NCBI RefSeq assembly: GCF_007745175.1
Contig: NZ_CP036271.1
Coordinates: 6,088,314 to 6,152,313, forward strand
Origin: Caulifigura coniformis
Lineage (GTDB): Bacteria; Planctomycetota; Planctomycetia; Planctomycetales; Planctomycetaceae
Reading direction: 5' to 3'
DNA length: 64,000 nucleotides
Positions 1 through 64,000 of the stretch are shown here, one piece after another (within the stretch, counting starts at the first letter, position 1; the number at the start of each line of letters is the position of its first letter). The notes beneath the pieces were generated by a model. The model was not told the DNA's origin, did no database searches, and worked only from the letters and a program-made list of their open reading frames with translations. The position numbers were made by a program, and so were the translations under genes.

Positions 1-264
1 AACTGAATACTCTCCAGGAGGAATTCCGGCGTCGTCCTGGCGCGAGCTGACAACCTGAAATTTGCCATCCGGCCCAGAGATGCCGATTGCTCCCAGCCCC
101 TGCGTCCCCTTGGCGGGAGTGAATACGACGCTGGCGCCTGCGAGCGGAGTCCCCTGGACGGTCAGAAGTCCGGTGATGGGGGCCCGTTCAAGTCCATCGT
201 GTTGACTGCAGCCGGCAATCAGTGCGAAGCACGCAACAATGGTCAGCGATTTGAGGCCGTTCAT
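1..264 (-). CDS. Small lipoprotein with carboxypeptidase-regulatory-like fold (partial)
   Basis: The reading frame is open from an ATG at 264 to the window edge, giving 88 residues; the C-terminus lies outside the window. The N-terminus is a lipoprotein signal: MNGLKSLTIVACFALIAGCS, with lipobox LIAGC. After it comes PITGLLTVQGTPLAGASVVF and later GPDGKFQVVS, the pattern of the beta-sandwich (transthyretin/carboxypeptidase regulatory-like) domain found in many small planctomycete lipoproteins. It lies directly downstream of a DUF1559 gene on the same strand, a pairing common in planctomycetes. Molecular function is unknown; an envelope location is inferred from the lipobox. Confidence 0.75.
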   Translation of the reverse strand, partial: MNGLKSLTIVACFALIAGCSQHDGLERAPITGLLTVQGTPLAGASVVFTPAKGTQGLGAIGISGPDGKFQVVSSRQDDAGIPPGEYSV

Positions 265-310
265 ACGGTGGGAACCAGCGGAATGTGTCAGGGAAGGAGA
301 AAATGGGGAA

Positions 311-343
311 CGCTCCACGGCGGGATTGATCCGCGGCGGAGCG
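311..343 (-). terminator. Hairpin between DUF1559 gene and lipoprotein gene
   Basis: CGCTCC (311-316) pairs with GGAGCG (338-343), with an inner GCGG/CCGC pair. There is no T-tract. It sits just past the DUF1559 stop, so it could be an attenuator or terminator. Weak evidence. Confidence 0.25.
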
Positions 344-367
344 TGCCGTCCAAGCTCGCACTGAGAG

Positions 368-1381
368 TCAGAACTCGCCGATTGTCTGGTTGTCACCGGC
401 GCGGCAAAGCCAGGTCAATGTCGAGACGTCGATATTCTCTGACAGGAATCGGACCGTGCCATCGCCCAGGACGACGTGAGCGCCGCCGGTGTGGAGGCTG
501 GCGCAGTTGTACCAGCTGGCGCGGCGACCTGGCGTCTTGTTGAGGGCGCTCGTGTTGTTGTTGTAGTTCCAGACGTTGATGCCAGTTGCAGGGAACGTCG
601 TGTTGAACCGTCCGACGGGATCGATACCAGTGGAGACCCATCCGCCGAAGAGCCAAGCGGATGTCCGCCCGTTGAAGGTGAGGAGGGTCTGCTCCGCCAT
701 GAGTATCGTGTTGCTCATTCCGTCGACTGCATCACGGAACCTGCAGTAGCTGTTCTCGCCAAACATATAGCGAGTGTCTGGCGTGCTTGTGCGGTGGTTG
801 TTGAAGCGACTGAGAGTTGCCGCTGGTGAACAGAAGTCGTATGAGGTCTTGGCGTAATTCAGCGTTGTGTCGACGCCGAGATCGGGGCTGTAAACCGCAG
901 CCGGGCCCTCCGTCGGCGGGCCGCTATCGGACGGGCAGAGGAAGGCCTGGAGGATCGTCGAGGAAAGCCTGGCGTGGCCGGACGCGATTGCGTCTGGCTT
1001 CGCAGTTGGCGAACCGTTCGTCACGTAGTTGCCGAAGGCCGAGCCCTGTTGGAGCTGGTTGTAAAGCGGCGACTGATCGATGAATGGCAAGAGAAGTGAG
1101 AGCCCGTGGCCGTTCCGGGTGATTGGATCGGGAAGGTTCGGCGCGGCGGCACTCTGGCAGTAGCCAAGGCTCATGCGGCCGGCGGGTACAGTGCCGTGGG
1201 TACTCTCGTAGTTGTGAATCGACAGTCCCAGCTGTTTCAGATTGTTCTTGCACTGGGTTCGCCGGGCAGCCTCGCGGGCCTGCTGGACGGCGGGGAGGAG
1301 AAGGGCGATCAGGATGGCGATGATCGCGATGACGACGAGCAGTTCGATCAACGTAAAGGCAGCACGATTCGCAGGTCGCAT
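368..1381 (-). CDS. DUF1559 prepilin-like secreted protein (H-X9-DG motif)
   Basis: 337 residues from the ATG at 1381, preceded by GAGGT at good spacing. The frame is open further upstream, but the type IV prepilin signal begins right after this [21 protein letters not shown], with Glu at +5 of the processed form, then the planctomycete-typical [20 protein letters not shown]. The C-terminus has the H-X9-DG signature ([12 protein letters not shown]) and ends in GEF. The family is hugely expanded in planctomycetes. Its members are expected to be processed by prepilin peptidase and exported as pseudopilins, but no exact function is established. It is followed on the same strand by a lipoprotein gene. 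Confidence 0.95.
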
Positions 1382-1827
1382 AGTAGACCTCGTAGAGAAG
1401 GGAAGAACAGCTACCGAATGGCAAACTCCCCCGACAGCGATGGACGAATGTCCGATGCGGATTGGCACCCTCGACAATACCCGCTGGACGGTCGACTTCT
1501 ACTGGAGGAAAAACAAATGACTTGTGGTTTCTGGAAAAGCCCCACTTTTTTCAGGTGTCGCAATCACGACGCTCGGTGACGCGTTCCCTGCATCGAGTGG
1601 CTTCCGGGTGTGCGTAGAGAGAGCGCATCTGTGCACAACAACCCGGAATCGCAGGACACATGTTTCGGCAGCTAAACCGGGGCAACAGGCGTGATTTGGC
1701 TGTGAATGGGAACCGAGGACCCCGCTCCACTACCTCGTCAGCAATCGGCGGGCCAGCGGCGACGAGGGACCTGAAGTTCCGCGAGCGGCGCGTTGCGGAG
1801 CGCATTCAGAGAGACCGCCAGCGCAGC

Positions 1828-1921
1828 TCACTTTTTCAAGATGGGCCAATTCGCCGTTGGGTTGCGCCATTGCCGCAGAATGACTTGCGGAGACGAGAAG
1901 CGACCGACTGTGAAAAAGTGA
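1828..1921. repeat. 95-bp element with terminal inverted repeats, copy 1
   Basis: Begins TCACTTTTTC (1828-1837) and ends with the exact reverse complement GAAAAAGTGA (1912-1921). The 94-bp interior aligns along its length with copy 2 at 2230-2324, sharing blocks such as AAGATGGGCCAATTC, GTTGGGTTGCGCC and AATGACTTGCGG. Size, terminal inverted repeats and lack of coding suggest a MITE-like or REP-like structured repeat. Confidence 0.7.
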
Positions 1922-2229
1922 CTCGACCTGCCCCAATCCCCACTCGCCAACGCACTTCCGACTTCCGGGCCCTCCCGCGCAACCGCCCCCGTCATCATGG
2001 AGGACCTATGAACACAACCACCATCAATTTGTCGTCACACACCCGGGCCTGGCCAACTCCATGTCTGCATCACGCACGCTCTCCCGATCCCTCCGCTGAA
2101 CTTCCGCAGGAAAAGAGGGCGAGGAGTACAGTACCACCCACACAACGCGCCCTCCTCGCCCCCTCGGCGTCAAACACCTCCGCATTTTCCCAATCCCTGC
2201 CCGTGTCTGAGAGTTCCGAGCAAGGCTGG

Positions 2230-2324
2230 TCACTTCTTCAAGATGGGCCAATTCATCGTTGGGTTGCGCCGTTGTCGACAAATGACTTGCGGTGACGAGA
2301 GACAACCGAATTGTGAAAAAGTGA
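2230..2324. repeat. 95-bp element with terminal inverted repeats, copy 2
   Basis: Left end TCACTTCTTC (one mismatch to copy 1), right end GAAAAAGTGA. Here the stem extends further inward: CAATTC...GGTTG on the left against CAACCGAATTG on the right. The centre holds a TTGTCGACAA palindrome. Same orientation as copy 1, with starts 402 bp apart. Confidence 0.7.
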
Positions 2325-2447
2325 CTCGCCCTGGAGAGACCGCGAGATACCTTGAAACGCAGTCGCTGCGACCGCATGATCCTCAACTGCGTCAATGCCT
2401 CGCTCGGTCGTTGACTCCGTTGATCCCTTCTGTCGACTGAGGGCTGC

Positions 2448-5141
2448 GTGACTCGTCGTGATTCAATGTTCATTGCCGGCCGACCCGCGCTGCGGCTGGC
2501 CGTCTTGTTCGTCGTCGGCCTGGTTTCGACTGGAACCCCGCTGCGGGCTCAGGATCGCGACAGGCTGCTGCGGGAGACTGCGGCTGTGCGGGCGATGAGC
2601 GAGGCTGAGGTCATTGCGCTCGTTCCGAAGCAATCGGGGCTGCAATACGTCGATTGCCCGAACTGCGAGGCGGGCCGGCAGGAGCGGCAGCTGGTCTGGA
2701 CGCTGGAGCGGCCGGACGAGGTGTCATGTCAGTTCTGCAAGCATCGGTACCCGAGCGCGAAGTATCCGGACGACAAGTCAGTCGTCGTGAAGACACCGCT
2801 GGGGAATGAGGCGCGGTTTGACTACTGGGAGAATGAATCGGGTTACCGCCATTTCTTCAAGGCCCGGCGGGATGACGAAGTGCGGCGGTACCTGGCGTCG
2901 CAGGCGAGGGCGCTGGCGAATCTGTACAGCGTGACCAAGGACCGCGCTCATGCGCGACGGGCGGCGGTGATCCTGGACCGGTTTGCGCAGGTGTTTCCTG
3001 ACTGGTGCTACCACTTTGACTACCCGTTCCAGCAGAAGCAGATCTACGACGGCGACGTCTCGCCGGCGGAGTATCGATTGGGGTTTCGCACCGCGCGGTG
3101 GAACTGGTGGGCCTATGGCGACATTCCGACGGAACTGCTTCGGGCGTACGAGTTGATCCGTGAAAGCGGGGTGCTGGCGGAACTGTCGAAAGAGCAGGGG
3201 GTCGACGTCGTCGCGCGGATCGAGAATGACCTGCTGCGCAACGCGAGTGAGCAGGTCGTCAACAACCGGGATGAACTCAGCAACATGAGCCCGGGGATGT
3301 GGAGCGACCTGGTTCGAGTCGGACAGACGCTGAAGGAGCCTCGCTACGTTCACGAAGTGGTTCGCCGGTACCGGCATCTCATTGCGACGAAGTTTTTCTA
3401 CGACGGGACCTGGTACGAAGGGGCCCCGAGCTACGGGCAGCAGACGGTGAACGCGCTGCAGGGATTCGCGCGGACGGTGCGAGGCTACAGCGATCCACCG
3501 GGATTCGTGGATGCGGTCGATCAAACCCGATTCGATAATCTGAATCTGGAAGACGAGACGCCACAGCTTGCCCGGGCGCGCTACCTGCTCAACCGCCTGA
3601 AGTTTCCGAACGGGCGTGCGGTTCCGGTGCACGATACGTGGGCGAACGACCGGAGCCGACAGGGATTGATGCCGCCGGCGTCGTACGTGTTGCCGGCTCT
3701 CGGGCATGCGTGCCTCACGAGTGGACCGGCCGAGACTCCGACGGAGTGGCATCTGACGTGGTCGGGCGGCTATGGGCATTCCCATGCGGATGTACTGGGG
3801 CTGCTGCTGTTCTCCGGCAACCGGGAAACGCTGTCTGACCTTGGCTACACGCATACGGCGTATCGCGCCTGGACGATTGCGTCGGCGGCTCACAATCTCG
3901 TCGTCATTGACGGCAAGAGCCAGGCATCAGGTTCGCAGCGGTCGCCGACGGACGGTTCGCTGCTGACGCTGGATACGCGGCATCCGCAGGTGCAGGTGGT
4001 CCGTGTGGATGGAGGGCGGGGCTATCCGAAGGTTGGCGGGAAGTACGAACGGACACTTGTTTCGGTTGATGCCGGCGCGGGCGTGCGCTATGCCGTGGAT
4101 GTGTTCGATGTCGCGGGGGGCAACGTTCACGACTACTTCCTGCATGGCGACGCCGACTCGGCGGGGTCGATTCGTATATCCGGCGTCGACCTGAAGGAGC
4201 GAGGTTCGTTGTTGCCCGAAGGGCAGAAATGGAAAGCCCCGACCAACGAGGGGCAGTCGGGGCGTGCGTATGAGCCGTATGACGCTTACGGGTTTCTTCA
4301 GAAGCTGCAGTCGGGCCTCGTCGATCCGGGCCGGCCGCCGGTTGTCGAGTTCAGAGTGGGTGATCAACCGACCGTTCGCGTCACTTTGCTGGCCGAACCG
4401 GGTTCTGAGCTGGTGGTCGGCGAGAATCCGGCAATTCGCGGGGCGGACGAGGATGATGCGCAGCTCGGCAAATTCTCTCGGCCATTCATGATGCTGCGTC
4501 ATGGAGCGATGGGCGGAGCGAGTCGGTTTGTGGCCGTGCTGGAGCCGACGGCGGGCCCGGGGATGATCAAGTCGGTCAGGCGGTTCGAGCCCCGGCCGGG
4601 CGTCCTTGTGCTGGACGTTGAGGCGGGCTCTACGCGGCAGGTGATCGTGATCGGGGCGCCTGTGGAGACGGAGATTATGACAGGGGCGATTCCAGCCGGG
4701 CGTGTCACCTTCCGCGGGGACGTGGGCGTGCTGACAGCGGACGAGAAGGGAATGGCGTTCGCGTATTCGCTGGGCGAGGGGGGATGGAACATCGAGAACC
4801 GGCGGATCGAATCGCCTGCTCCGGAGAAGGGGCTCCTGGTGCGGATCGAGGACGATGCGATCGTGGTGAATGGAGTCGCGACGGCGCCGCTTCCCAATGA
4901 TGTGATCCGCCTGGTGACGGAAGATGGCTGGGTCTATCCGTTCACGGTCGTGTCGACGGAACCAGCCGGCGACTCGCTGCGAATTCGAGTGCTGGAGACG
5001 ACAGCGATGGAACTGGACACCGCCAAGAAGACATTTGAGCTGAAGTGCTTCCCAGGGCGGATGCATCAGGGGGCGGTTTCGGTGGAATGGCTGGCGAGCC
5101 AGCTTGATGATCTGAGCGAGACGAAGAAGGAGCCCAACTGA
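2448..5141 (+). CDS. Heparinase II/III-family polysaccharide lyase, exported
   Basis: 897 residues if started at GTG 2448, which has GAGGG upstream; ATG 2466 is the alternative and places the signal peptide (LRLAVLFVVGLVSTGTPLRAQ) closer to the N-terminus. Residues 70-97 hold two CxxC pairs (C70, C73, C94, C97), probably a small zinc site. An alpha-helical region rich in Trp/Tyr follows, then at about 443 GHSHADVLGLLLF, the heparinase II/III C-terminal-domain motif with the HxHAD core. Such enzymes cleave uronic-acid polysaccharides by beta-elimination; the substrate cannot be told from sequence. The stop overlaps the next start (TGATG at 5139-5143), so it is translationally coupled to two amidohydrolase-like genes. 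Confidence 0.8.
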   Translation: MTRRDSMFIAGRPALRLAVLFVVGLVSTGTPLRAQDRDRLLRETAAVRAMSEAEVIALVPKQSGLQYVDCPNCEAGRQERQLVWTLERPDEVSCQFCKHRYPSAKYPDDKSVVVKTPLGNEARFDYWENESGYRHFFKARRDDEVRRYLASQARALANLYSVTKDRAHARRAAVILDRFAQVFPDWCYHFDYPFQQKQIYDGDVSPAEYRLGFRTARWNWWAYGDIPTELLRAYELIRESGVLAELSKEQGVDVVARIENDLLRNASEQVVNNRDELSNMSPGMWSDLVRVGQTLKEPRYVHEVVRRYRHLIATKFFYDGTWYEGAPSYGQQTVNALQGFARTVRGYSDPPGFVDAVDQTRFDNLNLEDETPQLARARYLLNRLKFPNGRAVPVHDTWANDRSRQGLMPPASYVLPALGHACLTSGPAETPTEWHLTWSGGYGHSHADVLGLLLFSGNRETLSDLGYTHTAYRAWTIASAAHNLVVIDGKSQASGSQRSPTDGSLLTLDTRHPQVQVVRVDGGRGYPKVGGKYERTLVSVDAGAGVRYAVDVFDVAGGNVHDYFLHGDADSAGSIRISGVDLKERGSLLPEGQKWKAPTNEGQSGRAYEPYDAYGFLQKLQSGLVDPGRPPVVEFRVGDQPTVRVTLLAEPGSELVVGENPAIRGADEDDAQLGKFSRPFMMLRHGAMGGASRFVAVLEPTAGPGMIKSVRRFEPRPGVLVLDVEAGSTRQVIVIGAPVETEIMTGAIPAGRVTFRGDVGVLTADEKGMAFAYSLGEGGWNIENRRIESPAPEKGLLVRIEDDAIVVNGVATAPLPNDVIRLVTEDGWVYPFTVVSTEPAGDSLRIRVLETTAMELDTAKKTFELKCFPGRMHQGAVSVEWLASQLDDLSETKKEPN

Positions 5142-6085
5142 TGCCCGTGGTTTCGCGACGAAGGTTTCTTTCGACAACGGCGGGGCTGGGGGCCGGACTG
5201 GGGGCGGTGGCAGCGGCCGGTGGTGGTGCATTGGCCGCGCAGGTCGAGAAGTCGGCGAAGGAATCGTCGTCGGACCTGCGTGGTCTGCCGGCCGGCTGGC
5301 GGACGATGAAGAAGCTGGATGCTCACAACCATGTGATGCAGGGCGTTCACAAACCGGGGGCCGACTGGTCTGCGGTGGAACGGACCGTTGAGGCCGCGAA
5401 GATCCTGGGGATCGACACGCTGTACTGCTCGCGGCCGCTGACGGGCGGTGTGATGGCGTCGATCGAGGCGGTCCGCGATGCGAACGATTCGGTTCTGGCG
5501 GCGATGAAACGGTATCCGGACGTGATCGCGGGATACTGCTTTGTTCAACCGGGGAACGGAAAGGATGCGCTGGAGGAAATCGACCGCTGCATCGATGCGG
5601 GGATGATCGGCATCAAACTGTACAACCAGTTCAAGTACTCGGATCCGGCAGTCTTCCCGGTCGCAGAGAAGTGCATCGAGCTGAAGATTCCGTTCCTGGG
5701 ACATTCCGCGTACCTGACCGACCCGAAGACAAAGGAGGCCCAGCCGCGGACTTCGAACGCGCGGGATTTCGGAGAACTGGCGACGCGTTATCCGGAACTC
5801 CTCCTGATCCTGGGGCACATCAACGGCGGTGGCGACTGGGAATGGGCCATCCGGACACTGCGGGATTTCCCGACGGTGTATCTCGACACGAGCGGCAGCG
5901 TGCTGGAAGACGACACCATCGACCTGTGCGTTCGGGAACTGGGGCATCGCCGGCTGCTGTTCGCGACGGACCTGACCATGGAAGGGGGCGTCGGAAAGAT
6001 TCTGGGGGCGAAACTGACGCCCGAGCAGCGCGAAGACATCTTCTGGCGAAACTTCCAGGGCATCCTCGACCGGCGGCCGAAATGA
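5141..6085 (+). CDS. Exported amidohydrolase-2 family protein (metal site intact)
   Basis: 314 residues. A twin-arginine signal begins the protein (VSRRRFLSTTAGLGAGLGA). The mature part is an amidohydrolase_2 TIM barrel (ACMSD/TIM-barrel hydrolase superfamily). KLDAHNHV supplies the HxH pair (H62, H64), IPFLGHSA and LILGHING supply further histidines, and LLFATDLTM supplies the final Asp. The start overlaps the stop of the upstream lyase gene by one base, and the stop overlaps the next start (ATGA at 6082-6085). The context suggests processing of a product of the upstream lyase, but that is inference; no substrate can be assigned. Confidence 0.85.
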   Translation: MPVVSRRRFLSTTAGLGAGLGAVAAAGGGALAAQVEKSAKESSSDLRGLPAGWRTMKKLDAHNHVMQGVHKPGADWSAVERTVEAAKILGIDTLYCSRPLTGGVMASIEAVRDANDSVLAAMKRYPDVIAGYCFVQPGNGKDALEEIDRCIDAGMIGIKLYNQFKYSDPAVFPVAEKCIELKIPFLGHSAYLTDPKTKEAQPRTSNARDFGELATRYPELLLILGHINGGGDWEWAIRTLRDFPTVYLDTSGSVLEDDTIDLCVRELGHRRLLFATDLTMEGGVGKILGAKLTPEQREDIFWRNFQGILDRRPK

Positions 6086-6873
6086 TTGTTGATCTGAACA
6101 CGTTCCTTGGGCATTACCCGTTCCGCCGGCTCCGGTTCACCACCGCGGGCGACATGGTGGCCCATCTGGATGCGCATGGCATTGAGGCGGCCCTGGTCTC
6201 GCCGACTCATGCGTTTTTCTACCGTGACGCGCATCGCGGGAACGAAGAACTGCTCGAAGCGGTGGGCCCGTTTCCGGGGCGGCTGTTTGCCGTCGGGATG
6301 GTCAACCCGGCCTATGCAGGCTGGGAGCGGGATCTGCGGTGGCTGGCCGAGCAGGGCCGCGTGAAGGCCATCGCACTGGCGCCCGAGCATCATGCCTATC
6401 GCCTTGCGGACGACCGCGGGCAGGCGGCGTTGCAACAGATCGCCGAGCTGAAACTTCCGGTCGTCCTGACGCAGCGTCTTGAGGATCGCCGGCAGCGTCA
6501 TCATTGGGACATTGCTGACGACCTGAAGGTCGACGATGTGGTGACGGCCGCGAACGTCCCGACGCTGCGGCTGGTTCTCCTGAACTGGTTGGGCCTGCCG
6601 GCGGACAAGCTGCTTGCGGCCGGTCTCCGCGGCCGCTGCCTGATCGATTTCGCGCGGATGAGCGTGGTGATGAGCAAGGATGTCCCAAAGCTCATCGAGG
6701 CCCTGGGGCCGGAATCGATCGGATTCGGAAGCCACATGCCGTTCGACTACACGGCCGCCGCGCTGGTGAAGCAGTCGAACGTTCTGGAGGTGCTGCCGGA
6801 CGTCGCCGAACAGATCGCGTGGAAGAACGCGGATCGATTCCTGGGGCTGGGACTGTCCGACGGGGGACGATGA
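6082..6873 (+). CDS. Amidohydrolase-2-like protein lacking canonical metal ligands
   Basis: 263 residues from the ATG at 6082, which overlaps the previous stop as ATGA; the frame is open upstream but this start is set by coupling. The fold is amidohydrolase_2-like: MIVDLNTFLGHYPFRRL at the N-terminus, VSPTHAFFY, VDDVVTAANVPTLRLVLLNW, then IGFGSHMPFDYTAAAL. The usual N-terminal DxHxH is replaced by DLNTF, and the C-terminal catalytic Asp (…SD/TD) by GSH. It has no signal peptide, unlike its partner. Either it is a catalytically different relative or a non-enzymatic subunit. Confidence 0.75.
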   Translation: MIVDLNTFLGHYPFRRLRFTTAGDMVAHLDAHGIEAALVSPTHAFFYRDAHRGNEELLEAVGPFPGRLFAVGMVNPAYAGWERDLRWLAEQGRVKAIALAPEHHAYRLADDRGQAALQQIAELKLPVVLTQRLEDRRQRHHWDIADDLKVDDVVTAANVPTLRLVLLNWLGLPADKLLAAGLRGRCLIDFARMSVVMSKDVPKLIEALGPESIGFGSHMPFDYTAAALVKQSNVLEVLPDVAEQIAWKNADRFLGLGLSDGGR

Positions 6874-6923
6874 GCGGGCGGTGAGGGATGCCCTTGAACG
6901 GTGTGAGAGGCCCCGCAAGGTGA

Positions 6924-6953
6924 TTGACGACTTTTCGCCGTCGGGCCTATAGT
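6924..6953 (+). promoter_or_regulatory. Sigma70-type promoter for the metal-efflux operon
   Basis: TTGACG (6924-6929) and TATAGT (6948-6953) are separated by 18 bp, close to the vegetative consensus. The box lies 37 bp before the ATG at 6990, after the upstream operon ends at 6873. Confidence 0.55.
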
Positions 6954-6989
6954 TGCCGGTCTTGAGTGAACGAATGCGGCAGCGGCGCC

Positions 6990-7490
6990 ATGACTCAGCG
7001 GACCAGAAAACGAATCTCCGAACGAAGGGCCTTGCGGTCCTCGATCGGTCGTTTGTTCGTCCTGGCCCTGTTGTGGCAGGGACCGGTGCCGGTCTTTCAT
7101 TCGCACGCGGCCTTCAGCGATCCGCACAAGCTGGCTGATCATCTTTGTCGCTGCCATTGCGGGGACGCTCGGACGCTTTCGGAGATCGCGCAGCTTCCGG
7201 CGCATGTCCATTTCCTGCCCCGACAGGGAACGGGCGACGAGATTCCGAGTGACCCGGCTGGATCGTCGGCCGCGGGGGGCGCGTGTTTCCTCGCCGTGGG
7301 CGGACAGACGGCCCTGGATGGGGCGCTCGACTGGCATCTCCGCGGAGAGGCTTCCGGTGGGGATATTGTTTCTGAGCCGGCCGTTGCGTCCGCGGTCTGT
7401 CCTGTGATCTTCGATCATGGCGGCGCGTTCCTGACGGACTACGCCACGCACCTGGCACTTCCGGTGCGCCTGGGCGTTCTTCGCTGCTAG
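6990..7490 (+). CDS. Small exported Cys/His-rich protein of efflux operon
   Basis: 166 residues from ATG 6990; a GTG at 6966 is an alternative start, and neither has a clear ribosome-binding site. A basic N-terminus precedes a hydrophobic segment (IGRLFVLALLWQGPVPVF), so export or membrane anchoring is likely. Clustered possible metal ligands follow: FHSHA, DHLCRCHCGD and AHVHF. No named family is recognised. It is the first gene of an operon with an RND adaptor, a CusA/CzcA-type pump and a TolC-type protein, so a periplasmic metal-binding or sensing role is a reasonable inference, not shown. Confidence 0.65.
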   Translation: MTQRTRKRISERRALRSSIGRLFVLALLWQGPVPVFHSHAAFSDPHKLADHLCRCHCGDARTLSEIAQLPAHVHFLPRQGTGDEIPSDPAGSSAAGGACFLAVGGQTALDGALDWHLRGEASGGDIVSEPAVASAVCPVIFDHGGAFLTDYATHLALPVRLGVLRC

Positions 7491-7604
7491 GTGTCGAGGG
7501 GGCGAACTCCGGTTCGCTGCTCCACCGCGTCTGCCCTGGTCCGCTCCGTCGTTGTTTTTAGACGGCAGCCTTCTTTCACACGACATCTCTCCGTGGGAGC
7601 CGCC

Positions 7605-9137
7605 ATGCCGGTTTCACCTGCCCCGTCACGCTCAGTTCCTGTTTCACGAGTCCGCAGCTTTCTGGTGGGAAGCCTGTTTGTCGCAGCCGTTCTTGCGGTG
7701 ATGACTGTGATCGGCCTCAAGAGCGATTCGACGAATCGTCTGGCGGCCGGAAGCAGTGCCGCGCCGAAAGCGGAAGAGCCGCGAACGGCGCCCGTCCGGC
7801 CGGAGCAGGACCGTGAGGGGGTGCTCCGTTTTCCGGAGGAGGGCTGGACGGGGGCGGGGATCGAACTGGGCGAAGTCGTCCAGGAGCCGCTCCGGGACGT
7901 CGCACGGGTGACGGGCAAGGTCACCCTGAACGAAGACCGCGTGGCCCACATTTCGCCGCTTGTCGCCGGCCGAGTCGAGAAAGTTCACGTTCCGCTGGGG
8001 CAGCATGTCCGGGCGGGCGATGTACTCGTCACGGTGGAGAGCCCGGAGATCGGCAATGCCAAGCTGGGTCTGTATCGGAACCGGCTGCTCAACCAGTTTG
8101 CGCGTGTGAAGGATGAGTGGACGCAGGACGTTTCGCGGAACACTCATGAGCTCGTGGAGTCGCTCCGCGGGAATCCGAGCATGGACGACCTGTCGTCGGG
8201 ATTCCGGGAGAAGAAGCTCGGAAAGAATCGTGAACAGTTGATCGCGGCGTACACCAACCTGAGGAAGGCCCGTGTCGACCGGGACCGACTGGAGACCCTG
8301 TCACAGCAAGGGATCACTCCCGGCAAGGAACTGATCGCGGCGAAGGCCGTCCACGATGCCGAGCTGGCGAGCTTCCAGGCGATACTGGAAACCATCGACC
8401 AGGAAGAACACTACAACGCACTGCTGTCGACGCATGCCCGGCAGGAAGCGGAAACTCGCGTGGCCGTCGATGAGGCGTCGCTCAAGCTCCTCGGATTTCA
8501 GCAGTCGGACCTCGATTCGGTCGATCCGGTGAAGGAAGGCAAGGACCTGTCGCGTTATCAGATCGTGGCGCCGTTCGATGGGACGATCATCGCCAAGGAC
8601 GTGGCGCTCCTGGAACGGGTCACGCCGGAACATGAAGTGATGACTGTCGCGGACCTGTCGACGGTGTGGATCAAAGTCGACGTGTTCGAGCAGCACCTGG
8701 CGCTTCTTTCCGCGCTGGAGGGAGGGGCGATCGAGATCACTGCGGCCGCGTGGCCCGGGGAGACGTTCCAGGCACGCGTGTTCCACACCGGGGAGATCGT
8801 GGATGAGGCATCCCGGACGATTGGAATGCGGGCGATGGCCGACAATCGGGACGGCCGCCTGAAGCCGGGCATGTTTGTCGAAGTGGCCCTTCCGGGGACG
8901 TCGAACATGGCGTCGGCAGTCGTGCCGGCCTCGGCGCTCCTGGAACACCAGGGGAAGTCGCTCGTGTTCGTCCACCTGGGCGGTGATCGCTTTGACGTGC
9001 GCGAAGTCCGTCTCGGGCGGGGGCAGGGGGACCGTCGCGAGGTGGTGGCGGGCCTGAAGGAGGGAGACAAGGTCGTGGTCAAAGGAGGCTTCGCGCTGAA
9101 GTCGCGCATGCTGGCCGATCTCCTGAGCGGCGATTGA
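7605..9137 (+). CDS. RND efflux periplasmic adaptor, CusB/CzcB type
   Basis: 510 residues from the ATG at 7605, preceded by GGGAG at 5-nt spacing. The frame is open back to 7491, but the upstream residues look non-coding. An N-terminal hydrophobic segment (FLVGSLFVAAVLAVMTVIGL) anchors the protein. ISPLVAGRVEKVHVPLGQHV with LVTVESPEI is the biotinyl-lipoyl-like half-motif. A long helical hairpin (about residues 150-300) follows, then YQIVAPFDGTIIAKDVALLE and the beta-barrel with PGMFVEVALPG. It links the inner-membrane pump (9190) to the outer-membrane channel (12548). The long hairpin and the partner genes point to metal rather than drug efflux. Confidence 0.9.
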   Translation: MPVSPAPSRSVPVSRVRSFLVGSLFVAAVLAVMTVIGLKSDSTNRLAAGSSAAPKAEEPRTAPVRPEQDREGVLRFPEEGWTGAGIELGEVVQEPLRDVARVTGKVTLNEDRVAHISPLVAGRVEKVHVPLGQHVRAGDVLVTVESPEIGNAKLGLYRNRLLNQFARVKDEWTQDVSRNTHELVESLRGNPSMDDLSSGFREKKLGKNREQLIAAYTNLRKARVDRDRLETLSQQGITPGKELIAAKAVHDAELASFQAILETIDQEEHYNALLSTHARQEAETRVAVDEASLKLLGFQQSDLDSVDPVKEGKDLSRYQIVAPFDGTIIAKDVALLERVTPEHEVMTVADLSTVWIKVDVFEQHLALLSALEGGAIEITAAAWPGETFQARVFHTGEIVDEASRTIGMRAMADNRDGRLKPGMFVEVALPGTSNMASAVVPASALLEHQGKSLVFVHLGGDRFDVREVRLGRGQGDRREVVAGLKEGDKVVVKGGFALKSRMLADLLSGD

Positions 9138-9189
9138 TCGCTTCGGGCGATACGGCTTTCTTTCTCTTCCTCAAGACGGATTCTGCGAC

Positions 9190-12100
9190 GTGGTTCAGCG
9201 CATCATTGACTGGTCTCTCGACAACCGCTTCATCGTCATGCTGCTATCGCTCGTGCTGCTGGGTGTGGGGGCCTACTCCGTCACTCAGCTGCCGCTCGAT
9301 GCGGTTCCGGACCTGACCAACGTCCAGGTGCAGGTTCTGACGACCTCTCCGGCGCTCGGTCCGGTCGAGATTGAACAGTTCATCACGTTTCCAGTCGAGA
9401 TGGCGATGAGCGGGTTGCCGCGCGTGACGGAGATTCGATCGATCAGCCGGTTTGGCCTGTCGGCCGTCACGGTGATCTTCGAGGACGGCACGGACATCTA
9501 CTGGGCGAGGAACCTGATCAACGAGCGGCTGCAGCAGGCCCGGGAGAACATTCCCGACGGGATGGGCGATCCGCAGATGGGCCCGATCGCGACGGGGATG
9601 AGTGAGATCTACCAGTTCGAAGTGCGGGCCGAGCCAGGACACAACTATTCACAGATGGACCTCCGGACGATTCTCGACTGGCAGATTGCCTTCCAGCTGC
9701 GCGGCGTTCCGGGCGTGACGGAGGTCAACACGTTCGGCGGCGAACTCAAGACGTACGAAATCCAGGTCGATCCGGTGAAGCTGCGCCGGTACGACATTCC
9801 GCTGTCGCGGGTGTTTCGATCCCTGGAGGAGAACAACGCGAACTCGGGAGGGGGCTATCTCGTCCATGGCGCGGAGCAGCGCCTGGTCCGCGGCGAAGGT
9901 CTGATCACGTCTCTCTCCGACGTGCGGGAAATTGTCCTTGAGTCGCGCGAAGGGACGCCGATCAAGATTGCCGACATCGGCGACGTGCGATTCGCGCCGA
10001 TGCTCCGGCAGGGGGCGGTGACACGTGACGGCGATCGTGAGGCGGTCACGGGAATGGTGATGATGTTGATGGGCGCCAACTCGCGGCAGGTGGTCGCGGA
10101 CGTCAAAACGAAGATCCACCAGATCCAGGAGACGCTGCCCGCGGGAGTCGTCGTCGACGCGTTCTATGACCGGACGGAACTGGTCAACAAAACGATCCAT
10201 ACGATCGCCGAGAACATCGGCAGCGGAGTGGGGCTCGTGATCGTGATGCTGTTCCTTCTACTGGGCGATTTCCGGGCCGGGTTGATCGTTGCGGCGGCGA
10301 TTCCGCTGTCGGCGATGTCGGCGCTGATCGCGATGAACCTGGCCGGCGTGTCGGCGAACCTGATGAGCCTGGGGGCGGTCGATTTCGGCGTGATCGTCGA
10401 CGGAGCGGTGGTGATGGTCGAGAACGCGGTCCGCCGTGCGAGCCAGTACCAGAAGCGGACAGGGCAGCGGGTTCCGCTGTCGGTGTTCCGCGAGTCGTCG
10501 TACGAAGTCGGCAAGCCGATCCTGTTTGCCGGCCTCATCGTGATCATCGTGTTCCTCCCGATTTTCAGTCTGGAAGGGGTGGAAGGGAAGATGTTCCGGC
10601 CGATGGCCTTCACGTTCATGTCCGCGCTGTCGGCCGCGCTCGTGCTGGCGGTGACGGTGACGCCGGTGATGGCGTCGCTGTTTCTGGCGCGGAAGATCCA
10701 GGAACGCGAGACGTGGATCATCCGAGGCTGCAAGCGTCTCTATTCCCCTCTGCTGACCAGAATGATGCGCTGGCCGGTCGTCGTACTGGCGGGTTCGGTC
10801 GTTCTGTTTGTCGCGAGCGTGATGCTCGCCTCGCGGTTCGGCGTCGAGTTCGTGCCGAAGCTGGACGAAGGGGACCTGGCGATCCAGGCGGTGCGGCTGC
10901 CGAGTGTGTCGCTCGAAACATCTCTGGAAATGACGGCCGCGATGGAGCGGACGCTGAAGAAGTTTCCGGAAGTGAAGACGGTCGTTTCGAAGACGGGGCG
11001 GCCGGAGATCGCGAACGACCCGATGGGTGTCCATCAGACCGACATTTTTGTCGGCCTGAAGCCTCCTTCGGAATGGCCCACACCGCGAACGAAGGAGTCA
11101 CTGGTCACCGAGATGCAGGGGGCGCTGGAGCGGGAAGTGCCCAGCAACTCATTCAGCTTCACACAGCCGATCGAACTGCGCGTGCAGGAACTGGTGGCCG
11201 GCGTGCGGTCGGACGTCGGCATTAACCTGTACGGGGACGACCTTGCGGAACTCGCCAGGATCGGCGACGAGATCGCGGCCGTTCTGGGACAGGTGCCGGG
11301 GGCTGCGGACGTGCAGTCGCAGCAGATCGGGGGGCTGCCGTACCTGCGCATCCAGGTGAAGCGAGACGAGATCGCGCGGTACGGGATCAACGTCCGAGAG
11401 GTACTCGACGCGGTGACTTCGATCGGCGGCATGCCGGCGGGCCAGGTGTTCGAAGGGCAGCGCCGATTCCCGATGCAGGTGCGGCTGTCTCCCAGTTGGC
11501 GCGAAGACGCGGAGAAGCTGAAACAGCTGGCGGTCGTTGATCCTCAGGGACGTGCGATACCGATCTCGCAACTGGCGGAGATCCGCGTCGAAGAGGGGCC
11601 TTCCGAAATCGGACGGGAAGCGCTCCGACGCCGTCTGCAGGTGCAGTGCAACGTGCGGGGCCGGGATCTGGCGGGCTTTGTGAGCGCAGCCCAGGAGGCG
11701 GTCCACCAGAAGGTTCGTCTTCCGGACGGGTACTCGATCACCTGGGGAGGGCAGTTTGAAAACCTGCAGCGCGCAACGCAGCGGCTGATGATCGCGGTCC
11801 CGGTGGCGCTGTTTCTGATCTTTGCCCTGCTGTACCTGACATTCGGGTCTGTGAAGCTGGCGCTGTTGATCTATCTCAACGTGCCGATTGCGGCGACCGG
11901 GGGGATCCTGTCGCTGTGGCTGCGCGACATGCCGTTCTCGATCTCGGCCGGCGTGGGATTCATCGCGCTGTTCGGGATCGCGGTGATGAACGGCGTGGTG
12001 CTGATCGAACATGTGCGGCATCTGCGCCTGACGGGGCGGGGACAGTATGAAGCGGTGGTCGAGGGGGCGATGGACCGGCTGCGTCCGGTGCTCATGACGG

Positions 12101-12297
12101 CGACCTGCGGGGCTCTCGGATTCATCCCGATGGCGATTTCGGCGAGTGCCGGGGCCGAGGTTCAGCGTCCGCTGGCGACGGTTGTGATCGGCGGGCTGGT
12201 GACGTCGACTTTGCTGACGCTGCTGGTTCTTCCGGCGATCTACCGGTGGTTCGAGCCGGCCGCGAGGGATGAGGAGGAGGCCCTTGCTGTCCATTGA
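9190..12297 (+). CDS. Heavy-metal efflux RND pump, CusA/CzcA family
   Basis: 1,035 residues, GTG start. The N-terminal transmembrane helix (FIVMLLSLVLLGVGAYSV) is followed by PLDAVPDLTNVQVQV, the hallmark of the heavy-metal efflux (HME) branch. DFGVIVDGAVVMVEN (about residue 397) is the TM4 motif with the charged proton-relay residues. Two periplasmic loops and twelve predicted TM helices fit the full length of the family. It exports metal cations by proton antiport with the adaptor upstream and the channel downstream. The metal (Cu/Ag versus Zn/Co/Cd/Ni) cannot be settled by reading alone. Confidence 0.95.
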   Translation: MVQRIIDWSLDNRFIVMLLSLVLLGVGAYSVTQLPLDAVPDLTNVQVQVLTTSPALGPVEIEQFITFPVEMAMSGLPRVTEIRSISRFGLSAVTVIFEDGTDIYWARNLINERLQQARENIPDGMGDPQMGPIATGMSEIYQFEVRAEPGHNYSQMDLRTILDWQIAFQLRGVPGVTEVNTFGGELKTYEIQVDPVKLRRYDIPLSRVFRSLEENNANSGGGYLVHGAEQRLVRGEGLITSLSDVREIVLESREGTPIKIADIGDVRFAPMLRQGAVTRDGDREAVTGMVMMLMGANSRQVVADVKTKIHQIQETLPAGVVVDAFYDRTELVNKTIHTIAENIGSGVGLVIVMLFLLLGDFRAGLIVAAAIPLSAMSALIAMNLAGVSANLMSLGAVDFGVIVDGAVVMVENAVRRASQYQKRTGQRVPLSVFRESSYEVGKPILFAGLIVIIVFLPIFSLEGVEGKMFRPMAFTFMSALSAALVLAVTVTPVMASLFLARKIQERETWIIRGCKRLYSPLLTRMMRWPVVVLAGSVVLFVASVMLASRFGVEFVPKLDEGDLAIQAVRLPSVSLETSLEMTAAMERTLKKFPEVKTVVSKTGRPEIANDPMGVHQTDIFVGLKPPSEWPTPRTKESLVTEMQGALEREVPSNSFSFTQPIELRVQELVAGVRSDVGINLYGDDLAELARIGDEIAAVLGQVPGAADVQSQQIGGLPYLRIQVKRDEIARYGINVREVLDAVTSIGGMPAGQVFEGQRRFPMQVRLSPSWREDAEKLKQLAVVDPQGRAIPISQLAEIRVEEGPSEIGREALRRRLQVQCNVRGRDLAGFVSAAQEAVHQKVRLPDGYSITWGGQFENLQRATQRLMIAVPVALFLIFALLYLTFGSVKLALLIYLNVPIAATGGILSLWLRDMPFSISAGVGFIALFGIAVMNGVVLIEHVRHLRLTGRGQYEAVVEGAMDRLRPVLMTATCGALGFIPMAISASAGAEVQRPLATVVIGGLVTSTLLTLLVLPAIYRWFEPAARDEEEALAVH

Positions 12298-12547
12298 AAT
12301 CCGCGTCATGTGAAGGCTTCGCGGTTGTGTCGGCAAAGTGCCGTCACGGCGGGCAGATCCCCAGTGAACGGGGTTGTTGATTCCCGGAGATGCAGCCGTG
12401 TGCCGTTCGGCGACGACATTCACAGGGAGTGCATTCCCGTCATGGATGACGCGAGACGGCAGCAGGACGCATTTCCGCCCCGACTTCGTGGCGGATCTGT
12501 CGCAGCGGTTTTCATCCAGGCGGGGGCCCAGCCCGGATGAATGACCA

Positions 12548-14029
12548 ATGCCATACCGCTTCCGCAAAGCCGTTTTTCTCGCCGGACTGAGTCTGTCCGC
12601 GGGATGCGCGACCGGTCGCCCGCTGAATGGCTGGGTTTTCTTCCGCGATTCCCAACCTGTTGCGGAAGCGCCGGCGGCCGTCGTCCAGTCCGGGAAAACG
12701 CCAGACGAAGCTCCCGAGACGCCGGAAGTGTCGCTCACCTCGCTGACACTGACGGCTCCCGACGTTCCGGCAGACGCTGCAGTGACGTCCGAGGCGGGGG
12801 CTGAAAACCTGCAGGGTTCGCTGTCGCTCGCGACGCTCGAGTCGTGGGCGCTGACCCGCAATCCGGCCATCCGCCAGGCCTCGGCTTCGGCGTACAAGGC
12901 GATGGGTTTTCGCGATCAGGTGGGACTGGCGCCGAACCCCACGATCGGGTTCTTCGGTGAACAGATTGGCGATGACGGCACGGACCAGTATGGCGCGTTC
13001 GTGGCGCAGGACTTCATCCTCGGAGACAAGCTGCGTCTCAATCAGACCGTGCTTTCGCACAGCGTGCAGGCGCAGTTGTGGGAAGTGGAGAGCCAGCGAC
13101 GCCGGGTGATCACCGACGTGCGGCTACGGTTCTACGAGGCGCTGGCGGCGCAGCAGCGGCTCGACGCGGCGACGAGTTTTGAGAAGGTGCTTGCAGAAGG
13201 GGTGCGTGTCGCCGAAGTGCGGAAGGACGTTGCGGAGGGAACACAGTCGGAGATCCTGCTGGCGAAGATCCAGCGAAGTGAACTCCAGATCCTTCGCCAG
13301 AAGGCGGGGATCGCTTTCGATGCCGCCTGGAAGGAACTGGCCGCAATCGTCGGCGTGCGCACGCTGGAACCGGTGTCGCTGGAAGCTCCGGCGGCCGTTC
13401 TCCCGGAAACGAAGCAATGGGAGGTGGTGTACCAGGATATCGTGGCCCGGAGTCCCGAACTGAAGGCCGCTCATGCACGTCTGTGCCGGGCCGCCTCGAA
13501 CGTGGAGCGTCAGCAGGTCCAGCCGATTCCGAACCTGGAACTGACGGCGGGGATGGGGCATGACCTGGCGACGGACCAGCAGTTCGGGCGCGTGCAGGCG
13601 GGGCTGCCGGTGCCGCTGTACAACAAGAACCAGGGAAACATTGCGGCCGCGGACGCGGAATACTGCCGGGCGCAGCAGGACTACCGACGGGTACAGTTGT
13701 CGCTGAGCGCGCGGCTGGCGCGCACGGCGCAGGAATATGACGCCGCGCGGATCGCGCTGGAAAAGTATGAGCAGGAGATCGTTCCGCAGGCGGCGGAAAG
13801 CCTGAGCCTGACCGAGCAGGGGTATGCGGCAGGGGAGTTTGGATTCCTGCAGGCGTTGACGGCACGGCGGGTGTTCTTCGAGGCGTCGCTGGAACTGATC
13901 AATGCACGGCGGGACCTGGCGCAATCGGCGGCGACGATCGATGGCCTGCTGCTCAGCGGCGGGCTGGATTCGACGGTGGATACGGCTGAGGACGACGGTC
14001 TGAGAGGGCAGGCGCTGAGCCCGCAGTAA
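12548..14029 (+). CDS. TolC-family outer-membrane efflux lipoprotein
   Basis: 493 residues. The N-terminus is a lipoprotein signal (FLAGLSLSAGCATG). Two outer-membrane-efflux-protein repeats follow: LESWALTRNPAIRQASA in the first half and ARSPELKAAHARLCRAASNV in the second, the internal duplication of TolC/CusC. A 250-bp gap separates it from the pump gene and shows no gene. It supplies the outer-membrane duct for the 7605/9190 system. Confidence 0.92.
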   Translation: MPYRFRKAVFLAGLSLSAGCATGRPLNGWVFFRDSQPVAEAPAAVVQSGKTPDEAPETPEVSLTSLTLTAPDVPADAAVTSEAGAENLQGSLSLATLESWALTRNPAIRQASASAYKAMGFRDQVGLAPNPTIGFFGEQIGDDGTDQYGAFVAQDFILGDKLRLNQTVLSHSVQAQLWEVESQRRRVITDVRLRFYEALAAQQRLDAATSFEKVLAEGVRVAEVRKDVAEGTQSEILLAKIQRSELQILRQKAGIAFDAAWKELAAIVGVRTLEPVSLEAPAAVLPETKQWEVVYQDIVARSPELKAAHARLCRAASNVERQQVQPIPNLELTAGMGHDLATDQQFGRVQAGLPVPLYNKNQGNIAAADAEYCRAQQDYRRVQLSLSARLARTAQEYDAARIALEKYEQEIVPQAAESLSLTEQGYAAGEFGFLQALTARRVFFEASLELINARRDLAQSAATIDGLLLSGGLDSTVDTAEDDGLRGQALSPQ

Positions 14030-14034
14030 TGCGT

Positions 14035-14048
14035 TGTTGTTAGCAACA
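14035..14048 (+). terminator. Small hairpin after the efflux operon
   Basis: TGTTG-ttag-CAACA, 6 bp past the stop at 14029 and between convergent genes. The stem is short and has no long T-run, so this is a weak terminator candidate. Confidence 0.25.
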
Positions 14049-14085
14049 GGCCGAGGATGGAGGAGAGAGCCGCATGTTCTTCTTC

Positions 14086-14736
14086 TCAATCGGCCGGAAG
14101 ATTGAACGCGGGATCCAGGAGCTTGCGGACGACTTTGGCCTGAGAGGCGTTGTCCGGGAACTTTTCGTCGAGTGCAGAGAGGAAGAGTCCGAGGTGGGCG
14201 GGGAGGTGTCTCCAGAGGCCGAGGGTGCGAGTGAGTGTGTGGACGGAGTAGCTTCCGCGGCGGGCATATTCGCGCTCGGTCGGAATGCGGCTGAGGCCGG
14301 CTGCGACTCGGGCGAGATCAGCGAGGAGCCGGGTGGAATCGATTCGGGCTTTTCCACTGCGTGAGGGAGGCAGGCTGACCTCGCGTTTGAGGGCGGACCA
14401 GGAGCCGAAGCAGCGGACGATCGTCCGTTCGGAATAGCCGGTGGCGCGAGTGAACGCAGCGAGGGTGAGCCGGGGCGACTTCGCGGAGAGTGTGCGAAGC
14501 CGGGCGAGGACCTCTTCGGGCTGATGCGTTGGTCGATCGGGCCTGGCGGGGGCGGGATCGAGGCCGAGGGTTTTCTTGAAAGCGAGCCAGGGGCCGAGTC
14601 GGAGCTGGATGATTCCGACGGACAGGCCGGAGAGGCGGGCGAACTGGTGAAGGGAGAGGTTGGGGCCGTGCTTGTGGAAGGCGGCTTTGGCTTTCCGGGC
14701 GATGAGGCGGGCGGTGAGTCGTCGTTTTGCGGGCAT
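14086..14736 (-). CDS. Protein of three HNH-associated DNA-binding repeats
   Basis: 216 residues, rich in Arg and Lys. Three copies of a ~30-residue helix-turn-helix-like unit are visible: about 28-53 (ARLSGLSVGIIQLRLGPW), 88-116 (TRATGYSERTIVRCFGSW) and 150-178 (ARRGSYSVHTLTRTLGLW). The pattern of small residues, a Thr-Ile/Leu pair and a closing GxW matches the 'HNH repeat' found next to homing endonucleases. No nuclease domain is present. The role is probably DNA binding. It is transcribed divergently from the giant surface-protein gene at 15060, with a 13-bp inverted repeat in the shared intergenic region. Confidence 0.7.
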   Translation of the reverse strand: MPAKRRLTARLIARKAKAAFHKHGPNLSLHQFARLSGLSVGIIQLRLGPWLAFKKTLGLDPAPARPDRPTHQPEEVLARLRTLSAKSPRLTLAAFTRATGYSERTIVRCFGSWSALKREVSLPPSRSGKARIDSTRLLADLARVAAGLSRIPTEREYARRGSYSVHTLTRTLGLWRHLPAHLGLFLSALDEKFPDNASQAKVVRKLLDPAFNLPAD

Positions 14737-14867
14737 GTGCTTTCAGTGTCCTTCCACTGATCGCGAGGGGTTGCGCGCGGGGCTGCTGGGGATGGCACTC
14801 ATCCGGCCCTCCTCCCATAGCGACGCTTTTTCGGGGTGAGGGCAGATGCTGGGAGAGGGTGACAAAA

Positions 14868-14919
14868 CGAAACACCTGATTCGCCCGCCTCTTTTGCGAT
14901 GGCGGCATCAGGTGTTTCG
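14868..14919. promoter_or_regulatory. 13-bp perfect inverted repeat in divergent intergenic region
   Basis: CGAAACACCTGAT (14868-14880) is the exact reverse complement of ATCAGGTGTTTCG (14907-14919), with a 26-nt loop. The 323-bp interval 14737-15059 otherwise holds no gene. The site could be an operator for divergent transcription or an RNA hairpin in the leader of the giant gene. Confidence 0.5.
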
Positions 14920-15059
14920 GCTGCGTCGGGAGGTTGTTCGCCGTCGACGGGCGTGCGAGAATCGCTGATTCAAGCATGTCGTGCGGGGATCTCCTGGCGG
15001 GCAGTCGTTGCGGTTTGGGGGCCATTTCCTGAGACCGCAGGGCTCAATGGAGCGGAATG

Positions 15060-18000
15060 ATGCTGCGATTGCCGTTCGGGCGGTGGGCGAAGAGGGGGCA
15101 GGTACGGACGGGGTGGGGCTTGCAGCATTGGCGATCTGGGACTTCGGTCCAAGTCTGCGTGCTGGAAGATCGGACCTTGCTCGCGGCACCCGCGCTGGTG
15201 AAAGACATCGAGCCGGGTCAATACGATCCGGAGAGCGATCCGCAGTCGTTTACCGTGGTTGGCGACCGGGTCTTCTTCGTCTCGCAGTCGCCGTTGAAGA
15301 ATCCGGATCCCACTGAGCCGACGGAAATCCAGGATCAATATCGACTTTGCGTCACCGACGGCACGGCCGAGGGAACCTATGTCGTCGCGGCGAACCTCGC
15401 CTCGAGTCCCATGTACTCCTTGACGAATGTCAACGGCAAGGTGTTCTTCATCGCATCACAATTTGGCGCGGGGCGCGAACTGTGGGTGTCAGACGGCACG
15501 ACTGAAGGAACGCGGTTCGTCAAAGACATTCGCAGCTACGAGGAGTACAGCGGCGGTCCTTCGCAGATCGAGCGGCTCACCGCAGTGGGAGACACGCTGT
15601 ACTTTTTTGCCAACGACGGCATCCACGGAAAGGAGCTGTGGAAAAGCGACGGCACCACGGCCGGGACGGTCATGGTGAAGGATATCCGGCCGGGAGACGC
15701 CAGTTCGAACGCGCAGAAAATGTTCGCGGTGGGTGACAGGCTTCTCTTTCAGATGTTTGATTCTTCCGTGGGCAGCGAACTCTGGGTGAGCGACGGCACC
15801 GAGGCCGGCACTCACCTTCTCAAAGACATCTTGGCCGGGTCGCAGAGCACTGTCATCGGCGACTTCGCCGTTCTGGATGGCGACGCCTATTTCGTCGCGA
15901 CGGACGGTGTGAACTCCCGCCGCCTGTGGAAGACAGATGGGACAACGGACGGAACCGTCCTGGCCGCAGGTCCGGATGCCGGCGGGACGTTCGGTTCGCC
16001 GGTTGAGGTCGAGGCGGGGGACGGCTTTCTGTTCGTGACGCGTCAGAATGGCAGCGTCATCGAGTTGTGGAGGACGGACGGAACCGTTGGTGGAAGCGTC
16101 CAGCTGACGGATGGCACGACGGTCTCCTCGCCTGCCAACCTGCAGTTTGCGCTGGGCAAGCTTTACTTCAACGCGACTCAATCGACGACCGGCCGTGAGG
16201 TGTGGACTTCCGATGGCACTGTCGATGGAACGCAGATCCTGTTCGACGTTGCGCCGGGGCTCGCGTCCTCCGGCGGCTTTTCATGGCTGGTTGCCGCCAG
16301 CGATCGCGTCTATTTCCAGGCGACGGACCTCGTTCATGGCCGAGAGCGCTGGGTGACTGACGGAACGTCGGCGGGGACTCATCTCGTGGACGACTCACGG
16401 CCCGGGCCCGACGATTCGCGAGATTCGATCGGAGCTCCGGTTGGGTCGCGCATGGTCTACGCCCATGAGCAATCCCTGTATCACTACGAACTGTGGGTCA
16501 CGGACGGGACGGCTTCTGAAACGAAGCTGTTGAAAGACATGACTCCGGTCGCCGGCAATTCGTCCTCTCCTGTCGATCTCGTCAATGCGAACGGAACGTT
16601 GTTCTTTCTGGCGAGCGCGAATGGCGTGAACGGCGTGCTCTGGAAGAGCGATGGGACGGAGGCAGGGACTGTTCCGCTGACCACTCTGCCTGGCCTTGCG
16701 CCGGTTCAGGCCTACTACGGTCTCGTGGCCGTCGGAGGGACTGTTTTCTTCACCGGGATGGGAGCGGCGGGAGAGGAGCTGTGGAAGAGCGACGGAACAG
16801 TTGCCGGCACTGTCATGGTGAAAGACATCGCCAAAAACGGAGGCGATTCCAGTCCGCTGAATCTCATGACGGCTGGCGGAATTCTTTATTTCCTTGCATC
16901 GGACGGACGCGGGAGGCCGCGGGTGATGTGGAAGAGCGACGGAACCGAGGCCGGAACAGTTCCGGTGACGGCGTCCGACGGGTCTTCGATGTACCTGGGC
17001 TCAGAGACCGCCGCATTGAACGGCCGGCTGTACTTTCTGGGTTCTCACCCGGCGACGGGCGATAACGACCTGTGGAGCATCGGCGCGGGCGACGCGCACG
17101 CCACGCTCTTCAGAGATTTCGATTCTGGCCCGACCGGAATCACGCTACGAGATCTGTATGTCCTGAACGACTCGCTTTATTTCCGAGCTCACGACTCGGC
17201 TTACAACTGGTCTCTGTGGAAATCGGATGGGACGGGGGCCGGCACGGTCGAGATTTTGCCGGGCCTGATCCCGGCTGGCTGGAGCGGATACGTCATTGGG
17301 GACCGAGACGGTGAGTTACTGGTCGCGGCCAGCAAACTCGAACAACTGGAACCCTCCGTGATCATTGGGACGCTGTGGACTTCCGACGGAACGACTGCCG
17401 GGTCGCAGATCCTCAAAACATTCACCTGGGACTCGCTTTACTACACGGCGGAACGATTCACACCGGCGCATGGGGGGCGGTACTTCTTTTCAAATAACAC
17501 TCCGACAGACGGCCCCGAACTCTGGATGACCGATGGCACCTCCGAGGGGACGAGGCTCGTTCGCGATCTTCATCCGGGACCGGACGGCTCATATCCGCAC
17601 GGGCTGAAGATGATCCATGGCGTGCTCTATTTTGTGGCGAATGACAGCTACACGGACGGTTTCGAGCTGTGGAAGTCGGATGGAACGGCAGCGGGCACTG
17701 TGCAGGTGGCGGACCTCAATCTGGATGGCTCGGCCGGTCCCGGGTCTCTGACGCTGATCGGAACCAAGCTCTTTTTCGTCGCGGCGACTCCTGACGCCGG
17801 AGTCGAGTTGTGGTCGCTGGAGACCAACTCGGCGCCCACAGGCGTCTCGCTGCCGCCAGCAATGATTGCCGAGAACCTGCCCGGAGGAACGATCGTCGGT
17901 CAGCTCACTCCGATTGATGGTGAGCCTGTTGACGACTTTACGTTCGAATTCGTCGCCGGGACCGGAGACGCCGACAATTCGCTGTTTTCGATCGTCGATG

Positions 18001-20924
18001 GCATGCTGGTCACGACGACGGCGCTGGACTATGAGGTGAAGCAGACGTATTCGGTTCGAGTCCGCGTGACTGATGGCGGAGGCCTGACGGCGGATCAGGT
18101 GCTGTCCATTGGCGTTTTGGACGTCGACGAGTTCGAGGTCTCCGCTCCTGCTGACGTCGATGGAGCGGTCAATGCGGTCGCTGAAAGTGCCGCGGCGGGA
18201 GTTGCTGTCGGGATCACGGCATTCGCTGTGGATGCGGATGGATCGAACAATGCGGTCACCTATTCGTTGACGGACAACGCCGGCGGGCGGTTTGCGATTG
18301 ATGGGGTGACCGGCGTTGTCACGGTTGCGGATGGTTCGCTTCTGGACTACGAGGCGGCTCTTTCGCACTCGATTACCGTCCAGTCGACCAGCAGCGATGG
18401 CTCTTCGAGCGTGCAGTCGTTCACGATCCAGGTGGGAGATGTGAACGAGGTTCCCTCGCTGGCACTCACGAGCGTCGTCACATCGTTCAACGAGAATACG
18501 CAGTCGCCACTCATTCTGGCGGAAGTCAACATCCTGGATGACGCGCTGGGGACGAACGTGCTGCGGCTGGAAGGGCCGGACGCGTCGTTCTTCTTCCTGG
18601 AAGGCAAGCGCCTGCGGCTGAGGACGACCGGACTGTACGATTTCGAGGTCAAGCCGGCGTATCACGTGACGATCGTGGTCGACGACCCGGGGCTTGGCGG
18701 GGGCGTTGACGCCTCGATCGATTACACGCTGTCGATCAACGATGTCAACGAGCCACCGATCTGGTGGAGCCGCTCAGGCTATGTCTGGCTGCCGGAGAAC
18801 GTGGCGGTTCCATCGCGAGTGGGAACATTCGTCTATAAGGATGACGCCCTGGGATCGAATGTCGTGGCGCTGGGCGGTCCCGATGCCGCGTTCTTCGAAC
18901 TGATCGGCAACGAAGTGTGGTTCCGTTCGACGACGGTCGTCGACTTCGAAACCAAGGCTCGATACGAGATCGTCCTGACCGTCGATGACCCTTCGCTGGG
19001 ATCCGGCCCGGACAGCACGTCGGTCTATGCCTTCGACATCAGGGACGTGGACGAGTTCAATGTCGGGCCGGTGATGGATCGGAATTCGGCGCCGGACAGC
19101 GTGGCGGAGAACGCTCCCAACGGGACGCCGGTGGGAATTACGGCGTTTGCGAGCGATGCGGATGGGACGAACAGCGCGATTACCTACTCGTTGTGGGACA
19201 CGCGGGGCGGGCGGTTTGCCATTGATCCGGTGACGGGGGTGGTGACCGTGGGGAACGGGGCGCTGCTGGACCGGGAGGTGGCGGCGTCGTGGCCCATTAC
19301 GGTGCTGGCGACGAGCGAGGATGGCTCGGTGAGCGTCAAGACGTTCACGATTGCGATCGCGGATGTGGATGAGTTCAACGTCAGCCAGCTGCTGGACCTC
19401 AATCCGGCGCCCGAGCGAGTGCTGGAGAACGCCGCCAGCGGGACGCCGGTGGGGATCACGGGCTTCGGGATCGACCTGGACGCGACGAACAGCGGCGTGA
19501 CCTATTCGCTGTTCGATACGCGGGGCGGGCGGTTCGCGATTGATGCGGCGACGGGGGTGGTGACGGTGGGGAACGGGGCGCTCCTGAACCGGGAGGTGAC
19601 ACCGTCGTGGCCGATTACCGTCCTGGCGACCAGTCAGGATGGTTCGGTGAGCCTGAAGACGTTCACGATCGAACTGCAGGACGTGGACGAGTTCGACGTG
19701 GGGGCCGTGTTCGACATGGACCCGGCAGTCAACAGCGTGGCTGAGAATGCCGCGAACGGGACGGCCGTGGGGATCACGGGATTCGCCGTGGACCAGGATG
19801 CCACGACCAGCGCGGTGGCTTATTCGCTGAGCGACACCGCGGGGGGGCGGTTCACGATCCATCCGTTGACGGGAGTGGTGAGCGTGGCGAATGGCGCGCT
19901 TCTGGACCGGGAGGCGGCCAGTTCGTGGAACATCACCGTGCGGGCCCTGAGTGTGGATGGTTCGAGCAGCAGCAAAGTGTTCACTCTCGCGCTGAATGAT
20001 GTGGACGATCTGGATGTGGGGCCAATCACGGATCTGAACGCCGGGACCAACTCAATACCCGAGAATTCGCCGGCCGGCACGCTGGTGGGGGTGACAGCGT
20101 GGGCCGTGGATGGGGACGTGAGCAACAACAGTGTGAGCTACAGCCTGACGGAGTCGGCCGGGGGGCGGTTTGCGATCGATCCGGTCACAGGCGTGGTGAG
20201 CGTGGCGGCCGGGGCGGCGCTCGATTTCGAGGCGCAGGCGTTGCACGAGATCACGGTGCGGGCGACGGGGAGCGACGGCTCGACGTCGTCGCAGTCGTAC
20301 ACGATCGCCGTGAACAACGTGTTCGATGAGCCGCGGATCACACTTTCGAGCTCTGACGTTCCCGAGAACCTGCCCGCGGGGACGGTGGTGGGGAGCCTGG
20401 GAACGGCCGATCTGGACGTGACGGCCCCGGTCTACACGCTGGTGTCGGGAACGGGAGCGACGGACAACGGGAAGTTCCAGATCAGCGGGAACGAACTGCG
20501 GACGCGATCGCGTTTTAACTTCGAGGGGAAGTCGAGCTTTTCGATCCGGGTGCAGATGCGGGACGTGGGGGGACGCACGCTGACGCAGGTGCTCGTGATT
20601 GGCGTGACGAACGTGAACGAGGGGCCGACCGGCCTGACACTGTCGAGTTCGACAATCGCGGAGAACAACGCTGTGGGCGCGGCGGTGGGGACGCTGGCGG
20701 CGGTCGATCCCGATGAGGGGGATTCGTTCAACTACACGCTCGTTCCGGGGAGCGGCTCTGCGGACAACGGGCGGTTCTCGATTGACGGAGACACCCTGCG
20801 GGGGGGCGAATCGTTCGATTATGAACGGCAGCGGTCGTATTCGATCCGGGTCCGCGTGACGGACGCGGCCGGGGAGAGTTATGAGAAGGTGCTGACCATT
20901 CGTGTGAAGAACGGGCCGGGATGA
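15060..20924 (+). CDS. Giant surface protein: ELWxxDGT propeller plus ten cadherin-like domains
   Basis: About 1,954 residues. GGAG is better spaced for the ATG at 15060 than for the one at 15057. The N-terminus lacks a classic signal but carries VLEDRTLLAAP, the LEPR-XLL-type motif of planctomycete exported giants. Residues ~60-925 hold about 18 copies of ELWxSDGTxxGTxxVKDI, each with a Y/FF strand between copies, suggesting beta-propeller blades. Residues ~925-1954 hold ten cadherin-like domains, each with a VAEN start, a DxD centre, a LDxE motif and a closing DVDE or NVNE calcium linker. No anchor follows the last domain. Likely role: calcium-dependent adhesion or matrix protein. Confidence 0.9.
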   Translation: MLRLPFGRWAKRGQVRTGWGLQHWRSGTSVQVCVLEDRTLLAAPALVKDIEPGQYDPESDPQSFTVVGDRVFFVSQSPLKNPDPTEPTEIQDQYRLCVTDGTAEGTYVVAANLASSPMYSLTNVNGKVFFIASQFGAGRELWVSDGTTEGTRFVKDIRSYEEYSGGPSQIERLTAVGDTLYFFANDGIHGKELWKSDGTTAGTVMVKDIRPGDASSNAQKMFAVGDRLLFQMFDSSVGSELWVSDGTEAGTHLLKDILAGSQSTVIGDFAVLDGDAYFVATDGVNSRRLWKTDGTTDGTVLAAGPDAGGTFGSPVEVEAGDGFLFVTRQNGSVIELWRTDGTVGGSVQLTDGTTVSSPANLQFALGKLYFNATQSTTGREVWTSDGTVDGTQILFDVAPGLASSGGFSWLVAASDRVYFQATDLVHGRERWVTDGTSAGTHLVDDSRPGPDDSRDSIGAPVGSRMVYAHEQSLYHYELWVTDGTASETKLLKDMTPVAGNSSSPVDLVNANGTLFFLASANGVNGVLWKSDGTEAGTVPLTTLPGLAPVQAYYGLVAVGGTVFFTGMGAAGEELWKSDGTVAGTVMVKDIAKNGGDSSPLNLMTAGGILYFLASDGRGRPRVMWKSDGTEAGTVPVTASDGSSMYLGSETAALNGRLYFLGSHPATGDNDLWSIGAGDAHATLFRDFDSGPTGITLRDLYVLNDSLYFRAHDSAYNWSLWKSDGTGAGTVEILPGLIPAGWSGYVIGDRDGELLVAASKLEQLEPSVIIGTLWTSDGTTAGSQILKTFTWDSLYYTAERFTPAHGGRYFFSNNTPTDGPELWMTDGTSEGTRLVRDLHPGPDGSYPHGLKMIHGVLYFVANDSYTDGFELWKSDGTAAGTVQVADLNLDGSAGPGSLTLIGTKLFFVAATPDAGVELWSLETNSAPTGVSLPPAMIAENLPGGTIVGQLTPIDGEPVDDFTFEFVAGTGDADNSLFSIVDGMLVTTTALDYEVKQTYSVRVRVTDGGGLTADQVLSIGVLDVDEFEVSAPADVDGAVNAVAESAAAGVAVGITAFAVDADGSNNAVTYSLTDNAGGRFAIDGVTGVVTVADGSLLDYEAALSHSITVQSTSSDGSSSVQSFTIQVGDVNEVPSLALTSVVTSFNENTQSPLILAEVNILDDALGTNVLRLEGPDASFFFLEGKRLRLRTTGLYDFEVKPAYHVTIVVDDPGLGGGVDASIDYTLSINDVNEPPIWWSRSGYVWLPENVAVPSRVGTFVYKDDALGSNVVALGGPDAAFFELIGNEVWFRSTTVVDFETKARYEIVLTVDDPSLGSGPDSTSVYAFDIRDVDEFNVGPVMDRNSAPDSVAENAPNGTPVGITAFASDADGTNSAITYSLWDTRGGRFAIDPVTGVVTVGNGALLDREVAASWPITVLATSEDGSVSVKTFTIAIADVDEFNVSQLLDLNPAPERVLENAASGTPVGITGFGIDLDATNSGVTYSLFDTRGGRFAIDAATGVVTVGNGALLNREVTPSWPITVLATSQDGSVSLKTFTIELQDVDEFDVGAVFDMDPAVNSVAENAANGTAVGITGFAVDQDATTSAVAYSLSDTAGGRFTIHPLTGVVSVANGALLDREAASSWNITVRALSVDGSSSSKVFTLALNDVDDLDVGPITDLNAGTNSIPENSPAGTLVGVTAWAVDGDVSNNSVSYSLTESAGGRFAIDPVTGVVSVAAGAALDFEAQALHEITVRATGSDGSTSSQSYTIAVNNVFDEPRITLSSSDVPENLPAGTVVGSLGTADLDVTAPVYTLVSGTGATDNGKFQISGNELRTRSRFNFEGKSSFSIRVQMRDVGGRTLTQVLVIGVTNVNEGPTGLTLSSSTIAENNAVGAAVGTLAAVDPDEGDSFNYTLVPGSGSADNGRFSIDGDTLRGGESFDYERQRSYSIRVRVTDAAGESYEKVLTIRVKNGPG
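19044..20315 (+). repeat. Four in-frame 318-bp tandem repeats (cadherin-like units)
   Basis: Equivalent linker codons (GAxGTGGAxGA) fall at 19044, 19362, 19680 and 19998, and the next linker at 20316: exactly 318 bp (106 residues) each time, with no insertions. The first two units share long near-identical DNA, for example around 19203-19290 and 19521-19608. A further 318-bp unit lies at 18120-18437. Confidence 0.85.
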
Positions 20925-20959
20925 CAGGCGGTGGGCGAGGCCCCTCATCCGACCTTCGG

Positions 20960-20979
20960 CCACCTGCTCCCTTCGGTGG
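20960..20979. terminator. Weak hairpin between convergent genes
   Basis: CCACC (20960-20964) pairs with GGTGG (20975-20979) across a 10-nt loop, 35 bp past the giant gene stop and before the convergent regulator at 21064. No T-run. Confidence 0.25.
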
Positions 20980-21063
20980 GGGTGATTTAGGGTGGAGGGG
21001 GAGTTGTGAGTCGAAGGGTCTGGGGGCGGGGAGAAGGGCCGGGGAGATGCCTTCTCTTTGCTT

Positions 21064-21618
21064 TCATTTTTCCAGGAAGACGCAGAGGACCTGGGCGGGC
21101 TTTTTGTGGGGGTTGTGGAGGCGGTGGGGGGTATCGGCCTCGAAGTAGAGGGCGTCTCCATCGGTGAGCTGGTAGGAATCTTTGCCGTATTCGAGCGTCA
21201 CCTTTCCGTCCAGGACGATCAGGAATTCTTCCCCCTCGTGCGGGCGGGAGATATCGCGTCCACCTCCGGCGGGGACTTCGAGGACGAACGGGTTCATCTG
21301 GCGATTCGCGCGGCCGCGGATCAGGCTGTGGTAGACGATGTTGGAGTTCTGCGGATCGCGCTCGATGACGCGGCGGTCCTTTCTGCGGGTGAGGACAATC
21401 TGGGGCCGGGCATCGAGGCCTTCGAGGAGTTTTGAGAGCGGGATGCGGAGCGCTTCCGCGACTCGGGCGAGAGCGGGAAGCGAGGGGGTGATGCGGAAGT
21501 TCTCGACTTTCGAGAGCCAGCTGCGCGTCTGGCCGGCGGCGGCGGCCGTTTCTTCGAGACTCAGGCCGAGATCGAGACGGCGCTGCTTGATGCGCTGGGA
21601 GAGTTCGACGAGGTTCAT
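21064..21618 (-). CDS. XRE-family regulator with C-terminal cupin sensor
   Basis: 184 residues from ATG 21618; the open frame extends upstream, but those residues are Pro-rich and unlike the family. Residues ~5-65 form an XRE helix-turn-helix (LSQRIKQRRLDLGLSLEETA, then SWLSKVENFRITPSLPALAR). Residues ~105-184 form a cupin (PHEGEEFLIVLDGKVTLEYG, DGDALYFEADTPHRL). XRE-cupin proteins are ligand-responsive regulators, often of neighbouring catabolic genes. It is divergent from a PhoD-type phosphatase and lies next to a phosphonate operon, so control of those genes is a plausible inference. Confidence 0.88.
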   Translation of the reverse strand: MNLVELSQRIKQRRLDLGLSLEETAAAAGQTRSWLSKVENFRITPSLPALARVAEALRIPLSKLLEGLDARPQIVLTRRKDRRVIERDPQNSNIVYHSLIRGRANRQMNPFVLEVPAGGGRDISRPHEGEEFLIVLDGKVTLEYGKDSYQLTDGDALYFEADTPHRLHNPHKKPAQVLCVFLEK

Positions 21619-21724
21619 GGCGGGCGGTTGAGAAGCGGGCGTGGTTGGTGGCAGGGGAGACGTGATGGGCCTACGCGGGAAATTCCTCCCCTGCTGCGCG
21701 TTTCCTAATAGTCCCAATTGTTGC

Positions 21725-21753
21725 TTGACGGGAAACGTGTGTCCAATTAGGTT
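21725..21753 (+). promoter_or_regulatory. Candidate promoter for the PhoD-like gene
   Basis: TTGACG (21725-21730), 17-bp spacer, TAGGTT (21748-21753). CCAATT occurs at 21714-21719 and again at 21743-21748 within the promoter, and CCTAAT (21704-21709) is mirrored by ATTAGG (21746-21751). These could be sites for the divergently encoded XRE-cupin regulator. Confidence 0.45.
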
Positions 21754-21806
21754 CGACCGGGTCGTCACGTTGCTTTGAGTGACGGCGTGCCGCGGCCGAG
21801 GACATC

Positions 21807-23144
21807 ATGACATCAAACACGGATACGCCAATCAGCGGGATTGCCCGCCGTGAGTTTCTGGCGGGGGCAGTGGCCCTGGGGGCGGGCGCGCTGGTGGAGT
21901 CGGTTCCGGCGCAGTCGGGCGAGAAGACGCCGCTGTTGGGGCCGATCCTGGGGCATGCGGACGCGGAGTCCGCGATGGTGTGGATGCGTGCGCAGTCGGC
22001 CGGCGAGTATACGCTGGAGGTGTTTCCGGAGTCGGGCGGGCCGGCGCAGCGGATGAAGGGGGAGGCCCGTGATGACGGCGACCTGTGTCTTCAATGGCGA
22101 GTGACGGGTTTGAAGCCGGGATCGCGGTTTCGTTACCGGATCGTGCAGGGCGAGAGGGTGATCGCGGGGGATGAACGGCAGGTTCTGTCGACGGCCCCGA
22201 AGCCGGGGGCGCCTTCGAAAGTGCGGCTGGCAATCAGTTCGTGTGCCAAGGAAGACGCCGGCAGCCGCGATGTGTGGAACGGCATGGCCGGGGAGGATGT
22301 GGAGGCGGTGGTGTTGATCGGGGACACGCCGTATATCGACAGCACGGAACTGGCAACGCAGACCAGTCGTCACCGGGAGTTCGCGGCGGTTCCGGAATAC
22401 CAGGCGCTGTTGCGTTCGCGGCCGTGCTGGTGGACGTGGGACGATCACGATTTCGCGGGGAATGATTCGTCCGGGATCGCGTCGGGCAAGGAGAATTCGC
22501 GGCTGGTGGTGACGCGGTATCGTCCGCAGAAGGAGTATGGCGACGGTGAAGGGGGCATCTATACGAGCTTCCGTCGCGGGCCGGTGGAGGTGTTTCTGCT
22601 CGACACCCGCTGGTATTCGATGACCGAGCCGTCGTTTGCCGCGCCGCACAAGCCGACTCTCCTGGGGGCGAAGCAGTGGGAATGGCTCAAACAGGGGCTG
22701 CTGGCCTCGACGGCGCCGTTCAAGCTGCTGGCCTGCGGAGTGATCTGGGACGACAAGGAGAACTCGGAGTCGGATGACTGGGGGACCTACAAGCACGAGC
22801 TAACGGCGATCCAGAAGTTCATCGGCGCGAACAAGATTGCGGGCGTCGTGCTGGTGGGAGGGGACATCCATGCGAGCCGGGTGCTGCGCTACAAGACGGA
22901 GAAGACCGTCGGTTACGAACTGGTGCAGTTCATCGCATCCCCCATTCATGGCAGCACGATTCCGTCTCTCAACGTGTATCACCCTGACCTCGTCCGGAGC
23001 GCCGTGGAGCCGCATGTGTTTCTGCGGGTTGATGCGGACGACCGTGTGACGCCGGCCAGGCTGGATGCGTCGCTCATCAATCGGAAGGGGGAGACGGTGT
23101 TCAGCTATCACGTGACGGCGGATGACCTGCGACCGAAAGCGTGA
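21807..23144 (+). CDS. PhoD-like alkaline phosphatase/phosphodiesterase, Tat-exported
   Basis: 445 residues. ARREFLAGAVALGAGALV is a twin-arginine signal. A fibronectin-like N-terminal domain (ESAMVWMRAQ…GLKPGSRFRYRI) precedes the metallophosphatase domain with LIGDTPYID, WWTWDDHDFAGND, a DTRW strand and VLVGGDIHASRV, the calcium/iron-dependent PhoD-type metal motifs. It would release phosphate from phosphoesters outside the cytoplasm. Its place just upstream of phosphonate genes and divergent from a regulator suggests a phosphorus-acquisition locus. Confidence 0.9.
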   Translation: MTSNTDTPISGIARREFLAGAVALGAGALVESVPAQSGEKTPLLGPILGHADAESAMVWMRAQSAGEYTLEVFPESGGPAQRMKGEARDDGDLCLQWRVTGLKPGSRFRYRIVQGERVIAGDERQVLSTAPKPGAPSKVRLAISSCAKEDAGSRDVWNGMAGEDVEAVVLIGDTPYIDSTELATQTSRHREFAAVPEYQALLRSRPCWWTWDDHDFAGNDSSGIASGKENSRLVVTRYRPQKEYGDGEGGIYTSFRRGPVEVFLLDTRWYSMTEPSFAAPHKPTLLGAKQWEWLKQGLLASTAPFKLLACGVIWDDKENSESDDWGTYKHELTAIQKFIGANKIAGVVLVGGDIHASRVLRYKTEKTVGYELVQFIASPIHGSTIPSLNVYHPDLVRSAVEPHVFLRVDADDRVTPARLDASLINRKGETVFSYHVTADDLRPKA

Positions 23145-23223
23145 GGATGTTCGGGGGCGTCTCCTGCGGGGGACGCGTTCTACGAATGCCGACCGGCGGC
23201 GAGCGCCGTCCGCTCACTCAAGC

Positions 23224-23234
23224 CAAACGGTTTG
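23224..23234 (+). promoter_or_regulatory. Palindrome upstream of phosphonate operon
   Basis: CAAAC-G-GTTTG, extending imperfectly to AAG/CTT on the flanks, 26 bp before the phnA start. The symmetry and position suggest an operator. Confidence 0.35.
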
Positions 23235-23260
23235 AACTTTAAGACACCTTTTTGACGTAA

Positions 23261-24493
23261 ATGCCCATGTTCTCTGTCAACCAACGCACGTATCGTCCCT
23301 CCGCTCGTCCGGTCGCCGTGATCTGTCTGGACGGCTCGGCCGATGAATACCTGGACTGCGCCCTGGCCCGCGGGTTCATGCCGAACCTGGGGCGGATGAG
23401 CGTCGAGGGCTGGCGCGGATTCGCGCGGGCGGCGATGCCGACGTTCACCAACGTGAACAACAGCAGCATCGTCACGGGGACGCCGCCGAGCGTGCACGGG
23501 ATTGGCGGGAACTTCTTCTTCGACACGGCGAGTGGTGAAGAAGTGATGATGAACTCCGCGAAGTTCCTTCGCGTCCAGACGATCTTTCCCCATGCCCAGC
23601 GTGCGGGACGGAAGGTGGCGGTCGTCACGGCGAAGGAGAAGCTGCGGGATATCTTCGCGGACGGTCTGATCAGTGAAGGGGGGATCGCCTTCTCGGCCGA
23701 GAAGGCGGGGCAGGCCGTGATCGAGACGCACGGGATTGGCGATGTCGAGGCGCTGGCCGGTCCCACGCCGGCGATCTACAGCGGCGATGCCAGCGTGTAT
23801 GTGCTGCGGGCCGGTGTGGCCCTTCTGAAAGCCGGGCGGGCCGATTTTCTGTACCTGAGCACGACGGACTACATGCAGCACAAGTACGCTCCGGAAGCTC
23901 CCGAAGTGCTGAAGTTCTACGGCGAACTGGATGCCGAGATCGGAAAGCTGCTGGACGCGGGAGCGATTGTGGGGGTGACCGCGGACCACGGCATGAATGC
24001 GAAGCAGCTTCCGGATGGTTCGCCGAAAGTGATCTATCTCGAAAGCGAACTGGTGGAACAGTTCGGCCCGGGGTTCCGGGTGATCCTGCCGATCACCGAC
24101 CCGTATGTGGCGCATCACGGGGCGCTGGGGTCGTTTGCCCAGGTGCATCTGCCGCCGGGGATGGCGGCGGGGGGCGTCCGCGACTGGCTGCTGCAGCGGC
24201 CGGGCGTCACGGAATGCCACGATCGGAAGACTGCGGCGCGGCTGATGGAGCTGCCGGAAGACCGGATGGGGGACCTGGTGGTGGCGTCGGCGCGGGACGT
24301 CGTGCTGGGGCGGACGCCGGAATATCACGATCTCAAGGCGCTGGCGGGCGCGCTCAGGAGCCACGGCGGGCGTTACGAGGAGATGGTGCCGCTGGTGTTC
24401 AGCGAGCCGCTCAACGCCGAGTACGCAGCCCGGGTGCTGGGGGACGTTCGGAACTTCGACGTCTTCGAAATCACCTGCAACGGGACGCACTGA
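23261..24493 (+). CDS. phnA: Phosphonoacetate hydrolase
   Basis: 410 residues, alkaline-phosphatase superfamily. It cleaves the C-P bond of phosphonoacetate to acetate and phosphate. Visible metal and nucleophile residues: VICLDGSADEY (D24), MPTFTNVNNSSIVTG (the Thr-Asn nucleophile region, about 61-64), STTDYMQH (D203, H207) and TADHGM (D242, H243). The D-x3-H and DH spacing is that of characterised PhnA. HHGALGSF near the C-terminus carries the remaining His. It is the first gene of a four-gene operon with transporter and dehydrogenases, spaced 4 bp from the next gene. Confidence 0.9.
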   Translation: MPMFSVNQRTYRPSARPVAVICLDGSADEYLDCALARGFMPNLGRMSVEGWRGFARAAMPTFTNVNNSSIVTGTPPSVHGIGGNFFFDTASGEEVMMNSAKFLRVQTIFPHAQRAGRKVAVVTAKEKLRDIFADGLISEGGIAFSAEKAGQAVIETHGIGDVEALAGPTPAIYSGDASVYVLRAGVALLKAGRADFLYLSTTDYMQHKYAPEAPEVLKFYGELDAEIGKLLDAGAIVGVTADHGMNAKQLPDGSPKVIYLESELVEQFGPGFRVILPITDPYVAHHGALGSFAQVHLPPGMAAGGVRDWLLQRPGVTECHDRKTAARLMELPEDRMGDLVVASARDVVLGRTPEYHDLKALAGALRSHGGRYEEMVPLVFSEPLNAEYAARVLGDVRNFDVFEITCNGTH

Positions 24494-24497
24494 TCGC

Positions 24498-25772
24498 ATG
24501 TCTTCCAAAGAGCATCACAGTCCGGAATTTCTGCGCGCCCGGCGGCGGTCGCTCGGGGCGGTGATGTTCTGTTACCTCTTTTACTACACGGGCCGGCAGA
24601 CGTTCGGGTTCGCGATTCCAGGGATCCAGGCGGAACTGGGAATCGACAAGCAGACGCTGGGGTGGATCAGCGCCGCGATGCTGTGGAGCTATGCGGCCGG
24701 GCAGATGATCAACGGCAATCTGGGGGACCGTTTTGGCGGTCGGCGGATGATGTGCCTGGGAGCGGTGGCGTCGTTCATTCTCAACTGGCTGACGAGCTTC
24801 GGCAGCGGAACCCGGTCGCTGGCGACCGCGTGGGGGCTGAATGGACTGGCGCAAAGCATGGGCTGGGCGCCGGGAAGCCGGCTGGTTTCCAACTGGTTCA
24901 CCGCGGGAGAGCGCGGGCGTGCGTTCGGGATGTACGTCTTCGCGGCGGGACTGTCGTCGGTCCTTTCGTATGTGACGTCGCTGGTGGTGCTGGATGTACT
25001 CCACCTGGACTGGCGGTGGATCTTCCGGCTGCCGGTGCTGCTGATGTTGCTGGGGGGCTTTGTGGTGTGGCTCGTTGCGCGCGATCGCCCGAGCGATCTG
25101 GGGTTTGCCGATCTCCAGGACGACGCAGGCGGTACCGAGGAGGGCCCGATCGAGCACGAGACGGCGTGGCAGCGTTACGCACTGGCGCTGTCGAACGGGC
25201 GGCTGCTGCTCGCGGGGCTCGCCATCGGGTTTCAGAACACGGTTCGCTACGGCCTGTTGATCTGGGTGCCGGTGTACTTTCTGGGGAAGGACTTCAAGGA
25301 CGATCCGGTCGGCAAGTGGATCAGCATTGCGCTGCCGATCGGGATGGCGCTCGGTGCGGTGACGAGCGGATGGATTTCCGACCGGCTGTGCGGGTCGCGT
25401 CGGAGCGGCGTGATTTCGTCGTTCATGTTGCTGGCCGCGGCGTCGGCGATGTTGATGTACTGGTTGCCGGCGGGAAGCCGATTCGGGGTGCCTGTCCTGT
25501 TCCTGGCGGGATTCTTCGCGTATGGACCGCAGTCGGCGTTCTGGGCACTGGCGCCGGACCTCCTGGGACGAGCGCGCGCGGGGACGGCCGTCGGGGTGAT
25601 GAACTTTTTCGCTTATGCGATGGCGGGGCTTGGCGAGCCGTTGATCGGGTGGATGGTCCAGCACAATCCGTTTGCCACGACGCCCGGCGTGGAGAATGTC
25701 GCCCTCGTCTTTCCGATCGTCGCTGCGGCTGCCGGCTGCAGCGCTGCACTTGCCCTGTTGATCCGCCGATGA
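24498..25772 (+). CDS. MFS transporter of the organophosphate:phosphate antiporter type
   Basis: 424 residues, about twelve hydrophobic helices. The N-terminal FYYTGRQTFGFAIPGIQ and GQMINGNLGDRFGGRRMM (the MFS loop 2-3 motif) resemble GlpT/UhpT-like OPA carriers. It lies 4 bp after phnA and overlaps the next gene by ATGA. Uptake of a phosphonate such as phosphonoacetate or 2-hydroxyethylphosphonate is inferred from context. No ABC-type phosphonate transporter is in the window. Confidence 0.85.
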   Translation: MSSKEHHSPEFLRARRRSLGAVMFCYLFYYTGRQTFGFAIPGIQAELGIDKQTLGWISAAMLWSYAAGQMINGNLGDRFGGRRMMCLGAVASFILNWLTSFGSGTRSLATAWGLNGLAQSMGWAPGSRLVSNWFTAGERGRAFGMYVFAAGLSSVLSYVTSLVVLDVLHLDWRWIFRLPVLLMLLGGFVVWLVARDRPSDLGFADLQDDAGGTEEGPIEHETAWQRYALALSNGRLLLAGLAIGFQNTVRYGLLIWVPVYFLGKDFKDDPVGKWISIALPIGMALGAVTSGWISDRLCGSRRSGVISSFMLLAAASAMLMYWLPAGSRFGVPVLFLAGFFAYGPQSAFWALAPDLLGRARAGTAVGVMNFFAYAMAGLGEPLIGWMVQHNPFATTPGVENVALVFPIVAAAAGCSAALALLIRR

Positions 25773-26788
25773 AGACTGCCCGCATTCAGTTGTTTCGAGG
25801 TCCCGGCCGACCGTTCGAACTGAGCACCGCACCGCTGCCGGAGACCCTCAACGCCGGCGACGTGCTGGTGCGGATTTCTCTGGCCACGATCTGCGGATCG
25901 GACCTGCATACGACGGAGGGGCGTCGTTCGGCTCCGTTACCGTGCGTCCTGGGACATGAAGCGGTGGGGCATGTGGTCGCGAGCGCCCGCGAGGGGGTGT
26001 CTGCCGGCCAACGCGTGACTTGGACACTGGCCGACTCGTGCGGAGAGTGTGCGCCGTGCACGCGCTGGAGCCTGCCTCAGAAGTGCGAGCATCTGTTCAA
26101 GTATGGCCATGCGGCGCTCGACGATGGAACGGGCCTGAACGGCTGCTATGCCGATCACATCGTGCTGAGGCGGGGGACGCAGGTGATGTCGGTTCCGGAG
26201 ATTCTGTCGGACGCCGTTGCCGCGCCTGCGAACTGCGCGCTGGCGACGATTGTGAACGCACTGGAGGCGCTGCCTGACGCGTGTGACCGCGCCCTGGTGC
26301 AGGGGGCGGGGCTCCTGGGGATTTATGCCTGTGCCTGGCTGAAGCATCGCGGCGTGCGCGAGGTGTACTGCACCGATGTGAGTCCGGAGAGGCTGGCGGT
26401 CGCAGCGCAGTTTGGTGGAATCCCCGTTGCGGCGGGGGACACGCCGCCGCAGGTGGATCTCGTCCTGGAGGTGACCGGCGTTTCGGCAGTCGTGCCGGCC
26501 GGCGTTGCCGCGCTGCGCCCCGGGGGACATTACGTCTGGGCCGGGATGGTGCATCCCCAGACGCAGCTTGAGCTGACGGGGGAAGCCGTTCTGCGGAAGT
26601 GTCTGACGGTGCGCGGCGTCCATAATTATGCGCCGCGACACCTGTCCCTGGGGCTCGAATTCCTTGCCCAGAATCTGCACCTCCCGTTCGAACACCTCAC
26701 GAGTGCGCCCCTGCCGCTTGAGCGTCTCGACGAAGGCTTCGAACTCACGCGCAGCCGCCGGTGGCAGCGCGTCGCCATTCAACCCTGA
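25769..26788 (+). CDS. Zn-dependent alcohol dehydrogenase, phosphonate-catabolism (HpnZ) type
   Basis: 339 residues; the ATG overlaps the transporter stop (ATGA). Medium-chain dehydrogenase: catalytic-zinc ligands C42 (TICGSDLHT) and H63/E64 (LGHEAVGHV), and structural-zinc cysteines C91, C94, C97 and C106 (CGECAPC…C). The nucleotide-binding strand VQGAGLLGIYACAWLK follows. Together with phnA and phnY it matches the family described as a putative phosphonate-catabolism alcohol dehydrogenase. A likely reaction is oxidation of 2-hydroxyethylphosphonate to phosphonoacetaldehyde, feeding the next enzyme. That substrate is inference. Confidence 0.85.
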   Translation: MKTARIQLFRGPGRPFELSTAPLPETLNAGDVLVRISLATICGSDLHTTEGRRSAPLPCVLGHEAVGHVVASAREGVSAGQRVTWTLADSCGECAPCTRWSLPQKCEHLFKYGHAALDDGTGLNGCYADHIVLRRGTQVMSVPEILSDAVAAPANCALATIVNALEALPDACDRALVQGAGLLGIYACAWLKHRGVREVYCTDVSPERLAVAAQFGGIPVAAGDTPPQVDLVLEVTGVSAVVPAGVAALRPGGHYVWAGMVHPQTQLELTGEAVLRKCLTVRGVHNYAPRHLSLGLEFLAQNLHLPFEHLTSAPLPLERLDEGFELTRSRRWQRVAIQP

Positions 26789-26801
26789 ACCTTTCGATTC
26801 C

Positions 26802-28217
26802 ATGCTTTCGCTCCCGAGTTACATCGCCGGCGCCGCTGTTGTCACCGATCGCTGGATCGACGTCTTCAATCCGTGGAACGGGGAGGCCGTCGGCCGGGTG
26901 GCGGCAATCGGGAACGATCAGCTGCATGCGGCGATCGAGGCCCATCGTGCGGCCCACGAGCCGCTGACCCGCTACGAACGCGGCCGCATCCTGAACGAGG
27001 TGCGCGGGCTTCTGGAGGCCCGTCGTGAGGAACTGGCCCGGCTGATCACTTCCGAATCGGGGCTGTGCCTGCGCGAGACGCGGTACGAGGTGGGCCGGGC
27101 ATGCGACGTGTTCGCGTTCGCAGCGATGGAGGCACTGCGCGACGATGGGCAGACGTTCTCCTGCGATATCTCGCCGACGGGCAAGGCGCGGAAGATTTTC
27201 ACGCTGCGGGAGCCCCTGTCGCTCGTCGCCGCCATTACGCCGTTCAACCATCCGCTGAACCAGGTGGCTCACAAGCTGGCGCCGGCGGTGGCGGCGGGCG
27301 CGCCGGTCATTCTGAAGCCTTCGGAGAAGACTCCGCTGTCGGCGGTCCGGCTTGTCGAGCTGCTGTACGAGGCGGGATTGCCAGGGTGGATGCTTAGCTG
27401 CATCCACGGTGATCTTGATGTGGTGACGCGGCCGATGATCCGCGACGAACGGGTCGATCTCGTGACGTTCACCGGCAGCGCCAGGGTGGGGAAGGAGATT
27501 GCGTCGACGGCGGGTTACAAGAAGACCTGCCTCGAACTGGGCGGACATTCGCCGCTGATCGTGCTGGACGACGCCGACCTCGATCTCGCCGCCAGGCTGG
27601 CTTGTGAAGGCTGTTTCCGGAACAGCGGGCAGCGCTGCACGGCGGTCCGGCGCGTGATGGTGCAGGAGGGGGTTGTCGAAGAGTTCACGAAGCGTTTCCT
27701 GGCGCTGGCGAAGACCTACCTCTGCGGCGATCCGACGAGCGAGGCGGTGCTGGTGGGGACGGTGATCGACGAGGCGGCCGCGGTGGGGCTCGAGCAGGCG
27801 GTGCAGGACGCGGTGAATCGGGGCGCGAAACTTCTGCTGGGCGGACAACGCCGTGGCGCCCAACTGCAGCCGACGGTGCTCGCCGACGTTCCTCGCGATT
27901 CGACTTTGGGGACCTGCGAATGCTTTGGTCCGATCGCGCCGATCTTCGCGGTGCGCGATCTCGATGACGCCATCGAGTATTCCAATGCGACGCCGTACGG
28001 GCTGTCGAGCGGAATCGTCACCCGGAACCTGGACCTGGCGATTCGGGCCGTGAAAGGGATCAAGGCGGGGACGGTGAACGTGAATGAGATTCCGGGTTAC
28101 CGGCTGGAACTGAGCCCGTTCGGCGGCGTCAAGGACAGCGGACTGGGGATCAAAGAAGGGGTCATCGAGGCGATGAAGTTCATGACGACGGTGAAGACGT
28201 TTTCACTGCCGTGGTAG
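26802..28217 (+). CDS. phnY: Phosphonoacetaldehyde dehydrogenase
   Basis: 471 residues from ATG 26802, 13 bp after the previous stop. NAD(P)-dependent aldehyde dehydrogenase: ITPFNHPLNQ, LKPSEKTPLS, VTFTGSARVGKEI (cofactor motif), LELGGHSP (general base E245) and GQRCTAVRRV (catalytic C279). It oxidises phosphonoacetaldehyde to phosphonoacetate, the substrate of PhnA two genes upstream. The PhnA neighbourhood makes this assignment better than a generic ALDH. Confidence 0.88.
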   Translation: MLSLPSYIAGAAVVTDRWIDVFNPWNGEAVGRVAAIGNDQLHAAIEAHRAAHEPLTRYERGRILNEVRGLLEARREELARLITSESGLCLRETRYEVGRACDVFAFAAMEALRDDGQTFSCDISPTGKARKIFTLREPLSLVAAITPFNHPLNQVAHKLAPAVAAGAPVILKPSEKTPLSAVRLVELLYEAGLPGWMLSCIHGDLDVVTRPMIRDERVDLVTFTGSARVGKEIASTAGYKKTCLELGGHSPLIVLDDADLDLAARLACEGCFRNSGQRCTAVRRVMVQEGVVEEFTKRFLALAKTYLCGDPTSEAVLVGTVIDEAAAVGLEQAVQDAVNRGAKLLLGGQRRGAQLQPTVLADVPRDSTLGTCECFGPIAPIFAVRDLDDAIEYSNATPYGLSSGIVTRNLDLAIRAVKGIKAGTVNVNEIPGYRLELSPFGGVKDSGLGIKEGVIEAMKFMTTVKTFSLPW

Positions 28218-28265
28218 GGTGGCAGGAAGGGGGAGATTTCAGGAGGCTCTCCCCTGGAATCGATC

Positions 28266-28287
28266 CCCCCGGAACGCAGCCCGGGGG
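28266..28287 (+). terminator. GC-rich hairpin after phosphonate operon
   Basis: CCCCCGG (28266-28272) pairs with CCGGGGG (28281-28287), 8-nt loop, 49 bp after the phnY stop. No T-run, but strong pairing and a suitable place. Confidence 0.45.
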
Positions 28288-28462
28288 CGTTGATCGCAAA
28301 CGCCAGGGATTCCGGGATCGCGTACGGGCTCGTTCACAGTGAGGGGGCGACCCTTGACGCCTGCCTGTCGTGGCCGCGTGGCGTCTCTTACAATCACCGT
28401 GCGAGGCTTCTTCCTCGTGCTGCTGCGAACGTTCCCCCTCATTTCAAGAATTGTCGGAAGTC

Positions 28463-29917
28463 ATGTCAGTTCCCAAGGTTGTCATCGTCGGGCGTCCCAA
28501 TGTGGGAAAGAGCTCGGTGATGAACTGGCAGGCGGGCCGACTGGTGTCCGTGGTCGAGCCGACGGCCGGCGTGACGCGGGATCGGGTCACGTACCTGATG
28601 CACGCGGGGGAGCGTTACTTCGACCTGGTCGACACGGGGGGCATGGGGGTCGAGGACATGGACGATCTGACCGCCGATGTCGAGCGGCAGATCGAGATCG
28701 GGCTGGCCGAGGCGTCACTGATCGTTTTCGTTGTGGACGGCACGGAAGGGGTGACTCCGCTCGACCGGCTGGTGGCCGAACGGCTGCGGAAGATCGACGT
28801 CCGGAAGCTGCTGGTCATCAACAAGTGTGACTCGTCGAAGACCGACGCGGAGATTCATCAGTTCGAGGGGCTGGCTCCCGACGCGGAGATGATCCAGACG
28901 AGCGTCAAGGCGAACCGCAACCGCAAGGAGCTGCTGCAGACGATCGTGGCGAACCTCCCCACGGCCGAGACGGACGAAGCGGCGTCGGGGGAGCTGCAGG
29001 CGGCCGAGCCTGAGATGCGGCTGGCGATCGTGGGCCGGCGGAACGTGGGCAAGAGCACGTTCATCAATGCGCTGGCCAAGACGGAGCGGATGATCGTCAG
29101 CGAAGTCGCGGGGACGACGCGGGACATGGTCGACGTGCGGTTCGAGCTGGATGAGAAGTCGTTCATCGCCATCGACACGCCGGGCGTCCGTAAGCGGAAG
29201 AGCCTCGCGAACGACATGGAATACTACGGGTTCGTCCGGGCACAGAAGAGCATCCGCCGGGCGGACATGGTGCTGATGTTTTTCGATGCCGTGGAGACGA
29301 TTTCGCGCGTCGACATGAAGCTGGTGGACGACATCCAGTCGCAGGACAAGCCGTGCATTTTCGTGGTCAACAAATGGGACCTGGGCCTTGAGAAGGGGAT
29401 GACCTCGGAGAAGTGGGCGGAATACCTGGCCAAGACCTTCAGCATGATGAAGTACGTGCCGGTGGCGTTTGTTACGGCCAAAGACAGCCGGAACATCAAG
29501 CAGCTGGTCAACCTGTCGCAGTCGATTTTCAAACAGTCGCGCACACGGGTGAGCACGCCGCGGCTGAACAAGGCGCTGCAGAAGGCGATTGAACGAAATC
29601 CACCGGCATCGAAGAACGGCAAGCGGCTGAAGATTTTCTACGCGACGCAGGTTTCGACGCAGCCGCCGACGATCGTCGTCAAAACGAACGATCCCACGCT
29701 GCTGAACGAAGGGTGGAAGCGGTACCTGCTGAGCTCGCTGAGGGAGCAGCTGCCGTTCAAGGAGATTCCGATCCGGCTGTACTTCCGCGGACGGTCTGAA
29801 AAGGACGACCCGGACGAGAAGCCCAAGAAGCAGAAGCGGGGCGGCAAGAAGATCGCGAAACGCAAGTCCCGCAAGGCGAACACGATTATCGACAAGACGG
29901 GATCGTCATCGGACTGA
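28463..29917 (+). CDS. der: Ribosome-biogenesis GTPase Der (EngA)
   Basis: 484 residues from ATG 28463, with GGAAG just upstream; the frame is open further upstream but MSVPKVVIVGRPNVGKSS is the family start. Two tandem GTPase domains: G1 GRPNVGKSS with DTGG and NKCD, and GRRNVGKST with DTPG and NKWD. The C-terminal KH-like domain (LKIFYATQVSTQPPTIVVK) is followed by a Lys-rich tail. Der assists 50S subunit assembly. The first G1 motif ends GKSSVMNWQAG instead of the usual GKSTLFN. Its stop overlaps the next start (TGATG). Confidence 0.96.
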   Translation: MSVPKVVIVGRPNVGKSSVMNWQAGRLVSVVEPTAGVTRDRVTYLMHAGERYFDLVDTGGMGVEDMDDLTADVERQIEIGLAEASLIVFVVDGTEGVTPLDRLVAERLRKIDVRKLLVINKCDSSKTDAEIHQFEGLAPDAEMIQTSVKANRNRKELLQTIVANLPTAETDEAASGELQAAEPEMRLAIVGRRNVGKSTFINALAKTERMIVSEVAGTTRDMVDVRFELDEKSFIAIDTPGVRKRKSLANDMEYYGFVRAQKSIRRADMVLMFFDAVETISRVDMKLVDDIQSQDKPCIFVVNKWDLGLEKGMTSEKWAEYLAKTFSMMKYVPVAFVTAKDSRNIKQLVNLSQSIFKQSRTRVSTPRLNKALQKAIERNPPASKNGKRLKIFYATQVSTQPPTIVVKTNDPTLLNEGWKRYLLSSLREQLPFKEIPIRLYFRGRSEKDDPDEKPKKQKRGGKKIAKRKSRKANTIIDKTGSSSD

Positions 29918-30909
29918 TGACGAGTGCGCCGTTCCACCAGTTCCTGTGGTCCTGCCGAGTGCCGACGATGCCTGACTGCGTGACCGGACAGATTTCCCGC
30001 CGAACGTTTCTCGCCGGAGCGGCGGCCGCCCTGGCAACCCCGATGCTGCAGGGAGCGGATTCCGTGAAGCTCGACGGTTATGTGGATGCGCACTCGCATA
30101 TCTGGACGGACGACGTGGTGAAGTACCCGCTCGTCGACAACCAGCCGGCGTCCAATCTGATTCCCCGGACGTTCACGGCGGACGAGCTGCTCGCGATTGC
30201 GCGGCCGGTGGGCGTTTCCCGGGTCGTCCTGATTCAGCACAAGCCGTATTTCGGAGTCGACAACAGCTACCTGGCGGATGTGATGGCGGCGTATCCTGGC
30301 GTGTTCTCGGGGGTGGCGTGCGTGGCCGCGGAGAAACCGAACCCGGATGCCGAGATGGTACGGCTCAAGAAGCAGGGCTTTCGCGGGTTCCGGATCCGCC
30401 CGGGTGAGGGGGCGGCAGAGAAGTGGATCGACAGTCCAGGGATCAACGCCATGTGGGCGACAGCCGCCAAGGAGAATCTCGCGATCTGTCCGTTGATCGG
30501 GGCGGAGGACATCGCGCAGGTGGTGGAGATGTGCGGGAAGTATCCGGACACGACGGTCGTCGTCGATCACCTGGCGCGGGTCGGGATGACCGGGGACTTT
30601 CCTGAGCCGGATGTGCAGCGACTCCTGGGGCTGGCGAAGCGGCCGAAAGTTCATGTCAAGGTTTCGGCGTTTTACTTTCTGGGCAAGAAGAAGCCGCCCT
30701 ATCGCGACCTGGTTCCGTTGATCCGGCGGGTGTACGACGCGTTCGGAGCGTCGCGGCTGATGTGGGGCAGCGACTGCCCTTACCAGCTGGGAGGCGGGAA
30801 CAACTACCCGGCCTCGGTGGAACTCATCGAGAAAGGCCTCGATTTTCTTTCCGCGCCCGACCGGGAGTCGCTGCTGAAGGGGACGGCCACGAAAGTGTTC
30901 TTCAGCTGA
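29917..30909 (+). CDS. Exported amidohydrolase-2 family protein
   Basis: 330 residues from the ATG at 29917, which overlaps der by one base; ATG 29968 would give a more normal Tat signal (MPDCVTGQISRRTFLAG). The mature protein has a full metal site: VDAHSHIW (HxH), IQHKPYF, VVDHLARVG and WGSDCPYQL (final Asp). Amidohydrolase_2 superfamily; substrate unknown. It is the third member of this superfamily in the window. The coupling with der is unusual for a secreted enzyme and probably incidental. Confidence 0.85.
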   Translation: MTSAPFHQFLWSCRVPTMPDCVTGQISRRTFLAGAAAALATPMLQGADSVKLDGYVDAHSHIWTDDVVKYPLVDNQPASNLIPRTFTADELLAIARPVGVSRVVLIQHKPYFGVDNSYLADVMAAYPGVFSGVACVAAEKPNPDAEMVRLKKQGFRGFRIRPGEGAAEKWIDSPGINAMWATAAKENLAICPLIGAEDIAQVVEMCGKYPDTTVVVDHLARVGMTGDFPEPDVQRLLGLAKRPKVHVKVSAFYFLGKKKPPYRDLVPLIRRVYDAFGASRLMWGSDCPYQLGGGNNYPASVELIEKGLDFLSAPDRESLLKGTATKVFFS

Positions 30910-31008
30910 GCGAAATCCGGCGTCACAGGGCGGTCGCGTTGGGGGGGACAGTGCCTCGCCCTGCGGGTGAATGGACGTTTGCGGGGGCCTCGACAAGTTC
31001 AGAACGGA

Positions 31009-31803
31009 ATGGATGGGATGTTTCAGTATCAGGGACGGACGGCGCTGGTGACGGGCGCTTCGGCGGGAATCGGGAAGGCCTTCGCGCGCGAACTGGCGGC
31101 GCGAGGCATGTCGCTCGTCCTGGTGGCCCGCGCGGAGCAGGCGCTAGAGGAGCTGGCGGCCGATCTGAAGCAGCGGCATGGCGTGGCCGTTCACGTGGTG
31201 CCGGCCGATCTGAGCCAGGCGGAGGCCATGTCGAAAATCGCGAGCGCCGTTTCGGATCGGGGCCTGGCGATCGATCTGCTGGTTAACAACGCCGGGTTCA
31301 TGACGCATGGAGCGTTTGAAACGCTGGATGCAGACCGCGAGCAGGCGGAGATCATGGTGAACGTGGCGGCCGTGGTGGGGCTGACGCGGGCCTTTATGCC
31401 CGGGATGCTGGAGCGGCAGAACGGAGGCGTGATCAATGTGGCGTCGGTGGCGGGTTTTCAGCCGATTCCCTACCTGGCGGTGTATGCGGCGAGCAAGGCC
31501 TTCGTGATCTCGTTTTCGGTCGCCCTGTGGGAGGAGTGCAGGGGCCGGAACGTGTGCGTGATGGGCCTTTGCCCGGGGACGACGGCGACGGAGCTGTTCG
31601 AGCGCGCGTCGGCGAAAGAAGCGGCGCTTGGAACGCCGCGGTCGGCGGATCAGGTGGTCACGACGGCACTTCGGGGACTCGATCGGCGGCGGAGCCTGAT
31701 CGTGGACGGGCTGAAGAACTCGCTGCTCAGTCATGGGCCGCGCCTGATTCCCCGCTGGTTTGCGGCCCGCTGTGCGGGTCAGACGGTCCGCCCGCGTCCG
31801 TGA
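31009..31803 (+). CDS. Short-chain dehydrogenase/reductase
   Basis: 264 residues from ATG 31009; ATG 31018 is also possible. Classical SDR: cofactor motif TGASAGIG near the N-terminus, VNNAG, catalytic Ser in NVASVAG, and YAASK with the catalytic Tyr and Lys. After YAASK the sequence (VMGLCPGTTATELF) is typical of the SDR branch often annotated as acyl- or steroid-type reductases, but the substrate is not inferable. Cytoplasmic and NAD(P)H-dependent. Confidence 0.9.
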   Translation: MDGMFQYQGRTALVTGASAGIGKAFARELAARGMSLVLVARAEQALEELAADLKQRHGVAVHVVPADLSQAEAMSKIASAVSDRGLAIDLLVNNAGFMTHGAFETLDADREQAEIMVNVAAVVGLTRAFMPGMLERQNGGVINVASVAGFQPIPYLAVYAASKAFVISFSVALWEECRGRNVCVMGLCPGTTATELFERASAKEAALGTPRSADQVVTTALRGLDRRRSLIVDGLKNSLLSHGPRLIPRWFAARCAGQTVRPRP

Positions 31804-32065
31804 GGGGGCGCTGTGCAGGCGAGGCTGTCGTTACCACAAGACGCCCCGTTGCTGGTACGTTATTGCGCCGTTGTGCTTCCTGAGCACCGCATTCGACAGG
31901 CCGACGAGTCGACGATGATCGCCCGGGACCGGGAGGCGTCCTTTTGGATGGTTCCACGGCGCGGCCGTCCATGAAGCAGATTGCCCGGCCCAGGACCGTC
32001 CGGTCCAGGCGCCCGCGTAGGCCGAGCAACTGCGTTCTTACGTGAGAGTTTTGAGCAGGATTGAG

Positions 32066-35000
32066 ATGGATAGTGCATTGACCGCAGGCATTCGTGGGGT
32101 CGCCGTTGCTTCGCCCGTAGAAATCGAGACGCTCCGCGCGACGGCGGAGGCGCTTCTGAGCCGGCCGAACCTGGCCGCCCGCCGGCATCCGGCCGACCGG
32201 CGGATCGAAGGCTTTCTGAATACGCACTTCGCCGACCTTGTGGGGGACTCGCCGCTGCGTGTCCCGGATGCGTTCGCGCTGCCGAAATACGGGGTGGCCC
32301 GCGAGCTTTCGATCCCGGCGCGGCATCAGTCCTATCGCAATGAGTATGTGACCTCTTACCGGGTGCGGAACGGGGTGCTGCACAACCCGCGGAGCGACCG
32401 CCGAACCACCCAGGGGACGTTTCACGTCTGTGAAGGGGGACTGCCGATTCCGGGGGACAAGAAATCGGTCCCGCGGGCGACGTTCGTGGCGCTGTTCCGG
32501 CATGCGCTCAATGCTCCGCAGGACCTCCTGGAGGTTCCGCTGACGTCGGATTCCCCGCAGCCGGTGAACGCGTTTCTGTCGCTGCTTCTGCGGCCGATCG
32601 TGTGCCCGGAAGTGCCGGGCGTGACGTGCGAAAAGAGCATGGAGGTGCGGTTCTTCGCACCGGGAGGATTGGCGAGCAACCTCGATTTCGTGGAGTCGAT
32701 TTTCGGGAATCCGGGCGATCCGTGGCTTGCGGAAAGTGACGCGGCCCTGGACGTCGAACACTGGACGGGGCACAGCGGCGGCGTGATCCTCGCGCCGCAT
32801 CTGACGCAGCTTCGGAAGGACGAACTCGGCCTGCCGCAGTGGGACAAAGCGACCGACCGCCAGAGGCAGGACGGGATGTGCTGGCGCGAGCCGGGCGAGC
32901 TCTACAACGAAGGCCAGGCGTTCAAGGTGACGTGCCGGGACGCCACGGGCGTGATCGTGACGATCATCGCCGATAACTACTTCGGCTACTGCAAGAAGGA
33001 AGTCAAAACGCAGATCTCGTACGCAGCGAATCTGCTGGGCAACGTTGAAGAAGAGCATGCCGGCGGGGCGCTGGCATTTCCGAAGTACAATCTCGGATCG
33101 AGCTTCGACGCCATGGAGTTTCGCGGAGCCAGCCAGCGGACACTGGAGGACATCCTGCGGGTGGATGGCGAGTCGTTGACGATCCGCGCTGAAGGGTACG
33201 CGATCGACAAGGAGTGCCCGCAGCTCGTTTACGTCCCTCACGATGCAAGAGCGAGCGTTGCCCGCCTGCAGTTCTGGTGGACGCGCAATGATCGGGAGAT
33301 CGCGATCCCGCTGCGTCCGGGGAACACGTATATCACGCCGTCGGGGTACAAGGTGCATCTCGGGAAGCATCCCAGCACCGGGGCGTGGCGTCTCTTCGGC
33401 ACCGTGGCGGAGGGATTGTTCTGTCACAAGCCGTGCACGGTCTCCGGAGGAGGCAAGAGCGAGATCTCCAAGAGCCTGCAGGATTACATCCAGTACGGCC
33501 CGATCCTGGTGTCCAACTTCGAAAAGGACATGAACTTTGTCGAGCAGATCCTGACGCGCGAGTACTCGAACCGCTGGGCGCCGGAACACCTGGCTGATTA
33601 TTCCAATCGGCCCAGCCGTTCGCCGCTGAGCCCGCAGCGTTCGCTGGGAAGCGTGATCAAACTGCTGACTCCGGCGGACGAATACTCCGAGTCGTACAAC
33701 GCGTGGCTGAAGTCGATTCCGGATTACATTTTTCCGATCGTCTACCTGATCAAGGCGATCAATATGACCCAGGGGGACGGCGACTGGCGGTCACTGTTCA
33801 GCGTCGACTCGATCAACGGCCGGCCGGGGCATGAGCTCAAGGGGATGGGACGCCGGCTGGCGGGAAGCTACCTGCGGGTAGGGGTGCTGCCGAAGCATGG
33901 CTGGCGGACCTTCAAGCTGCGGCAGGATTTTTCCCCGGCCGTCAAAGTGCAGACGGAAGACGACATCACCGCCTCGCTCGTCGTGCCGGCCCACCAACTG
34001 CAGAACCTGGCGGCAGGCTCGTCGCCGGACAGTTCCAAGTTTTCGGTGAACTGTGAGTACCGGCTGTTCCAGCGGCCGGATGACGCAATCTATCCGGGGC
34101 TCGACCGCCAGACGGAACTCGACATGTCGCGTCCCGACAATTTCGTTTCCAACTACGAGCCGCTGGGGCCGGAGAAGGTGCAGGAACTCGTCGACCGTGT
34201 GACGGAGTTCGACAAGTTCACGCCTCCCATGCGCGACCTGCTCCTCAAGGCCGCGGGGAAGGAGACGGCTGTCTGCTCGGCGTACCCGAGGCTGGTGGAG
34301 GGCAAACCGAGCAAGAATCCGAGGTATCTGCAGATCCGTCCAGACCTGCAGCGGCCCGAAGTCCGCTACATCGCCGAACGCGGGATGCGGCTGGCCCGCG
34401 GCATCGGAGCGGCGGATCCGCTGCCGATCCCGGTCGGGGCGGTGCTGATCGGGCGTCGCAACAATCCTCCTGATCGCGAGGCGGGAATCCGCCCGCTGGC
34501 GGTATACAACCCGATCCACTACCAGGAGCTGCCCGAGTTTTTCATGGACGTCATCTGCTCGCTGACGGGCAAGAGTCCATCGACAACCGGGGCCGGTTCG
34601 GAAGGGGCACTGACGAAAGGGCCGTTCAACGCGCTGCGGACAATCATTGATCTCAACGCGGCGCTGGTGTCGTACATCCTGACGGGACTCGGCGGATTTT
34701 CGACAGCCGCGGGCTATGTCGGGCCGGACAAGCGGGTCGATCACGACATCAGCCTGCTCGTGCCGGAAATCTGGTGCCGGATGAACGCGAGCGAGCGCGA
34801 CCCGGCTTTCCTGATCGCCGAAGGTCACCTGGAGGCGGTTCAGGATTTCGAACATGGCGGCCGAACGATCCTGGCGAGCCGGCTGGGCTATCGCATCACG
34901 CCGAAGTTCGTGCGCACGTTCTTCGGCCGGATCTTCGACCATCCGGACAGGGTGTTCGACGAGGCGTACCTGCGTCCCGAAACACAGGACATGGAGGCGT

Positions 35001-35434
35001 TTGTCGACGGCATGAGCAATATTACCGAGGCGCAGGAGCGGGTCGCCCAACAGGCGTTTTCGGACGGCTCGATCGACGAGGCGTGCCCGCCGCTGAAGGC
35101 GCTGCTGGCGATCATGGCGCATGGCTCGTATGAAGGGATGGACGCGCACCACCCGGCGGTGCGGGCTCTGTTCACGCGCGAGGCGCTCGAAGCGAGCGAC
35201 TGGTACAAGGATCGCCTCGCCGCCAAGCAGCGGGTCGACGTGAACCTGTGGCGGCGGCATGTGGCGTCGCTGGAGAACTGGCTCGCGGAGAATGCCCGCG
35301 CGGACAACGCGCTCATCGCGAAGATCCGTTCGCGTCAGGAACTGGCGGCTCGGGAACTGGAGATCGTTCGATCGGCCGGCTACCTGGCGAGCCTGGAGGG
35401 AACACTGGGAGTTCAGCCGAGTCTCAGTCCGTAA
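32066..35434 (+). CDS. Large conserved protein, candidate PPi-type PEP carboxykinase
   Basis: 1,122 residues from the ATG at 32066, which has AGGA at 6-nt spacing; a GTG at 32042 is the alternative. No signal peptide or TM segment. Around residue 458 is TVSGGGKSEISKSL, a P-loop-like motif comparable with the kinase motif of PEP carboxykinases. Other blocks likely to be conserved: NYFGYCKKEVKTQIS, SLTGKSPSTTGAGSEGAL and GPDKRVDHDISLLVPEIW. The length (~1,100) and single glycine-rich phosphate loop fit PPi-dependent PEPCK, known from Entamoeba and Propionibacterium. That assignment rests on recollection of the family and is tentative; otherwise it is a conserved hypothetical protein. Confidence 0.5.
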   Translation: MDSALTAGIRGVAVASPVEIETLRATAEALLSRPNLAARRHPADRRIEGFLNTHFADLVGDSPLRVPDAFALPKYGVARELSIPARHQSYRNEYVTSYRVRNGVLHNPRSDRRTTQGTFHVCEGGLPIPGDKKSVPRATFVALFRHALNAPQDLLEVPLTSDSPQPVNAFLSLLLRPIVCPEVPGVTCEKSMEVRFFAPGGLASNLDFVESIFGNPGDPWLAESDAALDVEHWTGHSGGVILAPHLTQLRKDELGLPQWDKATDRQRQDGMCWREPGELYNEGQAFKVTCRDATGVIVTIIADNYFGYCKKEVKTQISYAANLLGNVEEEHAGGALAFPKYNLGSSFDAMEFRGASQRTLEDILRVDGESLTIRAEGYAIDKECPQLVYVPHDARASVARLQFWWTRNDREIAIPLRPGNTYITPSGYKVHLGKHPSTGAWRLFGTVAEGLFCHKPCTVSGGGKSEISKSLQDYIQYGPILVSNFEKDMNFVEQILTREYSNRWAPEHLADYSNRPSRSPLSPQRSLGSVIKLLTPADEYSESYNAWLKSIPDYIFPIVYLIKAINMTQGDGDWRSLFSVDSINGRPGHELKGMGRRLAGSYLRVGVLPKHGWRTFKLRQDFSPAVKVQTEDDITASLVVPAHQLQNLAAGSSPDSSKFSVNCEYRLFQRPDDAIYPGLDRQTELDMSRPDNFVSNYEPLGPEKVQELVDRVTEFDKFTPPMRDLLLKAAGKETAVCSAYPRLVEGKPSKNPRYLQIRPDLQRPEVRYIAERGMRLARGIGAADPLPIPVGAVLIGRRNNPPDREAGIRPLAVYNPIHYQELPEFFMDVICSLTGKSPSTTGAGSEGALTKGPFNALRTIIDLNAALVSYILTGLGGFSTAAGYVGPDKRVDHDISLLVPEIWCRMNASERDPAFLIAEGHLEAVQDFEHGGRTILASRLGYRITPKFVRTFFGRIFDHPDRVFDEAYLRPETQDMEAFVDGMSNITEAQERVAQQAFSDGSIDEACPPLKALLAIMAHGSYEGMDAHHPAVRALFTREALEASDWYKDRLAAKQRVDVNLWRRHVASLENWLAENARADNALIAKIRSRQELAARELEIVRSAGYLASLEGTLGVQPSLSP

Positions 35435-35482
35435 GCGGGCGACCGGCCGTTGGCGTTGGCCAGTCGCCGCGCGGCGCTGCGA

Positions 35483-37069
35483 TCACGGCTTCCCGGGATC
35501 AAACCAGGCGTTGCGGACCTGTCCTCTGAACTGGCCACGTGGCCCGTCGCCGAGCTTGAGTTCCAGTCCCCCGGTCTTGAGGCCGAGGGGCGGCGCGTCG
35601 GACTCGGCGACTTTGCGTCCGTCGACGAAGATCCGGAGTCGACCGGATTTCCGCTGCGCAACGACGTCATGCCAGCCGGGGCCAAGTTCCCGGTCGTCGG
35701 TGACAAGATGGCCGGCCGACATCGACCAGACGTTTCCGGAGGGGAGGGTGGTCGAGAAGAGCCGGCCCTGAAACGTGGCCATCGTCCAGACGCGGCGGAA
35801 GCGGACGTCAGGCGTCTGGTCAATCTGCTTCAGAAGCGTCCAGTCGGTTGCCCCGGCATACCGGTAGACCTGTCCGCCGGGGAGCGTGCCTGCGTAGAAG
35901 CTGCCATTGTGAATGAGCATGGCCATGACTTCCTGCTCGTTGCCGAGGCGGCCGCAATCGGTCCATCGGTTTCCGTCGTCCAGCCGATAGACCTTGCCGG
36001 CGGGCCAGGTGCTGACGTGGAGAGCATTCTGATACGTGACGAACGAATAGGTCTGGGTAATGTCGGCGGCCACGAGTCCCAGGTCGGTCCAGGAGGTCCC
36101 ATCGAACCGATAGACCGCGCCAGAGTCGTAGCTTCCCGCATAGAGAGCACCGTCATGGACGACCATCGACTCGACGCGACGAGAGTCGGGTGTGAGGATG
36201 GGAGTCCAGTCCGTCCCGCCGTCATACCGGAAGAATCCGGCCGGCTTGTAGAGCGATGACGCGTAGAGCTTCCCGCCGTAGGTGACGAAGCCTGCAATGG
36301 CTTCCGTCGGCGCGAGGTCGCCGACCAGTTCCCAATCGTCGTCGTCGGTGAGACGAAAGACCTTGCCGCCAAATGCGGGATTCTGCGACTCAGCGAGGCT
36401 CGATCCGGCGAGGCGATACTTCCCGGTCCCGGCGTACAGTGATCCATTGAACGCCGCGAGAGCGGTGACGGAATTCGATCCATCGAGTGGTTTCAGCGCC
36501 TGCCAGCGCCCTGGCCCCAGGTAGCGATAGACCTTCCCGACCGAATCGTCCCCCACTTCGCAGGTTCCGACGTAGAGCTGTCCCCCGTGGACTGCGATGG
36601 AGAACCCGAGGATCGCAGATCCCGGACGGCCTTCGTTCTTCCACTCGGGTTCGGTTCCGGCATCGATGCCGAACTGCAACTGCCGCCAGTTGGGCTGGCT
36701 GGTCGTCACGCCCGTGTTGTTTCGCAGTCCCAGAGTGAAGCCGTGGCGCGTCCGGGCATCCCACAAGCTGACGAGATCCCCCAGATCGTGCGTGCCGGTC
36801 GACTCGGTTTCAAACGACAGTCCCACTGCGAAATCGGCCTGGCCCAGGTCGTCCCTGATGGTCACCGGGGCGATCGTCTGCCTGCCATCGAGACTGCGGG
36901 CTTCATTGCCGACCAGACGAATCGCTTGGGACGAGGGAACAGGAATGTCGTCGGCCGCGTTGGCCGGGAATGACCCGGCCGACAACGCGAGCGCGCCACA
37001 GAGCGGAACGACTTTTCGCAATCCTGACTGGATCACGGACCTCAGCAGATCTCCCACGGACTCGAGCAT
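35483..37069 (-). CDS. Secreted beta-propeller-like protein of unknown function
   Basis: 528 residues from ATG 37069 (GGAG at 7-nt spacing). The signal peptide ends near SAGSFPANAADD. About residues 150-440 contain at least six repeats of the type LYAGT…GxVYRYxG…W, each ~45 residues, consistent with a propeller (e.g. GGQLYVGTCE, GSLYAGTGKY, GALYAGSYDS, GSFYAGTLPG). The flanks (FAVGLSFETE… and GWHDVVAQRKSGRLRIFVDG) look like a LamG/concanavalin-type jelly roll interrupted by the propeller. No enzyme motif. Probably extracytoplasmic carbohydrate or protein binding. Confidence 0.7.
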   Translation of the reverse strand: MLESVGDLLRSVIQSGLRKVVPLCGALALSAGSFPANAADDIPVPSSQAIRLVGNEARSLDGRQTIAPVTIRDDLGQADFAVGLSFETESTGTHDLGDLVSLWDARTRHGFTLGLRNNTGVTTSQPNWRQLQFGIDAGTEPEWKNEGRPGSAILGFSIAVHGGQLYVGTCEVGDDSVGKVYRYLGPGRWQALKPLDGSNSVTALAAFNGSLYAGTGKYRLAGSSLAESQNPAFGGKVFRLTDDDDWELVGDLAPTEAIAGFVTYGGKLYASSLYKPAGFFRYDGGTDWTPILTPDSRRVESMVVHDGALYAGSYDSGAVYRFDGTSWTDLGLVAADITQTYSFVTYQNALHVSTWPAGKVYRLDDGNRWTDCGRLGNEQEVMAMLIHNGSFYAGTLPGGQVYRYAGATDWTLLKQIDQTPDVRFRRVWTMATFQGRLFSTTLPSGNVWSMSAGHLVTDDRELGPGWHDVVAQRKSGRLRIFVDGRKVAESDAPPLGLKTGGLELKLGDGPRGQFRGQVRNAWFDPGKP

Positions 37070-37534
37070 CACGTTCTCCGACAGTCGACACATCTGACGC
37101 GCGCGGGGTCAGTTGTAGTTGACCCGGACCGCAGGTGGGAATCTGCAGGAGCGAATTCGCGACCTGATTGCCGACGAAGTGAAGGAGGCCGTTGAGAGCG
37201 CAGCGAAGCCGTGTTGACGGACTGCCGGACCCGGAAGTGTTTCGGGAGGCTTGAGTTCCGGAGAGTAAGGGGCCCCTCGTCGTTCCAGCGAAACCGGCGG
37301 CGACCACCAGTGCAATGGATTCCCCGGACGGCTGATGGGGACCAGCATGAATCCGGGCCCCAGTGGATGACCGAAGCCGGCGATCCTGCGGATCGCCGGC
37401 TTCGATGATGGGACGACGACGTTCTCGCAACGTCGTCCAACGCCGCAGTCGCGACGTGCATGACCACGTGATGAACGACGGCCTCAGCTGGTCGCGACCC
37501 GCCGGCCGAGGCGTTCTTCACAAGGCGCGACGCC
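37070..37534. other. Intergenic region with strong hairpin
   Basis: No gene supported. It contains the 14-bp stem hairpin at 37373-37403 and otherwise nothing recognisable. Confidence 0.5.
37373..37403 (-). terminator. 14-bp perfect stem-loop 3' of the P-II genes
   Basis: GAAGCCGGCGATCC (37373-37386), TGC loop, GGATCGCCGGCTTC (37390-37403): a perfect 14-bp stem with a 3-nt loop. It sits about 130 bp downstream of the second P-II gene on the minus strand. It probably ends the amtB-glnK transcript; a REP-like repeat is the alternative. No T-run. Confidence 0.5.
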
Positions 37535-38336
<802 letters not shown>

Positions 38337-38837
38337 TCAGCGGTCTGGATGTTCGGGATCCGTTTCCCGCTCGAGTTCGACCTCATCGATTTCGCCAAAC
38401 TGGCGAAGCTTTTTGAGGAGTGTGTTGCGATTAATTCCCAGTCTGGCCGCGGCGCGGCTTTTGACGCGGTCGCATTTCTTGTAGATGTCGGTGATGAGCT
38501 GACGTTCGACGCGGCCGACAATCTGCTCGAGCATATTGTGGGCCAGCGGTCCGGCGTCGCGAAGTTCCTGTTCGATGGCCGCCTCGAGCTGCGACGGGGA
38601 GTCCTGCATCCCGAGGTCCCGGTTCGAGGATTTCGCCTCATCGCCGAGGACGGTCAGCAGGATTCGTCCGGCCTGCTCATCAGACACAACGACTTCGATT
38701 CGCGTCTCCCCTTTTTCCAGTGACGGGAACGCGGTGTCCGCGGTCAAAGTCACCGGGCCGGCGTCTCCACGACGGGCGGCCACCTCGGATTGTCCGTCGT
38801 CCTGGAACGGGATGACGATGGCAATAACTCGCTTCAT
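38337..38837 (-). CDS. Fis-type HTH regulator with P-II-like N-terminal segments
   Basis: 166 residues. The C-terminal part (about 102-149) is a Fis-type domain: RVERQLITDIYKKC, then SRAAARLGINRNTLLKKLRQ, very like the DNA-binding end of E. coli Fis and of NtrC-type regulators. The N-terminus (MKRVIAIVIPF, residues 1-11) and residues 46-68 (RIEVVVSDEQAGRILLTVLG) resemble the first strand and the beta3-alpha2 segment of P-II ([29 protein letters not shown]) encoded next door. The T-loop and the GDGKIF segment are missing. It lies between amtB and the two P-II genes and probably regulates this nitrogen cluster. Confidence 0.75.
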   Translation of the reverse strand: MKRVIAIVIPFQDDGQSEVAARRGDAGPVTLTADTAFPSLEKGETRIEVVVSDEQAGRILLTVLGDEAKSSNRDLGMQDSPSQLEAAIEQELRDAGPLAHNMLEQIVGRVERQLITDIYKKCDRVKSRAAARLGINRNTLLKKLRQFGEIDEVELERETDPEHPDR

Positions 38838-39025
38838 GCCGTGATCGACCGAAAGATCCGCGGAGTGGAAAACGCTGGTCGGAATCGTCCGGCGCCTGGC
38901 AGCAATTTGGCGTCGGGACGATCGAGGGGCGCCACCGAGTCGATGACGCCTTCAATCGAGCAGTGGGATCGCGACCGCCAGACGCCGACGGGAGACGTGC
39001 GGCGTCCGGCAGTTGCGCCCTGGAG

Positions 39026-40417
39026 TTACTTCGGATCGAGGCCGTAAGCCATCTGGCCGTGTTCGACCATATCGAGGCCTTCGATTTCTTCTTCCGGCGG
39101 GACGCGGAGAAGTCCAATGGCCTTCAGGAACAAGAAGACGATCATCATGGTGACGAAGGCCCAGACTGTGCAGGCCAGCGTTCCCTTGATCTGGACCATC
39201 AGGTCCTTGCCTTCACCAAAGATGCCGGTGGCGATTCCGCCCCAGACACCGCAGACGCCGTGCACCGGGAAGGCGCCGACCGGGTCGTCGATCTTGAACT
39301 TGTCGAGAGCGACGACTGCGAGGAGGCAAAGGACGCCGGCGACGGCGCCGATGATCAGTGCTTCCTGGTTGGTGATCACATCGGCGTTGGCGGTCACGCC
39401 GACGAGTCCGGCGAGGATTCCGTTGAGTGCGAGTGTGAGATCAGGCTTCTTGAACATGACCCAGCTGAGAAGCATTCCAGAGAGGCCACCGGCGCAGGCG
39501 CCGAGGGTGGTGTTCACCGCGACCGTCATGACGAGTCCGGTGTTGGCCGCTCCCGAGAAGGCGAGGACGCTCCCCGGGTTGAACCCGTACCAGCCGATCA
39601 TGAGGATGAACACACCGAGGCAGGCGTAGGCGAGGTTATGGCCGGGCCAGGGGACCGACTTGCCTTCGGCGTTGTAACGGCCGAGCCTGGGGCCGAGGAC
39701 CATGGCGCCTGCAAGACCGGCAAATCCACCGACTGCGTGGACGAGGATCGATCCGGCGAAGTCGTGGAAGCCGGCTTCGGCGAGCCATCCGCCGCCCCAT
39801 TTCCACATGCCGCTGATGGGGTAAACGAGCGCAGTGATGATGCAGGTGTAGATCAGGTAGCCGATGAACTTCATGCGTCCGGCGACAGCGCCGGAGACGA
39901 TGGTGGCGGTGGTGGCGCAGAACGCGGCCTGGAACAGGAAGTCGGCCTGGGGATGCAGCTTGCGCAGGGCGCCGCTGGCGAAGCCGCCGTGAATATCTTC
40001 GGCAGTCACTTCCGCGGCGAAGTTGGGCTGTGCATAGCCGAAGTACTTCCCGGCGTAGTCGCCGCCGGGATACATGAGGGCATAGCCGATGAAGAAGTAG
40101 AGAAGCACGCCGACGCAGAAATCGATCGTGTTCTTGAAGAGGATGTTGACGGTGTTCTTGGCGGAGTTGAGTCCGGATTCCACGAGGGCGAAGCCGGCCT
40201 GCATGAAGATGACGAGGACCGCGCAGAGGAACAGCAGGAGGTTGTCGACCGAATAGGCCAGCGTTTCGTTATCGGGGATGTCGAAGGTCGGGGCCGGCGT
40301 CTCTGCGGCAGGCGCTGCCGCGGCGGCGGCATCCTGTGCCCAGGCGGTCGAAGTATGTCCGATGGCGACAGACCCGATCGCCGCCAAGCAAAGCCCCATG
40401 AGAACCCAACGCTTCAT
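39026..40417 (-). CDS. amtB: Ammonium transporter with signal peptide
   Basis: 463 residues from ATG 40417 (GAGGG upstream). The signal peptide MKRWVLMGLCLAAIGSVAIG is followed by an Ala-rich stretch, then eleven predicted TM helices. The pore twin histidines are visible in DFAGSILVHAVGG (about 226) and FPVHGVCGVWGG (about 388), and AGFALVESGLNSAKNTVNI is the Amt signature. The C-terminal tail (EEEIEGLDMVEHGQMAYG) is the P-II-responsive region. It is the first gene of a minus-strand cluster with a Fis-type gene and two P-II genes, the standard amtB-glnK linkage with an extra regulator. Confidence 0.97.
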   Translation of the reverse strand: MKRWVLMGLCLAAIGSVAIGHTSTAWAQDAAAAAAPAAETPAPTFDIPDNETLAYSVDNLLLFLCAVLVIFMQAGFALVESGLNSAKNTVNILFKNTIDFCVGVLLYFFIGYALMYPGGDYAGKYFGYAQPNFAAEVTAEDIHGGFASGALRKLHPQADFLFQAAFCATTATIVSGAVAGRMKFIGYLIYTCIITALVYPISGMWKWGGGWLAEAGFHDFAGSILVHAVGGFAGLAGAMVLGPRLGRYNAEGKSVPWPGHNLAYACLGVFILMIGWYGFNPGSVLAFSGAANTGLVMTVAVNTTLGACAGGLSGMLLSWVMFKKPDLTLALNGILAGLVGVTANADVITNQEALIIGAVAGVLCLLAVVALDKFKIDDPVGAFPVHGVCGVWGGIATGIFGEGKDLMVQIKGTLACTVWAFVTMMIVFLFLKAIGLLRVPPEEEIEGLDMVEHGQMAYGLDPK

Positions 40418-40844
40418 GATGAATGTCCCTCTCTGGTGAACGAAAGTCATCAACTGAGAATTCGAAGTCGCGCGACGCTCGCGGACAGAGTGTTTCCAAC
40501 CGTGGAGGGAGAATGGGCCGACGATCCATCGACGAACCCGTCAGGCAACGACGACATCCGTGTGGCGAGAGATGCCGCCGGGAGGGGTGGCGTCGCGCGC
40601 AGGGAGGTCGCAGAAGCTGCAGAAAGAGCTGAAGAACCCCGGCCTTGAAGTCAGGCGAGGAAGAGCATGCTTGCCTTGCAAGCTGGCAGTCCGCTGAAGC
40701 ACGCCTCGAAGACGCCCCTCAGTTGACCACCTCGATCCCTTTGCTGTCGATGCCGTCGCACGGATGAGCGGCCGCGCGGCGTAGATGTTCAGATGCGCGA
40801 CATGCTAGCGGCGCGGGCGTCGATCGCCTAAGAATCTCTTTGAT
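40418..40844. other. Divergent intergenic region amtB / lysR-type gene
   Basis: 427 bp without a gene. A perfect short inverted repeat GCTTGC-ctt-GCAAGC lies at 40669-40683. No sigma54 (-24/-12) pair was found upstream of amtB on reading. It probably carries promoters for both flanking genes. Confidence 0.4.
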
Positions 40845-41795
40845 ATGCGATCCATAACCAAAAGTGATCCGTTCCGCCTTCTGCGGCAGGTGAACCTCAA
40901 TCACCTGCTGTATTTCTGGGCGGTGGGGCAAACCGGCAGCGTCACGGCCGCAGCGGCGCGGCTGGGCATTTCTCAGCCAGGCGTCACCAAGCAGTTGAGG
41001 CTGCTTGAACACCGTCTTGGGGCGCGCCTGTTCGAACGGGAAGCGCGGGGTGTCCGGCTGACGGAGCACGGCCTGGTCGCGATGCGGTACGCGGAGGAGG
41101 TGATCGGCGTCTGCACGGAACTTGTTCGCAATGTCCCATTGCAGGGTGCAAAGACGCAGCGGCCGATCACCGCGGGGACCGCAGACGGAGTGCCGAAGAT
41201 CGTGATCCGGGCGCTGCTCCAGCCGTTGATGGCCGGGCCGGACTCACCGCGGGTGGTGTGCAAGGAGTGGCGAATTGACCACCTGCTGAGCGAGTTGTCG
41301 CTGCACCGCCTGGACTTGGTGATCAGCGATTCGCCGCTGCCCGAGTCGGGTCAACACTCGCTCAGCAGCTTCACGGCGATGTCTTCTCCGGTGGATCTCT
41401 ACGCGGCGCCGCGGGTGGCGCGGAAGTTCAAGAAGGGCTTTCCGGGTTCGCTGGCCAACGCGCCGATGCTGATGCCGGCCGAAGGGACGTCGCCGAGGGC
41501 CGCGCTGGACCGCTGGTTTGCCCTGCACCGGACGCGTCCACGAATTGCTGCCGAGGCCGAGGATCGTTCGCTCCTGCATCATTTTGCGGAGTCGGAACTG
41601 GGAATCGTGCCGGTCGCGTCCATCACCGCCGCGGACGTCATGCGGCAATTCGGCCTGGTTCGAATCGGGAGTCTGCCGAACGTCCGTGAGGAGTACTACC
41701 TCATTACGGTCGCCCGGCAGAACGAGCATCCCGCCCTGTCGAAGCTGCGAAAGGATCTGGCCGAGTCCGCGCTTCGGCGACGTTCCCGGCGTTGA
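40845..41795 (+). CDS. LysR-family regulator, NhaR-like
   Basis: 316 residues. The N-terminal HTH (about 17-75) is LNHLLYFWAVGQTGSVTAAA, LGISQPGVTKQLRLLEHRLG, RLFEREARGVRLTEHG; the 'LNxxLYFW' opening is that of NhaR-like members. The rest is a periplasmic-binding-protein-like effector domain. NhaR controls the sodium/proton antiporter gene in E. coli, but no nhaA is visible here, so the target is unknown. It faces a 427-bp gap divergent from amtB and ends 39 bp from the convergent RND pump gene. Confidence 0.88.
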   Translation: MRSITKSDPFRLLRQVNLNHLLYFWAVGQTGSVTAAAARLGISQPGVTKQLRLLEHRLGARLFEREARGVRLTEHGLVAMRYAEEVIGVCTELVRNVPLQGAKTQRPITAGTADGVPKIVIRALLQPLMAGPDSPRVVCKEWRIDHLLSELSLHRLDLVISDSPLPESGQHSLSSFTAMSSPVDLYAAPRVARKFKKGFPGSLANAPMLMPAEGTSPRAALDRWFALHRTRPRIAAEAEDRSLLHHFAESELGIVPVASITAADVMRQFGLVRIGSLPNVREEYYLITVARQNEHPALSKLRKDLAESALRRRSRR

Positions 41796-41834
41796 GGCCT
41801 CCGGCTTGGTCCCCGGCAATGGGCCCGGAGATCG

Positions 41835-44800
41835 TCAATAGACAGCCGGCTCGTGCTCTGGGGCTTTCGATTCGAGCGTCGCCGGATGGTGCGAGGAGGG
41901 GCGGGGCGCGAGTGCTTCCTGCCGAGTTTTCCAGAAGAACGCGGATGCCTTTCTCAGGACGACATAGAACGCTGGCGTCAGGAACAGGCCGAAGATCGTC
42001 ACTCCGAGCATGCCGCTGAAGACCGTTGTTCCGAGGACCTGCCGCATCTCAAAGCCGGGGCCCACGGCCCGTGCGAGCGGGACGACGCCGAGAATGAAGG
42101 CGAAGGAGGTCATGATGATGGGCCGCAGTCTCATCCGGCAGGCTTCCACGGCCGCCTGGAAACTTGTGAGCCCTTCCTTCTCCTGCTGCTTGGCGAACTC
42201 GACGATCAACACCGCGTTCTTGGCTGCGAGGCCAATCAGCACGACGAAGCTGATCTGGGTGATGAGGTTGTTGTCCATGCCCCGCAACCAGACGCCTCCG
42301 AGCGCAAAGGGGAGGCAGATCGGGGCAATCAGGATGATCGCGAGGGGAAGCGACCAGCTTTCATATTCCGCGGAATGGACGAGGAACACGAACAGCACAC
42401 ACAGCGGGAAGATGTACAGGGCGGTGTTTCCGGCGAGCTGTTCCTGAAACGCGATGTCGGTCCATTCGATGGTCATGCCCTGGGGCAGCACCGTCGCGGC
42501 GAGGCGCTCGATCGTCCGGATCGCCTGGCCCGAGCTGTAGCCCGGCGCCGTATCCCCCTGAACTTCCGAGGAGGGGTACATGTTGTAGCGCACGACGCGG
42601 TCGGGGCCGGTTTCCCAGCGGACATCGACCACAGACCCCAGCGGGACCATTTCGCCGGTGGACGTCCGTGTTTTCAGTTCCGTGATGTCATCTGCCGCGT
42701 CGCGGAAGGAGGCCTCCGCTTGCGCCCGGACCTGGAACGTCCGGCCGTAGAGATTGAAGTCGTTGACGTATGAGGATCCGAGGTTGGCCTGCAGGGCGTC
42801 GAAGACGTTCGTCAGCGGCACGTTCAGCATCTGAGCTTTCACACGGTCGACGTCGGCGAACAGCTGCGGAGTCGAGGCTCCATAGATGGTGAAGACTCCC
42901 GCCAGGGCGGGCTCCTTCTGGGCCGCAGCGATCAGCTCCTGTGTGGCCTGCTGCAGGGCCTGGGCGCCGTGGCCCGCCCGATCCTGGATCACGAACTTGT
43001 ATCCGCCGGAGTTCCCGAGGCCCTGAACGGGTGGAGCAGGGATGACGAAGATGTTGGCGTCGGGGATCTCCATGAGGGCCTGCTGGATCGCGTCCAGTTC
43101 GTTCAGGATGTTGGGCTGGTCGTTCGGGTTCTTCCGTTCATCGGGCAATGGAGGGCCAAAGAAGACGACCGCGGCGGCGGGATTGGCCGAGCGTGCGGCT
43201 CCGGAGAACCCAACGAACTCCACCGTGTGGCCGACGACAGGGTTTTTCCGGATGATCTCGCTGACCCGGCGGACGACGGCATCAGTCCGCTCGAGCGAGG
43301 CCCCATCAGGGAGCTGGATGACGGTAATCAGGTAGCCTTTGTCCTGCCGCGGAATGAACCCGCTGGGCACCGTCTGAAAGCCGACGCCGGTCAGGCCGAT
43401 GAGGAACGCGTAGAGCAGCAAGGGCAACGCCAGCCGGCGCAGAAGCCAGCCTACGCTGCGCGCGTATCCGTTGCTGACGCGGTCGAAGAAGCGGTTGAAG
43501 CCGCGGAAGAACCAGCCGAACAGGAAATCCCAGGCACGCCCGAACCAGTCTTTGGGAGCCCCTTTGGGCTGCAACAGGATGGCGCATAGCGCGGGACTCA
43601 AGGTGAGGGAGACCATGGCCGACAACAGTGTGGACACGGCGATCGTCAGCGCGAACTGTCGGTAGAACTGCCCGCTGATTCCGGAAATGAAGGCCGTGGG
43701 AACGAAGACCGCGGACAAGCCGACCGCGATGGCGATGACGGCGGCCGTCACTTCATCCATCGCCTTGTGGGCGGCCTGACGTGGCGAGAGCCCGGCATGG
43801 ATGTGACGCTCGACGTTTTCGACCACGACGATCGCATCGTCGACGACAATTCCGATGGCGAGGACGAGTCCGAACAGCGACAGCATGTTCAGCGAGAAGC
43901 CAAAGGCCGCCATGGCGGCGAACGTCCCGACAAGCGAAACGGGGATTGCGATCAATGGAATGAGCGTGGCCCGCCAGTTCTGCAGGAACACGAGCACCAC
44001 GATGACTACGAGGATCGCCGCCTCGTAGAGCGTGTGAATGACGGAGTCGATCGATTCACGGACGAACACCGTCGGGTTGTAGGCGATCCGGTAGGTGAGT
44101 CCCTCGGGGAAGCTTTTTGAGAGGCGTTCGATCGTCTTCTGGAGTTCTGCGGCGGTGGCGAGCGCGTTGGAACCGGGCAACTGGAAGATGGCCATGCCGA
44201 CGCCGACTTCGCCGTCGACATAGCTGTTGATCGAATAGTCGCGTGCCCCCAGCTCGATGCGGGCCACATCGCTGACACGCACGGTTCGTCCGTCGTCGCC
44301 CGTCTTGACGACCATTTCGGCGAATTGCCCGGGCTCGATCAGCCGTCCCAGGGTCTTGACGGTCAACTGAAAATCGCCGACGCCAGTCTGGGGGGGCTGA
44401 CCGATGACGCCGCTGGCGACCTGCAGGTTCTGCGACTGCATGGCCTGCACGACGTCGGCCGGCGTCAACGACAGATGGGAGAGTTTTTCCGGATCGAGCC
44501 AGACCCGCATGCTGTATTCGCGGAGCCCTGGCGACGTGATGCTTCCGACGCCTTCCACGCGCGACAGCGCATCACGGACCTGGATCAGTGCGTAGTTGCT
44601 GAGATACAGCTGGTCGTAGCGTTTATCCGGCGAGACCAGGTGGATGACCATCAGGATGTCGGGGGACGACTTCAGCGTCGTGACGCCGAGACGCCGGACC
44701 TCTTCCGGCAACCGCGATTCGGCCGTCGCAACGCGGTTCTGAACGAGGACCTGGGCGTCGTCGAGATTCGTTCCCAGCTTGAAGGTGACGGTCAGTTCCA

Positions 44801-45068
44801 TCTGGCCGTCGGTCGTGCTCTGCGACGACATGTAGAGCATGTTTTCGACGCCGTTGACTTCCTGCTCGATCGGCGTGGCGACGGTGTCCGCGATCACTTC
44901 GGGCGACGCGCCGGGATAGCTGGCGCGGACCACCACGGTGGGGGGGACGATGTCGGGATATTGTGCGGCCGGCAGAGCCAGGTAGGAGATGGCGCCGAAG
45001 ATAGTCAGAACGATCGAGATGACCGTCGCGAAGATCGGCCGGTCGATAAAGAAATGGGCAACCTTCAT
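41835..45068 (-). CDS. RND efflux pump, HAE1 (AcrB-like) family
   Basis: 1,077 residues from ATG 45068, which overlaps the adaptor stop (ATGA). The N-terminus MKVAHFFIDRPIFATVISIV with LPAAQYPDIVPPTV is typical of AcrB-like HAE1 pumps. GIVVDDAIVVVENVERH (about 409) carries the TM4 Asp-Asp proton-relay pair. FxxSVEFVGFSGAA-type porter-domain segments and twelve TM helices fit the full family length. It exports hydrophobic drugs or solvents by proton antiport. No TolC-type gene is adjacent; the outer channel must come from elsewhere. Confidence 0.95.
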   Translation of the reverse strand: MKVAHFFIDRPIFATVISIVLTIFGAISYLALPAAQYPDIVPPTVVVRASYPGASPEVIADTVATPIEQEVNGVENMLYMSSQSTTDGQMELTVTFKLGTNLDDAQVLVQNRVATAESRLPEEVRRLGVTTLKSSPDILMVIHLVSPDKRYDQLYLSNYALIQVRDALSRVEGVGSITSPGLREYSMRVWLDPEKLSHLSLTPADVVQAMQSQNLQVASGVIGQPPQTGVGDFQLTVKTLGRLIEPGQFAEMVVKTGDDGRTVRVSDVARIELGARDYSINSYVDGEVGVGMAIFQLPGSNALATAAELQKTIERLSKSFPEGLTYRIAYNPTVFVRESIDSVIHTLYEAAILVVIVVLVFLQNWRATLIPLIAIPVSLVGTFAAMAAFGFSLNMLSLFGLVLAIGIVVDDAIVVVENVERHIHAGLSPRQAAHKAMDEVTAAVIAIAVGLSAVFVPTAFISGISGQFYRQFALTIAVSTLLSAMVSLTLSPALCAILLQPKGAPKDWFGRAWDFLFGWFFRGFNRFFDRVSNGYARSVGWLLRRLALPLLLYAFLIGLTGVGFQTVPSGFIPRQDKGYLITVIQLPDGASLERTDAVVRRVSEIIRKNPVVGHTVEFVGFSGAARSANPAAAVVFFGPPLPDERKNPNDQPNILNELDAIQQALMEIPDANIFVIPAPPVQGLGNSGGYKFVIQDRAGHGAQALQQATQELIAAAQKEPALAGVFTIYGASTPQLFADVDRVKAQMLNVPLTNVFDALQANLGSSYVNDFNLYGRTFQVRAQAEASFRDAADDITELKTRTSTGEMVPLGSVVDVRWETGPDRVVRYNMYPSSEVQGDTAPGYSSGQAIRTIERLAATVLPQGMTIEWTDIAFQEQLAGNTALYIFPLCVLFVFLVHSAEYESWSLPLAIILIAPICLPFALGGVWLRGMDNNLITQISFVVLIGLAAKNAVLIVEFAKQQEKEGLTSFQAAVEACRMRLRPIIMTSFAFILGVVPLARAVGPGFEMRQVLGTTVFSGMLGVTIFGLFLTPAFYVVLRKASAFFWKTRQEALAPRPSSHHPATLESKAPEHEPAVY

Positions 45069-46528
45069 GGCGTCACCTCGTTCTCCGTCGCGACGTCGGC
45101 CGGGAGTTGTCCGGTCACCAGGGCGCCCGTGGGAACCGTCGCGACCGGTCCGTTGTCGCCGTCGCCTGTCTCGGGTGCCGGCTTGCTGCGATACGATTGA
45201 AGCCACTGGTCGCGGGGAACGGGCCGGGCGTCCATGGGCAGGCCGTCATCGAGGGCGACCGTATCCTCGACGGTGGCTTTCACGACGGCGCCGGGCTGCA
45301 CCCTCTGGAGGCCACGGAGCACGATCTGCTCTTCGCCGGTGAGGCCTTCGCGGACAATCCGCAGACCTTGAGCCCGTTTGCCAATCGCGATCTTCCGGCG
45401 CTGGACGGTGTCGTTGTCATCGAGGACGTAGACATATTTTTCCGACTGGTCGGTGGCGATGGCCGAATCGGGAATGAGGATCGCGTCGTAGCGTGCGCTG
45501 CCGGGAATGCGCACCTTCCCGAAGAGGCCAGGAGTGAGCTGGAAGTCCGGGTTCGTCAGGATGACACGGCCACGCATCGTGGCCGTCCGCCGATTCATGC
45601 GGTTGTCGAGGAAATCGAGCTGTCCGGAATGCGGGAAGCCTTTGTGCTCGTCGGCCAGACGGACATAGGCGGGCAGGCGGCTCTCGCGAATGCTGGCGAT
45701 GGCTCCCGAATCGGAGAGCCTCATATACCGCAGGTACGACTGCTCGTCGGCGTCGAAGTCGACGTGAATCGGGTCGAGGGAGACGATCGTCGTCAGTAAC
45801 GTCGCCTGCTCGGAGCCTCCGCTGATCAGATTTCCATCGGTGACGGCTCGTGCGCCGACGCGTCCTGAAACCGGGGCCCGCACCTCGGTGTATTCCAGAT
45901 TCAGCCGGGAGGCAGCGAGTCGGGCCTGGGCCGCACGGTTGTCGGCCTCTGCGGTGACGACGGCGGACTTCGCCAGCGCCACGCGGGCGGCTTTCACATC
46001 GAGGTCAGCGACCGCCTGTTTGAAGCCGGACTCCCGGACATCCATCTGTTCCTGGGTCACCGCGTTGCTGACAACCAGACGTCGGCCTCGTTCCAGGTTC
46101 TTTGTCGCCAGTTCCTGCTGCGATTCTGCGGAGCGGACTTCGGCTTCTGCCTGAACGAGCTGTGCGCGGGCCTCGTGGGCACGGGCTTCCGCGCCTTCCA
46201 GATCGGCCTCGGCGAGTTCCACTGCGATTCGAAACGGGCGCTGATCGAGAATCGCCAGGAGATCGCCCTCCTGGACAATCTGCCCTTCGACGAAGTGCGT
46301 CGACTCAAGATGCCCGCTGACGCGCGCCCGAACTTCGACTTCTTCGATGGCGTCGATCCGGCCGACGTATTCATCCCATTCAACGATCGATGTCCGAACC
46401 GGCCTGGTGGCTGTGACCGCAATGGGTTGGGGAGGCGGGACTTCCGGGGGCTTCGAACAACCGGCGATCAGGCCGAGCAGTCCCGAGGCCACAATCCGTT
46501 GGACAGAAATCCTGGGAATCGCACTCAT
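45065..46528 (-). CDS. RND periplasmic adaptor lipoprotein (AcrA-like)
   Basis: 487 residues. Lipoprotein signal GLLGLIAGCSK. Barrel-sandwich halves: VEVRARVSGHLESTHFVEGQIV and YTEVRAPVSGRVGARAVTDG; a helical hairpin lies between (about 100-210). The MacA/AcrA-type beta-barrel ends in GLFGKVRIPG and a membrane-proximal domain. It precedes the HAE1 pump with an ATGA overlap, and both follow a tetR gene on the same strand. Confidence 0.93.
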   Translation of the reverse strand: MSAIPRISVQRIVASGLLGLIAGCSKPPEVPPPQPIAVTATRPVRTSIVEWDEYVGRIDAIEEVEVRARVSGHLESTHFVEGQIVQEGDLLAILDQRPFRIAVELAEADLEGAEARAHEARAQLVQAEAEVRSAESQQELATKNLERGRRLVVSNAVTQEQMDVRESGFKQAVADLDVKAARVALAKSAVVTAEADNRAAQARLAASRLNLEYTEVRAPVSGRVGARAVTDGNLISGGSEQATLLTTIVSLDPIHVDFDADEQSYLRYMRLSDSGAIASIRESRLPAYVRLADEHKGFPHSGQLDFLDNRMNRRTATMRGRVILTNPDFQLTPGLFGKVRIPGSARYDAILIPDSAIATDQSEKYVYVLDDNDTVQRRKIAIGKRAQGLRIVREGLTGEEQIVLRGLQRVQPGAVVKATVEDTVALDDGLPMDARPVPRDQWLQSYRSKPAPETGDGDNGPVATVPTGALVTGQLPADVATENEVTP

Positions 46529-46630
46529 AGTTCACCGCATCCTGAAGTGTTTTCCGGCGAGCATCTGCAGGGGTGTCTACCTGTCAAATGGCCAGAGCCT
46601 TACAGGAATTCCGTGAGAAGAGGCGACAAA

Positions 46631-46650
46631 TAAAGTATGAGTGAACTTTA
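46631..46650 (-). promoter_or_regulatory. Candidate TetR operator upstream of the RND operon
   Basis: TAAAGT-N8-ACTTTA, a perfect 6-bp inverted repeat in an AT-rich patch, 103 bp upstream of the adaptor start. It lies between tetR and the adaptor gene. Confidence 0.5.
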
Positions 46651-46781
46651 AGCGGCGTGGGGACACGAGTTGCGTTGGCGGGCCGAAGTGTCGACACGTC
46701 GCCAGACGGCGAGGGAGCCTCAGGGGCCGTCGGCTGTCATGAGGAGGTCATGGCGCGACTCGCAGACCGAGGAGATTGCTT

Positions 46782-47351
46782 CTATTTGTGATTCACGGCG
46801 GCCAGCCCGGCGCCGAGGATCTCCCGAGACAGTTCGTCGTCGTCGACGACCCGGGCCAAGATGAGGGCGCCAATCAGAGTGGACCAGGCCCCGAGAGCCC
46901 GTTCGCGCCGGGCCGCACGGGAGCGCCCGGGAATCGCTGACGTCAGCGCGTCGATCAGGGTCTTGAAACCTGATGTGAACCGGGAACGGACCGACGTGTC
47001 GCGACGAACCAGGTCGCTTCCCAGGGCCGCCAGGAAGCAGCCCTCACCCATCGAGTCGCGATGTCTGACCGTCAGGTAGTCTTTTGCGATTGCCTCCATG
47101 GGGCGATCGGGGTGCGCGTCGGCGAGGGCTTTCCATCGCCCGAGGGCGCGTCCCAGTGCCCGTTCGCAGGTTTCCGCGATGAGATCTTCCTTGGAGTCAA
47201 AGTTGCCATAGAACCCGCCATGGGTCAGTCCGGCCTCCCGCATGAGATCGGCGATGCCAATGCCGTCAAAGCCTTTCTCGCGAAAGCACCGGGAGGCTGT
47301 TTCGACCACGTGCTGCCGGTTGCGAGCGGCCTGTTCGCGACTGACTTTCAT
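46782..47351 (-). CDS. TetR-family repressor
   Basis: 189 residues from ATG 47351, with AGGAG about 13 nt upstream. The HTH (about 8-50) is RQHVVETASRCFREKGFDGI, ADLMREAGLTHGGFYGNFDS. TetR_C-type helices follow (GRALGRWKALADAHPD…SMGEGCFLAALGSDLVRR), resembling the AcrR/YcfQ-like branch. It lies upstream of an RND adaptor and pump on the same strand and probably represses them and itself, using the palindromes at 46631-46650 and 47455-47481. Confidence 0.92.
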   Translation of the reverse strand: MKVSREQAARNRQHVVETASRCFREKGFDGIGIADLMREAGLTHGGFYGNFDSKEDLIAETCERALGRALGRWKALADAHPDRPMEAIAKDYLTVRHRDSMGEGCFLAALGSDLVRRDTSVRSRFTSGFKTLIDALTSAIPGRSRAARRERALGAWSTLIGALILARVVDDDELSREILGAGLAAVNHK

Positions 47352-47454
47352 GGCAGGCTCACTCCTGAAGGGTTCTCTCAAGTCGGCTTGGCGGATGACG
47401 ACTCGCGAAGAATGCGGGCACGCACAAGGGCCCAAATCGGACAACGTCCTTGTC

Positions 47455-47481
47455 GTATCACGGTAATCATTACTATCGTAC
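47455..47481 (-). promoter_or_regulatory. 27-bp palindrome upstream of tetR
   Basis: Centred on 47468: GTAAT-C-ATTAC (47463-47473), flanked symmetrically by GTA (47455-47457) and TAC (47479-47481). It stands out as AT-rich in a GC-rich region. It probably is the TetR autoregulation site in the region shared with the divergent ketosynthase. Confidence 0.5.
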
Positions 47482-47636
47482 TGAAAACGGGACCTGATTC
47501 AATCACTGACTGACGGCAACCGGTGGTCCGTGATGGCGTCGGGCGGGCCGCAGGTTCGTTTATCAGGTCAATCGTCCTAGGATTCGGCGGTGCGTTGCGT
47601 TCCAAGTTTTCGGTCTCTCGCCTGAAGTCATGTCCC

Positions 47637-48944
47637 ATGCGTCGTCGCGTCGTGGTTACTGGAATGGGTTGCGTGTCGCCGGTCGGTCAATCGCCGGCAG
47701 AGGCCTGGAAACAGGCTCGGGAGGGGTGCTCGGGCGTGGGGCCGATCACGCGGTTCGAGACGGCCGGATTGCCGACACGGATCGCCGCGGAGGTCGCCGG
47801 GTTTGATCTGGGCGACTGGATTGATCCGCGGCTGTTGCCTTCGTTCGCGAAGTGCGGCCCGAACATCCAGTACGGAGTTGCCGCCGCGGTGCAGGCGGTC
47901 CGTGATGCCGGGCTGGAGGTTGAGAAGCAGGTCGATCCGACTCGATTCGGAGTGTACCTGGGATCGGGAGAGGGGGCCCAGGACTTTCACCTGATGATGA
48001 CCGTCATTACCGAGTCGATGGACGCGAACGATGTGTGCGACCTCCGGCGATTCATCGAACTGGGACTTCAGCGGCTCGACCCGGAGATCGAACTGCACCA
48101 GGAGCCAAACATGCTGGCCGCGCGGCTGGCCGGCCTGTTTCATGCCCGGGGGCCGAACGTCAATTCCCTGACGGCCTGCGCCGCTTCGACCCAGGCGATT
48201 GGCGAAGCCACTGAACTGATCCGTGATGGCTCGGCGGACATGATGCTCGCAGGCGGCTCCCACAGCATGATCCATCCGTTCGGGGTCACCGGCTTCTGCC
48301 TGCTGACAGCGCTTTCCAAACGGAACGACGACCCGACGCAGGCGTCGCGGCCCTTCGACCGGGATCGGGACGGGTTCGTTCTCGGCGAGGGGGCGGCCAT
48401 GCTCGTATTGGAGGAGTTCGAAGCGGCCCGGAAACGCGGAGCGAAGATCTACGGCGAGGTGCGGGGCTACGGGGCGACGTCGGATGCTTATCGGATCACT
48501 GATATCCCGCCAGATGGCAATGGGATGGCCCGGGCGATGCAGCTGTCGCTGCAGGATGCGCGACTGAATCCGGGTGATCTCGATTACATCAATGCGCACG
48601 GAACCAGCACGAAGACGAACGACAAGGTGGAGACTGTCGCTCTGAAGACTGCCCTGGGGGAGGCCGTGCGGGCGATTCCCGTTTCGAGTACGAAGGGTTC
48701 AACCGGTCATCTCGTGGCGGCGTGCGGGGCGCTCGAGGCGATGTTCTGTTTGAAGGCAATTTCGGACGGCCTGGTCCCGCCAACGGCCAACTATGAATCG
48801 CCCGACCCGGACTGCGATCTGGACTATGTTCCGCGGGAGCCACGCGAGCGGAAACTCCGCACCGTCATGACGAACAACTCGGGCTTCGGGGGGCAGAACG
48901 CGTCGCTCATCTTCTCGGCCCTGGGGGATTCGGCCGGGCGATGA
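47637..48944 (+). CDS. Beta-ketoacyl-ACP synthase II (FabF) type
   Basis: 435 residues from ATG 47637; the frame extends upstream, but MRRRVVVTGMGCVSPVGQ is the family start. The thiolase-fold triad is C181 (SLTACAASTQ), H321 (NAHGTSTKTND) and H358 (GSTGHLVAACG). It extends acyl-ACP by two carbons in fatty-acid synthesis. It is single, without ACP or other fab genes, so it may be a second copy rather than the housekeeping fabF. It is divergent from tetR across 285 bp containing a palindrome. Confidence 0.88.
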   Translation: MRRRVVVTGMGCVSPVGQSPAEAWKQAREGCSGVGPITRFETAGLPTRIAAEVAGFDLGDWIDPRLLPSFAKCGPNIQYGVAAAVQAVRDAGLEVEKQVDPTRFGVYLGSGEGAQDFHLMMTVITESMDANDVCDLRRFIELGLQRLDPEIELHQEPNMLAARLAGLFHARGPNVNSLTACAASTQAIGEATELIRDGSADMMLAGGSHSMIHPFGVTGFCLLTALSKRNDDPTQASRPFDRDRDGFVLGEGAAMLVLEEFEAARKRGAKIYGEVRGYGATSDAYRITDIPPDGNGMARAMQLSLQDARLNPGDLDYINAHGTSTKTNDKVETVALKTALGEAVRAIPVSSTKGSTGHLVAACGALEAMFCLKAISDGLVPPTANYESPDPDCDLDYVPREPRERKLRTVMTNNSGFGGQNASLIFSALGDSAGR

Positions 48945-49114
48945 GCGGGTGGTGCTGGTGGAAGGGCGAGGTCTCGGTCCACCATTCTTGTTCTCCCTGA
49001 GGACCGGTGAGCAGCAGGCCTTCGTGGCGTCATTTTGAGTTCCGCGTCGTTGCTGTGGAGGGTCAAGGAACGGTTCTCGATTGCTGAAGGCTTCCAGCGG
49101 GTGGCGAAGCCGGG

Positions 49115-52100
49115 TCAGCGCGCATCGATGATGCGGAGCTTTCCGTTCTCGCCGTAGATCAGGAGTCGCCGGCCGTCAGGCAGGAATCGGCCGCCGTCGC
49201 CGGTGAAAGAACGGAGTTCCTGAACGCTGCGGAGGCTCCACAGGCGGAGCAGTCCAGAGGCACCGATCAGAAGACGCGATCCATCAGGCGAGAACTCGAC
49301 CGACGACATGCGACCGCTGTGAGTCAGGGCTTCGAATTGCTTCTCGCCGGTGTCGAGATCCCAGACCGTCGACCAGCCTGTCTGCCGCATGGCGATGAAC
49401 CATCGGCCGTCCAAACTGAGCGCCGAGTCGGTGATGGTGTCGATCCATGCGGGTCGCTCCTCGATGGCCTGAAGGATTTCGCCAGTGTGGAGGCTGACGA
49501 CGCACAACCGGGGACCATCCGCTGTCTGACGTTGCTCGACGAATCTCGCCCCCCGGAGATCGTGTGCGAGGACTTTTCGATCCTTCAGTCCGGTGGTTGA
49601 AAAGTCGACCTGTCGAGTGGCGTTTTGAACCGATTCGCTGACGACGGTGGGCTGGCCGTTACCGAAGAGGATGGGCCAGCGCGCGTCGGTCGGGACAGAG
49701 ACCATCGCAAGATTGGATGAGAGAGCCAATAACCGATCCTCGCTGGATGAATATCCGAGCTGCGCGAGGAACTGCGTGGGCCATCCTTCTTTCTTTGCGG
49801 GGAACAGGCCGATGGTACTGACGGGCCGCCAGGTCGCCGTGTCGTAAATCGTGCAGCGGCCATCCTTACGACCGACAGCCAGTCGATCCCCCGCGCGATT
49901 GACCGCGAGCGAGACGTTCACCCGTGGCATGGAGATCGCGTGCATGATTCTCTCAGCTCGCCCGGCTGTCGGCGGAGCGTCTGTATCGTCGTCGTTCAAC
50001 GTGGCGATCAATCGGCCGTCTTCGGTGTCGAAAATTCGGACCGGGCGCGTCGCAGGAGCGGCCACGCGCCGCGCAAGCCTTTCGAAGAGGAACGGATCTT
50101 CGTGCCGAGGGAGAACCGCAATCCAACTGCCGTCGGGTGCGCATGCGATGGAAGCGATCGGCGAACCGAAACTGGCGAAGTGGCGCTCGACCGCCCTGGA
50201 CGCCAGGCTCCACTGGCAGAGACGTCCGGAGCTATCCATCGACCACAGGACGTTATGAAGAGGATCGACTGTGATGTCTGTGATGGACTGATGGTGACGT
50301 CGCAACGTTCGGTCGACGACTCCAGATCGTGCGTCTAAGAGAGTTACCTCACCCAGGTCCGTGCCGACGACGACTCGGTCGGTGCGGTCGAAGCTGACGC
50401 GAGTCAATCGGATGCCGGGTGCAGCGGGTCGAGTCCAGAGGAGCTTTCCAGCGACTTCCATCAGCTGCAGGGCGCCACTCTCAGTGATGACTGCGACAGC
50501 GTGGGAAGCAGAATCAAATTCCAGGTCGACCGGGTCGGCGTCGAGCGTAACGACGCGATAGCTTCCGCCGGTCGCCAGGTTCCAGATGACGATGGTCCTG
50601 TTCGGAAATCCGGCGGCCACGAGCTTGCCATTCGGGCTGATGCGGGCGAACAGGCTTCTTCGGGGGGCGAGCGTCTGCAGTGTCCAGACGGGCTCCAGCT
50701 TTTTGTCGAACGTCGGCCCTCCGCGGTTCTCCCTGGTGGAGATGACATCGGTGGGCGGCTTCGCGGTGAGGTCGATGACGCTGACAACGTCGCCCGCTGT
50801 GACCACCAGGCCGTCACGACTCATCGAAAGTCGATCGTTCGCTGCGGCCGCTCCAGAGACCGGCTGTTTGATACCGGGGAGCGTGGAATTGGACGGCTTC
50901 CAGGTGGTGAGATCCGTCGAGGTACGGCAGGCGAGAGTCTGGCCGTCCGGAAGGTAGGCAAGGTGACCGAGGGCCGCCTTTTCCGGAGCAATTCTCAGCG
51001 TGCCAGGTGGGAGTGCCGGAGACGCAGCGACCCGTTGCGGATCGGCTGCCGGCCCCCGAGAGCGTCCCGCGGAGTCAGGAGCGCCCGTGTCGTGAAGAAG
51101 GGCGTCCAGAGTGGGGGACGCGCTGTGAACGCAGGTTTCGATCGTGGGATCCGGGCTGCGACCGGGAGTGCCGGCAGGCGCGACGAGTTCGTCTGGGGTC
51201 TGGTTGAGGGGCGTGACCGCGAACTGCCTGGCCCCGGTGGAAGTCAGGATGACGATCCGGCGACCATCGGAACTGAGTGCAAAGCGGCCATACCAGTTCG
51301 GAGAGGCGTATTCGGTCATCTGGGTCTTCAGGAGTGCCGCCTGGTAGTGCCATTCAAAGCCTCGCAGATCTTCCGCTCCTTCGGCCGGGATCTGCCGCCG
51401 GAGCATTTCCGTCACACGGCGGATCTGATTGCTGTGCCAGGCGGATTCAGCGAGGGCCATTTCGGCACCGTAGGCGGTGGTTCTGAGCCGGTGCGCGATC
51501 GCACGTTCCGAATCGGCCCGCTGTTCAGCAAGATGTTTTGCGGTGACCGCCTCGGCTCTTGCCGCCGTTTCGCGGTGCACGGATCTCTTCAGGTCGCCCT
51601 GGGCCTGTCGCTGCTTCTCGAGGCTTTCTTCGGCATCGCGTTTCCGATGATTGGCAATCCTTGTCAGGGCCGTTTGTCTCCAGGCCGCGGCGGAGCCACC
51701 GATTGCGATGAACGCGAGGGCCGCGATCAGCGCCGTGAGCAGACGGGACATCGCGCGCTCACGTCGATGCCAGCGGCGCCAGCGCTGCAACCAGGTTTCC
51801 GGACGGGCCAGGGTTTCCCGGCCCTCAAGCCAACGACCGAGGTCTTCCGCGAGTTCGGCGCAGCTGCCGTAACGCTCGGTGATGTCGGGGCGCGTCGACT
51901 TGCGAACGATTGCGTCAAGGTCCTGATCGATGAGTGGCGCCACGCTGCGCACCGAAGGGACCTCCGTCGAGACGATCCGACTGATCACGAGATGGCTGCT
52001 GCCCTCAAAGGGAGGGCGGCCGGCGAGCAGTTCGAACAGTGTGACGCCGAGGCTGAACTGATCGCTGGCGGGGCCGACGGCCGCGATGTCGCCGCGCGCC

Positions 52101-52873
52101 TGTTCAGGCGACATATAGGCGGGAGAACCGAGGATGGCGCCGTCGACTGTTGCCCTCGTGGCGACTTCGCGCGTCATGGCGAGGCCAAAATCCGCGAGCT
52201 GCGGCTCATTCCGATCGTCGACCAGAATGTTCGCCGGTTTGACGTCTCTGTGCACAATGCCCATGGAGTGGGCGTAGGCCAGCGAGTTCGCCAGAGCCAT
52301 CGTCCACTGGACGCACTGACGCGGCGCGGGACGCTGCGACCTGGCCAGATCGGCAAGCGACAAGCCGTCGATGAATTGTGAGGTGATGAAATAGCGGCCA
52401 TCAACTTCGCCCGATTCAAATGTAGGGACGATATTGGGGTGGCGGAGTCGTCCTGCAAACCGCGCCTCGTTTACGAATCGCGACAGTCGAGCCGGCGAGC
52501 GGCCGGCAGACAGGAGTTCTTTGAGCGCGACGTATCTCTCCAGCTGACTGTCAAATGCCCTGTAGACACGGCCGAACGCTCCCTGGCCCAGGACGTTTTC
52601 CAGTCGATATCGGCCGAGTGACCCCGGGGCGGCCGGGTGGCCCGCGGACGTCGGTTCAGGGCTGGGCCTGTGCGGCGACATTGAGGTTGCATCACGGTTC
52701 ACCGTTGACGCGGAGAACTCGGGCTGGCCTGACAGGGCCGCCGCAGTACGAACGTCGGCCAGCTCAAATTCGTGTCGGCACGCCGGACACCGAACCCTCG
52801 ATCCAACCTGATCGACGCGAGCCTTCAGTGCGTTCCGGCAGTGAGGGCAGTCTGAACGGAGGGCGGTGAGCAT
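49115..52873 (-). CDS. Zinc-ribbon Ser/Thr protein kinase with WD40-like sensor
   Basis: 1,252 residues. Residues 9-32 form a zinc ribbon (CPHC…CPAC; C9, C12, C29, C32). The kinase domain runs ~86-355: GQGAFG (96-101), VALK (K118), HRDVKPAN (H208-D210), DFG (228-230) and PAYMSPEQAR in the activation segment. A TM helix follows (~378-398), then a coiled coil and an extracytoplasmic ~700-residue region of WD40-like blades (e.g. ARISPNGKLVAAGFPNRTIV, SVEFSPDGSRLLIG). This is a receptor-type kinase. It is paralogous to the protein at 58575 and divergent from the 53168 gene. Confidence 0.93.
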   Translation of the reverse strand: MLTALRSDCPHCRNALKARVDQVGSRVRCPACRHEFELADVRTAAALSGQPEFSASTVNRDATSMSPHRPSPEPTSAGHPAAPGSLGRYRLENVLGQGAFGRVYRAFDSQLERYVALKELLSAGRSPARLSRFVNEARFAGRLRHPNIVPTFESGEVDGRYFITSQFIDGLSLADLARSQRPAPRQCVQWTMALANSLAYAHSMGIVHRDVKPANILVDDRNEPQLADFGLAMTREVATRATVDGAILGSPAYMSPEQARGDIAAVGPASDQFSLGVTLFELLAGRPPFEGSSHLVISRIVSTEVPSVRSVAPLIDQDLDAIVRKSTRPDITERYGSCAELAEDLGRWLEGRETLARPETWLQRWRRWHRRERAMSRLLTALIAALAFIAIGGSAAAWRQTALTRIANHRKRDAEESLEKQRQAQGDLKRSVHRETAARAEAVTAKHLAEQRADSERAIAHRLRTTAYGAEMALAESAWHSNQIRRVTEMLRRQIPAEGAEDLRGFEWHYQAALLKTQMTEYASPNWYGRFALSSDGRRIVILTSTGARQFAVTPLNQTPDELVAPAGTPGRSPDPTIETCVHSASPTLDALLHDTGAPDSAGRSRGPAADPQRVAASPALPPGTLRIAPEKAALGHLAYLPDGQTLACRTSTDLTTWKPSNSTLPGIKQPVSGAAAANDRLSMSRDGLVVTAGDVVSVIDLTAKPPTDVISTRENRGGPTFDKKLEPVWTLQTLAPRRSLFARISPNGKLVAAGFPNRTIVIWNLATGGSYRVVTLDADPVDLEFDSASHAVAVITESGALQLMEVAGKLLWTRPAAPGIRLTRVSFDRTDRVVVGTDLGEVTLLDARSGVVDRTLRRHHQSITDITVDPLHNVLWSMDSSGRLCQWSLASRAVERHFASFGSPIASIACAPDGSWIAVLPRHEDPFLFERLARRVAAPATRPVRIFDTEDGRLIATLNDDDTDAPPTAGRAERIMHAISMPRVNVSLAVNRAGDRLAVGRKDGRCTIYDTATWRPVSTIGLFPAKKEGWPTQFLAQLGYSSSEDRLLALSSNLAMVSVPTDARWPILFGNGQPTVVSESVQNATRQVDFSTTGLKDRKVLAHDLRGARFVEQRQTADGPRLCVVSLHTGEILQAIEERPAWIDTITDSALSLDGRWFIAMRQTGWSTVWDLDTGEKQFEALTHSGRMSSVEFSPDGSRLLIGASGLLRLWSLRSVQELRSFTGDGGRFLPDGRRLLIYGENGKLRIIDAR

Positions 52874-52996
52874 GAGGTGGGGGTGTCTAGAGGCGGGAGG
52901 TCGACCGCGCAGGCAGACCGTCGGCCTGTGAGTGACGTTCCGAGACCCTCATCACCAGGACGCTGCGATTCCCCTCATTTCTGACGGCGTTTTTCG

Positions 52997-53023
52997 AGGA
53001 TTTCGACGTTCTCTGAAAATCCT
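52997..53023 (+). promoter_or_regulatory. Inverted repeat in divergent kinase/secreted-protein region
   Basis: AGGATTT (52997-53003) and AAATCCT (53017-53023), 13-bp spacer, in the 294-bp interval between divergent genes. Operator candidate. Confidence 0.3.
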
Positions 53024-53167
53024 GGAGGTTTGCTGAGGGGGGCGGAGGGGCATTGGTGATGAGAGCTGTGTTGGCCGTTTGATCGATCCGCGTCGGACGA
53101 TCCGTGCGACCAAGGGCAAGCATCCGCCGCCGGATGTCACCAGATCGAAGGAATGAAGGGGTCCGTC

Positions 53168-54337
53168 ATGCAGTATGAACCATCAGGAGTCGCCCACGGG
53201 TCCGCTGGGTCGATTGCGAGGCGCACGCTGGGAATGGCCTGCGGGATCTGCATCGCGCTCATCTGTGGGCAGGCTGATGCGCAGTCATGGAGGTACAACG
53301 GCTACTTCCTTCCAGGTGAGGCGCTCGTCCGGCGCCGTCTTGCGGGCGAATGGCTGGAACTGGAATCGAAGAGCTTCCGCCGACTGGTGCGCGACCTGGG
53401 GCGCGACGAATTTCGCGAGCGTCAGCGCCGGGACCACCTGGAAAACCAGATCGAAGGAGCGATCCGATGGTCGCAGGGAGGGAGTTCGTCGACAGATCGC
53501 CTTGCCGCCCGGCAGGTCATGCTGTCGGTGCAGCAGTCGCCGGAATTGCGGGAGATCATGCAGACGGCGGTGCAAGATCTGCCAGCAAGTCATTTCGTCG
53601 CCAAGGAGCGCTCGACTGAGATTCTCGGCCCGGACGGTGCACTGCCAGCGCTGCCGCCGGCTTTGACGGTCCATGTGGATGATCATTCAAGCTGGGCCGA
53701 GAGCTTCCGGAGGTTCGCATCGACCTGGACGGAGGTGGCAGCGGAGTTGCGGCAACAGGTCCAGCCGGCGCACGACGAGCTGACCCTGCTCAGGAATCGT
53801 TTTCGGGACGTCCGTCACCATGGAGAGGCGATTCTGGTGAAGGCGGCGCCGATGCAGCGGGCCTGCGGTCGTACGTACCTGTTGAGCGTTGAGAAGCTCG
53901 TCCTGATGGCGGAGATGCCAGTCCACCAGAGTCCGATTGCCCGGACTGAGACGACTCCGGACTTTGCGGGGGGGACCGTCGCCGACCTGCTTCAGTACCT
54001 GGACCGGAACGAGATGTCGCTGAGGTACGGAAGTGCTGCACAACTGGCGGTGGCCTCAGTCTTCAACGAACTTGTCGCTCCCCTTGAGTACCAGCTGGCC
54101 CAGACGGAGAGCCGGATCGAGCACTACAAGGCCCAGAACCCGGCCCACAATTCGGTCCTGAGGTCGAGATTGCTCGGCCCGGGATACTTCGACAACTACC
54201 ACCACGGCCTCAATTCACCAGCCTATGGCGGGACGCTGCCTCCAACCCATGCGACCGCAGTTCGTCCTGCCGACGGGGTTGTCGAGGCAGGACGCATGGA
54301 CGGGATGAGGGTGAGCATGCTCCCAGGAAAGAACTGA
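53168..54337 (+). CDS. Secreted protein of unknown function
   Basis: 389 residues from ATG 53168 (AAGGGG at 6-nt spacing); an ATG at 53153 is possible but touches GAAGGA with no spacing. The signal peptide (LGMACGICIALICGQADAQS) gives a mature start near QSWRYNGYFLPGEAL. The rest is helical and Arg/Glu-rich (e.g. LRQQVQPAHDELTLLRNRFR), with no recognised domain. It is upstream of the ECF sigma gene in the same direction, with a hairpin between. Possibly an envelope protein of the same signalling island. Confidence 0.75.
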   Translation: MQYEPSGVAHGSAGSIARRTLGMACGICIALICGQADAQSWRYNGYFLPGEALVRRRLAGEWLELESKSFRRLVRDLGRDEFRERQRRDHLENQIEGAIRWSQGGSSSTDRLAARQVMLSVQQSPELREIMQTAVQDLPASHFVAKERSTEILGPDGALPALPPALTVHVDDHSSWAESFRRFASTWTEVAAELRQQVQPAHDELTLLRNRFRDVRHHGEAILVKAAPMQRACGRTYLLSVEKLVLMAEMPVHQSPIARTETTPDFAGGTVADLLQYLDRNEMSLRYGSAAQLAVASVFNELVAPLEYQLAQTESRIEHYKAQNPAHNSVLRSRLLGPGYFDNYHHGLNSPAYGGTLPPTHATAVRPADGVVEAGRMDGMRVSMLPGKN

Positions 54338-54365
54338 GTTCCAAAGCGAGGGCCAGGCAGGATGG

Positions 54366-54390
54366 GGCGGGGGCGAAAGTCGCCACCGCC
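54366..54390 (+). terminator. Hairpin after the secreted-protein gene
   Basis: GGCGG (54366-54370) pairs with CCGCC (54386-54390) and GGCGA with TCGCC, one G/A mismatch, AAG loop. 29 bp after the stop at 54337; no T-run. Confidence 0.35.
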
Positions 54391-54570
54391 TCATCACTGC
54401 TGCGTTCCATTGGGCGGACTGGCGATCCGACTCGGACGAATTGAACCTCCTGCATGTTGAGGGATAAAGTGACCAGCGACATCAGCACAGTGATTGGTTC
54501 TGTTACACGAATCCGGGTATCCAGGCTGCGGGCGGGTCATGTCGCAAATCGTTCTCGGGGCGGTTGGCCC

Positions 54571-55203
54571 ATGATCGAGGAAACGGATCCGTTCGAGAAC
54601 TGGATTGAGAGGCTTCAGGATGGTGATCCGGCGGCGGCCGAGGCCGTCTGGAACCGGTTTTCCGCGAAGCTTTTGAGGATGGTGCAGTTGCGCCTGAGGA
54701 CGCGCCGGCCGCGGCATGCGGACGAAGAGGATGTGGTGAACAGCGCGATGAAATCGCTGTGCCGAAGGGCGGAGGAGGGGCAGTTTCAGCACGTTCGGGA
54801 CGGAATCGACCTGTGGAAGCTGCTCGTCACGATCACTCAGAGGAAGGCGATCAACCTGCTGCGCGACGCCGGCCGAAAAAAGCGGGGAAGTCGTTCTGTG
54901 CGAGGAGATTCGGCCCTTCGGTGGGTTGAGGGGGATGGGGGAGGCTTCGACACGCTTCCTTCGCCGGAGCCGACGCCTGAGTTCGCGGCGATGATGTTCG
55001 AATCGACCGAGTCGCTGCTTCAGCTGCTCGATGGTGAGGCCCGATTGATCGCGGAACTGAAGCTGCAGGGGCACACGAACAGCGAGGTGGCCCAGCGGAT
55101 CGGAAAATCGCTGCCGACGGTCGAGCGGCGTCTGAAACTCATTCGGACGATCTGGGACGGCTGGTCGCGCGGCGATTCGAATGGCTTTGGAGAACGTTCC
55201 TAA
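54571..55203 (+). CDS. ECF-type sigma factor
   Basis: 210 residues from ATG 54571; the frame is open further upstream. Region 2 (about 10-95): WIERLQDGDPAAAEAVWNRF … RHADEEDVVNSAMKSL … KLLVTITQRKAINLLRDAGR. Region 4 (about 155-195): GEARLIAELKLQGHTNSEVA, QRIGKSLPTVERRLKLIRTIW. Planctomycete ECF sigma factors of this type sit next to Ser/Thr kinases, as here, and are thought to be controlled by them rather than by a classic anti-sigma factor. The stop is 25 bp before the FHA-kinase gene. Confidence 0.92.
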   Translation: MIEETDPFENWIERLQDGDPAAAEAVWNRFSAKLLRMVQLRLRTRRPRHADEEDVVNSAMKSLCRRAEEGQFQHVRDGIDLWKLLVTITQRKAINLLRDAGRKKRGSRSVRGDSALRWVEGDGGGFDTLPSPEPTPEFAAMMFESTESLLQLLDGEARLIAELKLQGHTNSEVAQRIGKSLPTVERRLKLIRTIWDGWSRGDSNGFGERS

Positions 55204-55228
55204 AAGCTCTTTCCGGATGTGATTCACA

Positions 55229-56761
55229 GTGAACAAGGAATTGCAGAGTTCCGTGCAGTCTGAGCAGGCGCTCGATGAGGTTTGCCGGGACTTCGAAGAC
55301 GCGTTCAAGGCCCGCAAGCCCGTGCTGATTGAAGAGGTCCTGGTCCGGGCTCCGAGCGATCATCGGAACGGGCTGCTCGGAGATCTCCTGGACATTGAGT
55401 TGTGGTGGCGCCGTGTTCGAGGCGACACGTTTTCAATCGACGACTACCGGCAGCGATTTCCGCAGAGCCGACCGATCGTCGATCTGGCATTCTCCAAGTT
55501 TCCAACGGGGCCGGCCGTCGCGCTGGATGTGATCGAAGGACCGCACACGGGAGAGGCCTTCGAGTTCTCGCAGCATTGTTCGTTCGTGGTGGGGCGTGCG
55601 GCGGACGTTCAGTTCTCTCTGTCGCAGGATCAGCATCTCTCGAGGCATCATTGCCGCCTGGAGATGAATCCGCCGATGGCGAGGATCATCGACCTGGACA
55701 GCCGCAATGGAACGTTCGTCAACAACGCGCGGATAAAGGACTCACCGCTCACGAACGGCGATGTGATTCGATTCGGGAATTCCTGTATTCGCGTGCGGGT
55801 CAGGCTGCCGCCCGCGAAGCCGGCTGTCGACCCCGCGGAGACATTGCCGGCAGGGGAGGGAGGCGCCCAGGATTCTTCTCGGGATTCCAAGGCGGACATT
55901 CCTCTCGAGGTTCCGCTGGTTCCGGGATACGAACTCCTCGACGAGATTGGGGAGGGCGGGCTGGGAGTTGTCTACGCGGCGCGGCAACTGGCGACGAACC
56001 GCAAGGTAGCCATCAAATTCATCCGGCCTGACCATGCCGTGGATCTTGAGGCGACGCGGATGTTTCTGCGCGAGGCGTCTGTTCTGAGCCAATTGCAGCA
56101 TCCCCGGATCGTGCAGTTTGTGGAACTGGGGAGCATCCAGAATCGGCTGTTCCTGGTGATGGAGCACCTGGAGACGATCACGTTCGACGAAGTGTGCCGC
56201 GATGTGACGCCGCAGCGCCGGTGGCAGGTGGCATGCGGAATCGTCTGTCGAGTGCTGGAGGCGCTCGAGTTTGCGCATCAGGCCGGCTATGTGCACCGCG
56301 ACGTGAAACCGGCGAACATCCTGCTGTTCCGTCAGCAGAAGAAAATGGGGGTGAAGCTCGCGGATTTTGGACTGGCCAAGAGCTTCCAGACAGCGGGTCT
56401 GAGCGGATTGACTCAAGATGACGTGACGCGCGGATCGCTGGCGTATATGCCGCCGGAACAAGTGGTGGACTGCCGGTCGGCCCGGCCGCCATCCGATCTC
56501 TATGCCACCGGGGCGACGCTGTTCAACTTTCTGACGGGGCGTTTGCCGTACGTGTTTACCGCGCAGGCGAGTGCCTTGCGCATGATCCTCGAGGAAGCGC
56601 CGATCCGCGCGGACTCCCTGATTCCCGACCTCCCGGCAGGCCTGGCGGATCTCATCTCGAAGGCGATGGCGAAATCGCCCTCGCAGCGATTCCGTTCGGC
56701 GGAGGAGATGCGGGAAACGTTGTACCCGTACACCAGCAAAGGCCAGCGGGAGTCTCTGTGA
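55229..56761 (+). CDS. FHA-domain Ser/Thr protein kinase
   Basis: 510 residues, GTG start. N-terminal ~90 residues are the planctomycete kinase-leader type (LIEEVLVRAPSDHRNGLLGD…YRQRFPQ). An FHA domain follows at ~97-192 (VVGRAADVQFSL, LSRHHCRLE, DLDSRNGTFVNN). The kinase domain is at ~232-500: GEGGLG, AIK (K263), HRDVKPAN (356-363), DFG (379-381) and SLAYMPPEQ. There is no TM helix, so it is cytoplasmic. FHA domains bind phosphothreonine. The gene follows the ECF sigma by 25 bp, suggesting a sigma-kinase module. Confidence 0.93.
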   Translation: MNKELQSSVQSEQALDEVCRDFEDAFKARKPVLIEEVLVRAPSDHRNGLLGDLLDIELWWRRVRGDTFSIDDYRQRFPQSRPIVDLAFSKFPTGPAVALDVIEGPHTGEAFEFSQHCSFVVGRAADVQFSLSQDQHLSRHHCRLEMNPPMARIIDLDSRNGTFVNNARIKDSPLTNGDVIRFGNSCIRVRVRLPPAKPAVDPAETLPAGEGGAQDSSRDSKADIPLEVPLVPGYELLDEIGEGGLGVVYAARQLATNRKVAIKFIRPDHAVDLEATRMFLREASVLSQLQHPRIVQFVELGSIQNRLFLVMEHLETITFDEVCRDVTPQRRWQVACGIVCRVLEALEFAHQAGYVHRDVKPANILLFRQQKKMGVKLADFGLAKSFQTAGLSGLTQDDVTRGSLAYMPPEQVVDCRSARPPSDLYATGATLFNFLTGRLPYVFTAQASALRMILEEAPIRADSLIPDLPAGLADLISKAMAKSPSQRFRSAEEMRETLYPYTSKGQRESL

Positions 56762-56869
56762 ACCGGGGGGCGTCGTCATCGGCGGGCGAATGCACTTGTG
56801 AGTGGTGACGGGTCAAAATAGGATTCTGGCTGAGCGGCACGTCTTCCAATTCGCGAGTGGGCCACTGCG

Positions 56870-58498
56870 ATGTTAGACCGTCATTTCAGGGCAGTACCGG
56901 TGCGCGGGTTTCGCGCGGTGTTTTCAGCATCTGCGCCGGCATTTCTGTGCGTTCTGGCGGCTGCGTCCGCCGCGATCGCTCAAGTTCCGGTGGCCAGTCA
57001 GGCCGAAATTGATCAGGTGCTGCTGCCGCGACCTGATCCGAACAAGGGGCGCGAACTGGCGGCGGCCCTGATGGCGAAGTACCCCAAGGATCCGAACGTT
57101 CCTTACTCGATTGCGGAATGGCATGTCGCGCATTCCCGTAAGAAAGCGGCGGAAGACCTGCTGACGATGGCGGTGAAAACAACGTCGGCGGATCATCTGC
57201 CGAGCTGGAAGTTGCTGATGAAGGTCGCCGCGGCGTCGCAGAACGGTCTTGGCGACCCGGGCCTTGCGGTGGGACGGTCACTTGCAGAACGGCTGCGAGT
57301 GAAGCCGGACTCGTTTGGCGAGGACTACTCCCAAGCCTGTGAGTTTCTGGGAAGGGTGGTTGCGACGGGCGAAATTGTTGGAGGAAAAACGACGAAGGAC
57401 AAATGGGCCAGGTTTCGGGAGGATGTGGAGTTCGCGATGCCGGAGCGGATCAAGTTGGGCTATGTGGCAGGCCGTGAGCAGGTTGCGCGTCGGCAGAAGG
57501 AGCTCGAGGAGGCGCGAACGAACCTGAACTCGACACGCGATGAGCGATCCAGACAGGAGAATGAGAAAGCCGAGAAGGGGATCCAGGAGGAAACGGACAA
57601 ACAGGCGGGCGTCCTGGTGGGGGAAAAGATCAAGCGGGACCAGGAGGTGAACAGGAATGCGGCGCTGGCCAAGGAGGGGCTCGCCAAGCTGCCGAAGCTC
57701 GAGAGTCAGATTGACGAGCAGAATAAGGTCCGTCTTCGAATCCTTGGGCACATCACAGCGCGGCAACTCGAGCTCGTCCGGGTGCAGGAACAGTACAGAG
57801 CCATGCAGGCGGCAGCGCTGCTTCAGCAGGCACAGGCGAATCAGGCACCGCAGGGAACCCCGGCTCCCCAAGGGGGAGATGCGTCGGCCACGGCAGCAGC
57901 AACTCCGCCAGTTGCTGCCGCTCCTGCTGCCGTTGCTCCTGCGCCAGCGGTCGCGGGGCCAGCGGTTCCAGTGCCGGCAGTCCCGGGCGCCGCGACGCCG
58001 GCAGTGGCTGGTGGGGCTCCTCAGGCGACACCAGCAACCCCGACAGGAGATCCAACCTCGGGGCAGGCGCAACTGATGGTTCTTGCAGCACGGTATGAAA
58101 CGGAACTCAAGGAACTTCATAAGCAACTGGCCGTCGTCGTCCAAAAGATGGAGCCACTTGTCGCCGAACGCAACAAACACAATGCCTTTGTCAACCAGGC
58201 CCAGGCGGACGCAAAGAATGCCAAATCCGACCGACGCAGGGCTGAGGCGAGTCTGAATAAGGCGACGCAGGCTGCGAAGCGCGCTGCCCAGAAGACGGTC
58301 GCGAAGGCCGTCGATCAACCGCAACAAGAGCTTCGGAAATGGCAGGGTGACTGGGAGACGTATCTGGAGGCTGAACTCAGTCCCGAACGCCAGTCCCTGC
58401 TGGATCAATGGCTGGCGCTGGATGTCGACTCAAAAGACGCACCGGTGGAAGGATCGAATGTCCCTGCGGCCGTTGGGAGCGAGCGTGGGACGCCCTGA
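56870..58498 (+). CDS. Exported coiled-coil protein with Ala/Pro linker
   Basis: 542 residues. The signal peptide (FSASAPAFLCVLAAASAAIAQ) is followed by a tetratricopeptide-like helical part (~45-190: RELAAALMAKYPKDPNVPYS…), a long coiled coil (~205-300: RQKELEEARTNLNSTRDERS…), a low-complexity Ala/Pro/Gly linker (~310-395) and a second coiled coil (~400-500). No named family. It may span the periplasm. It lies between the FHA-kinase and the second receptor kinase, all in the same direction. Confidence 0.75.
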   Translation: MLDRHFRAVPVRGFRAVFSASAPAFLCVLAAASAAIAQVPVASQAEIDQVLLPRPDPNKGRELAAALMAKYPKDPNVPYSIAEWHVAHSRKKAAEDLLTMAVKTTSADHLPSWKLLMKVAAASQNGLGDPGLAVGRSLAERLRVKPDSFGEDYSQACEFLGRVVATGEIVGGKTTKDKWARFREDVEFAMPERIKLGYVAGREQVARRQKELEEARTNLNSTRDERSRQENEKAEKGIQEETDKQAGVLVGEKIKRDQEVNRNAALAKEGLAKLPKLESQIDEQNKVRLRILGHITARQLELVRVQEQYRAMQAAALLQQAQANQAPQGTPAPQGGDASATAAATPPVAAAPAAVAPAPAVAGPAVPVPAVPGAATPAVAGGAPQATPATPTGDPTSGQAQLMVLAARYETELKELHKQLAVVVQKMEPLVAERNKHNAFVNQAQADAKNAKSDRRRAEASLNKATQAAKRAAQKTVAKAVDQPQQELRKWQGDWETYLEAELSPERQSLLDQWLALDVDSKDAPVEGSNVPAAVGSERGTP

Positions 58499-58574
58499 GG
58501 CGGATGGCGGGGAGCGTTGGTACCAAATCGTTGGGCCGGGGGGACGAGCGTCTCCATTTTCGGGGAAGAATTGA

Positions 58575-61500
58575 GTGTCCGGTCTCATCACCCAGTGCAA
58601 GAAGTGTCAGCGCTGGCTCAGAATCGCAGAGGAGCAGATCGGAAAGAGACTGCGGTGTTCCCGTTGTCAGGAGGAGTTCGAGGCGACCTCAGCGCGTCCG
58701 GCCCGGCAAGAGCCATCCGAGATGGCAGAGACGGTCGAACTGACGGACACACCGACGCAGACCATCCCGGTGCGTTCGGAAGCGGTCGAGCCTTCGATCG
58801 GGGAACTGGGCCGCTACCAGATGAAGCAACTGCTGGGGCGAGGGGGCTTCGGGCGGGTGTTCCGGGCGTTCGATCCGCAACTGGAGCGGTTTGTCGCGCT
58901 GAAGATCCCGCTGAAGAAGGTATCGGACCGGCCGCGGATCGAACGGTTTCTGAATGAAGCCCGGCTGGTCGCGAAACTGCGACATCCCAACATCGTGTCG
59001 GTGTTCGACGCAGGGGAACTGCAGGGATGGCCGTATATTGCCAACGAGTTCGTGGACGGGCGCACGTTGTCGTCGCTCCTTGCGGAAGGTCGGCCGCCGG
59101 TTGAGAACGCAGTGCGGTGGGTGAAGCAGGCGGCGAGGGCGCTTGCGTATGCGCATCGCCACGGCGTCATTCACCGAGACATCAAGCCGCATAACATCAT
59201 GCTGAACGCGGCAGGAGAGCCGCAGATCCTCGATTTCGGGATGGCGCGACTGCAGGTGCAGGCGTCGGGCGGTGAAGAGGAACGGTCGTTCGAGGGGACG
59301 CCCGCCTATATGTCGCCGGAGCAGGTTCGAGGAGAGGCGTCCCGGATCGGTCCGGCGACCGACCAGTACAGCCTGGGAATCACGTTGTATGAACTGCTGG
59401 CCGGCGCGCGCCCGTTCGGCGGTTCGTCGACGGTGGTGATGCAGAAGGCGGTCGAGATTTCCGCTCCGGCCATCCGGACTGTCCGCCCCGACGTGCCCGC
59501 AGACCTCGATGCCATCTGTCTGAAGGCGATCTCGAAGCATCCTGTCGATCGCTACCCGGACTGCAATGCACTGGCCGAGGACCTGGAGCGGTGGGAGCGG
59601 GGGGAACCGGTCCTGGCACGTCCGCTGGGGGTGCATCAAAGACTTTGGCGGTGGCGACGTCGGAATCCGCTGGTCGCGGCACTTGCGGCTGCGTTTTGCC
59701 TTTCGGTGCTGATCGGGGCAGGGGCCGTGGTCGTTGTCAAAGCGAGAGCGATCGAGAGCGAACAAGCGGCGAAGCGCAAGACGCGTGATGCCGAGAAGAA
59801 TGCAGAGGACCTCAAAAACGCAGCCCAAGACCTGGAGACCGAGCGAAACCTCGTCAAAGAGCGAAATGCGAAACTTGAACGCGACCAAGCCGAGGCGGAA
59901 CGTCGCGAAAGGGAGAGAACTCAGAAGGAGCAGGCCGATGCGGCAGATCGTGCCCGGCTGGCCCAGGACGCGACCGAGCAGGCCGCCCGGGAAGCGGCGC
60001 GTCTTCAGACTCTTGCACAATTGGATTTTGCCCGCCGAGGCTATGCGTCGGAGATGCGCGCGGCCCAGGGGGCGTGGGAAGCCGGCCATCTGTCACAGTT
60101 CAGGCGCGTGCTGTCGAGGTATGAGCGGGAGCGTCTGCCCGATCAGAGCGACCCGCGCAAGTTCGAATATGGCTACTGGAAGCGATTGGAAAGCGCGTGC
60201 GCGGTTGCACTCCCCAATGTTTCGGGGCTGACCGACATCAAGGCCCTGCAGGGGCACGACCTTCTCGTCACGGGAACCGACCGCGGAGAGATGACGATCG
60301 TCGAGCCGCAGGACGGGACGATCCGTTTTCGAGCAGAAGATCTCCCTCGCGGCAGGATGGCTGTCGCGACTCTATCGGGTTTCATTGATCCGAAAGGGGA
60401 TTTTTCCCGCTTCAATCTGGAAGGCGATGGACGGGCCATCAGTTTCGTCATCGCAGGCGCCGCCGATGGCGTCCTCCGCGTGTATACAGTGGGCCAGTGG
60501 GATCGTCCGCCGGACGTCGTCCGCGCTGGGTCTGGTCCGATCGACCTGCTGATCCCCGGCCCCTTCGATCCGACGATGCGAGCGGGCAAGGATACGAGGA
60601 CGCTGCAGACTCCATTGCCGCTGATGATCGCGTTCTCAGCCGATGAAGCGCGGAGCGTCCAGCTTCAGACCGCGAAGACCACGGGCGACAGAATCACAGG
60701 GGAGAATCTGCGAGTGGTGAAGCCAGTGAAACTGGAGTTCGGCACTGATACGACGATCTGGAACGAAATCACGGCGGCGGCGGTGTTCAGTCCCTATTTC
60801 GCCAATCCGCGAGGGCCGCAACAACGTCCCATCACGATTGCGGTGGCGGCGGCCGCGAGGAACGGCGACGTCCTGTACTGGGGCTACACCATGCGTCCGG
60901 CGCCACGGGGGCAGGGCTTTGCTGGCGTGACGCCGACGCCGGTCTATGCAGTCCTGACCGGGGCGTCTCCGCCGGTGTCACACCTCGGAATCACGGGGGA
61001 TGGAACAACAATCTACGCGGTTGATCAGGAAGGGGATCTGAAGTCGTGGAATCTCGTATCGGGCCTGAAAGTGGGGGAGAATCGGATTGCTTGTGTGAAG
61101 AGCCTACCCGCCCAGGGGATTACGTCACTGTGCCTGGCTCCCCACGAACGAATGGCGATCGGAAAGCAGGACGGGTCGGTCGATCTGCTCGACATGACTC
61201 GCGAGATGGAGGCTCTGGAAACGCGACGTCTTCATATTGAGCCTGTCACTCATGTTGCCTCACTGGGAGAGGACGACCTGGTCGCCGCGAGCCGATCGGA
61301 CGGGGAGATGTTCCGTTGGCGCATTCTGGCCAAGACGCAGCTGGACAAGATTCCGGTGCCCGGTGATGTTTTCACCACGTCAGACTTTGCGCCGGGGGGG
61401 GCGAGTCTGTGGACCGTCAGTGGATCGATCATCTCGCGAACGCTGGCTGGTCGATCGACCGAGCGACTCCCAATCGTGGCCCTTCGGTCCCCGGTCACAA

Positions 61501-62306
61501 GGCTGCGTGTGTCCCCCGACGACGTGCATTGCCTGGCAATGACTGCGGAGGGGGAAGCAGTTCTCGTCCATCATCAGAATGGCGAGATCCGGCGATGGGG
61601 AGACGTTGTGGACGGATGCATTGATCGGGAGAGCGTCCGACTTCTGACGACTCAGGGCCGACTGTTGGCGCGAAGGCTCGCTGGCGGGCAGGAGGAAGAC
61701 CTCCCCTCTTCACATCCGACAAGCACACCGTTCCTCCTGTTGGAGGATGGTCGCATACTTTCGGCATTGATCGGTGGTCCAAAGAAATGGACATACTCCA
61801 CCGTCGTCGATGGCGTGTGGCAGAGTCGCTGGGAACTGCTCGTGGAAGCTGTCGAGAACCCGTCCGGACCGGAGGTTGCCGAAAGGGCTGCAGGAGCGCA
61901 AGCAGAACGATATTTTGAGCGACTGGCCCATTCAGGACGGCCGGCTCTTGAGAACAGTCCGACGGTCTCCGCAGCGCTGTCGGTTAAAGGCGATCAACTG
62001 GCGCTCGCAGGGCTTGATCCCATCATCCGCCTGGTCGATCCAGCAACTGGGATGGTCAAGAAAGAACTGGCTGGACACGCGGGCCGTGTCACTGCTGTCA
62101 CGTTCAGTGCAGACGGTGAACGACTCGCGACGGCGGATGATGCCGGAGAGGTGATGGTTTGGGATGCGAATTCAGGCGAGGCGCTGCTTTCTCTGACCGG
62201 CGGCGGTCGTCAGGCATCGTGGATCGGTTTCGATGACAGCGGACGTTACCTGGCCGCGAGCGGCGCCGGATGGGCATGCTGGTGGTCCGGCGAACCACCC
62301 AAATAG
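58575..62306 (+). CDS. Zinc-ribbon Ser/Thr protein kinase with WD40-like sensor (paralogue)
   Basis: 1,243 residues, GTG start. Zinc ribbon C8, C11, C28, C31 (CKKC…CSRC). Kinase ~79-345: GRGGFG, VALK (K110), HRDIKPHN (H200-D202), DFG (220-222) and PAYMSPEQVRG. TM helix ~365-388, then a charged coiled coil (~390-470), then an extracytoplasmic WD40-like region (ELAGHAGRVTAVTFSADGER near the C-terminus). Domain order, spacing and length match the 49115 protein, so the two are paralogues. It follows the coiled-coil gene by 76 bp. Confidence 0.93.
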   Translation: MSGLITQCKKCQRWLRIAEEQIGKRLRCSRCQEEFEATSARPARQEPSEMAETVELTDTPTQTIPVRSEAVEPSIGELGRYQMKQLLGRGGFGRVFRAFDPQLERFVALKIPLKKVSDRPRIERFLNEARLVAKLRHPNIVSVFDAGELQGWPYIANEFVDGRTLSSLLAEGRPPVENAVRWVKQAARALAYAHRHGVIHRDIKPHNIMLNAAGEPQILDFGMARLQVQASGGEEERSFEGTPAYMSPEQVRGEASRIGPATDQYSLGITLYELLAGARPFGGSSTVVMQKAVEISAPAIRTVRPDVPADLDAICLKAISKHPVDRYPDCNALAEDLERWERGEPVLARPLGVHQRLWRWRRRNPLVAALAAAFCLSVLIGAGAVVVVKARAIESEQAAKRKTRDAEKNAEDLKNAAQDLETERNLVKERNAKLERDQAEAERRERERTQKEQADAADRARLAQDATEQAAREAARLQTLAQLDFARRGYASEMRAAQGAWEAGHLSQFRRVLSRYERERLPDQSDPRKFEYGYWKRLESACAVALPNVSGLTDIKALQGHDLLVTGTDRGEMTIVEPQDGTIRFRAEDLPRGRMAVATLSGFIDPKGDFSRFNLEGDGRAISFVIAGAADGVLRVYTVGQWDRPPDVVRAGSGPIDLLIPGPFDPTMRAGKDTRTLQTPLPLMIAFSADEARSVQLQTAKTTGDRITGENLRVVKPVKLEFGTDTTIWNEITAAAVFSPYFANPRGPQQRPITIAVAAAARNGDVLYWGYTMRPAPRGQGFAGVTPTPVYAVLTGASPPVSHLGITGDGTTIYAVDQEGDLKSWNLVSGLKVGENRIACVKSLPAQGITSLCLAPHERMAIGKQDGSVDLLDMTREMEALETRRLHIEPVTHVASLGEDDLVAASRSDGEMFRWRILAKTQLDKIPVPGDVFTTSDFAPGGASLWTVSGSIISRTLAGRSTERLPIVALRSPVTRLRVSPDDVHCLAMTAEGEAVLVHHQNGEIRRWGDVVDGCIDRESVRLLTTQGRLLARRLAGGQEEDLPSSHPTSTPFLLLEDGRILSALIGGPKKWTYSTVVDGVWQSRWELLVEAVENPSGPEVAERAAGAQAERYFERLAHSGRPALENSPTVSAALSVKGDQLALAGLDPIIRLVDPATGMVKKELAGHAGRVTAVTFSADGERLATADDAGEVMVWDANSGEALLSLTGGGRQASWIGFDDSGRYLAASGAGWACWWSGEPPK

Positions 62307-62600
62307 GTTGAGGCAATCCACTGGACCGGCAGGAGTGGAGCCCCAGGGCGTTCGAGTCTGTTGCGAGGCCGCTGGCGGTTTGAGAACAGAGTGTGCCATG
62401 TGCTGGACGTGGTTCCGGGCGAAGATGCCAACCGGACACGAACACGGCGATCAGTTCCTCAATTGGCCGCGGTACGGACTGACGCGCTCAACTTTCTGCG
62501 ATGCCTGAGGCTTCCGCCCGCGGCCACGCTGCGAGACCACGCCCTCCGCCCCGACAGGCTTCTCGCCAGAATGAGCAATGTGAAGTAGACGCCTGCCCTG
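62307..62600. other. Non-coding segment between kinase stop and IS remnant
   Basis: Nothing recognisable. On the minus strand the orfB frame runs through it from the IS junction to a stop near 62451, but the translation is unlike any transposase. Confidence 0.45.
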
Positions 62601-63065
62601 GGTGAATCTCCGGGCCACGTCGATCGTCACGCACTCCAAGGTAGACTCATCGATCACCGTCAGCGTCCACACGGGCTTCCCACCGTGCGTCCTCGTCTGC
62701 ACGAAGTCGTAGCTCCAGACGTGATCCCGATGCGCCGGCCGCAGCCGGACACACGATCCATCGTTGAACCACAGTCGCTTTCGTTTTGGCTGCCGTTTGG
62801 GGACCTTCAGGCCTTCCTGCCGCCACAGGCGCTCGACCCGCTTGTGGTTCACCTTCCATCCATCCCTCCGGAGCAAGGCCGTCACCCGGCGATAGCCGTA
62901 ACGACCGTACTGAGTGGCCAGGGCCACCATGTCCCGGATCAGGCGGGGTTCTTCGTCAGGAACGTGGGCCTGGCGGCGTTGGGTGGATCGGAACTGGCCC
63001 AGTACACGACAGGCCCGACGCTCTGAGATGTTCTCCGGGCCCAGCGAATTGCGGACGTAGGTCAC
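62451..63065 (-). pseudogene. Truncated IS3-family transposase orfB
   Basis: The GTG at 63065 opens a 204-residue frame (VRNSLGPENISERRACRVLG…YGYRRVTALLRRDGW…KRKRLWFNDGSCVRLRP). HVWSYDFVQTRTHGGKPVWT is the first part of the DDE integrase core with its first Asp. The homology stops after DVARRFT at about 62601; the usual second Asp and Glu region is replaced by unrelated sequence. The element is therefore unlikely to move itself. In the intact transposase this frame is reached from orfA by a -1 frameshift. Confidence 0.8.
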
Positions 63066-63088
63066 CGCCTGGCGCCGCTTCGCCGGGC

Positions 63089-63367
63089 TCAGAAGTTTCC
63101 CGAGGCAGCCTCCCGCAGGATCGCCTTGTCCAACTCAGCGTCGGCCAGGAGCCGCTTCAGGCGGGCGTTCTCCTTCTCCAGTTCCTTGAGCCGCTTCGCC
63201 TGCTCCATCTTCAGACCGCCGTACTCTTTCTTCCAGCGGTAGTACGTCTGCTCGGTGACACCGATCTTCTTGGCGGCGACCGCCACTGTGGCTCCTTGAG
63301 CAATCTCGACCTCCGCTTCCCTGAGCTTCGGGATGATTTGCTCGGCGCCAAACCTTTTCCTCGCCAT
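63089..63367 (-). CDS. IS3-family transposase orfA
   Basis: 92 residues from ATG 63367. MARKRFGAEQIIPKLREAEV begins the HTH part; AAKKIGVTEQTYYRWKKEYG is the recognition region, and a leucine-zipper-like stretch follows (LKELEKENARLKRLLADAEL). It ends in GNF at a TGA (63089-63091) just after the slippery site. Confidence 0.88.
   Translation of the reverse strand: MARKRFGAEQIIPKLREAEVEIAQGATVAVAAKKIGVTEQTYYRWKKEYGGLKMEQAKRLKELEKENARLKRLLADAELDKAILREAASGNF
63095..63101 (-). other. Programmed -1 frameshift site (G_GGA_AAC)
   Basis: On the minus strand the orfA frame reads TCG GGA AAC TTC TGA. GGGAAAC is a classic X XXY YYZ heptamer in the right phase. A -1 slip gives CTT CTG AGC CCG GCG AAG, which leads directly into the orfB frame. 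Confidence 0.75.
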
Positions 63368-63448
63368 GACCTTGCCTCCTCCAGGTGAAGGTCCACGTTC
63401 GAGGCACAACTTACCCGAACTGTGGACCCGTTGAACGGGGGCAGGTCA

Positions 63449-63887
63449 GCTTGATCGCCATGAAACCCGCCAACTTTGACAACCGAGGGAAAGCCGCGTT
63501 CCCACTCCCTGCTCTCGACCGATCACGCCATCGAGCGAGTTCGCGGTCGGCACGCGTCTGGACGAACTGCGGGAGGACGTAAATCCAGAGGACCGCAGCG
63601 AGGAAGAAGATATCTTAGAGCCCGCAATGCGCGGGCCTGTGCCGGTCGCCGCTCATGGGGAGGTACTCCCGGGCGATCACGGCCTCTCGTCGGAAGAGTT
63701 CTCCGCCGTGAAGCGGTTGACTGCCCTCTACGGCAACTCGGCTTTGTGTTCGCTCGACTCCGCGCCGGGCCTCCGTGTCTCGCCGGAGACGGCGGCCGGA
63801 GGGGCCGTTTCGAAATCCGGCAGCATCGTGAAGAAGGCCAGATCCGGTTGTAGCGAACCATAGGTTTTAAGGGTTACACTTTTGGAA
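63449..63887. other. Region between IS remnant and ECF sigma gene
   Basis: No supported gene. A frame without a start (reading LDELREDVNPEDRSEEEDI around 63560-63615) could be a remnant. A GCCCGC-AATGC-GCGGGC hairpin lies at 63620-63636. Confidence 0.4.
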
Positions 63888-64000
63888 ATGCACGAGGTGA
63901 CCCAAATCCTGGCGGCGATCGATGCGGGCGATTCACAGGCGGCACAGCAATTGATGCCGCTGGTGTATGACGAGCTGCGCCGGCTGGCGGCGGTCCGAAT
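63888..64000 (+). CDS. ECF-type sigma factor (partial)
   Basis: The first 37 residues are present. MHEVTQILAAIDAGDSQAAQ is followed by LMPLVYDELRRLAAVR, the start of region 2 in the planctomycete ECF subfamily (the LxxLVYxELRRLA signature). The rest lies beyond the window. Confidence 0.85.
   Translation, partial: MHEVTQILAAIDAGDSQAAQQLMPLVYDELRRLAAVR

Follow-up and report, generated by a model that had tools for sequence, protein, structure and literature searches.

Gene content and layout of the cluster

The DNA analysed (the window) is a 64,000-nt stretch of the 6.76-Mb genome of Caulifigura coniformis (GCF_007745175.1; NZ_CP036271.1, 6,088,314–6,152,313). It carries a group of six genes, five of them on the plus strand:

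21064–21768, minus strand: putative HTH-cupin regulator, divergent from the cluster (PF07883 and HTH_31/HTH_3 above cut-off; homologues in relatives)
21807–23144, plus strand: PhoD-like phosphatase/phosphodiesterase with a Tat-type N-terminus, presumed exported (PF09423, 93.1 bits)
23261–24493, plus strand: PhnA, phosphonoacetate hydrolase (TIGR02335, 459.1 bits; 1ei6, E 4.6e-110)
24498–25772, plus strand: OPA-like MFS carrier, putative phosphonate importer (PF07690; TIGR00881, 186.1 bits)
25769–26788, plus strand: HpnZ-like zinc alcohol dehydrogenase, proposed 2-hydroxyethylphosphonate dehydrogenase, NAD-preferring (TIGR03366, 312.8 bits)
26802–28217, plus strand: PhnY-type phosphonoacetaldehyde dehydrogenase (TIGR03250, 610.8 bits; 4i3t, E 6.1e-140)

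The identities of the four genes from PhnA to PhnY, as given in a preliminary description of this DNA, were confirmed by the open reading frames and by family and structure matches. PhnA and the carrier gene are 4 nt apart, the carrier gene overlaps the HpnZ-like gene by 4 nt (ATGA), and a further 13 nt separate the latter from PhnY, so that the four make up a single tight unit. The limits originally placed on the cluster (23261–28217) were too narrow, as the PhoD-like gene and the regulator are part of the conserved arrangement; both had been overlooked, as had the Verrucomicrobial kinship described below.

In the family profile search, PhnA exceeds the TIGR02335 cut-off (407.55 bits), and its closest solved relatives are the phosphonoacetate hydrolases 1ei6 and 3szy. 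The start of PhnY was placed at the ATG at 26802 and not at the mechanical ORF start (26628). Its product narrowly misses the TIGR03250 cut-off (635.65 bits) and is called PhnY-type for that reason, yet the match is full-length and leads the runner-up family (413 bits) by 198 bits, and the nearest solved chain is 4i3t, labelled 'Aldehyde dehydrogenase (NAD+)', which we take to be the published PhnY. The closeness of both proteins to solved enzymes makes phosphonoacetaldehyde a likely intermediate of the pathway.

The carrier contains PF07690, but its best NCBIfam match, TIGR00881, does not reach the cut-off of 407.75 bits; the nearest solved proteins are SLC37A4 and GlpT. The PhoD-like protein is well above the PF09423 cut-off (27 bits) and scores 39.8 bits against the NCBIfam PhoD equivalog, not reaching its cut-off of 1000. 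An RR motif is present at its N-terminus and at those of all four relatives inspected, and the protein is presumed to be exported.

Profile searches of the whole genome detected no PhnW, PbfA, PhnX, PhnJ or PEP mutase at the family cut-offs. The absence of PhnW noted earlier thus extends beyond the window: the best TIGR02326 match in the genome reaches 135 bits (cut-off 400.8) and is a class V aminotransferase (G000:C1:3588175) about 2.5 Mb from the cluster. The possibility that pbfA lies elsewhere was checked in the same way, and the best match to the PbfA model (NF049939, cut-off 525) is a bioA-type protein at 213 bits, followed by one at 145.5 bits; the four class III aminotransferases of the genome fit best to argD, bioA, hemL and one unassigned type. 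PhnJ of C-P lyase gave no match in the genome, while the E. coli control was detected.

Relatives and origin of the cluster

In the PhnA tree, the window protein is nested among Verrucomicrobial PhnA sequences, and the PhoD-like gene and the divergent HTH-cupin regulator recur with the cluster in Verrucomicrobia. Because of this, the cluster was likely acquired by lateral transfer from a distant bacterial group. PhnA and HpnZ are absent from the only other sampled genome of the genus (G087). The cluster is not a compositional outlier, its G+C content (0.63–0.67) being similar to that of neighbouring DNA, so the case for transfer is built on the PhnA phylogeny, the protein identities and the absence from G087.

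Among the relatives, the PhoD-like gene adjoins PhnA on its upstream side at four loci (L190, L191, L192 and L195), and regulator homologues (50–84%) accompany these genes in L190, L191, L193 and L195; at L078, an HTH-cupin protein is likewise divergent from HpnZ-PhnA-PhnY. Brevifollis gellanilyticus, a cultured member of the Verrucomicrobia, carries the cluster without the PhoD gene. The regulator probably starts at the ATG at 21618 (codon 51), as its relatives align only from about that point. The stretch separating the divergent genes was searched for a conserved operator without a convincing result: a single 19-base word is shared by L191 and L193, and the intergenic region of the window has only 10-base words in common with its relatives.

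The HpnZ-like dehydrogenase and its gene neighbourhoods

The product of the 25769–26788 gene is a full-length relative of TIGR03366 that falls about 15 bits short of the curated cut-off (328.1), and is called HpnZ-like for this reason. The family name, 'putative phosphonate catabolism associated alcohol dehydrogenase', states no substrate. An AlphaFold2 model was obtained with a pLDDT of 95.8, and the closest solved structure is 1vj0 (Z 44.5). Five residues, defined as a signature in the present analysis (R53, K111, H114, N286 and Y287), are invariant in 39/39 aligned HpnZ proteins, the window protein counted among them. In six control dehydrogenases, the signature residue was never found at R53, K111 or N286, once at H114 and twice at Y287, and none of the six has either Arg or Lys at the R53 and K111 positions. 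These two would provide conserved cationic residues at presumed pocket positions.

Matches to TIGR03366 at E ≤ 1e-40 were found in 67 genomes, in 45 of which, including that of the window, they fall below the cut-off; a good number of the weaker matches presumably represent other dehydrogenases. Of 99 HpnZ loci, 21 have only PhnA/PhnY within about 7.5 kb, 22 only PhnX, one both and 55 neither, the last including a Poribacterial group without a known phosphonate gene nearby. Given these 55 loci, the family may not be uniform in function. Acetaldehyde or ethanol was considered as the substrate and rejected, since HpnZ also occurs with PhnY/PhnA where PhnX is absent, and phosphonoacetaldehyde is the sole compound common to the two routes.

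HpnZ adjoins PhnA in 9 of 49 PhnA loci (matches below 150 bits, at L083 and L085, were counted as other dehydrogenases, which a family match backs for L085). PhnW is present in none of these nine and in 23 of the 40 PhnA loci lacking HpnZ (Fisher p 0.0019), counts that are phylogenetically non-independent, as six of the nine belong to one clade. Across whole genomes the figures are 1/9 for the HpnZ type versus 26/35 (p 0.00096), the one genome with both (G412) carrying PhnW-PhnA-PhnY (L213) and PhnA-HpnZ-PhnY (L214), each with its own PhnA. Among 21 genomes selected for an HpnZ locus with PhnA/PhnY, 15 have no PhnW above cut-off, and PhnW is also found in 2 of the 22 PhnA/PhnY-linked HpnZ loci (L104, L166). 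No entry enzyme is recognised at 12 of the 49 PhnA loci. The linkage of HpnZ to PhnA occurs at three separate places of the PhnA tree (four if L188 is counted). HpnZ stands in for PhnW next to PhnA in several lineages of this tree, which favours a reading based on 2-hydroxyethylphosphonate (HEP).

A proposed route from 2-hydroxyethylphosphonate to acetate

We think it reasonably probable that this is a laterally acquired phosphonate-scavenging cluster that converts HEP, via phosphonoacetaldehyde and phosphonoacetate, to acetate and phosphate. HEP would be imported by the OPA-like carrier and oxidised with NAD+ to phosphonoacetaldehyde by the HpnZ-like zinc enzyme; PhnY would oxidise the aldehyde to phosphonoacetate, pulling the uphill first step, and PhnA would hydrolyse phosphonoacetate to acetate and phosphate. 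The sum would be HEP + 2 NAD+ + 2 H2O → acetate + phosphate + 2 NADH; no amine partner would be needed and, in contrast to C-P lyase, no ethylene formed. On weaker grounds, the exported PhoD-like enzyme may release HEP from esters beforehand. Import and oxidation of HEP had been suggested in the preliminary description, and the replacement of PhnW in several PhnA lineages and the conserved cationic residues support it; the reaction, its substrate and direction, and the carrier's cargo we still infer, like the roles of the PhoD-like protein and the regulator.

Entry from aminoethylphosphonate through a hidden PhnW or PbfA was rejected, the candidate aminotransferases being below cut-off and fitting other families better. 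It also seems unlikely that phosphonoacetaldehyde is formed from aminoethylphosphonate by an enzyme encoded elsewhere in the genome, either an unrecognised class V aminotransferase or an FAD oxidoreductase (HpnW/PbfB-D type), with HpnZ being ancillary. The class V protein mentioned above does score 179.4 bits against PhnW-AepZ, but this is far under the cut-off (360.8), BhcA-type aspartate-glyoxylate aminotransferase fits better (236.5 bits), and the gene is distant; HpnW adjoins PhnA without PhnW in 6 of the 49 loci (L185, L186, L188, L189, L194 and L196), but is missing from clusters of the window type.

Alcohol oxidation by such dehydrogenases is reversible, and in isolation the equilibrium favours reduction. 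HpnZ could run in reverse, relieving the cell of reactive aldehyde by turning surplus phosphonoacetaldehyde into HEP, with the carrier importing phosphonoacetate or another precursor, and PMC9381506 describes this reduction in biosynthesis by iron-type enzymes (PhpC). We regard this as improbable, because the genome has no above-cut-off PhnW or PEP mutase as a source of the aldehyde, and HpnZ occurs where PhnW is missing, not next to it. Phosphonate biosynthesis with HpnZ as the reductase was likewise discarded for want of an above-cut-off PEP mutase. Just as improbable is the oxidation of another hydroxylated phosphonate, such as an HEP monoester or dihydroxyethylphosphonate, that reaches PhnY and PhnA only later: Phn-HD oxygenase genes do lie near HpnZ at certain loci that lack both PhnX and PhnA (L102, L110, L132 and L163), and window-type clusters include a PhoD-like esterase, but an oxygenase or lyase that could convert such a product to phosphonoacetaldehyde is missing from the window cluster.

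The proposed HEP route shares its PhnY and PhnA steps and its products with the PhnWYA pathway for 2-aminoethylphosphonate (PMC12366243), but has an HpnZ-like alcohol dehydrogenase in place of PhnW. In Luteolibacter luteus, according to PMC10590968, PhnY and PhnA are also supplied by another oxidoreductase without PhnW, the FAD-dependent PbfD2 acting on N-methyl-aminoethylphosphonate, whereas the window enzyme is by sequence a zinc, NAD-type alcohol dehydrogenase. HEP, with its esters, is reported as a notable phosphonate in marine dissolved organic matter (PMC9381506 and PMC5649143), and HEP breakdown as described in the literature examined is by C-P lyase with ethylene release. Sulfitobacter uses HEP as a phosphorus source in this way, and PMC5649143 postulates a PhoD-like enzyme that frees HEP from polysaccharide esters; HEP as phosphorus source and a PhoD-like enzyme would be common to both systems, whereas PhnJ is absent here. 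The literature searched, which excluded most subscription journals, contained no catabolic HEP dehydrogenase (in PMC12366243 such an activity is raised solely for PbfF, as one of its less likely roles) and nothing linking phosphonate, PhoD, phosphonoacetate hydrolase and Verrucomicrobia.

A bolder and more doubtful version is that the six genes are a self-contained mobile unit for esterified HEP. Outside the cytoplasm, the PhoD-like enzyme would release HEP from its esters with polysaccharides or lipids; after import by the carrier, HpnZ would act on it as a catabolic HEP dehydrogenase, and PhnY and PhnA would complete the breakdown without ethylene. In that case HpnZ would be widespread as an entry enzyme and a counterpart of PhnW. 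If the dehydrogenase route is correct, HEP would be converted to acetate with no ethylene, and HpnZ would flag HEP users in genomes missed by surveys based on PhnW, PhnX or PhnJ.

Gene content of the phosphonate cluster

The four genes named in the preliminary description (phnA, a carrier, an HpnZ-like dehydrogenase and a phnY-type gene) were all recovered in place, and a PhoD-like gene and a divergent regulator lie beside them:

21064-21768 (-), HTH-cupin regulator
21807-23144 (+), PhoD-like gene
23261-24493, phnA; NCBIfam 459.1 bits, above the cut-off of 407.55
24498-25772, OPA-like carrier; NCBIfam 186 bits, far below the cut-off of 408
25769-26788, HpnZ-like zinc alcohol dehydrogenase; 312.8 bits, narrowly below 328.1
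ATG at 26802, phnY-type gene; 610.8 bits, narrowly below 635.65

phnA and the carrier gene are 4 nt apart, the carrier and HpnZ genes overlap by 4 nt, and 13 nt separate the HpnZ gene from phnY. By sequence, the nearest solved proteins are the phosphonoacetate hydrolases 1ei6 and 3szy for PhnA, SLC37A4 and GlpT for the carrier, and 4i3t, which we take to be the published phosphonoacetaldehyde dehydrogenase, for the PhnY-type protein. For HpnZ they are generic alcohol dehydrogenases and their kin, with no phosphonate label among the matches listed. Just upstream of the cluster (15057-20924), a gene encodes a protein of 1955 aa in which ELWVSDGT-type and cadherin-like segments are repeated.

The genome is a single 6.76-Mb contig (99.9% complete). 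A search across it bore out the reported absence of the 2-aminoethylphosphonate transaminase PhnW (best match 135 bits, 400.8 required), and PbfA, which would have spoken against the earlier proposal, did not appear among the four class III aminotransferases (the best, a bioA-type protein, scores 213 bits where 525 are required). By these scores, none of the tested routes from the amine to phosphonoacetaldehyde is present in the genome. PhnX reached 61.8 of 220 bits and PhnJ had zero matches in the 6.76 Mb, leaving PhnA as the only one of these tested C-P-cleaving enzymes over its cut-off; PEP mutase reached 21 of 31.5 bits.

The PhoD-like protein and all four of its relatives in similar clusters carry an N-terminal twin-arginine motif. 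PhoD proteins are widespread, and this one may have an ordinary phosphatase role. PMC5649143 postulates a release of 2-hydroxyethylphosphonate (HEP) and methylphosphonate from polysaccharide esters by alkaline-phosphatase-like enzymes, among which it names PhoD-family and phosphonate monoester hydrolases; a Tat-signal PhoD-like gene within a putative HEP cluster would fit this postulate.

HpnZ and PhnW beside PhnA

PhnA was sought in three phylum samples and found in 12 of 392 Planctomycetota genomes, 12 of 387 from the phylum of the Brevifollis genome and 20 of 398 from that of G412, a genome with two PhnA; the surroundings of 49 PhnA loci were tabulated. HpnZ lies within about 8 kb of PhnA in nine, none of which has PhnW, versus 23 of the 40 loci without HpnZ (Fisher p 0.0019), counts in which loci are related by descent rather than independent and in which absences near contig ends (e.g., L081 and L084) may be false. 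Across whole genomes, PhnW occurs in 1/9 with HpnZ beside PhnA versus 26/35 others (p 0.00096), with G148 scored as positive on a PhnW truncated by a contig end and below cut-off. The sole exception, G412, has two separate clusters, with PhnW in one (L213) and HpnZ in the other (L214). The HpnZ-PhnA linkage occurs at three separate places in the PhnA tree (the window's clade, L078 and L214), or four if L188, where HpnW is closer, is counted.

Of the genomes picked for HpnZ with PhnA or PhnY, 15 of 21 have no PhnW over cut-off; in the whole set of 23, which includes two (of L103 and L106) not chosen for PhnA/PhnY, PhnW is present in seven. Counting against replacement of PhnW by HpnZ are two loci (L104 and L166) carrying both, and the 12 of 49 PhnA loci lacking any of the three entry enzymes.

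Predicted substrate and active site of HpnZ

Partners were compared at 99 HpnZ loci (the best 80 of 514 confirmed on named genome contigs, the window, and 18 Planctomycetota loci): 21 have PhnA or PhnY only, 22 PhnX only, one both kinds and 55 neither, while PhnW occurs in nine and a carrier of recognised type in 68. PhnX and PhnY share the substrate phosphonoacetaldehyde and form different products, so a reaction useful in both settings would most simply yield that compound. HEP is the alcohol that gives it in one oxidation, and is hence, most simply, the predicted substrate of HpnZ, as had been proposed. The 55 loci with neither partner, in this set built on the best 80 of 514, weaken the argument; some have PhnCDE carriers, TRAP carriers or DUF5690 membrane proteins, and others (a Poribacterial group) have nothing recognisable nearby.

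DUF5690 proteins (PF18943, no known function) directly adjoin HpnZ at many Planctomycetota and Verrucomicrobia loci (L063:6029-8566, L070:5382-7884, L072:5345-7906 and others) and look like its carrier. HpnZ also occurs in a second module, chiefly in MAGs from organisms presumed to be anaerobic. Each case (L114:2597-9089, L124:3142-9092, L133:439-8032, L140:534-10364 and L147:2-8735) has two citrate-synthase-like proteins (PF00285), and all except L147, which is at a contig end, have a CoA-acylating aldehyde dehydrogenase. The L114 enzyme is nearest to SauS, a sulfoacetaldehyde dehydrogenase, at 495 bits against a cut-off of 600. A HAD hydrolase is present as well in L114 and L124, and L133 has PhnW inside the module. 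This module may represent an undescribed route via phosphonoacetyl-CoA, or a sulfonate route.

An AlphaFold2 model of HpnZ built from 39 relatives (mean pLDDT 95.8) best matched 1vj0 (Z 44.5; 336 residues aligned with an rmsd of 1.6 and 30% identity). C42, S44, H47, H63, E64 and C156, presumably the catalytic zinc and relay positions, are invariant in all 39 aligned HpnZ, as are R53, K111, H114, N286 and Y287. Positions 53 and 111, which we take to lie in the lining of the alcohol pocket, where the horse liver enzyme has Leu57 and Leu116 and the yeast enzyme Trp54, hold neither R nor K in six control dehydrogenases drawn from these surveys; R53 is opposite Trp in 1rjw and K111 opposite Val in 1vj0. 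All 39 have Asp or Glu at position 203, from which a preference for NAD is predicted under the rule usually applied to folds of this type. Of the four structural-zinc cysteines, most or all are missing from some HpnZ (L144, L150, L155 and L165), which keep every catalytic and signature residue. According to PMC10590968, the alcohol dehydrogenase used there does not accept phosphonoacetaldehyde, which leads one to expect a specialised enzyme.

Relatives and origin of the cluster

The order PhoD-PhnA-carrier-HpnZ-PhnY recurs in four of the 49 PhnA loci (L190, from Verrucomicrobium sp. BvORR034, and L191, L192 and L195), and without PhoD in L193 of Brevifollis gellanilyticus; the regulator adjoins the cluster in L190, L191, L193 and L195. 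Identity to the window's proteins is 72–85% for PhnA, carrier and PhnY pooled, 64–78% for HpnZ and 61–80% for PhoD. The more distant planctomycete locus L078 has HpnZ-PhnA-PhnY and a divergent HTH-cupin gene. In the spacer beside the HTH-cupin gene, L191:10520-10660 and L193:6790-7998 share the 19-base word GTTTCTTGATTGTCACAAA, possibly an operator.

In a maximum-likelihood tree of 49 PhnA proteins, that of the window falls in a six-member clade (support 100/100) whose other members are exactly the five Verrucomicrobial proteins (L190-L193 and L195), and the remaining planctomycete PhnA lie elsewhere. The only other sampled genome of the genus had no PhnA or HpnZ match at the thresholds used. 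In base composition the cluster does not look foreign. Judged from these sequence comparisons, it was likely acquired laterally, with Verrucomicrobial kinship.

NCBIfam already labels HpnZ as 'putative phosphonate catabolism associated', so the association itself is not new, and our literature search found no paper pairing 'HpnZ' with phosphonate or containing 'TIGR03366'. 'HEP dehydrogenase' appeared only in PMC12366243, which considers and disfavours HEP oxidation as one role for PbfF, a protein of a different family from HpnZ. New here are the pattern of replacement between HpnZ and PhnW, the HpnZ signature residues and the PhoD-to-PhnY cluster, together with the likely origin of that cluster.

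Follow-up and report, generated by a model that had tools for sequence, protein, structure and literature searches.

P-II proteins (GlnB/GlnK, PF00543) act by touching other proteins, and we know of no P-II descendant that has a DNA-binding domain of its own. In the openly accessible literature, with subscription papers outside the search, neither a P-II/Fis fusion nor a DNA-binding member of the P-II family was found. The closest described systems are considered part by part: P-II itself, Fis of E. coli and Pseudomonas (HTH_8), and the DNA-binding domain of NtrC, which belongs to the same domain family as Fis and is linked to nitrogen genes. The P-II fold is beta1-alpha1-beta2-beta3-alpha2-beta4, in which ATP is contacted by Thr29, Ile38, Gln39, Val64, Gly87, Lys90, Arg101 and Arg103, and 2-oxoglutarate by Gln39, Gly41, Arg9 and Lys58 (PMC8395244).

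The window analysed here is a stretch of 64,000 nucleotides from Caulifigura coniformis. It contains an open reading frame, called fisA below, for which the first-pass annotation had suggested a P-II-derived regulator fused to a Fis domain and located between amtB and two glnK genes. The open reading frame list and Pfam confirm that location, the neighbouring products matching Ammonium_transp (E 2.5e-120) and P-II (E 1.2e-34 and 8.9e-32). The features of the locus are:

39026 to 40417, minus strand: amtB, ammonium transporter (likely start MKRWVLMG; the open reading frame opens at 40453)
38970 to 39017, minus strand: stable RNA hairpin in the gap between amtB and fisA (z -3.78)
38337 to 38837, minus strand: fisA, P-II-derived/Fis gene, 166 aa with ATG start (open reading frame and alignment)
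38808 to 38837, minus strand: fisA residues 1-10, block resembling P-II strand 1 (M1 and K2 invariant in 16 members)
38706 to 38807, minus strand: fisA residues 11-44, variable linker where P-II has helix 1, strand 2 and the T-loop (alignment)
38628 to 38705, minus strand: fisA residues 45-70, block resembling P-II strand 3 - helix 2 (E48 invariant)
38388 to 38603, minus strand: fisA residues 79-150, Fis/NtrC-type dimerisation helices and helix-turn-helix
37956 to 38294, minus strand: glnK1, intact P-II with T-, B- and C-loops
37535 to 37882, minus strand: glnK2, intact P-II

The four genes follow one another on the minus strand as amtB, 188 nt, fisA, 42 nt, glnK1, 73 nt and glnK2, a putative operon with amtB upstream, in which fisA would probably be co-transcribed with amtB and glnK. 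The hairpin, which stands directly after the amtB stop codon and has no T tract, is a possible processing or attenuation element. A LysR-type regulator gene, named by eye, is divergent from amtB (40845-41795, plus strand).

The C-terminal part of the fisA product is a Fis-type domain, as the first-pass annotation had read it. HTH_8 (PF02954), which is the only Pfam domain found in the protein, covers residues 109-147 (E 7.9e-9; 35.6 bits, with a gathering threshold of 22) and matches all 16 members of the family described below. AF2 places C-terminal helices at residues 82-94, 102-121, 126-133 and 137-146, the first two being the dimerisation helices that precede the helix-turn-helix, and the top Foldseek matches are E. 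coli Fis, with about 70-77 residues aligned, followed by NtrC-type domains. The protein shares with Fis this C-terminal fold of about 75 residues and the recognition segment R-N/G-T-x-x-K-K; Arg137, Asn138, Thr139, Lys142 and Lys143 are invariant in this region, as are the recognition-helix residues across the family, and the matching residues of Fis contact DNA. On the other hand, the Fis equivalogs NF001659 and NF002517 are far from being reached (30.5 against 99 bits and 42.1 against 122 bits), the NCBIfam Fis and NtrC models all score well below their equivalog cut-offs, and the N-terminus and the linkage to amtB and glnK set the protein apart from Fis. Residues 73-152 are most closely related to the C-terminal ends of planctomycete sigma-54 activators of about 350 aa, whereas the 166-aa protein has no AAA+ domain (Pfam) and, unlike NtrC, no receiver domain either. 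One of these activators (L207:3925-4941), a receiver-less protein of about 340-350 aa whose C-terminus stands closest to the Fis part, occurs in nearly all Planctomycetaceae genomes searched.

The likeness of residues 1-11 and 46-68 to P-II, which had been proposed from the single sequence, stands above chance when the family profile is used. In a Pfam scan of single members, PF00543 matched none of the 16 even at E 10, and therefore profiles were needed. A first N-terminal profile search of the own genome at E<=10 missed its four P-II genes; scored directly on glnK1, that profile reaches about 8 bits, too weak for a search of the own genome. Alignment A2 (residues 1-70) consists of two blocks, MKRVI... 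and (R/K)(V/L/I)E(A/V)x(V/L)S with the following helix, which are separated by the variable linker. Searched with hmmsearch against 177,635 PDB sequences, A2 gave six matches up to E 10, every one of them P-II or PII-like, the best at E 7.1e-4 in a register that aligns M1 to M1. In 294 whole genomes translated in six frames, P-II genes supply the top two matches from outside the family (5.3e-4 and 5.8e-4), and more of them follow at E 0.006 and 0.026 amid unrelated weak matches. P-II also accounts for 20 of the 25 top matches among 6,739 unique open reading frames (39 of them P-II); since this set is enriched in P-II, some loci having been fetched around P-II genes, the PDB and 294-genome tests weigh more. 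Profiles made clade by clade ranked P-II first in three clades independently, while the profile of the divergent g210 clade alone carried no P-II signal. Alignment with 39 planctomycete P-II proteins in hhalign gave a local P of 4.3e-5 (probability 69%) and a global P of 3.5e-6, both uncalibrated. Judged by these comparisons, P-II strand 1 and strand 3 - helix 2 are very likely homologous to the two blocks of fisA.

The structural prediction is consistent with the same segments. A disordered N-terminus or another fold had been named in the first-pass annotation as contrary to its reading; AF2 instead gives a strand - strand - helix arrangement that coincides exactly with the P-II-like segments (strands 2-8 and 45-51, helix 53-72), with a disordered linker between them (residues 11-44, pLDDT <50, under relaxed selection) and the four Fis helices after them. 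A short family member is also predicted as strand - strand - helix, the mean pLDDT of the two models being modest (66 and 73). The complete beta-alpha-beta-beta-alpha-beta fold of P-II is thus reduced to two strands and one helix, and the strands that are kept are the two central ones of the P-II sheet. Loss of the T-loop and of the GDGKIF loop, also noted at first pass, is supported by the alignment and by residue comparison: in the family the variable linker, which shrinks to about 15 residues in L005, replaces helix 1, strand 2 and the T-loop, and the B-loop (GDGK), strand 4 and the C-loop are absent. The P-II ligand residues T29, Q39, K58, G87, K90, R101 and R103 are missing, including those of the T-loop, the B-loop GDGK and the C-loop RxR, and family positions 9 and 44, which correspond to Arg9 and Lys58, are not conserved; the protein has a DNA-binding domain instead. 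In contrast to these losses, Glu48 is invariant in the family and aligns with P-II E62. Since the parts that hold the ligands are lost, sensing of ATP or 2-oxoglutarate by the fisA product itself would not be expected from its sequence.

Searches for the family covered the planctomycete family, order and class. Among 170 Planctomycetaceae genomes, 16 contain the gene, with 17 full-length copies altogether (E <= 3.5e-29), and no full-length copy came from the other sampled families of the class; below a clear gap only the sigma-54 activators of about 350 aa follow, matching positions 73-155. A scan of genome contigs likewise returned mostly sigma-54 activators; its only family members, L079 and L080, are the copies of G280 and G254 that the other searches had given. 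Short open reading frames in L066, L069, L070, L077 and L078 were considered and set aside as contig-end pieces or close relatives of the sigma-54 activators. In the alignment of 16 members (A1) the invariant residues are M1, K2, E48, V110, E111, C122, A130, L133, G134, R137, N138, T139, K142, K143 and L144. One copy is a full-length paralogue in the same genome (fisB, G000:C1:1148454), which is 46% identical to fisA and is followed immediately by a second amtB gene and another glnK pair.

Altogether, amtB and/or glnK adjoin 15 of the 17 copies, in three arrangements. In the first, all genes are on the same strand, as amtB-fis-glnK or amtB-fis (the window, G024, G254 and G255) or, in the second cluster of the own genome, as fis-amtB-glnK-glnK; in G024 (L005) the frames of fis and glnK share 4 nt in an ATGA overlap. 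In the second, found in genus g169 and G278, amtB is divergent and a Ser/Thr-kinase-like gene stands in between (of the L064 amtB the N-terminal end alone is seen, identified by its likeness to the L061 start). In the third, in genus g210, glnK is divergent. The copies of G280 and G355 have neither gene nearby, the G355 contig being short (7 kb). The distribution is patchy, since a genome of the same genus has the amtB-glnK cluster and no fis gene.

Selection was compared between the parts of the gene within genus g169. Block 1 has dN 0-0.12 and dS 0.14-0.57, block 2 has dN 0.04-0.12 and dS 0.65-2.3 where defined, and the Fis part has dN 0.006-0.09 and dS 0.27-2.0, whereas the linker has dN 0.23-0.69 and dS 0.56-1.7. 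Purifying selection acts strongly on the two P-II-like blocks, as it does on the DNA-binding domain, but not on the linker.

What function could such a protein perform? We consider it rather probable that fisA encodes a small DNA-binding regulator, assembled from a partial P-II copy and the C-terminus of a sigma-54 activator, which controls amtB and glnK and uses its N-terminus as a protein-interaction module. The gene may have arisen when a partial glnK copy, comprising strand 1 and strand 3 - helix 2, was fused to the dimerisation and helix-turn-helix region of the activator. In the P-II relatives that score best, the stretch of strand 3 - helix 2 is similar (KLDVIVSDSQAQAVIDKI in L184 and KIEVVVSDDMAQAVIDTV in L216), and this similarity, together with the position beside glnK, agrees with such an origin; the P-II-like blocks do not have the length that a tree would require. 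The product would most likely bind as a Fis-type dimer at the amtB/glnK promoters and tune their expression. Because the ATP and 2-oxoglutarate residues are lost, the N-terminal part is probably an interaction module and not a metabolite sensor. A selected P-II fragment on a Fis domain in amtB-glnK clusters would represent a new route from a sensor family to a transcription factor and makes fisA a candidate regulator through which Planctomycetaceae could control their ammonium uptake genes locally; nitrogen-transport genes may there be under the control of a descendant of their own sensor.

Two partners are conceivable for the proposed module: as the edge strands are gone, the retained central strands could pair with a second copy of themselves or with a P-II subunit. 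On the one hand, the two strand-helix units may only self-pair within the dimer, building a four-stranded sheet with two helices; the protein would then dimerise constitutively without any ligand, and its activity would depend on how much of it is present (autoregulation). The predicted strand - strand - helix, the Fis dimerisation helices and the disappearance of every ligand residue speak for this, so that it has a real, if not quite even, chance of being correct, but it leaves unexplained why a P-II relic is retained beside glnK. On the other hand, the module may dock on GlnK subunits, by which the regulator would read the nitrogen state that GlnK carries. The physical linkage to glnK, the translational overlap in L005 and the purifying selection on the two central P-II strands are in favour of docking. 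However, the module has neither the edge strands (2 and 4) nor any of the loops through which P-II makes its subunit and ligand contacts, and the Fis part forms dimers whereas P-II forms trimers, which leaves docking a doubtful choice. We infer that self-pairing stands somewhat above docking. A P-II descendant that docks on GlnK as a transcription factor, so that the P-II state is read at the amtB/glnK promoter without an NtrB/NtrC relay, is improbable. Trimerisation in the manner of P-II, which the first-pass annotation had entertained, appears unlikely, since the protein lacks strands 2 and 4 and its Fis part has a fold that dimerises.

Against the proposed P-II ancestry it could be argued that the N-terminal likeness arose by convergence and that a Fis-like protein simply bears a generic extension of the form strand - loop - strand - helix. 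The blocks are indeed short (about 10 and 26 residues), the bit scores are modest, and PF00543 misses all members. Yet all six PDB matches and most of the top open reading frame matches are P-II, the register includes M1, glnK adjoins the gene, and either block alone enriches P-II among the 6,739 open reading frames; moreover, of 300 within-block column shuffles none reached the real A2 score (16.4 bits, compared with a shuffled maximum of 10.2). Convergence is accordingly a quite unlikely explanation. That fisA is a decaying relic without function, as its patchy presence in 16 of 170 genomes might suggest, is scarcely credible, given that the two P-II blocks and the Fis domain are strongly constrained by purifying selection and that the DNA-contact residues are invariant, and it is refuted for genus g169 by dN/dS.

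The promoter regions were also searched. No operator was identified in the window's own loci, a sigma-54 promoter scan gave no excess over chance, a sigma-70 scan of 38280-39060 gave no match, and the fis-glnK intergenic alignment of genus g210 showed no clear common site. In genus g169 and G278 the palindrome CAGCACnnGTGCTG is conserved upstream of amtB, in the intergenic region that separates it from the kinase-fis genes (L061:1344-1679 and the same stretch in L062, L064, L065 and L075), and its exact form occurs once in the 9.5-Mb genome G243. As it is limited to that genus and absent from the window's own loci, it was rejected as operator evidence and is mentioned as a lead only.

Several minor observations concern the neighbourhoods. 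In genus g169 fis is flanked by Ser/Thr-kinase-like and GAF-domain-like genes (L061:1680-2687 and 3567-4154), the latter being reminiscent of a nitrogen-type PTS enzyme I (all named by eye). L205 (G087, of the same genus as the window) has amtB1-amtB2-glnK1-glnK2 in one cluster with no Fis-like gene, whereas in the window genome the two amtB genes lie in separate clusters, each with a Fis-like gene and a glnK pair. The glnK1-glnK2 pairs of these clusters (window 37535-38337; L076:6740-7504) share a 764-bp tract that is 97% identical including the spacer, which is the mark of a recent duplication or gene conversion; the glnK1 proteins are 100% identical, and amtB (30%) and the Fis-like proteins (about 45%) are far diverged. 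Finally, a P-II-like stretch (MRRLTIVADEDL...VRIEVVIPQFVCEDVV) is found at the C-terminus of a 661-aa SulP-like transporter in G024 (L225:415-2400), and similarly long P-II-matching frames occur in G278, G249, G256 and, weakly, G087.
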